Shown here piece after piece: positions 1 through 20,605 of a stretch of DNA of 20,605 bases. Every line of letters starts with the position of its first letter. The first letter of the stretch is position 1. Origin of the DNA: a virus; the IMG/VR virus record IMGVR_UViG_3300008450_000590, positions 1 through 20,605 of that record; one strand, written 5' to 3'. Both the position numbers and the translations under genes were made by a program. The notes beneath the pieces are model-generated. The model searched no databases. It was not told the origin of the DNA and worked only from the letters and a program-made list of their open reading frames with translations.

Positions 1-1
1 A

Positions 2-157
2 ATGAGAGACCAATTCATAAGGATAGCGATGGCGCAACTGCGCCCCGCTTATCCGTTCCGACCCCAACGTAACGCAGTAGCTGCAAAGATGTGGGTGCGC
101 TTCCTTGAGCGCAAGGCGATGGCTCAATGGTTCAAAGACCAAGAAGCGAATGTATAG
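2..157 (+). CDS. Small unknown protein (possibly 3' end of a longer gene)
   Basis: An open frame runs from an ATG at base 2 to a TAG at 155-157 and gives 51 residues rich in Arg, Met, Ala and aromatic residues. I do not recognise it. The ATG at 2-4 is followed at once by A, so TGA at 3-5 could be the stop of an upstream gene; that ATGA overlap is the usual junction in this window and favours base 2 as the true start. Because the window begins one base upstream, the frame may instead continue leftward and be the C-terminus of a larger protein. No signal peptide or membrane segment is visible. Confidence 0.45.
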   Translation: MRDQFIRIAMAQLRPAYPFRPQRNAVAAKMWVRFLERKAMAQWFKDQEANV

Positions 158-173
158 GTTTGACCCCTTGTGC

Positions 174-205
174 TTGCCTTCTACAAAAATGTATATCTAT
201 TTTTT
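174..205 (+). promoter_or_regulatory. Weak candidate promoter upstream of the left gene cluster
   Basis: The gap 158-222 is one of the few non-coding stretches ahead of a gene. It holds TTG at 174-176 and TATTTTTT at 198-205, spaced by 21 bases, a partial match to the Bacteroidota -33/-7 pattern. The following 15 bases are AT-rich. The -7 element lacks the final G and the spacer is 2 bases longer than the common 19, so this is only a suggestion. Confidence 0.22.
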
Positions 206-222
206 AATATAAACGAACTGCG

Positions 223-750
223 ATGCTTTACATAGTAACGCCCTGCTCAAGACCTCAAAACCTTGTAAGGATAAAACACGGCATCCCGGAGTACGCTACT
301 TGGGTGGTAATGGTGGATGCATCTACCGATTTCAAGGGAGCAACAGGCGCATCCATCACTCACTACTCTACACGCTCCGGCTCTTGGGGACATCCCCTAC
401 GCAATGAGTTCCTTGAATTGCACAGAGACTCCTTTACCAAAGAGGATTGGGTATACTATCTGGATGATGATAACATCCTGCACCCAAAATTTATCGAAGA
501 GTGGGGCAACCTGCATAACCTCGACTGCTCTATTGTGACGTGGGGACAAGTTGGAAGGCTACGCCCTACCGACCAACCAAGAGTCGGCAACATAGACACC
601 GCCTGCTATATGTTTAAGCCGTATGACCTACCGAACCTCCGCTTTGAAACGAGCTACGAGGCCGATGGTATCTTCGCAATGGAGGCAGCAAGGATTGGAT
701 CACTTATCTGCGTAGATCAGCCCCTCTGCTACTACAATGCGTTAAGGTGA
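223..750 (+). CDS. GT-A fold glycosyltransferase
   Basis: Probably transfers a sugar from a nucleotide-sugar donor to an unknown acceptor. The 175-residue protein opens with a beta strand ending in VTPCSRP (residues 5-11), has a second strand WVVMVDAS (27-34) and carries DDDN at 81-84 after WVYYL, the acidic metal/nucleotide-binding motif of GT-A enzymes. The pattern VTP...SRP with a later DDDN resembles GT43 and related GT-A enzymes as well as GT2; I cannot choose between them. It is short, so a catalytic domain with no anchor. The stop overlaps the GTG of the HNH gene. Acceptor could be phage DNA, a virion protein or a host surface glycan; the nearby Mom-like gene makes DNA worth considering, but that is inference. 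Confidence 0.75.
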   Translation: MLYIVTPCSRPQNLVRIKHGIPEYATWVVMVDASTDFKGATGASITHYSTRSGSWGHPLRNEFLELHRDSFTKEDWVYYLDDDNILHPKFIEEWGNLHNLDCSIVTWGQVGRLRPTDQPRVGNIDTACYMFKPYDLPNLRFETSYEADGIFAMEAARIGSLICVDQPLCYYNALR

Positions 751-1010
751 AAAACCATACGAAGGTCTATCTAAAGGCATTTAACTACACCACAACTGAC
801 TTCATAGCCTGCGAGGTATGTGGAGCGCAAGCGCAGGACATCCACCATATAGAACCCAGAGGGATGGGAGGGAGCAAGATCCGGGATAACATCGAGAATC
901 TTATGGCATTATGCAGGACTTGCCATCACGAGGCTGACTTCGGAACCAATCTAAAGAAAGACTACCTTTACGAGGTTCACAACCACCATCTATCAAAAAG
1001 AGTTATTTAG
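747..1010 (+). CDS. HNH endonuclease
   Basis: An 87-residue protein starting at GTG 747 and overlapping the preceding stop by four bases (GTGA). It has the full HNH signature: a zinc-binding CEVC (22-25), DIHHIEPRGMGG (31-42) with the catalytic His pair, DNIENL (47-52) and CRTCHHEA (56-63) with the second Cys pair and final His. Small free-standing HNH nucleases encoded near terminase genes are known to assist cleavage of concatemeric DNA during packaging in HK97-like phages. Here terminase lies about 1.2 kb downstream, so that role is plausible. An alternative is a homing-type nuclease, but the even spacing and coupled junction do not suggest a recent insertion. Confidence 0.88.
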   Translation: MKNHTKVYLKAFNYTTTDFIACEVCGAQAQDIHHIEPRGMGGSKIRDNIENLMALCRTCHHEADFGTNLKKDYLYEVHNHHLSKRVI

Positions 1011-1012
1011 TT

Positions 1013-1546
1013 ATGCAAAGAGCAGCAATCGGTACAATACTACTAAACCCGAGTAATCCCAGAATCATTAAGGATGACAAGTTTAAGAAGCTGGTCAAGT
1101 CAATACAGGAGTTCCCACAGATGCTTGAGCTTCGACCTATCGTAGTAGATAGCAATATGGTAGTGCTTGGTGGGAATATGCGCCTTAAAGCCTGTATTGC
1201 CGCAGGACTGAAGGAAGTACCCATCATTGTAGCGGATCAGCTTACGGATGCACAGAAGGGGGAGTTCATTATCAAGGACAACGTAGGGTTCGGAGAATGG
1301 GATTGGGACTTACTCGCCAACGAATGGGAACCCGATGCTCTTATCGACTGGGGATTAGACCTCCCTATTTTAATGGATGAGCCTTCATACGATGAATTGA
1401 TAGGGGATGAAAAGGGAAATCCTCCTACTATGAAAATAACCTTCGATAGTCCGGAGCAGTTACAAAAAGCGGAGATAGACATACAAGAGCTTTTAGATAG
1501 AAAATATCAAGGGGCTTATTTTTCAGTTAGCGCAGGGGGGATATGA
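1013..1546 (+). CDS. ParB/sulfiredoxin-like domain protein
   Basis: The first ~75 of 177 residues form a ParB/Srx-like fold: NPSNPR (12-17), a helix, LRPIVVD (40-46), then the phosphate-binding motif GGNMRLKA (53-60) and AAGLKEVPIIV (63-73). The GxxR core is the site that binds or cleaves nucleotide triphosphates in ParB, noctin-like and DndB/Srx-type proteins. Residues 75-125 match the DNVGFGEWDWDLLANEW-type segment that often follows ParB domains in phage proteins encoded beside DNA methylases. The C-terminal ~50 residues are not recognised. Its stop overlaps the start of the Mom-like gene (ATGA at 1543), so the two are probably made together and may both act in DNA modification. It is not a partition protein in any obvious sense, since no ParA is present. 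Confidence 0.8.
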   Translation: MQRAAIGTILLNPSNPRIIKDDKFKKLVKSIQEFPQMLELRPIVVDSNMVVLGGNMRLKACIAAGLKEVPIIVADQLTDAQKGEFIIKDNVGFGEWDWDLLANEWEPDALIDWGLDLPILMDEPSYDELIGDEKGNPPTMKITFDSPEQLQKAEIDIQELLDRKYQGAYFSVSAGGI

Positions 1547-2172
1547 GATTAGAGATTGCCTCAAGTAAGGCGATTAAATACGCTTGTCTGAACTTTCATT
1601 ATGCAAAAGTTTGCCCGGTTGTCGGAATTGCTTTTTCTGTTTTTAACGATAAAGAGGAATGGTGCGGAGTTATTACTTTCGGATATGGGGCATCAGCTAA
1701 TATGGGTAAACCATATAAACTAAATCACGGGCAATACCTCGAGCTTACTCGTATGGCCCTAAATTCTAAACAAGAGAGTACGAGCAAAGCAATGTCGATA
1801 GCAATGCGCTTAATCAAAAAGCTTTGCCCGACAGTAAAACTTTTAATATCGTATGCCGACAAAGGACAGAATCACAAGGGTATTATTTATCAAGCGACAA
1901 ATTGGTTTTTAGTAGATGAATCCGAATCAAGCGGTTTTGAGGTATGGTATAAAGGAAAGTGGGTACACGACCGGGGGCCAAACACGCTACCTAAAGAGCA
2001 AAGAAAAAAATTAACCTACCGCAAAAAGAGCGGAAAGTATAAATATGTTTATCCGATTGATAAGGCGTTAGTCGATATGTGCAAGAAGTTGTCTAAACCA
2101 TACCCTAAAAAAGAAACCCCGACAAGCGGGGCTACTTTGAGCGAGGGGGTCGAATCGAACGCCACTTCTTAA
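1543..2172 (+). CDS. mom: Mom-like DNA modification protein
   Basis: Resembles the Mu Mom family of GNAT-fold enzymes, which convert adenine in phage DNA to an N6-acetamido (methylcarbamoyl) form and so protect it from restriction enzymes. Family-like segments are GYGASANMGKPYKLN (47-61), LELTRMALN (66-74), a helix with SKAMSIAMRLIKKL (81-94), and ISYADKGQNHKGIIYQATNW (102-121). The 209 residues are somewhat shorter than Mu Mom. The Lys/Arg-rich stretch 152-168 suits DNA contact. Its start overlaps the ParB-like stop. It is visibly more AT-rich than its neighbours, suggesting later acquisition. The last ~25 codons (from about 2100) are read through an antisense terminator and tRNA-like gene, so this tail was probably recruited and may be dispensable. 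No Mu Com-like translational activator is seen. Confidence 0.8.
   Translation: MRLEIASSKAIKYACLNFHYAKVCPVVGIAFSVFNDKEEWCGVITFGYGASANMGKPYKLNHGQYLELTRMALNSKQESTSKAMSIAMRLIKKLCPTVKLLISYADKGQNHKGIIYQATNWFLVDESESSGFEVWYKGKWVHDRGPNTLPKEQRKKLTYRKKSGKYKYVYPIDKALVDMCKKLSKPYPKKETPTSGATLSEGVESNATS
2105..2131 (-). terminator. Rho-independent terminator of the antisense tRNA-like gene
   Basis: Read on the minus strand, CCCCG (from 2131) pairs perfectly with CGGGG (to 2117) around a 5-base loop and is followed directly by TTTCTTTTTT. It begins 9 bases after the tRNA-like discriminator base. On the + strand the hairpin is preceded by A and lacks a T run, so it should not stop mom transcription. It lies wholly inside the mom coding sequence. 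Confidence 0.75.
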
Positions 2173-2210
2173 TTGGAATACTAAGTGTGCAACCATAACA
2201 CTTCCCTCGC
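2140..2210 (-). tRNA. tRNA-Gly(UCC)-like gene, antisense to the mom 3' end
   Basis: On the minus strand a cloverleaf can be drawn. Acceptor stem GCGAGGG pairs with CCCTCGC for 7 perfect base pairs, followed by discriminator T, the base usual for bacterial tRNA-Gly. D arm: stem GTGT/GCAC around TATGGTT with the GG pair. Anticodon stem CTTAG/TTAAG around TATTCCAA, which places TCC after a T and before A. T loop TTCGATT. The D arm follows the same GTnTnATGGTnnnAC pattern as phage T4 tRNA-Gly, as I remember it. Departures: the anticodon loop has 8 bases, the T stem needs a bulged A (GGCG/CG-A-CC), position 8 is A and 14 is T, and the 3' end continues CAA rather than CCA. It could be functional, a frameshifting tRNA, or a decayed tRNA-like RNA. 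CCA would have to be added enzymatically. Confidence 0.62.
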
Positions 2211-2214
2211 AAGT

Positions 2215-2245
2215 TAAAGATACAACAAACAAACAAATGGACAAA
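2215..2245 (-). promoter_or_regulatory. Bacteroidota-type promoter for the antisense tRNA-like gene
   Basis: On the minus strand TTTG (2245-2242) is followed after exactly 19 bases by TATCTTTA (2222-2215). The Bacteroidota primary sigma consensus is TTTG, about 19 bases, TAnnTTTG; only the last base differs. The expected start point falls at about 2210-2211, which is the first base of the tRNA-like acceptor stem, so the transcript would need little or no 5' trimming. The -33 element lies inside the first codons of the small terminase gene. Confidence 0.6.
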
Positions 2246-2575
2246 ACGGAACAACATAAAAAGGCGATGCTCGATGCTTTGGAGAAATCTTTAGGCGTAG
2301 TTACCTCTGCCTGCAAGACGGTGGGCGTAGGTCGTACTACGCACTACCTCTGGATGCAGGAGGATAAAGAATACAAAGCAGCAGTCGATGAACTATCAGA
2401 CGTAGCAATTGACTTTGCAGAGAGCCAACTACATAAGCAGATAAAGGAGGGCAACTCAACTGCTACTATCTTTTTTCTAAAGACCAAGGGCAAGAAGCGT
2501 GGATACATAGAGAGGCAAGAGGTAGATATCCAGACCCCGAAGCTATTTCAGATAGAGGTGCTTGGCGAAGATTGA
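2237..2575 (+). CDS. terS: Small terminase subunit
   Basis: A 112-residue protein directly before the large terminase. An N-terminal helix-turn-helix spans about residues 20-43 (VVTSACKTVGVGRTTHYLW), followed by a helical segment rich in acidic residues (44-75) suited to oligomerisation, then FFLKTKGKKRGYIER (80-94) and a short C-terminal tail. In such phages the small subunit forms a ring that recognises the packaging start site and passes DNA to the large subunit. The ATG at 2237 is preceded by an A-rich leader with no Shine-Dalgarno sequence. The gene overlaps terL by 14 bases. The 64-base gap before it carries the antisense promoter and the 5' half of the tRNA-like gene. Confidence 0.82.
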   Translation: MDKTEQHKKAMLDALEKSLGVVTSACKTVGVGRTTHYLWMQEDKEYKAAVDELSDVAIDFAESQLHKQIKEGNSTATIFFLKTKGKKRGYIERQEVDIQTPKLFQIEVLGED

Positions 2576-3719
2576 GACCAATAAGGTATTTGGCCACCTA
2601 AAGCGAAGCACTAAAAAGATAGTAGTCGAGCAGGGCGGTACCCGTAGCGGAAAGACATACAATATCCTGCTATGGATCATATTCCATTACACGGATAAGA
2701 ACGAAGGCAAGACCATCACGATCTGCCGTAAGACGTTCCCTGCGCTCCGGGCTTCTGTTATGCGGGACTTCTTTGAGATCCTCCGGAACCACGACATATA
2801 CAATGAGATCTACCACAACAGGTCGAATAGCGAGTACTACCTAAATGGGAACCTTGTGGAGTTTATCAGCCTTGACCAACCCCAGAAGATAAGGGGGCGC
2901 AAGCGCAACCTCCTGTACATTAACGAAGCCAATGAGCTGACGTACGAGGACTGGCAGCAGCTCATAATGAGGACCGAGGATCGTGCGATACTTGACTACA
3001 ACCCTTCGGATGCGTTCCATTGGATTTATGATAAGGTCGTACCGAGGGATGACTGCGACTTTTTTCAGACCACGTACCTCGACAATATGTTTTTAGATCA
3101 GAGCATCAAGGATGAAATCCTACGGCTCAAGGATACGGATAACGACTACTGGCGTATCTATGGTCTGGGGGAAAGGGGTATGAGTAGAGCCACGATATTC
3201 CAGTACGGGCAGTCCGAGATACCAACGGATGCAAAGCTCTTATCATTTGGCCTTGACTTCGGGTACACGAATGATCCCAGCGCACTGGTTGCAGTATATG
3301 AGGCAAACGGAAGCCTTTACTTTGATGAACTGCTATACCGCACGGGGATGACCAATAACGATATCGCAAATATCTTTACCTCCATCGGTATCGATAGGCG
3401 CAGCGAGGTATATGCTGATAGCGCAGAGCCCAAGTCAATCGAGGAACTATACCGAAGGGGCTACAATGTAAAGCCCACGACCAAAGGCCCCGACTCGGTG
3501 AACGCAGGAATCGATATAATGAAACGCTACAAACTATTTATCACTCCCCGGAGCATCAATCTTGAAAAGGAGATGCGTAACTACAAATGGACGGAGGATA
3601 AAAATGGAAACCTCCTTAATAAGCCTATCGATGCTTTTAACCACGCAATCGATGCTGCGAGGTATGCTATCTTTAGCAAGAAAAATAATCCTAACTTTGG
3701 CAGATATTCTGTAAGATGA
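2562..3719 (+). CDS. terL: Large terminase subunit (ATPase and nuclease)
   Basis: The 385-residue DNA packaging motor, close to the PBSX/Terminase_3 type in length and layout. The ATPase half has Walker A GGTRSGKT (25-32), an adenine-side CRKTFPALRAS segment (55-65), Walker B LLYIN followed by catalytic Glu (117-122) and a DYNPSDAFHW coupling segment (145-154). The nuclease half has metal-binding Asp residues in GLDFGYTNDPSAL (230-242), YADSAEP (284-290) and DAFNHAIDAARYA (357-369). The start is TTG at 2562, inside the end of terS; no ATG or GTG lies between there and the Walker A motif, so TTG is the best choice. Its stop overlaps the next ATG. Confidence 0.96.
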   Translation: MAKIETNKVFGHLKRSTKKIVVEQGGTRSGKTYNILLWIIFHYTDKNEGKTITICRKTFPALRASVMRDFFEILRNHDIYNEIYHNRSNSEYYLNGNLVEFISLDQPQKIRGRKRNLLYINEANELTYEDWQQLIMRTEDRAILDYNPSDAFHWIYDKVVPRDDCDFFQTTYLDNMFLDQSIKDEILRLKDTDNDYWRIYGLGERGMSRATIFQYGQSEIPTDAKLLSFGLDFGYTNDPSALVAVYEANGSLYFDELLYRTGMTNNDIANIFTSIGIDRRSEVYADSAEPKSIEELYRRGYNVKPTTKGPDSVNAGIDIMKRYKLFITPRSINLEKEMRNYKWTEDKNGNLLNKPIDAFNHAIDAARYAIFSKKNNPNFGRYSVR

Positions 3720-4636
3720 TATACGTAGCAGGACAACCGGGTGGGGTTTACTACCACCGCCTCCAGATACCATACGAGGACTTGCTGATGCGAGGCTACC
3801 TAATTAAGTTTGGAACAATACAGGAACTCGATAAGTATAAGGATGCAATCACGCACCTTGTGGTAAACCGAGGGCTTGCGACAAAGAATCACAAGGCGTT
3901 CCGGTATATGCTGGATAAGAACAATATAAAGCTTATCCTCGACCTCGATGACTGGTGGATGCTACCGAGGCATCACGCTAATTATAGCACACAGAAAACG
4001 CAGGATATCTTAATGACTATCAAGATAGCCGATGAGATCCATACGACCAATGAATACCTTGCGAGCAAGATCCAAAAAGAAAATCCCTACGTACCTATCT
4101 GGGTACTGCCTAATGCGATAGACCCACGCAGATCTCAATGGGAGGACATAGAAAAGGTAGAGGGCTTCAATGTCGGGTATATGGGTGCTTTGCATCACGA
4201 TGAAGACTTGGCGTATAACCGCATCAATTTAGAGGGACTTAATGCTTACACCATTGAGTACTATAAAGAGTCGCTAAAGGCTTCTAATGCGTTCCAGAGG
4301 GCTGACTACTTAGACTACGGCAAACTATATAAGAACATCCACGTCAGTATCGCCCCACTTTCACCGAGTGCCTTTAACAGATGCAAGTCAAACCTAAAGG
4401 CTCTGGAGGCTGGCTTTACCAAGACGTGCATCATAGCTCAAGATATGCATCCCTATACCCCGTTGCTGAATAAGAGCAACTCTATCCTCTGCAAGGGGCC
4501 GGGGCATTGGGAAGAGGAACTACGGAACCTCGACCCTCAGAGGTGCGCTGACCTTGCAGAGAAACTTTATGAGGACGTACAATTTTTTCACATTACGAAT
4601 ATCAACGATACACGCCAGCAATGCTTCGCACAATAA
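3716..4636 (+). CDS. GT-B fold glycosyltransferase (GT4/glycosyltransferase family 1-like)
   Basis: Probably a retaining glycosyltransferase with two Rossmann-like halves. N-terminal half: GQPGGVYYHRLQIPYEDL (6-23) is typical of a donor/acceptor cleft, then ITHLVVNRG (45-53) and IKLILDLDDWWMLP (71-84). The linker VLPNAIDP (130-137) matches the conserved hinge of GT4 enzymes. C-terminal half: FNVGYMGALHHDED (151-164) and CKSNLKALEAGFTKTCIIA (223-241), corresponding to the donor-binding region where an E/ALEA helix holds the sugar nucleotide. It is 306 residues, short for GT4 but complete in order. The start overlaps terL (ATGA). It is one of two glycosyltransferases in the window. Its target is unknown: virion protein, DNA or host glycan. 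Confidence 0.78.
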   Translation: MIYVAGQPGGVYYHRLQIPYEDLLMRGYLIKFGTIQELDKYKDAITHLVVNRGLATKNHKAFRYMLDKNNIKLILDLDDWWMLPRHHANYSTQKTQDILMTIKIADEIHTTNEYLASKIQKENPYVPIWVLPNAIDPRRSQWEDIEKVEGFNVGYMGALHHDEDLAYNRINLEGLNAYTIEYYKESLKASNAFQRADYLDYGKLYKNIHVSIAPLSPSAFNRCKSNLKALEAGFTKTCIIAQDMHPYTPLLNKSNSILCKGPGHWEEELRNLDPQRCADLAEKLYEDVQFFHITNINDTRQQCFAQ

Positions 4637-5268
4637 AAGTACCCACGATCTGGGCTGACCTCAGCCTAAAGGACTTCCAGAGGTTTATGGGGGCTAACCC
4701 TACGGATGAAACGGCAGAGGACTTGGCTCTCTCTATATTCTGTGGAATCGATAAGGATGAGCAGGACTCGTTCCCGGTAAAAGAGCTGGAGGATATCAAG
4801 ACAATAATTGCTGGGGTATTCACGGAGAACCCACCCCTGCATCGGTTCGTACATATCAATGGCGTAAAGTATGGATTCCACCCTAAGCTGGAGAACATCT
4901 CGCTTGGTGAGTTTGTGGATCTCGAAGAGTATATGAAAGACCCCATAAAAAATGCACAGAAGTGGATGGGGGTGCTATACCGCCCCGTTACGAAGGAGGC
5001 CTTCGGGAGGCACGAGATAGAAAAATACCATCCAGATAAGCACGATGGATCAGCATTCGAGGCCATTACAATGGACATAGTGCAGGGTGCGCTGCTTTTT
5101 TTTTATCGTTTAGAACTCGGACTGCAGATATCTTCGCTGACCTATTTGAGGCAAGTGGCGAAACAAGGGAAATCCTCGACTCCAGAACCGCCTTCGGTAA
5201 ACGATGGGGATGGTATGCAATCCTCCATCAACTCGCTGCGGGGTCTATACAAAACCTTGACCAGATAA
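4621..5268 (+). CDS. Tail assembly chaperone, zero-frame product (G-like)
   Basis: A 215-residue protein of a tail assembly chaperone type seen in Bacteroidota phages. It opens with a short beta segment and LSLKDFQRFMG (15-25), has FVHINGVKYGFHPKL (76-90), SLGEFVDLEEYMKDP (94-108), WMGVLYRPVTKEAF (115-128) and a helical part ending at a run of nine T. The zero-frame end after the T run has an acidic, Gly-rich segment (NDGDGMQSSINSLRG) typical of the short form as I remember the family. Chaperones of this kind bind tape measure and tail tube proteins during tail assembly and are usually made in two forms by frameshifting. Unusually it sits after terL and a glycosyltransferase, about 5.7 kb ahead of the tape measure gene. 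It overlaps the preceding gene by 16 bases. Confidence 0.72.
   Translation: MLRTIKVPTIWADLSLKDFQRFMGANPTDETAEDLALSIFCGIDKDEQDSFPVKELEDIKTIIAGVFTENPPLHRFVHINGVKYGFHPKLENISLGEFVDLEEYMKDPIKNAQKWMGVLYRPVTKEAFGRHEIEKYHPDKHDGSAFEAITMDIVQGALLFFYRLELGLQISSLTYLRQVAKQGKSSTPEPPSVNDGDGMQSSINSLRGLYKTLTR
5096..5104 (+). promoter_or_regulatory. Programmed -1 frameshift site (T9 slippery run)
   Basis: Nine consecutive T lie in the frame CTT TTT TTT TAT, giving the slippery heptamer T TTT TTT at 5097-5103. Slipping back one base moves translation into a frame that stays open to 5363 and encodes protein-like sequence. Polymerase slippage adding one T would give the same result. I did not find an obvious downstream pseudoknot by eye. 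Confidence 0.75.
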
Positions 5269-5363
5269 CGGAGCTACCGCTTTACCAATGCTTGATGTGG
5301 GTAACGTACGAGGCTGACAAGTCACGCCTTGAGGCGCAGATGGCTCGGCAGAATACCCGATAA
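5103..5363 (+). CDS. Hidden -1 frame extension of the tail assembly chaperone (GT-like)
   Basis: After a -1 shift at the T run, codons starting at 5103 run to TAA at 5361-5363 and add 86 residues, giving a 247-residue fusion (161 zero-frame residues plus 86). The segment has no usable start codon of its own: the frame opens after a stop at 5037-5039 and its first ATG lies near the end. It reads like a real protein, with ADIFADLFEASGE, FGKRWGWYAILHQLA, ITELPLYQCLMWVTYE and a helical charged end ADKSRLEAQMARQ. It fills the otherwise empty gap before 5378. In lambda the equivalent G-T fusion binds the tail tube protein through its T part while the G part coats the tape measure; I infer the same division here. 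Confidence 0.78.
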   Translation, partial: LSFRTRTADIFADLFEASGETREILDSRTAFGKRWGWYAILHQLAAGSIQNLDQITELPLYQCLMWVTYEADKSRLEAQMARQNTR

Positions 5364-5377
5364 AGGGTTCTTTATTT

Positions 5378-5845
5378 ATGAAGTACGGATACTATCAAAT
5401 CTGCGAGGCTCTGCAATCAGCAGCCGACAACTCATCCTATGTAAACTCCGTAACGTGGGGCAACATCTTTGATGTCGATATGCGGAAGATGACCCTCTTC
5501 CCTTTGTGCCATATCCTTACGGGAACGGCTGAGGTATTGGAGCGAACCGTGATCTATTCAATCGATGTTCTGGTAATGGATGCGATGGACTATTCCAAGC
5601 AAGATCCGAATGTAACGCCCTACTCTTACGAGGGAGTAGCACAGAAACAAGACATATACCATAGAAGCCTATTCTCGATGCAGGAGATGATCGCAAGCCT
5701 CCGTAGGGGTGATCTATATACGGACGGGTTTAGGCTCGTTAATGACCCTCTATGCGAGCCCTTCGATGAGGACTTCGAGTCCACCGTCTGCGGATGGAAG
5801 GCAACGCTCCAGATAGAGACTCCGAACCCCACGATTATCTGCTAA
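5378..5845 (+). CDS. Putative tail terminator or neck protein
   Basis: A 155-residue protein of a family I associate with Bacteroidota phage structural clusters, where it is usually left unnamed. Features: an N-terminal helix with YQICEAL (6-12), SSYVNSVTWGNIFDVD (19-34), then FPLCHILTGTAEVL (41-54), a strand-rich middle IYSIDVLVMDAMDYSK (59-74), a helical segment containing SLRRGDLY (107-114), and CEPFDEDFESTVCGWKATLQ (126-145). The alpha-beta layout and the position just before a gp10-like tail completion protein suit a tail terminator that caps the tail tube. That is inference from order and size. Its stop overlaps the next ATG by one base (TAATG). Confidence 0.55.
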   Translation: MKYGYYQICEALQSAADNSSYVNSVTWGNIFDVDMRKMTLFPLCHILTGTAEVLERTVIYSIDVLVMDAMDYSKQDPNVTPYSYEGVAQKQDIYHRSLFSMQEMIASLRRGDLYTDGFRLVNDPLCEPFDEDFESTVCGWKATLQIETPNPTIIC

Positions 5846-6354
5846 TGGCTTCCGGGAATCCAGATCTAAAGAAAGCGGAGAACACCCGACTTGCTCTTGA
5901 TAAGTTCGGCAAGTATCTGGTTGCGGAGAGCCGTAAGAATCTCACCCGTAAAAAAAAGAATGTAACAAATACGTTATACAACTCCCTCGACTATGAAATT
6001 ATCACGGGGCCGAATAGTCTGGAGTTCGACTTCCTTATGGCTGAGTATGGCGAATGGGTAGATAAGGGTAGAAAAAAGGGCAAGATGCCTCCCTTTGGGC
6101 CGATCTATGCGTGGGCTGCTCGAAGGCGTTTGCAGTTTAAGGATAACAAGGGCAAGTTCCTATCGTATGCAGATACGGCTCGGCTGGTAATGATTAAGAT
6201 CAAAGCCAAGGGCATTGAGCCTTCGGACTTTTATACGAGGCCTTTTAACTTGGGCTTTGCCAAACTGCCTAATGAGATAGTGGAAGCGTATGGTATTGAC
6301 GTTGAGAACTTTATCGAATTCACATTAAAGAAATTGAACCAAAAATATAAGTAA
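5845..6354 (+). CDS. HK97 gp10-like neck/tail completion protein
   Basis: The 169-residue product resembles gp10-type proteins that complete the neck or tail end: an N-terminal helix with LALDKFGKYLVAESRKNL, a Lys-rich turn, LYNSLDYEI, then EYGEWVDKGRKKGKMPP, FGPIYAWAARR, FLSYADTARLVMIKIKAKGI and a C-terminal helix with IVEAYGIDVENFIEFTLKK. The frame is open back to an ATG at 5794, but the ATG at 5845 forms a TAATG junction with the preceding stop and gives a product that starts where the recognisable domain starts. The extra 17 residues from 5794 would lie wholly inside the upstream gene. The next gene begins at the last base of its stop. Confidence 0.66.
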   Translation: MASGNPDLKKAENTRLALDKFGKYLVAESRKNLTRKKKNVTNTLYNSLDYEIITGPNSLEFDFLMAEYGEWVDKGRKKGKMPPFGPIYAWAARRRLQFKDNKGKFLSYADTARLVMIKIKAKGIEPSDFYTRPFNLGFAKLPNEIVEAYGIDVENFIEFTLKKLNQKYK

Positions 6355-7625
6355 TGGCAATCACTATAACGCAGCAGGCACCGACTCGCTCCTTCGCTGG
6401 CAGCCCTATGGTCTATTCTGTAAGCAGTAACAATTCCGGTAACGCAGGATTTAAGTACGTTGCGGATGTGTTTATCTGGTTTGGATCAAGCAGCTCCGTA
6501 CCGGGGACTTATGCCTATCGCCTTATCAAGCCGAAGGAAAGCATCAGCAATCTTTACGGCTACTTTGATATCAGCAATATCGTAAGCTCGTACCTATCGC
6601 AGACCAATATCGACCACGCTGCAGGAACGGCTACTGATAACGATCAGAGCGTATGCAATGTGCAGGTGAAGTTCCGGGAGTACACGACCGCTGGAGGCAT
6701 CGCTGCAGTTACCGCAACATCCAATACAATCAATGCCTACGATGGCTATACGGAGTTCGTGGATGGGGTAAATGGAACGACCACCACGGGAGTAATGACA
6801 AGCGGTAGCAGCATCCAATATATCCAACTCGACCAAGCCCTTACGATAGGGGTAGTGCCTGCTCTGGTAAATGGTATGAGGGTAGATTATAGCGATGGAC
6901 AATCTGCTATGATTGACATAGCGGACTTCGGTGCGGTGGATTCGGTGAACTCTACCAATAAACTATTTTACCTTCCTGCTGGAGTTGCTAACCTTAACGA
7001 TTCAGTAATCGACCCTAAACCACAGGATGTCGCAGACCTTCTATACTACGACCTATCGCTGGGAGTATTCCAGAGCGTAGCGTATAGCAGAAGGGTAGAG
7101 ACCGATGGTGGCGTATGCGAGGCATTGACTTGTCTGGAGGCTGCATTGCAGGAACTCGGAGAAAACGATGCTGCATACACGACTCGCTTTACCCCTACGT
7201 GCGAGGTAACGTATAGCCCGATTACAATCGCCTACCAGAATAAGTACGCAGCGTGGGATTATATCGTGGCATTCAAGAGATCCACTAACTCTACATCGAC
7301 CAGCAAGGATCAGTTTGAGACTAACGTAGGCACGCTCGGCTCGAGTACCTTTACCTACAATCCTGCGACTGCATCACCGACCAAGACCTTTAACAATTTC
7401 GGAAGGGATAGCATTAGCGTGAACACGGGGTTCTTGAACGATGGCTACAATCAAATGGTAAAAGAAATGCTACTATCCAACATCCTTTATTTCGTGGAGG
7501 AAGAGAGATACGTTACGCTTAAAAATACTTCGCAGGAGTACAAGACAAGCCTCAACGATAACCTCGTGCAGTACACCTTCAATTTCGATTACGCAGCACA
7601 AGTTAAAAACAGGGTATGGCTCTAA
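6354..7625 (+). CDS. Large tail/baseplate structural protein
   Basis: A 423-residue beta-rich protein with many Ser, Thr, Asn and Gly residues, no signal peptide and no catalytic motif. N-terminal segments such as FKYVADVFIWFG and YFDISNIVSSYL are followed by a variable Thr/Gly-rich centre and a conserved-looking end with VKEMLLSNILYFVEE and LVQYTFNFDYAAQVKNRVWL. Proteins of this type precede a larger tail protein in Bacteroidota phages and probably form part of the distal tail or baseplate; the exact role is not known to me. Residues 247-269 (7092-7160) carry one copy of the RVxxDGGxxExxxCLxxxLxxLG motif found again at the right end of the window. The end overlaps the next gene by 10 bases. 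Confidence 0.6.
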   Translation: MAITITQQAPTRSFAGSPMVYSVSSNNSGNAGFKYVADVFIWFGSSSSVPGTYAYRLIKPKESISNLYGYFDISNIVSSYLSQTNIDHAAGTATDNDQSVCNVQVKFREYTTAGGIAAVTATSNTINAYDGYTEFVDGVNGTTTTGVMTSGSSIQYIQLDQALTIGVVPALVNGMRVDYSDGQSAMIDIADFGAVDSVNSTNKLFYLPAGVANLNDSVIDPKPQDVADLLYYDLSLGVFQSVAYSRRVETDGGVCEALTCLEAALQELGENDAAYTTRFTPTCEVTYSPITIAYQNKYAAWDYIVAFKRSTNSTSTSKDQFETNVGTLGSSTFTYNPATASPTKTFNNFGRDSISVNTGFLNDGYNQMVKEMLLSNILYFVEEERYVTLKNTSQEYKTSLNDNLVQYTFNFDYAAQVKNRVWL

Positions 7626-10183
7626 CGCTGCAAACCACTACGGGGTATCTCGATTTATTTAGCGATGAAAGTATCAGCGTAGATTACAATCTTGCTGACC
7701 TCAGAGATCCTGCTGCTATATTCAGCCCGATATCGAAGAGCTTTAGCGTTCCGGCAACGGATGTAAATAATCAGTTCTTTAAGCATTACTACGATGTAAG
7801 TATTAGCGGAGGGTTTAATCCGTATGCAAAGCAGGACGTTACGCTTTATAGCGATGACCTTATTATGATTAGCGGCTACCTTCAGTTGCTTGACGTATCG
7901 CTTGAGAACACAATGCCGAAGCAGTACCAAGTTCTGGTCGCTGGAGAGAACGCAAGGTTCGCACGAAACGTAGGTGAAAAGGAACTGCGAGAGCTTGATC
8001 TGGAGTCGTATGTCCATACTTTTAACTACGAGAACATCGTAGGTAGCTGGAACGGAGATCTATTCGATGGGGATATAGTTTATGCTCCTGTAGATACCCG
8101 TGTCTTTGCGAGCGACACGCTATTCTCACCGCAGCAGGCGCTCACCCCTTTACGTGAGACGGATTTTTTTCCTGCGATAAAAGCCACAATTATATTCCAG
8201 CAGATATTTACAGAGGCAGGATACACGATAGAGTCCGCAACGGGGATCTTTGCGAATCCTAAGTTCACGGATATGCTGCTGCTTGGGTATAACAAAGAGG
8301 GGCTTGTACCCTTGGAGGCATCCTTTAATAGCAGACTGGCGCAGGTCTATTCAAGTGCGAGCTTGGCGATTCCGGAACTCACGGCTACCACCCCGAGCAT
8401 AATCCGATTCAACACGGAGGTCTATGATAACGGGAACAACTACAATACCGGAACTTGGCGGTATGAGGTGCCTATTATCGGGGAGTACAAGTTCAACGTG
8501 CAGGGCGTGATAACCTCGCCATCGGGGAACTATATGTACCAAATCACGATGTACTTGGGTAACACCGCAATCCAGACAAAGGATGTCGTGACGGCTGGTG
8601 CTTTCTCGATTGACTTTGTGCATTTCTTTAGGGACTTGACTGCAAGCAACCTTGTATCGTTTCGCATAGGGGGTATCGACTCCGGGGGTACTCTTGCATC
8701 CAGTTGCCAGATGACCGTGATCAATGCACCGGACTACCCTACGGGGATGGATGTAGATCCTTCGATGTTCCTGCCTAAGATGAAGCAGAAGGACTTTATC
8801 GCTGGAATCGCTAAGATGTTTAACCTCGTATTCGTACCGAGCAAGAACATCCCGGATATGATAAGCATCTACGCTTATGATGCGTGGATAGCCCTTGGCG
8901 CAGTAAGGAACTGGCAAGAGGTCGTGGATGTAAACCAACCCATTACGATAAAGCCTACTACGGAACTGCAGGGCAAGACCATAAAGCTGCTAATGGCAAA
9001 TGGTAACTCTATTCTCGACAACGCATACGTATCCTCTTTTGGAATCCCTCACGGAAGCGTTGAGGTCGATGACACGGGAAATCAATTTGCAGAGAGCGAG
9101 ATTACAATCGATGCTCCCTTTGCTGCGACAATCACGAATCGGATAAATTCAAATACCACGTTTGACGTAATCCAGATGTTCGATGCGGAGGGAAAGGCTA
9201 TCGATTCCCCACCTCGCTTGCTTTATTTTAATGGCCTTAATGGGACATCGGACTACTATATCTTCCGGAGTGCGGATGGTGCTTTTTTAGTTCAGAACGA
9301 GTACCCGGTATTTAATGTAACCTACGGAGGTACGTTTACCGCAACATTCGGAATACCACAGGTAGAGGGCACGAAACCCCCAAAGAATAACCTACTGACT
9401 GACTTCTACGCCACGTATCTTTTGGAGCTATATGCTACGGATGCGGTGATGCTGGAGGTATCGATAGTCTTGGAGCCTTCGGAGTTATTCCTGCTGAACC
9501 TCAACGATCAGATATACTACGATGGCGAGTACTGGAGAATCAATAAGATAAACGGGTACGATCTGGATAAGATGACTGCACGGGTAGAGTTATTTCGGGC
9601 TTCGTTTGTAAACTCTTCGATCTGCGCAAGCACTATCACGGCTTTGAATAACAACGGAACCGTGAGCTTTAGCGGAAGCGCAACGCAGCAATGCTGCGAG
9701 TTCTACGGGTATAAGTGGAGCGACAATACGTGCTACTGGCGTACGAGTAGGTTTGTGAAAACAAAAAGCGCAGGGCTTGTCGGTCTGGAGAAATCAGCAA
9801 TCGCTAATGTCAGCACCAATACCTCACGACCTACGAATACGATGTACTGGTATGAGGTCACTTCGGACTTGGAAGCCACAAGCTTCCGGTGTGTGGCATT
9901 ACACAATTATGCTACGCCTTTGTTTGATCTTGCCGTAGGGCAGCATCAGATCGTGAGAATCACTTTCACTTGCGAGACTTACTCCTATCAGTCGGATTAC
10001 ACGATAGTACGGGGAGCAGCAGGCGATACAATCCACGGCCTGCATAATGTGATAAGCGATAGGTATGTTTTAACAATTCAAAAGGTAAACGGCTTTGCTT
10101 CGTTTTTGCAGTTAGACCACCAAGGAGGTACAGAGGTTGCAGAAACGTGGAGCGTAGTGGCAGAAAGAACGCAACTATTATGA
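7616..10183 (+). CDS. Very large tail/baseplate structural protein
   Basis: At 855 residues this is the largest protein here. The N-terminal segment LFSDESISVDYNLADLRDP and IFSPISKSFSVPATDVNN, followed by strand-rich DVTLYSDDLIMISGYLQLLDV, is characteristic of a big tail protein placed before or near the tape measure gene in Bacteroidota phages. The middle has KDFIAGIAKMFNLVFVPSK, similar in pattern to hub-like tail proteins. The last ~190 residues contain an NNNGTVSFSGSATQQCC segment that looks like a surface-exposed add-on with a Cys pair. I infer a baseplate hub or distal tail role; no peptidase or lysozyme motif is visible. Its stop overlaps the next ATG (ATGA at 10180). Confidence 0.6.
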   Translation: MALTLQTTTGYLDLFSDESISVDYNLADLRDPAAIFSPISKSFSVPATDVNNQFFKHYYDVSISGGFNPYAKQDVTLYSDDLIMISGYLQLLDVSLENTMPKQYQVLVAGENARFARNVGEKELRELDLESYVHTFNYENIVGSWNGDLFDGDIVYAPVDTRVFASDTLFSPQQALTPLRETDFFPAIKATIIFQQIFTEAGYTIESATGIFANPKFTDMLLLGYNKEGLVPLEASFNSRLAQVYSSASLAIPELTATTPSIIRFNTEVYDNGNNYNTGTWRYEVPIIGEYKFNVQGVITSPSGNYMYQITMYLGNTAIQTKDVVTAGAFSIDFVHFFRDLTASNLVSFRIGGIDSGGTLASSCQMTVINAPDYPTGMDVDPSMFLPKMKQKDFIAGIAKMFNLVFVPSKNIPDMISIYAYDAWIALGAVRNWQEVVDVNQPITIKPTTELQGKTIKLLMANGNSILDNAYVSSFGIPHGSVEVDDTGNQFAESEITIDAPFAATITNRINSNTTFDVIQMFDAEGKAIDSPPRLLYFNGLNGTSDYYIFRSADGAFLVQNEYPVFNVTYGGTFTATFGIPQVEGTKPPKNNLLTDFYATYLLELYATDAVMLEVSIVLEPSELFLLNLNDQIYYDGEYWRINKINGYDLDKMTARVELFRASFVNSSICASTITALNNNGTVSFSGSATQQCCEFYGYKWSDNTCYWRTSRFVKTKSAGLVGLEKSAIANVSTNTSRPTNTMYWYEVTSDLEATSFRCVALHNYATPLFDLAVGQHQIVRITFTCETYSYQSDYTIVRGAAGDTIHGLHNVISDRYVLTIQKVNGFASFLQLDHQGGTEVAETWSVVAERTQLL

Positions 10184-10332
10184 ATATAGGTTTTTTAATT
10201 ACTGAGCTTAAAGGGGATCACTACGGCATCTGCAACGAGATAGAGATATCCAAAGGCAAGTGGGAGATAGTTGAAAGCTGGTCAGAGGCGAAGCAACAAA
10301 TCAAGAGGCAATGGCAGTCGAGAAAGTTATAA
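10180..10332 (+). CDS. Small 50-residue protein before the tape measure gene
   Basis: A short protein beginning MNIGFLITEL with GICNEIEISKGKWEI in the middle and a basic, Gln-rich end (SEAKQQIKRQWQSRKL). The frame is open upstream to 10147, but the ATG at 10180 forms an ATGA junction with the preceding stop and is preferred. It overlaps the tape measure start by 22 bases. I do not recognise a family. The predicted layout is two or three strands and a C-terminal basic helix. Translational coupling on both sides argues that it is expressed. Its slot, just before the tape measure gene, is where a chaperone usually sits, but it is too small for that without a partner. Confidence 0.55.
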   Translation: MNIGFLITELKGDHYGICNEIEISKGKWEIVESWSEAKQQIKRQWQSRKL

Positions 10333-12047
10333 AGCTAAAGGTTGAGAATGGCGAGGCTATTCTAAACGTGCAGGAGCTTAACAAGGCTTTAAGCGACACC
10401 AATAAGCAGGCCGATGGACTAAGTAGCACGATGGCTAACGCCACGGAAGCAATCGATAAGTACACGGGTGGCGCAGCTTCTGGGTTTAAGGCCTTAGTCG
10501 GTGGGGTAAAGAGCTTTGTCGTGGGGATGAACTCCGTAAAGGGTGCGCTTATATCCACAGGCCTCGGAGCCTTTGTCGTTGTACTTGGATCTTTATTCGC
10601 TTACTTCACGCAGACCTCAAGAGGTGCGGATAAATTAGCTGAGGCAATGGGTGGCCTTGGGGCTGCAGTAAAGGTCGTAATCGACAGATTCGTTGGCTTA
10701 GGCGAGTCGCTGGTAAAGTTCTTTACTGGTGATTTCAAGGGAGCAGTCAAGGGCATTAAGGATGCTTTTGCCGGATTGGGGGATGAGATTACCAGAGAAA
10801 CAAAAGCAGGCTCAGCGTTAGCCAAGCAGCTTGATGATATCGAAGACCGAGAGCGAGACCTTATCAAGATGCGAGCAGCAGCCAATGTTCAACTCACAGA
10901 AGCTCGACTAATTGCTGATGACCAAACTAAGAGTGTAGAGGAACGTGAGAAAGCGGTTCGAAGAGTTAATGAGCTGGAGACTAAAGTAGCAAAAGCTGAG
11001 CAAGCAAATGCACAAGCGTATGTCAAATACCTAAAAGAGAAAAAAAGACTTGGAGAAACTACCGATGCAGATCTGCTTGCCCTTGCAGAAGCGGAGGCTA
11101 AGGTTGATGAAATGCGTTCCGAGTCGCTACGCAGACAGAAAAAACTACAAAACGAACTCAAGTCGTTAGCCTCTGAGCGTAAACAACAAGAAGCGGAAAC
11201 CTTAAGCAATATAAAAAAATTAACTGAGGAAGAGCAAAAACTTGCCGACTTACGAAAGCAGTGGGCTACTGAGGACTCTGCAGCGGCTGCTAAAAAGGCC
11301 GAGACTGATAAAGTATTAAGGGGGCAAAACGTAGCAGCATACAACGATATGCTGGCTCAGATGCGTGGTTCGAGTGGGACTGCAGAACAGCAAGAACTTG
11401 CGGCAGCAGAGCAGCAGTACCTTGCCCTTACGACTTTAGCGATAAAGGCTGGCAAGAGCACGGTGGAGGCTACTCAGATATACGAGGAGAAAAAGAAACA
11501 AATAAAAAAGAAGTATGCGGATGAAGATCGGGCGAATGAACTTGCCAATGCTGCTGCTTCTGTTCAGCTTGCAGGGCAGGCCTTCGGTGCTTTAGCGCAG
11601 CTCTCTGAGGCTCTGGGGAAGGATAACGAAAAGAATGCGGAGAAAACATTTAAGATCACAAAAGCCCTTCGGATAGGGGAGGCAATCGCAAGTACGGCTG
11701 CTGCTATTATGATGCAGTTCGCAGTACCGCAGGATGCTCTTACGGGGGCTAATTTCGTAAAGGCTGGAATCGTTGCAGCAACGGGAGCAGCACAGATAGC
11801 AACAATCGCTTCTGCTAAGTTCCAACCTTCCGGGGGCGGTGGAGGCAATAAGCCATCCAGTCCTTCGATACCTACGGCAGGGGCTTCTGCTCAACCTATG
11901 ACACCGAACATATCCTTCAACAATACGGAGAACCAACTTGCTGGGATGCTGGGTCGGCCTATGAGGGCGTACGTCATAAACCAAGACATTACAAATGCTA
12001 ATCAGTTGGAACGCAGAATACGCTCCAGCGCAACAATCGGAGGATGA
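10311..12047 (+). CDS. Tape measure protein
   Basis: A 578-residue, almost entirely helical protein. The N-terminus VIKLKVENGEAILNVQELNKAL is typical of Bacteroidota phage tape measures. Residues ~58-150 are Gly/Ala-rich with hydrophobic membrane-active stretches (ISTGLGAFVVVLGSLFAYF). Residues ~165-330 form long charged coiled coil rich in Lys, Glu, Arg and Ala. A second hydrophobic stretch at ~465-510 is followed by a flexible GGGGG and Pro/Ser/Thr-rich segment and a short end with NQLERRIRSS. Tape measures set tail length at about 1.5 angstroms per residue, so a tail near 85-90 nm is expected if the whole protein is used. The coiled-coil coding part is more AT-rich than its flanks. It overlaps the next gene by four bases. 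Confidence 0.86.
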   Translation: MAVEKVIKLKVENGEAILNVQELNKALSDTNKQADGLSSTMANATEAIDKYTGGAASGFKALVGGVKSFVVGMNSVKGALISTGLGAFVVVLGSLFAYFTQTSRGADKLAEAMGGLGAAVKVVIDRFVGLGESLVKFFTGDFKGAVKGIKDAFAGLGDEITRETKAGSALAKQLDDIEDRERDLIKMRAAANVQLTEARLIADDQTKSVEEREKAVRRVNELETKVAKAEQANAQAYVKYLKEKKRLGETTDADLLALAEAEAKVDEMRSESLRRQKKLQNELKSLASERKQQEAETLSNIKKLTEEEQKLADLRKQWATEDSAAAAKKAETDKVLRGQNVAAYNDMLAQMRGSSGTAEQQELAAAEQQYLALTTLAIKAGKSTVEATQIYEEKKKQIKKKYADEDRANELANAAASVQLAGQAFGALAQLSEALGKDNEKNAEKTFKITKALRIGEAIASTAAAIMMQFAVPQDALTGANFVKAGIVAATGAAQIATIASAKFQPSGGGGGNKPSSPSIPTAGASAQPMTPNISFNNTENQLAGMLGRPMRAYVINQDITNANQLERRIRSSATIGG

Positions 12048-13000
12048 AGATATACGAACTAATTTTAGAGGATGACCAACTTATGGGGGTCGATGCTATC
12101 AGCATAGTGGAGAACCCTGCAATCGATGAGCAGTTTATCGCCCTATCGAAGCAGGTGCAGTTCAAGGTGCAGGATGAAGATAAGAGAATCCTTATCGGAG
12201 CAGCACTCGTTCCTAACAAGCCCATCTACCGATACGATGACAAGACCGGGGAAGAGTACTACGTATATTTTTCTATCGATACCATCCGCAAAGCTGCGGA
12301 ATTGTATATGATTAAGGGCAACCAGAACAACGCAACGCTGGAACACTCGGAGGACTTGAGTGGCTTATCGGTTGTAGAGTCGTGGATTATCGAGGATGAA
12401 TCTATGGATAAGTCCAAGACCTACGGGCTCGAGTATCCTGCTGGAACTTGGGTCGTAATGATGAAGGTAAACAACGAGGCTATCTGGACGGAGTACGTCA
12501 AGGAGGGCAAAGTAAAAGGATTTAGCATCGAGGGATGGTTTGCCCAGCGTGAAAAGATCCGGTCAGAGGATCTGCAGGAGGCACTTGCTCAGATCGAGAT
12601 GGCAGAGGCAGAGCATATCGCAGAGCAGTATATCTTCGGATCAGTAAACGCTATCATAAAAAGCGACAAGCGTAGGTCTGGAGGCAAGAGGCTGGAGATG
12701 GAATCATACGCTGACTATCCGGATGCGGTTAAGAACAATGCAAAGCGTGGTATTGAGGCCAATGATAAGGTGAACAATAAGTGCGCTACTCCTGTGGGCA
12801 AAGTAAGAGCGCAGCAGTTAGCACAAGGCAAACCCCTATCGGTAGAGACAATCACACGGATGTATTCGTACCTATCGAGAGCCGAGGAGTACTACGATGA
12901 AAAAAACCCCGAAGCCTGCGGTACAATATCCTTCCTGCTATGGGGAGGCCTTGCAGGAAAGCGGTGGGCAGAATCTAAACTTAAAGAACTTAATAAATAA
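12044..13000 (+). CDS. XkdF-like prohead protease with an extra C-terminal domain
   Basis: Residues 1-~200 match the XkdF (S78-type) prohead protease of PBSX-like phages: VDAISIVENPAIDEQF (16-31), RILIGAALVPNKPIYR (48-63), TLEHSEDLSG (98-107), VVESWIIEDE (110-119), GLEYPAGTWVVMMKV (128-142) and GKVKGFSIEGWF (155-166). His101 and Ser161 (GFSIEG) are the likely catalytic pair by analogy with S78 proteases. The enzyme trims scaffold and capsid proteins during head maturation. Residues ~215-318 are a separate helical domain (SYADYPDAVKNNAKRGIEAN, then CATPVGKVRAQQLAQG and CGTISFLLWGGLAGKRWAES) that I know only as a recurrent add-on in Bacteroidota phage head proteins. Placed just before scaffold and capsid genes, as expected. 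Confidence 0.8.
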   Translation: MKIYELILEDDQLMGVDAISIVENPAIDEQFIALSKQVQFKVQDEDKRILIGAALVPNKPIYRYDDKTGEEYYVYFSIDTIRKAAELYMIKGNQNNATLEHSEDLSGLSVVESWIIEDESMDKSKTYGLEYPAGTWVVMMKVNNEAIWTEYVKEGKVKGFSIEGWFAQREKIRSEDLQEALAQIEMAEAEHIAEQYIFGSVNAIIKSDKRRSGGKRLEMESYADYPDAVKNNAKRGIEANDKVNNKCATPVGKVRAQQLAQGKPLSVETITRMYSYLSRAEEYYDEKNPEACGTISFLLWGGLAGKRWAESKLKELNK

Positions 13001-13152
13001 TGAAAGGATTTAACCAAGGGCCAAAGCCCCCAGTACCACAAAACTCAAATAGGGCGTGTTTATGCCCCGATGGAAAGACTTACTCTCGCAAATGCTGCGA
13101 TAAGAACGATATGCAAGCACAAGGCATAGGTTTTATCGGTGGCAAAGGGTAG
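13000..13152 (+). CDS. Small cysteine-rich protein (CxC...CC)
   Basis: A 50-residue protein from ATG 13000, joined to the preceding stop as TAATG. It has four Cys in a tight cluster, CLC at 20-22 and CC at 32-33 within CLCPDGKTYSRKCCDK, then a Gln/Gly-rich end QAQGIGFIGGKG. The start is Pro/Asn-rich and probably flexible. The four Cys could bind a zinc or iron-sulfur centre. I recall similar short CLC...TYS..CC sequences in Bacteroidota phages, but no function. It lies between the prohead protease and the scaffold-like gene, so a minor virion or assembly role is possible. Confidence 0.6.
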   Translation: MKGFNQGPKPPVPQNSNRACLCPDGKTYSRKCCDKNDMQAQGIGFIGGKG

Positions 13153-13192
13153 GAGTAAAATACCCAATTTTAACTAAAACAATTATTTACTT

Positions 13193-13741
13193 ATGAATCT
13201 GCAAGATGTTTTCAAGAAAATCGAGCTGGCTCTTACTCCCGAAAGAGTAGAGCTTGCCTCAATGCTGCTGGTTGATGGTACTAAGGTCGAGGCCGAAGTA
13301 TTTGAGGCTGGTGCAAATGTATTCCTTATCGGTGGGGATGGCGAGCAAATCGCTGCACCCGTTGGTGAGCATAAGCTGGAAGATGGTCGCATCCTCGTTA
13401 TCGAGGAAGAGGGCATTATCAAAGAGCTAAAGGCTGAAGAGCCTACAATCGAAGTCGAGATCGAGGCTGCTGCCGAGGAAGAGAAGGAGATGACTATGAC
13501 TGAAGTTATGGAGATGGTTTCTGCCCTTCGGGAAGAGGTCGAGATGATGAAGCAAGAGATGGGCAAAAAACAAGAGATGGCTGAGATCATTGAAGAGCCC
13601 AAGGCGGTAGAGGTAACAATGGCTGCTCAGAAGCCTATCGTTGCTGCACCCGTAGAGAAAAAACACGAACTGAAATTTCACATCGGTGCAGAGCGTGTTG
13701 TTAATACCCAAGACCGAGTGTTTTCTAAACTTTTCAAATAA
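13193..13741 (+). CDS. Probable scaffolding protein
   Basis: A 182-residue, strongly acidic protein directly before the major capsid gene, the usual slot for a scaffold. The N-terminal third (about residues 22-80) looks like a small beta domain with repeated Gly/Val/Glu turns (VDGTKVEAEVFEAG, LEDGRILVIEEEG). Residues ~82-130 are a Glu/Met-rich helix likely to form coiled coil (MTEVMEMVSALREEVEMMKQ). The end is basic and hydrophobic (EKKHELKFHI, RVFSKLFK), the part that in scaffolds binds capsid subunits. It is probably cut by the XkdF-like protease. A decoration protein is the main alternative for the N-terminal domain. The 40-base gap before it contains A/T-rich sequence and no clear promoter. 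Confidence 0.66.
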   Translation: MNLQDVFKKIELALTPERVELASMLLVDGTKVEAEVFEAGANVFLIGGDGEQIAAPVGEHKLEDGRILVIEEEGIIKELKAEEPTIEVEIEAAAEEEKEMTMTEVMEMVSALREEVEMMKQEMGKKQEMAEIIEEPKAVEVTMAAQKPIVAAPVEKKHELKFHIGAERVVNTQDRVFSKLFK

Positions 13742-13751
13742 ATAAAGCGAA

Positions 13752-14684
13752 ATGGCCACAACTACTTCAATGACCACAACGTATGCCGGTGAATTTGCCG
13801 GACGTTATATCTCTGCTGCCCTTTTATCTGGCGATACTATCGCCAAAGGAGGCATCGAGGTAATCCCTAACATCAAGTACAAGCAAGTCCTCAAGAGGGT
13901 TGCTTTGAACGATATCGTTAAAGACCAGACCTGTGACTTCACAGATACTTCTACTTTGACTTTGAACGAGGCTATCCTTCAGCCAGAGTTCCTGCAGGTA
14001 AACCTTCAGCTTTGTAAGACTAATTTTGAGTCTGATTGGGAAGCTATCCAGATGGGTTACTCTGCATTTGATACTATGCCTACGAACTTCGTAGATTACT
14101 TCATCGGCTACAACGCTGCTAAAGTATCTGAGTGGATCGAGTCTAAGATCTGGACTGGAGCAACTGCAAGTGCTGGTGAGTTCAACGGATTCCAAGCTCT
14201 CCTCGCTGCTGATACCACCGTTATCGATGTAACTGCTATCACTGGCACTATCGATGCTTCTAACGTCATTACGGAGATGGGTCGTGTACTTGATGCATCA
14301 CCGAACGCAGTATATGGTAAGGATGACCTTTACCTATATGTTCCTACGAGCATTTTCAAAGCCTATGTCCGTGCCCTTGGTGGTTTCGGTGCCTCTGGCC
14401 TTGGTGCTAATGGTGTTGACAATAAGGGTACTACTTGGTTCGCTGGGCAAGACTTGTTCTTTGATGGCGTTCGTGTATTCCACGCTCCGGGTCTTGGCAC
14501 TAAGAAAATGGTATTGGCTCAGAAGTCAAACCTATACTTCGGTTGCGGGCTTTTGAACGATACCAACGAAGTGAAGGTTCTTGACATGCAAGACCTTGAT
14601 GGAAGCAAAAACGTACGTTTCGTAATGCGATTTACTGCAGGAGTGCAAGTAGGTTTCGGTGCAGACGTGGTTTACTACGCTTAA
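13752..14684 (+). CDS. Major capsid protein
   Basis: A 310-residue HK97-fold type capsid protein of the Bacteroidota phage kind. Recognisable parts are an N-terminal Thr-rich start, GGIEVIPNIKYKQVLKRV, QPEFLQVNLQLCKTNFESDW, FVDYFIGYNAAKVSEWIES, a central DLYLYVPTSIFKAYVRAL, and a C-terminal FVMRFTAGVQVGFGADVVYY strand pair. Position after protease and scaffold agrees. Codon use is shifted: Gly is mostly GGT, and GCT, ACT and TCT are common, as expected for a very highly expressed gene, while neighbouring tail genes use more GGA and GGG. A strong terminator follows 23 bases after the stop. No long N-terminal delta domain is present, consistent with a separate scaffold. Confidence 0.85.
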   Translation: MATTTSMTTTYAGEFAGRYISAALLSGDTIAKGGIEVIPNIKYKQVLKRVALNDIVKDQTCDFTDTSTLTLNEAILQPEFLQVNLQLCKTNFESDWEAIQMGYSAFDTMPTNFVDYFIGYNAAKVSEWIESKIWTGATASAGEFNGFQALLAADTTVIDVTAITGTIDASNVITEMGRVLDASPNAVYGKDDLYLYVPTSIFKAYVRALGGFGASGLGANGVDNKGTTWFAGQDLFFDGVRVFHAPGLGTKKMVLAQKSNLYFGCGLLNDTNEVKVLDMQDLDGSKNVRFVMRFTAGVQVGFGADVVYYA

Positions 14685-14707
14685 TCTAAGTTTAATAAAT
14701 AAACAAT

Positions 14708-14742
14708 AAGGGGGGCCGGGCATTGCCCTCGCCCCCTTTTTT
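14708..14742 (+). terminator. Strong rho-independent terminator after the capsid gene
   Basis: AAGGGGGGC (14708-14716) pairs with GCCCCCTTT (14731-14739, one G-T pair), and inside it GGGC (14718-14721) pairs with GCCC (14725-14728) around ATT. Six T (14737-14742) follow. The terminator separates the capsid gene from the tail tube gene, whose ATG is only 15 bases further, so some read-through must be allowed unless the second gene has its own promoter. Confidence 0.88.
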
Positions 14743-14756
14743 AATTCAATAAAAAA

Positions 14757-15311
14757 ATGCCTTGTAATTTTACCCTCGGTCGCATAGAGCCGTGCAAAGA
14801 CCAAGTTGGTGGTCTGAACAAAGTTTACTTCATCAACTCAATTAACATTGCCAATGTCGCTTATGATACCGCTAACACGGATGTCATTTCGCAACTTGCT
14901 ACTGCAGCAGTTTCTGCTTATGTATATGACCTCAAAGGCACTTCTAACTTTGAGCAAGCAATCACTTCAAGCCGTGATAACGGCACCACGTTCTTTGAGC
15001 AGGTGCTTAACATTGTTCTCAAAACGCAAAATGCGGAAACGCATAAGCAGATCAAGCTATTGGCTTGGGCACGGCCTATTATCGTGGTTGAGGATAACAA
15101 CGGCAATTCCTTCCTTATGGGATTGGAGCACGGAGCAGAGGTAACTGGTGGATCTATCGTAACGGGTGCTGCGTATGCTGACCTAACGGGATACAACGTA
15201 ACCTTCACAGGCCAAGAGCGTGTGCCTGCTAACTTCCTAAAGGGTGCGTTACCTAATGATCCCTTCGCAGGATTGTCTGGAACCAAGCCCACGATGGTAT
15301 TTGGAGCATAA
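14757..15311 (+). CDS. Probable major tail tube protein
   Basis: A 184-residue protein with start MPCNFTLGRIEPC, then GGLNKVYFINSINIANVAYD, YDLKGTSNFEQAITSSRDNG, TTFFEQVLNIVLKTQNAET, WARPIIVVEDNNGNSFLMGL, EHGAEVTGGSIVTG and YNVTFTGQERVPANFL. It is predicted to be mainly beta sheet, as tail tube proteins are, and belongs to a family that in Bacteroidota phages is abundant in virions. Like the capsid gene it uses highly expressed codons and is bounded by terminators on both sides, which suits a protein needed in many copies. The tail tube call rests on order, size and fold type, not on a match to a tube of known structure. A capsid decoration protein is the alternative. Two Cys lie at residues 3 and 13. 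Confidence 0.6.
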   Translation: MPCNFTLGRIEPCKDQVGGLNKVYFINSINIANVAYDTANTDVISQLATAAVSAYVYDLKGTSNFEQAITSSRDNGTTFFEQVLNIVLKTQNAETHKQIKLLAWARPIIVVEDNNGNSFLMGLEHGAEVTGGSIVTGAAYADLTGYNVTFTGQERVPANFLKGALPNDPFAGLSGTKPTMVFGA

Positions 15312-15330
15312 TTATCCAATGGATAAAGAT

Positions 15331-15357
15331 AAAGGGGAGGCTTCGGCCTCCTTTTTT
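15331..15357 (+). terminator. UUCG-capped rho-independent terminator after the tail tube gene
   Basis: GGAGGC (15336-15341) pairs with GCCTCC (15346-15351) around a TTCG loop closed by C-G, the exceptionally stable cUUCGg tetraloop, followed by six T (15352-15357). The A and G bases before the stem can extend pairing into the T run. The following 44 bases to the next gene show no clear promoter. Confidence 0.88.
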
Positions 15358-15401
15358 GTTGAGGCATATCCCACTTTGTAGCGAGTTGGGGTTATTTAGG
15401 T

Positions 15402-15899
15402 ATGATTTTCTTATCATATAACGCCCAGCAGGATATCACCTTGCCAATCCGTGACTGGAAGTACGGCAACGATGACCTGACGAACTACGGAGACTACTGG
15501 CGAATACAGGCTAAGTTCGTAAATAAAGACACGAGAGAGGTCATTACCTATACTCTGGTGAGCCCGTCTTTTGATGAAGACACAAGGGAGCTTACCTTTG
15601 AGTACAATAGCGCAACACTTGATCCGGAAGTACCATATATTCTACGCCTCGAAGACCAGAGGTATGCAGCAGGAGTCGCTAACCAATACGAGGATAGGGT
15701 GATTGCGGATTCAGGGACAATCGAAGCACTTGGGTGCGTTACGACAGAGCTTACGGCTTTAGGGGTGGATGATGCGAAGGTGCTGACCATTGACAAAATT
15801 TATATGCTGCCGAGTGGTGGCACAATCGATAACTATCAACCTGTGCTGCAGACTACTGAGCGCACTATGAACAATGACTTTGTGATCTATGGCGAATAA
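15402..15899 (+). CDS. Structural protein with one RVxxDGGT/Cys motif
   Basis: A 165-residue protein, mostly beta strands in residues 1-90 (LSYNAQQDITLPIRDWKYG, EVITYTLVSP, TRELTFEYNS, PYILRLEDQRY), then a copy of the recurrent motif at 99-121 (RVIADSGTIEALGCVTTELT, nt 15696-15764) followed by strands VLTIDKIYMLP. I do not know the family. The N-terminal part could be an Ig-like or BppU-like domain of the kind found at the start of receptor-binding or baseplate proteins. It overlaps the portal start by 11 bases. Because the same motif occurs in two other presumed tail proteins, I favour a tail or host-contact role over a head role despite the position beside the portal. Confidence 0.55.
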   Translation: MIFLSYNAQQDITLPIRDWKYGNDDLTNYGDYWRIQAKFVNKDTREVITYTLVSPSFDEDTRELTFEYNSATLDPEVPYILRLEDQRYAAGVANQYEDRVIADSGTIEALGCVTTELTALGVDDAKVLTIDKIYMLPSGGTIDNYQPVLQTTERTMNNDFVIYGE

Positions 15900-17910
15900 T
15901 ATCCGACTAATCAATCTGGCCTCCTATACCACGCCACAAATCAGCGAGAACCCTCGCTTGAGTTGGGTGGAGTATGGCGATGACAATCAGTTTTTCAACT
16001 ACCTTATCGATATGGCTAACGGCTCCCCTACGAATAACGCAGTTATTACGGGGATCGTGGATATTATCTACGGCAAGGGAATCGATGCTTCTAACTCTGA
16101 TGCTAACCCATCCGGGTATATCGAGCTGCGTAGGCTTATCCAGCCGGAACAACTGAAGAGGGTCGTTAATGACTTCTATATGCTTGGCAATGCAGCGTTC
16201 CAGATTATATATACGGCTGACAAGAGCAAGATAGCGGAGGTATATCATATCCCGGTTGAAACGCTGAGGGCAGAGAAGTGCAACGATGAGGGAGAGATCG
16301 AGGCATACTATATGGCGTATGACTGGAGTAAGGTTCGAAATAAGAACCAAGCGGAGCGCATCCCTGCTTTTGGATATGGAGCAGCATCCGACAAGGTAGA
16401 GATCCTTTACATTCGCCCGTATCGGAGTGGCTCATATTACTATTCACCGGTCGATTACCAAGGCGGGCTTCCATATGCAGAAATGGAGCAAGAAATTGCC
16501 AACTACCATATCAATAATATCAAGAACGGAATGGCTCCGTCTATGATTATCAACTTCAATAACGGCATCCCTCCACAGGAAGAGCAGGACAATATCGACT
16601 CTGCCATTAAGTCGAAGTGGAGCGGTAGCAATAACGCAGGCAAGTATATCCTCGCTTTCAATGATGATAGCCAAAAGGCTGCTACTATCGAGCCCGTTAC
16701 TTTATCGGATGCCCATTTGCAGTATGAGTTCCTTAGCAGCGAGAGTACGAGCAAGATTCTGGTATCCCACCGAATCACCTCACCTATGCTCTTCGGGGTA
16801 AAGGATAGCGGTAACGGATTGGGCAGTAATGCGGATGAAATTAAGAATGCTTTTAATTTGCTCGACAACACGGTGATCCGACCTAAGCAGGAGCAGATCG
16901 CTGCTGGTATCGATATGATTCTTGCGTATAACAAAGTAAGCCTTGACCTTTACTTTAGGTCATTGACTCCTGCGGAGTTTGCTGATGTCAAAGAGGTGGG
17001 CGATGAGGTAGTTATTGAAGGGGCTCCGGTTGCAGATGTAAGCGAGGCATCGGAGGATCTTATCAAAAAAGATGCATCCTACAACGGAGCGCAGATCGCA
17101 AGCTCTCTGGATATTATGAGAGCCGTCACGGAGGGAGTGCTTACGCAAGACCAAGCGATTACGTTCTTAGTCCAGATGCTACAATTTGACCCACAGGTAG
17201 CGCAGGCTCTTTTCGTGGGTAACTCTTCTGCCGTTATTACGCAGATGAAATCGCAAAAGGGGGGAAGGGATGGCCTCCCTTTTCTGATGGAGGAGCTTGC
17301 TGCTGAACTGGTAGCAAAGCTTCAAAATATCGGAGAGAGCGAAGAGGAACTGCTTAGCGACTATGATATGGTCGATTCTGAGATAGTCGATAGCGAGGAA
17401 GATGAATACGATGTCGAGGCATACCTAAACTCACGTACTGAACTTGTAGCGCAGGATCCCAGCGAGCAAGATTCGAATAGATATAAGGTACGTTACTTCT
17501 ATGCCGTTGGCGCTATTGCAAATAAAAACCGCAATCCGGGCCCAAGCAGAACCCTATGCCGTAGCCTTATCGCTGCTAAGAGAGTATATCGGATGGAGGA
17601 CATCAAGGAACTAAGCTCTAACGGGGGCGCAGAAGCGCAGGGAGCCTCTTACAGCGTTTGGTTGTACAAGGGTGGGGCTAACTGCTACCATCGCTGGGAA
17701 CGTAGGGTATATCGCAAGAAACTCACGAAGGATGGCGAGATCTATGGAGGGGGCACTTTGAATGGCACGACTATCATTAACGTAAACGAAGCGGTACGTC
17801 AAGGATTCAAGCTACCCAAGAACCCAAAGGAGGTCGCTATCGCACCTATCGATTCGGACTACCAAGGCTATACTCCTGCTTACGCTCAGAGTAAAGGGAT
17901 ACCCAAATAG
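15889..17910 (+). CDS. Portal protein with C-terminal extension
   Basis: Residues 1-~480 look like an HK97/PBSX-type portal: LSWVEYGDDNQFFNYLIDM near the start, NNAVITGIVDIIYGKGI, the wing segments VVNDFYMLGNAAFQIIY and AEVYHIPVETLRAEK, EIANYHINNIKNGMAPSMII and the crown-side SKILVSHRITSPMLFGVKD with RPKQEQIAAGIDMIL. The portal is the dodecameric ring at the head vertex through which DNA passes. Residues ~480-525 are a very acidic linker. From ~530 to 673 comes an additional domain with KVRYFYAVGA, SRTLCRSLIAAKRVYRMEDI, YSVWLYKGGANCYHRWERR and a Gly-rich end. I recall this domain from other Bacteroidota phage head proteins but do not know its function. Portal position, far to the right of terL, is unusual. 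Confidence 0.82.
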   Translation: MANNIRLINLASYTTPQISENPRLSWVEYGDDNQFFNYLIDMANGSPTNNAVITGIVDIIYGKGIDASNSDANPSGYIELRRLIQPEQLKRVVNDFYMLGNAAFQIIYTADKSKIAEVYHIPVETLRAEKCNDEGEIEAYYMAYDWSKVRNKNQAERIPAFGYGAASDKVEILYIRPYRSGSYYYSPVDYQGGLPYAEMEQEIANYHINNIKNGMAPSMIINFNNGIPPQEEQDNIDSAIKSKWSGSNNAGKYILAFNDDSQKAATIEPVTLSDAHLQYEFLSSESTSKILVSHRITSPMLFGVKDSGNGLGSNADEIKNAFNLLDNTVIRPKQEQIAAGIDMILAYNKVSLDLYFRSLTPAEFADVKEVGDEVVIEGAPVADVSEASEDLIKKDASYNGAQIASSLDIMRAVTEGVLTQDQAITFLVQMLQFDPQVAQALFVGNSSAVITQMKSQKGGRDGLPFLMEELAAELVAKLQNIGESEEELLSDYDMVDSEIVDSEEDEYDVEAYLNSRTELVAQDPSEQDSNRYKVRYFYAVGAIANKNRNPGPSRTLCRSLIAAKRVYRMEDIKELSSNGGAEAQGASYSVWLYKGGANCYHRWERRVYRKKLTKDGEIYGGGTLNGTTIINVNEAVRQGFKLPKNPKEVAIAPIDSDYQGYTPAYAQSKGIPK

Positions 17911-17942
17911 TCGCAATATCCGAGCAATCGGGTTTATTAAAT

Positions 17943-18443
17943 ATGGCATACGCTCTCTTTGTTTCACCCGATGATATCGTAAAGCGTACCGCTATATCCG
18001 GTAACGTAGATCGGGATCAGATGGTGCAGTATATCAAGACCTCGCAGGACATACATATCCAAGCGTTGCTCGGGACTGCGTTGTACGATAAACTAAAGAA
18101 CGATGTGCTGGCAAATACCCTCACGGGCAACTACCTAACCTTGATGAATGACTACGTGCAGGATGTACTGGTACATTACACGATGGTGGAGCTGCTTCCG
18201 TTTTTGACTTACAAAGTAAGCAACGGGGGAGTATTTAAGAAACAGAGCGAGAATAGCGAGAGCATCGACAAGAGCGAGTTGGAGTATTTGATCCAGAAGG
18301 AGCGAGATACGGCAGAGCATTACGGCAGGCGTTTGGTCAATTACTTGACTTTTTACGGCAACCTTACTCCGGAGTACTACGCTAACCAGAACGGGGAGAT
18401 GTATCCTACGGATGGGCAATCATTTCACGGATGGTATTTATGA
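17943..18443 (+). CDS. Head-tail connector (gp6-like adaptor)
   Basis: A 166-residue, mainly helical protein. It starts YALFVSPDDIVKRTAISGNVD, continues DQMVQYIKTSQDIHIQALLG, LYDKLKNDVLANTLTG, YLTLMNDYVQDVLVHYTMVE and LLPFLTYKVSNGGVF, and ends with a helix (ELEYLIQKERDTAEHYGRRL) and FYGNLTPEYY. The layout matches connector proteins that form a ring below the portal, and the position directly after the portal gene agrees. A 6-base-pair hairpin with a GCAA loop lies just before it at 17918-17933; its T run is too poor for a terminator. The stop overlaps the start of a 22-codon ORF (ATGA). Confidence 0.72.
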   Translation: MAYALFVSPDDIVKRTAISGNVDRDQMVQYIKTSQDIHIQALLGTALYDKLKNDVLANTLTGNYLTLMNDYVQDVLVHYTMVELLPFLTYKVSNGGVFKKQSENSESIDKSELEYLIQKERDTAEHYGRRLVNYLTFYGNLTPEYYANQNGEMYPTDGQSFHGWYL

Positions 18444-18508
18444 ATAGGTACGGAATCAAAAGGAGCAACATCCAGAAGCTCCGGGTATTTTTAAGCAAAA
18501 AAAAGTGA
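18440..18508 (+). CDS. 22-residue basic micro-protein, coupled on both sides
   Basis: ATG at 18440 overlaps the connector stop as ATGA, and the TGA at 18506-18508 overlaps the GTG start of the next gene as GTGA. The product, MNRYGIKRSNIQKLRVFLSK plus two Lys, has nine Lys/Arg out of 22 residues and would form one basic helix. The two tight junctions are what one expects of a real gene in this window. It could bind DNA or RNA, or it may serve mainly to carry ribosomes to the downstream gene. No family is recognised. Confidence 0.5.
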   Translation: MNRYGIKRSNIQKLRVFLSKKK

Positions 18509-18825
18509 GCAATTTTATATCGTGGGGAGTAGTGTACTGCTCTACTTGGTTTGGTCAAGTGGATGAGACTACTTTGTCTATCCAGAATCAGTCAGCCCCT
18601 CCGTGCTTCGCTCCTGCTAATGAGATCGTGGAGCAGTTTGAGACTCGGGTGCTGAATGATGGAGGCACGTTTGAGGGCTATGATTGCTTGACTGCTGCCT
18701 TGCAGGACTTGGGTGAGGACACCTACTATGATATTTTTGATACGTATATTCAGCGTATGACCGATGACGGAGCAACATTGGAGGGAGAGGACTGCTTAAT
18801 TGACCAACTATTTATTTTGAACTAA
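18505..18825 (+). CDS. Small protein with tandem RVxxDGGTxExxxCL motifs
   Basis: A 106-residue protein with GTG start in a GTGA junction. Residues 1-40 are hydrophobic and aromatic (FISWGVVYCSTWFGQVDETT). Residues 48-70 (RVLNDGGTFEGYDCLTAALQ) and 84-106 (RMTDDGATLEGEDCLIDQLF) are two copies, 36 residues apart, of the motif seen in two other proteins here. In related phages, as I remember them, this motif stands directly before the same start (ASLVMIPSGYK) that opens the downstream tail appendage, in one polypeptide. Here the two are separate genes joined by TAATG at 18823-18827, so this looks like the split N-terminal piece of a tail fibre, probably binding it to the virion. Confidence 0.6.
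   Translation: MSNFISWGVVYCSTWFGQVDETTLSIQNQSAPPCFAPANEIVEQFETRVLNDGGTFEGYDCLTAALQDLGEDTYYDIFDTYIQRMTDDGATLEGEDCLIDQLFILN
18646..18822 (+). repeat. Tandem pair of a Cys-containing protein motif
   Basis: Copy one covers 18646-18714 and copy two 18754-18822. They share R(V/M), D(G)(G/A)T, E(G), D-C-L and a spaced Leu pattern in the protein but little identity at the DNA level, so the duplication is old. Single copies lie at 7092-7160 and 15696-15764. Confidence 0.65.
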
Positions 18826-20600
18826 TGAGTACATTTGATTCCGCCAGCTTGGTAATGATTCCTTCGGGATACAAAGACCAAAAGGTTTACTCGGTTAAGC
18901 CGACCGATGGTACGGGCGACCTAACCTTCAGCCGTGCCTCAAGCGCCACCCGTGTGGCAAGTAACGGCCTAATTGAAAAGGTGCGGACTAACCTCTTGCT
19001 GCAAAGCAATACGTTTAATGCTGCGGCTTGGGTTAGCGCTGGCCCGGGCGCAACCGTGACCAGCGGACAATCAGACCCAGATAGTGGTAATTCGGCTTGG
19101 TTGCTTTCTAAATCGGGCACAACTGGTCGTATTGAGCAAACCATTACAACGGCTGCGAGCGAACAAACATTTAGCATTTCAGCTAAAAAGGGAACTGCTA
19201 ATTTTATAACTATAAATGTTTATGATGGAACGACAAATAATGTTGTATATTTTAATCTTAATACTGGAGTCGTTGGCTCACAAAGCAATGGGGTTGGGTC
19301 TATTGTTTCGCTTGGCTCTGGATGGTTTCGCTGCTCGGTAACGTCAACTAACTTATCTGCTTCGGGTGTTATTGAATTATATATCTCTGATACTGATGCT
19401 TCGGTAACTGGCGCAACGGGTAACATTTTTATTTACGAAAGTCAGTTTGAGAACGGAGTAGCAACAGACTACATCGCCACCACCAGCGCAGCGGTATCAG
19501 TTGGCCCCGTTAGCGGTTTACCCCGTTTGGATTATTTGGGGTCTACTTGCCCTCGCTTGTTGCTGGAGCCACAGCGGAGTAATTTAGTGACGTACTCGGA
19601 GCAGTTTGATAATGCGGCTTGGACTAAACTACAAGCGAGCATAACCGCCAATAGCATTGTATCGCCCGATGGTTTTACAAATGCTGACACCTTAACTGCT
19701 GACGGAACAAACAACGAACACCAACTTCGTTCAACTGGAGTAATCACACTCTCAGTTGGGAATACATACACTACCTCAATTTTTGTAAAGGCTGGCACAA
19801 ATAATTTTGTTCAGTTTGTTGGTTCGGGTTCCCTTTATGCAGCCACAACCTACGCAAACTTTAACGTTGCCACTGGCGTTGTTGGTGACGTAGGTGCCTC
19901 AACTACCGCTTCGATAGTTAACTATGGCAATGGCTGGTATCGCTGCTCAATGACCGCAGCGGCAGTTTCCACTACCAATAGCAATACTTTTCTATTCAAT
20001 ATCGTAACCTCAAACACGGCTATTCGTGGTGAGAGCAACACGCTATCTACAAACGTTTATGTTTACGGAGCCACTATTGAAGCGGGAGCCTACGCCACCT
20101 CGTACATCCCCACATTGGGAGCGAGCGTTACAAGGGTTGTTGACAAGGCGGAAAAGACTTCGGCTTCGGCTCTTATCGGACAAACCGAAGGTACTATCTT
20201 TTGGGAAATCCAAATTGACATTCAAAGTGCAAGCGGTAATGAGCAAATCTTTACCATTGACAACGGAAGCACTTACGACAATTCTATTTATTTAGCTAAA
20301 GGAGAAACGGGTTCGCTTGTTGCAGTTATTGTTGTTGGCGCAGTAGTTCAAGCAACATTTAGTGTGAGCAAAACTACTGGTACCTTCAAAATGGCAATAG
20401 GTTATGCAAATAACAATTCAGCGTTTTTTGTTGACGGAGTGCAAGTATCAACGACCGATACTTCGTGCAGTATTCCCGCTTCATTAAGTAGAATTACTTT
20501 AGGTAATACTCCGCTGGGGTCAACCTCTGGAAAGACCGCACAAGTGCTTTTATTCCCGACCCGTCTAACCAACGCCCAACTTGCCGAACTAACCGCATAA
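18825..20600 (+). CDS. Tail appendage / receptor-binding protein with duplicated modules and LamG-like end
   Basis: A 591-residue Ser/Thr/Asn/Gly-rich protein, probably the host-contact fibre. Residues 1-53 (ASLVMIPSGYK, GDLTFSRASSATRVASNGLI) form a start common in Bacteroidota phage fibres. Residues ~54-230 and ~251-435 are two related beta modules with matching landmarks: RTNLLLQSNTFNAAAW and RSNLVTYSEQFDNAAW, NTGVVGS and ATGVVGD, SGWFRCSVT and NGWYRCSMT, IFIYESQFENG and VYVYGATIEAG. Each resembles carbohydrate-binding jelly-roll modules. They are linked by PRLDYLGSTCPRLLLEPQ. Residues ~450-590 (EGTIFWEIQID, NSAFFVDGVQ, AQVLLFPTRLTNAQLAEL) look like a concanavalin/LamG fold. Codon use is more T-rich than the head genes, suggesting exchange with other phages. 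Binding to a host glycan is inferred. Confidence 0.78.
   Translation: MSTFDSASLVMIPSGYKDQKVYSVKPTDGTGDLTFSRASSATRVASNGLIEKVRTNLLLQSNTFNAAAWVSAGPGATVTSGQSDPDSGNSAWLLSKSGTTGRIEQTITTAASEQTFSISAKKGTANFITINVYDGTTNNVVYFNLNTGVVGSQSNGVGSIVSLGSGWFRCSVTSTNLSASGVIELYISDTDASVTGATGNIFIYESQFENGVATDYIATTSAAVSVGPVSGLPRLDYLGSTCPRLLLEPQRSNLVTYSEQFDNAAWTKLQASITANSIVSPDGFTNADTLTADGTNNEHQLRSTGVITLSVGNTYTTSIFVKAGTNNFVQFVGSGSLYAATTYANFNVATGVVGDVGASTTASIVNYGNGWYRCSMTAAAVSTTNSNTFLFNIVTSNTAIRGESNTLSTNVYVYGATIEAGAYATSYIPTLGASVTRVVDKAEKTSASALIGQTEGTIFWEIQIDIQSASGNEQIFTIDNGSTYDNSIYLAKGETGSLVAVIVVGAVVQATFSVSKTTGTFKMAIGYANNNSAFFVDGVQVSTTDTSCSIPASLSRITLGNTPLGSTSGKTAQVLLFPTRLTNAQLAELTA
18984..20129 (+). repeat. Two homologous modules inside the tail appendage gene
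   Basis: Module A (18984-19514) and module B (19575-20129) encode the same succession of landmarks listed under the gene. They are clearly related in protein but diverged in DNA, so they are an old internal duplication or two family members acquired separately. Confidence 0.65.
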
Positions 20601-20605
20601 TTCAA

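Follow-up and report, generated by a model that had tools for sequence, protein, structure and literature searches.

A tRNA-Gly-like RNA tied to the DNA modification gene mom, a probable non-decoding, dedicated glycine donor

The virus record IMGVR_UViG_3300008450_000590, analyzed here over 20,605 nt (the window), encodes at the end of its mom gene a tRNA-Gly-like RNA that, on comparative evidence, is very probably a phage-encoded tRNA dedicated to donating glycine to the DNA modification enzyme Mom. The RNA belongs to a large, unlisted family that is tied to Mom, and the presence of its relatives beside mom across phyla suggests that it exists to give Mom glycine, not to make protein. We consider it fairly likely that these relatives, encoded by phages and bacteria of many phyla, make up a distinct and so far unlisted class of tRNA-Gly that does not decode. 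Its mark would be the invariant bulged A in the T stem, its sole task would be to provide a DNA-modifying enzyme with glycine out of reach of EF-Tu and the ribosome, and some of its members comprise little beyond an acceptor-T-arm unit.

All the phage genes named in the window lie on the plus strand (Table 1), and a nucleotide search of the whole region against named phages gave no match. Near the DNA modification cassette, the segment 3716-4636 matches the glycosyltransferase family PHROG 7162, and the segment 223-750 matches nothing in Pfam or PHROG. The elements that a first-pass annotation had read from the minus strand, namely TTTG-N19-TATCTTTA, a cloverleaf with 7/7 acceptor pairs, a discriminator T and a CCCCG/CGGGG terminator, are all present. 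The cloverleaf proper takes up 70 nt (2210-2141), followed by the discriminator at 2140, and its anticodon loop has 8 nt (TATTCCAA). The coordinates also agree with the statement that the RNA covers the last 11 codons of mom (10 sense codons and the stop) and that the terminator lies entirely within that gene, and the promoter overlaps the start of terS. The RNA appears buried in mom because the Mom domain stops at base 2109 and the last ~20 residues (190-209) are a read-through tail; the Mom proteins of many relatives are 188-195 aa long. A Mom C-terminus conserved as protein alongside lost cloverleaf pairing had been named as the pattern that would speak against the unit, and the relatives display the opposite.

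Table 1. Features of the window discussed in the text.
Feature	Position	Strand	Basis or remark
HNH gene	747-1010	+	
ParB-like/nuclease domain gene, directly 5' of mom	1013-1546	+	PF02195
Mom-family GNAT-fold DNA modification enzyme gene (mom)	1543-2172	+	PF25680, PHROG 1384, AlphaFold2
Intrinsic terminator, hairpin 2133-2115 and T-rich tail	2105-2133	-	7-pair CCCCG/CGGGG; similar hairpins in many antisense relatives
Mom-linked tRNA-Gly-like RNA, 71 nt including discriminator U73	2140-2210	-	Direct reading, covariance model, relatives
Acceptor stem of the RNA	2210-2204/2147-2141	-	7/7 pairs
D stem of the RNA	2201-2198/2190-2187	-	
Anticodon arm of the RNA	2185-2168	-	UCC at 2177-2175
T arm of the RNA	2163-2148	-	
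Bulged A, 3' side of T stem (position 63)	2150	-	Unpaired in 48/48 aligned relatives; flanking pairs covary
-7 promoter element TATCTTTA	2215-2222	-	Bacteroidota consensus TAnnTTTG, one mismatch; position kept in antisense relatives
-33 promoter element TTTG	2242-2245	-	19 nt from the -7 element
Small terminase gene (terS)	2237-2575	+	
Large terminase gene	2562-3719	+	
Portal gene	15889-17910	+	

The expectation that such a unit would be easily missed was borne out, since ARAGORN and Rfam report no tRNA at this locus. ARAGORN finds 0 tRNA genes and Rfam returns no tRNA match for the RNA stretch even at E<=10; both tools miss the RNA because its T arm is non-canonical. The near-matches to asX2 and AaHKsRNA20 in Rfam fall mainly on the terminator hairpin and were discarded. 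Our covariance model (R1) scores the window RNA at 80 bits, with an identical copy (L002) in its training set, and single-sequence folding is only moderately better than that of shuffled sequences (z -2.5).

The protein beside the RNA is a member of the Mom family. It matches PF25680 over the whole domain (E=2.1e-34, residues 4-189) and PHROG 1384 (E=8.1e-51), and its AlphaFold2 model (pLDDT 91) has Mu Mom (8bv8) as best PDB match with a TM score of 0.76, followed by acetyl-CoA-dependent GNATs. The Mom set lacks the GNAT pyrophosphate-binding motif R/QxxGxG/A at the corresponding loop, the only regular-expression match being located elsewhere. This loop reads QESTSK or SESR and holds a serine (S81 in the window, conserved in 43/46) with which Mu S124 aligns if 8bv8 follows the annotated numbering; the title of that entry names the S124A mutant as inactive. 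Judged from model and alignment, a Mom loop devoid of the CoA motif is compatible with a donor that is not coenzyme A.

The fold of the RNA was evaluated on an alignment of 48 diverse copies, in which 99.6% of the cells are paired under a cloverleaf with a bulged T stem. Double-sided changes occur in 18 of its 20 pairs, none of 500 shuffles does as well, and sliding the partners destroys the pairing signal; these compensatory changes support the cloverleaf. RNAalifold, given no prior answer, arrives at this bulge as well and closes the anticodon loop with one further pair; under a canonical 5-bp T stem, pair 51-63 is absent in 48/48 copies. The bulged A is constant and the pairs next to it vary (GG/CC, AA/UU, GA/UC, AG/CU, and CC/GG in the Chloroflexota copy L267); flanking bases this variable speak against a Mu-type target site at the bulged A, and we rejected that idea. 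At some AT-rich loci a free structural scan lacking T-arm constraints chose incorrect folds, and the covariance model took its place. The bulge is seen in 84/84 relatives, 74 of them first gathered with a GG..ACC filter that introduces a selection bias, versus 0/11 ordinary tRNA-Gly from bacterial genomes carrying Mom, all of which are canonical. The other 10 sequences and the copies found by ARAGORN have the same bulge, and the remaining bias is addressed by the Mom-first R1 search and the motif-first search reported below. The bulge is not universal, because the tRNA-Gly genes at two actinobacteriophage Mom loci (L220:3595-3665 and L282:2654-2725) have an ordinary T stem; these may possibly represent an independent recruitment.

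The association with Mom was quantified from the protein and from the RNA. Searching IMG/VR with the window Mom yielded 57 loci of the window branch (Mom-A), 42 of which carry the RNA beside mom on either strand (41 by R1 and L048 by descriptor); a weak R1 match in L041 is a non-Gly tRNA. A search with a distant Mom branch (Mom-B) added 79 further loci, all 79 with the RNA at mom according to R1. In almost every relative at close or intermediate distance, a tRNA-Gly(NCC)-like sequence on one strand or the other reaches the stop codon of mom. Starting from the RNA, 76 viral stretches matched the T-arm motif GGCGTTCGAATCGACC; 67 of these fold tRNA-like, with Mom within 300 nt in every case, and the remaining 9 are without Mom. 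For the motif GGCGGTGCRANTCCGACC, 74 of the 80 matches examined are tRNA-like, and Mom is in the locus for 73 (within 300 nt for 69), the single exception being located ~90 b from a contig end. With both motifs pooled, Mom shares the locus with 140/141 tRNA-like matches and lies within 300 nt of 136. Many metagenomic loci are near-copies, and these counts therefore refer to loci rather than to independent events.

A control based on the terminase points in the same direction. Of 80 terminase loci from the window lineage, 4 have Mom, and each of these carries the RNA; the others lack an intact copy. By these linkage counts and this control, the RNA is a tRNA gene tied to a modification enzyme. 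In two terminase relatives (L060 and L070) the antisense unit is kept at 93% DNA identity and mom has been swapped for one of the distant branch, the product of which is still a PF25680 member (E=1.6e-43 in L060). The slot 5' of the small terminase gene is an exchange site in the window lineage (L062-L138). In non-Mom phages it is occupied by methyltransferase-like genes (for example in L064, L076 and L081, assigned by motif only) or by other genes, and since these phages fill the slot with other genes, the RNA travels with Mom and not with the slot. A 38-bit, remnant-like match in a terminase relative without Mom (L120:3545-3614) looks like a copy decaying after mom loss. On the Mom tree the RNA label is clustered (14 changes versus 44 when shuffled), but these change counts were not used because the automatic label missed about 19 RNA-carrying loci.

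The family extends well beyond viral metagenomes. Bacterial Mom loci with the RNA occur in Bacteroidota, Acidobacteriota, Chloroflexota, Bacillota, Pseudomonadota (Tolumonas and Nitrosomonas) and one Desulfuromonadales genome. In 297 Bacteroidota genomes, strong R1 matches appear only in Taibaiella, adjoining Mom. Among cultured phages, Salinibacter B2_17 has an annotated tRNA-Gly, with the bulge, ~33 nt after Mom; in Microbacterium phage Appa an annotated tRNA-Gly(ccc) lies antisense right after ParB-Mom, the gene order ParB-Mom-tRNA-Gly being that of the window; and Arthrobacter phage BarretLemon carries an unannotated copy over the mom end. In several Chloroflexota loci (L264, L265, L267, L268, L270, L271 and L272) the RNA is placed 5' of mom, one genome having several copies. 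The bulged element was sought and not found at the Mom loci of Mu, Yersinia, Serratia and Paenibacillus, and Mu, ICP1, A511, PM87 and phiEf11 have no bulged copy; likewise, the Mom-bearing phages of Listeria, Proteus, Vibrio (ICP1) and Enterococcus show no such RNA. Mom thus does not need the RNA in every host, because Mu and many other Mom phages lack it. Some further candidates were set aside: the R1 matches in L259 and L261 fall on host tRNAs of the ordinary kind, L508 (A511) is an ordinary tRNA-Gly and L511 a non-Gly tRNA.

What the RNA retains and what it has lost bear directly on its function. In alignment A2, G1-C72, C2-G71, C35, C36, A37 and U73 are invariant. The pairs G1-C72 and C2-G71 together with U73, C35 and C36 form the identity set of E. 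coli glycyl-tRNA synthetase, and the RNA has this set in full. It lacks the features of an elongator tRNA-Gly, that is, a canonical T stem, a 7-nt anticodon loop with U33 and detection by tRNA models; such a loop is found in only 10/84 relatives and is absent in 74/84, and the host tRNA-Gly controls (n=11) are normal. Given the glycine identity and the loss of decoding features, charging with glycine is expected and decoding is not. CCA is encoded in 69/99 copies of one set, and usually so outside Bacteroidota. The anticodon loop has been lost in two Bacillota copies (L227:6062-6131 and L237:1719-1788), which have a 3-nt loop and no anticodon and retain the acceptor, U73, the bulged T stem and an encoded CCA. 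Copies of 65-66 nt without a D arm (L048:1235-1299, L240:6561-6625 and many of L388-L507), which recall reduced mitochondrial tRNAs, likewise retain acceptor, U73 and bulged T stem. No tRNA besides this RNA was found in the viral records sampled.

The expression layout differs between orientations. The consensus TAnnTTTG lies <=30 nt upstream of 25/43 antisense copies versus 5/41 sense copies, against a background of 1.3%, and since it is mostly found upstream of antisense copies, the antisense form appears to supply its own promoter. A two-box promoter match is present in 17/43 antisense relatives, and a hairpin with a T run follows many of them. Copies in sense probably share a transcript with mom. 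The earlier reading of a tRNA-Gly-like unit complete in itself, with its own promoter and terminator, is thereby upheld in the relatives. Its emphasis on antisense placement is not, for relatives carry the RNA in sense after mom or, in Chloroflexota, before it; the antisense placement is incidental. The features that are kept, and that the first-pass annotation had missed, are the linkage to Mom, the glycine identity and the bulged T stem.

Mu Mom places a glycinamide on adenine N6, yielding N6-carbamoylmethyl-adenine, and EF-Tu contacts the T-stem positions at which the bulge lies. It seems reasonable to postulate that the RNA is transcribed by the phage, that CCA is added by the host where it is not encoded, as it is in many relatives, and that host glycyl-tRNA synthetase would charge it through the acceptor end GCG...CGC-U and anticodon bases C35-C36. 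With a bulge at EF-Tu contact positions the charged RNA should escape translation, an evasion that we infer from the position of the bulge; together with the non-standard anticodon loop, it would make for poor use by EF-Tu and the ribosome and leave the charged RNA free. Mom would then take the glycyl group to adenine N6 of phage DNA, which may mask restriction sites and so benefit the phage. Chemically, N6 might attack the glycyl ester, the product rearranging to N-CH2-CO-NH2. The principle of Mom using a charged tRNA is prior work, being the title of a 2023 preprint on Mu Mom by Silva et al. that a 2025 review cites (PMC12707154); an older prediction for the Mom donor was glycyl-CoA (PMC7824862). 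As far as literature searches reach, a dedicated, remodelled mom-linked tRNA family is undescribed, and the preprint of Silva et al., known by its title, may mention mom-linked tRNA genes.

Four other explanations were weighed against a glycine donor. The RNA could be a Mom partner of another kind, serving as decoy, as inhibitor or as RNA substrate to hold the toxic enzyme in check, the bulged A mimicking a flipped target adenine. Near-exclusive linkage to Mom, an invariant unpaired A and the toxicity of artificially expressed Mom (PMC12707154) would all suit such a role; we regard it as unlikely, since it leaves unexplained the glycine identity elements, the encoded CCA and the canonical T stems of the two actinobacteriophages. 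Regulation by antisense pairing, of mom or of the neighbouring terminase gene, is suggested by the window itself, where the RNA is antisense to the mom tail and its own promoter overlaps the terS start. Most window-branch relatives are in sense, though, the Chloroflexota copies lie upstream of mom, the RNA can persist when mom is exchanged (L060 and L070), and selection acts on the cloverleaf and not on complementarity, which makes this reading very improbable. An ordinary phage tRNA-Gly, for GGA/GGG codons or as a replacement of a cleaved host tRNA, would account for the cloverleaf, the UCC anticodon and the glycine identity elements, and is hardly probable at all in view of a T stem bulged in 84/84 relatives, a standard loop in 10/84, canonical controls, relatives without an anticodon loop and a linkage to Mom only. 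A chance fold or decayed tRNA pseudogene, to which the silence of ARAGORN and Rfam and the modest z-score might point, is refuted by strong covariation, cross-phylum conservation and Mom linkage.

Read as a glycine donor, the RNA invites comparison with three known systems. Compared with Rfam RF00005, it shares the cloverleaf, the 7-bp acceptor stem and the tRNA-Gly anticodon, but its T stem is bulged, its loop often has 8 nt or lacks U33, and its D arm or anticodon loop is sometimes lost. The non-proteinogenic tRNA-Gly of staphylococci, with weakened EF-Tu and ribosome features, feeds glycine to FemXAB for the cell wall. Both would be dedicated tRNA-Gly donating glycine to a GNAT-fold transferase; FemXAB, however, belongs to another transferase family and acts on peptidoglycan, whereas the Mom-linked RNA would serve a DNA adenine target, is phage-borne and has the T-stem bulge. 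Mu Mom (8bv8, S124A) is of the same family (PF25680) as the window protein and its closest PDB match, and, going by the title that PMC12707154 cites, would have in common with it a charged tRNA as co-substrate. Mu differs in encoding no such RNA, and presumably uses host Gly-tRNA, while the tRNA of the window is encoded with mom and remodelled.

If this reading is correct, Mom modification has a genetically encoded co-substrate, and the family lends independent comparative support to the charged-tRNA mechanism. After cell-wall synthesis, it would also be the second natural instance in which a tRNA-Gly is withdrawn from translation to supply glycine, here for DNA chemistry. In practical terms, the T-arm motif locates Mom loci and gives hardly any false positives, and the stripped-down forms lacking D arm or anticodon loop would make the parts of a tRNA required for charging, EF-Tu avoidance and donation directly testable.

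Follow-up and report, generated by a model that had tools for sequence, protein, structure and literature searches.

A conserved frameshift in tail assembly chaperones was reportedly described by Xu, Hendrix and Duda in 2004, and the slippery site of phage lambda is G_GGA_AAG. That tail chaperones can be made by programmed −1 frameshifting, as in lambda G/GT, is well known (PMC5009743). For the T4-like tail chaperones, the passage of PMC10885494 that cites Vladimirov 2022 gives the proposal that their forms do not arise by translational frameshifting. No reports of frameshifting in tail genes of Bacteroides or Flavobacterium phages were found in the open-access literature.

We analysed a virus record of 20,605 bases (the window) carrying a gene that, with a probability of roughly 0.78, specifies a G/GT-type tail assembly chaperone as in lambda, produced by ribosomes that slip by −1 on U_UUU_UUU. 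As in lambda, the gene is a late one preceding that of the tape measure protein, the putative −1 shift occurs close to its 3′ end, and the predicted short and long products have a common N-terminal domain. The locus differs from lambda in its site, which is T_TTT_TTT throughout the family, in the position of the gene, which is near the terminase and separated from the tape measure gene by several others, and in a zero-frame tail extending 20–84 codons past the site in the family. No sequence or fold match to lambda G/GT was found. The features of the window are compiled in Table 1.

Table 1. Position of the frameshift gene, its signals and its syntenic neighbours in the window
Feature	Position	Strand	Remarks
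Terminase large subunit	2562–3719	+	Syntenic upstream marker
Zero-frame gene, 215 aa	4621–5268	+	ATG at 4621, stop at 5266–5268; G-like product
Weak terminator-like hairpin	5078–5094	+	7 pairs, some G-U; directly 5′ of the T run
T9 run	5096–5104	+	
Slippery heptamer T_TTT_TTT, in the zero frame	5097–5103	+	Invariant core of the site
−1 frame domain, 86 aa	5103–5363	+	Stop TAA (5361–5363); C-terminal part of the predicted 247-aa fusion (T-like)
Stretch read in two frames	5103–5268	+	Zero-frame constraint mainly in the first ~17 codons past the site
Downstream syntenic gene g5378, 155 aa	5378–5845	+	
Downstream syntenic gene g5794, 186 aa	5794–6354	+	
Probable tape measure protein	10311–12047	+	PHROG tape measure, E 2.4e-12

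The zero-frame protein consists of the N-terminal domain common to both products and a zero-frame tail of 54 codons. At the site its codons are CTT TTT TTT TAT. After a slip back by one base reading resumes at 5103 (TTA TCG TTT AGA ...) and continues for 86 residues, which together with 161 zero-frame residues gives a fusion of 247. The −1 frame is open from 5040 to 5360 and its first ATG, GTG or TTG is codon 63 of the −1 domain, whereas the +1 frame is shut two or three codons past the site in nearly all loci. The T9 run is the only one in the window, although a T9 anywhere is not rare in itself, being present in 31 of 100 shuffles. The coordinates of the original prediction (zero-frame end at 5268, next gene at 5378, T9 run, −1 frame at 5040–5363) all hold, as do the proposed 86-residue extension and 247-residue fusion and the lack of a start codon near the beginning of the −1 frame.

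Among described phages, Nonlabens phages P12024S and P12024L (Inhavirus), at approximately 29% identity to the window, carry in gp38/gp39 and gp40/gp41 a homologous zero-frame gene, the −1 domain and the same T9 site. They differ in that these pairs are annotated as two hypothetical proteins and that the zero-frame tail comprises just 25 codons. The expectation that gene callers miss the second half was borne out for the window but not for P12024S/L, in which it is annotated, in shortened form, as a separate hypothetical gene; gene annotations thus miss the second half or split it off. This annotation would suit a −1 ORF translated independently from a start of its own, and some ATG, GTG or TTG is indeed found up to codon 25 in 23 of 70 representatives. 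However, just two of the 70 have an early ATG, the window has no early start at all, and conservation begins at the slip site, which makes an independent gene very improbable. Both features of a G/GT-type extension, selection at the protein level and lack of an own start, are found in the −1 ORF of the window.

In the Flavobacterium Unahavirus phages 2A and FPSV-F7, the N-domain of a 293-aa protein is homologous by profile (hhalign probability 92%), but this protein is encoded in one continuous reading frame without a frameshift, and its C-terminus did not match the −1 domain significantly. Such fused relatives resemble, by description alone, the T4-like tail chaperones in doing without frameshifting. 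A 191-aa protein of Flavobacterium phage 6H matches the model of the zero-frame protein; judged by its length it appears to be gp10, which is encoded in the same strand run as the annotated tape measure gene. Compared with phage 2A, 6H (L224, 10047–10927) has two additional bases immediately preceding a T_TTT_TTC stretch, which break the 293-aa frame of 2A and FPSV-F7. Perhaps these two bases are a sequencing error in 6H.

Using the −1 peptide as query, 367 encoding stretches were detected among viral contigs, and 41 using the zero-frame protein. Further scans, for which zero-frame proteins served as queries, were independent of the −1 frame, and many relatives were found by the zero-frame domain only. 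Except for early-ending contigs and L378, the loci from these scans carry the −1 domain past the site. Homologues of the −1 peptide downstream of the same kind of gene, whose absence the original prediction had named as the outcome speaking against it, were thus present in hundreds, the outright opposite of that outcome.

All 366 loci in which both frames are complete, 174 of them below 90% identity, contain the heptamer in frame, in a pool that had been gathered by locating the heptamer and from which only L198 and L400 failed. In the case of L198 (AGT TTT TTT TTG) the failure was due to a coordinate offset and not to the sequence, and the L400 contig ends before the site. T_TTT_TTT is present in 70 of 70 representatives below 85% identity from the window's branch and in 159 of 159 covered sites of two further scans. 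The length of the run varies from 7 to 10 across the family, with 9 in 63 of the representatives, 10 in five, and 8 and 7 in one each; L124 has exactly T7. The codons before the core (GTT, CTT, CAT, ATT, AAT, ACT) and after it (TAT, TGG, ACC, ATG, TTG) vary freely.

The gene was also found on Bacteroidota genome contigs, namely of a Flavobacterium MAG, a Prevotella MAG with a second copy in its genome (L206), Dysgonomonas and UBA10404. When 395 genomes from a single class were searched by profile, a distant branch (L207–L217) emerged besides the Dysgonomonas copies; six of its members (L212–L217) have the site CAT TTT TTT A with exactly T7. Branches 1 and 2 are homologous in both halves by profile comparison (hhalign 92% and 95%), and all 59 viral loci of branch 2 contain the in-frame heptamer, 47 of them with exactly T7.

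In the 70 representatives, all 140 Phe codons at the site are TTT, compared with 66% of those elsewhere in the same genes; the naive probability of this, ignoring shared ancestry, is approximately 10^-25. Selection on the window's branch was estimated from 27 close sequences as an omega-like ratio. By this measure purifying selection on the −1 frame is strong, with ratios of 0.19 in the overlap and 0.13 past the zero-frame stop; the corresponding values in branch 2 (0.28 and 0.13) give the same overall picture. For the zero frame, the 27 sequences gave a ratio of 0.72 in the overlap, compared with 2.3 where this frame is non-coding. Dual coding between 5103 and 5268, as originally predicted, could be upheld only in part. 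Codons 1–17 past the site are clearly constrained in the zero frame (8 synonymous and 6 non-synonymous changes), whereas codons 18–36 show no constraint (3 and 17) and the later codons are intermediate, with partial constraint (6 and 8). Zero-frame tails average 59 codons, while 23 are expected with constraint on the −1 frame only, as obtained by synonymous reshuffling of the −1 domain. Since the median p per gene is just 0.08, we conclude from these comparisons that the zero-frame tail is probably selected, though this is not provable gene by gene.

The two-frame layout is above chance, because it recurs in the 366 complete loci, all Phe codons at the site are TTT and the omega-like ratio of the −1 frame is low. 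The programmed −1 frameshift proposed to join both halves is therefore strongly supported by conservation. Likewise, the comparisons strongly support the view that a large group of Bacteroidota-infecting viruses carries a frameshift gene predicted to make a short and a long protein. Two T10 copies read as one frame, L200 of Dysgonomonas sp. 520 (7515–8273) and viral contig L378 (near 1975), are exceptions to this layout. Together with fused single-ORF relatives such as those of phages 2A and FPSV-F7, they might indicate that the −1 frame is a remnant, or reflects a homopolymer sequencing error in a normally single-frame gene. This is hardly conceivable, as the same frame relation occurs in hundreds of independently assembled contigs, zero-frame codons past the site are under selection and the zero-frame tail is longer than expected; conservation already refutes it. 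The two T10 copies themselves are either natural fused copies or homopolymer errors, and L284, a close relative of L200, has T9.

The main rival to ribosomal slippage is slippage of RNA polymerase at T9, which would give the −1 frame through mRNAs that have gained one U (or lost two). Slippage of bacterial polymerases is documented for runs of 9 A or T (PMC5009743), and 63 of the 70 representatives of the window's branch have T9. Moreover, the terminator-like hairpin of the window directly precedes the run, and similar upstream hairpins exist in L025, L037 and L124. Yet a hairpin of this kind is missing in 45 of the 70 representatives and in 53 of the 59 branch-2 loci, which rules it out as a family feature. 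T9 is not required, since the majority of branch-2 loci and L124 have exactly T7. A homopolymer of approximately nine or more A/T residues kept for its length, as in transcriptional slippage, was not found in the family, given the variation from 7 to 10 and the T7 lineages. The invariant seven bases instead represent the ribosomal heptamer in the correct frame. Because they sit in the frame needed for tandem slippage of two tRNA-Phe, and because the T7 lineages are long-lived, the ribosome is favoured. We regard polymerase slippage as the source of the −1 product as quite unlikely. On this evidence ribosomal slippage would be well ahead, whereas polymerase slippage may contribute in T9 lineages.

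With ribosomal slippage, the majority of ribosomes would stay in the zero frame and produce the 215-aa G-like protein. A minority would slip back one base at U_UUU_UUU, with both UUU codons occupied by tRNA-Phe, and synthesize a 247-aa GT-like protein, the last 86 residues of which would form a helical T-like domain. The G part would coat the tape measure protein and the T part would recruit tail tube subunits. Both the ribosomal nature of the slippage and its efficiency are presumptive.

RNA structure 3′ of the site did not exceed chance in the 70 representatives (mean z approximately −0.1), which rules out a downstream structure as a family feature. The Rfam search gave no match, and no Shine–Dalgarno-like element stands out in the base frequencies of the window's branch. 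In branch 2 (L225–L283), approximately 26 to 20 bases 5′ of the heptamer, the synonymous codons ACG and GAG are 96% and 98% conserved, compared with a usage of 17% and 30%, and yield a GGAGG ending approximately 19 bases before the heptamer. A stimulatory role of this GGAGG is possible but would be odd for hosts without Shine–Dalgarno pairing. In Bacteroidia, sequestration of the 16S tail keeps the ribosomes from recognising Shine–Dalgarno sequences (PMC9976891). The heptamer U_UUU_UUU is far less prone to shifting in E. coli than A_AAA_AAG (PMC5009743). As a tentative explanation, which we consider less likely than not, a Bacteroidota-wide gene family might use a bare U_UUU_UUU, with neither 3′ structure nor Shine–Dalgarno stimulator, that is suited to hosts sequestering the anti-Shine–Dalgarno sequence. 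Host tRNA-Phe and ribosome would then make the heptamer slippery enough for the chaperone ratio.

The designation as a tail chaperone is plausible from architecture and synteny, but no Pfam, NCBIfam or PHROGs family so named matches. Sequence and fold searches of the PDB gave no match of any kind, and chaperone-annotated viral models were matched only at non-significant Foldseek E values of 0.33 and 0.79. We infer the chaperone role from the layout and location of the gene rather than from homology to any chaperone tested. Structures were modelled for each half apart, giving a good model for the zero-frame protein (pLDDT 84.6) and a moderate, helical one for the −1 domain (pLDDT 75). Several single proteins of 226–268 aa in the viral library match both models, with a strength that ranges from weak to strong. 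As A0A6J5N0W0, A0A516L611 and similar predicted viral proteins hold both domains in one chain, the −1 domain is the natural C-terminus.

The conserved gene order is terminase, frameshift gene, g5378, g5794, g6354 and g7616, followed by the probable tape measure gene, whose distance from the frameshift gene ranges from approximately 5.2 kb in the window to 6.7 kb in P12024S. In the window both are on the same strand, with four genes and a short ORF between them. No major tail protein gene was recognisable beside the frameshift gene. In the window's close clade (L016, L025, L037, L119, L124) a 306-aa gene (3716–4636), without a Pfam match, is located between terminase and frameshift gene; it was not found at that place in most distant relatives. 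Between the frameshift gene and g5378, L120, L121 and L122 contain approximately 0.8–1.2 kb of extra sequence compared with other loci.

Capsid or tail proteins with a minor extended form are also known from Listeria phage PSA. The frameshift might likewise be real in a protein that is no tail chaperone but serves some other structural or assembly function and has a minor extended form; the lack of homology to known chaperones and a gene position nearer to the terminase than to the tape measure gene would fit. We consider this unlikely. Two products with a common N-domain that differ in a short C-terminal domain, from a gene preceding that of the tape measure in a late module, correspond to the G/GT layout, and the modelled −1 domain is predicted to be small, helical and T-like.

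While the mechanism itself is known, the Bacteroidota family appears to be new in the resources searched, as do the T_TTT_TTT site found throughout it and the dual-coded tail. For many environmental and prophage genomes of Bacteroidota, this provides a probable tail chaperone pair that was so far hypothetical or missed. It also offers a rule for annotation: an N-domain of approximately 130–170 codons, T_TTT_TTT in frame, and then a −1 domain of approximately 74–93 aa. Finally, the natural series of T7, T8, T9, T10 and fused variants may be used for studying frameshifting in bacteria with ribosomes that do not read Shine–Dalgarno sequences (PMC9976891).
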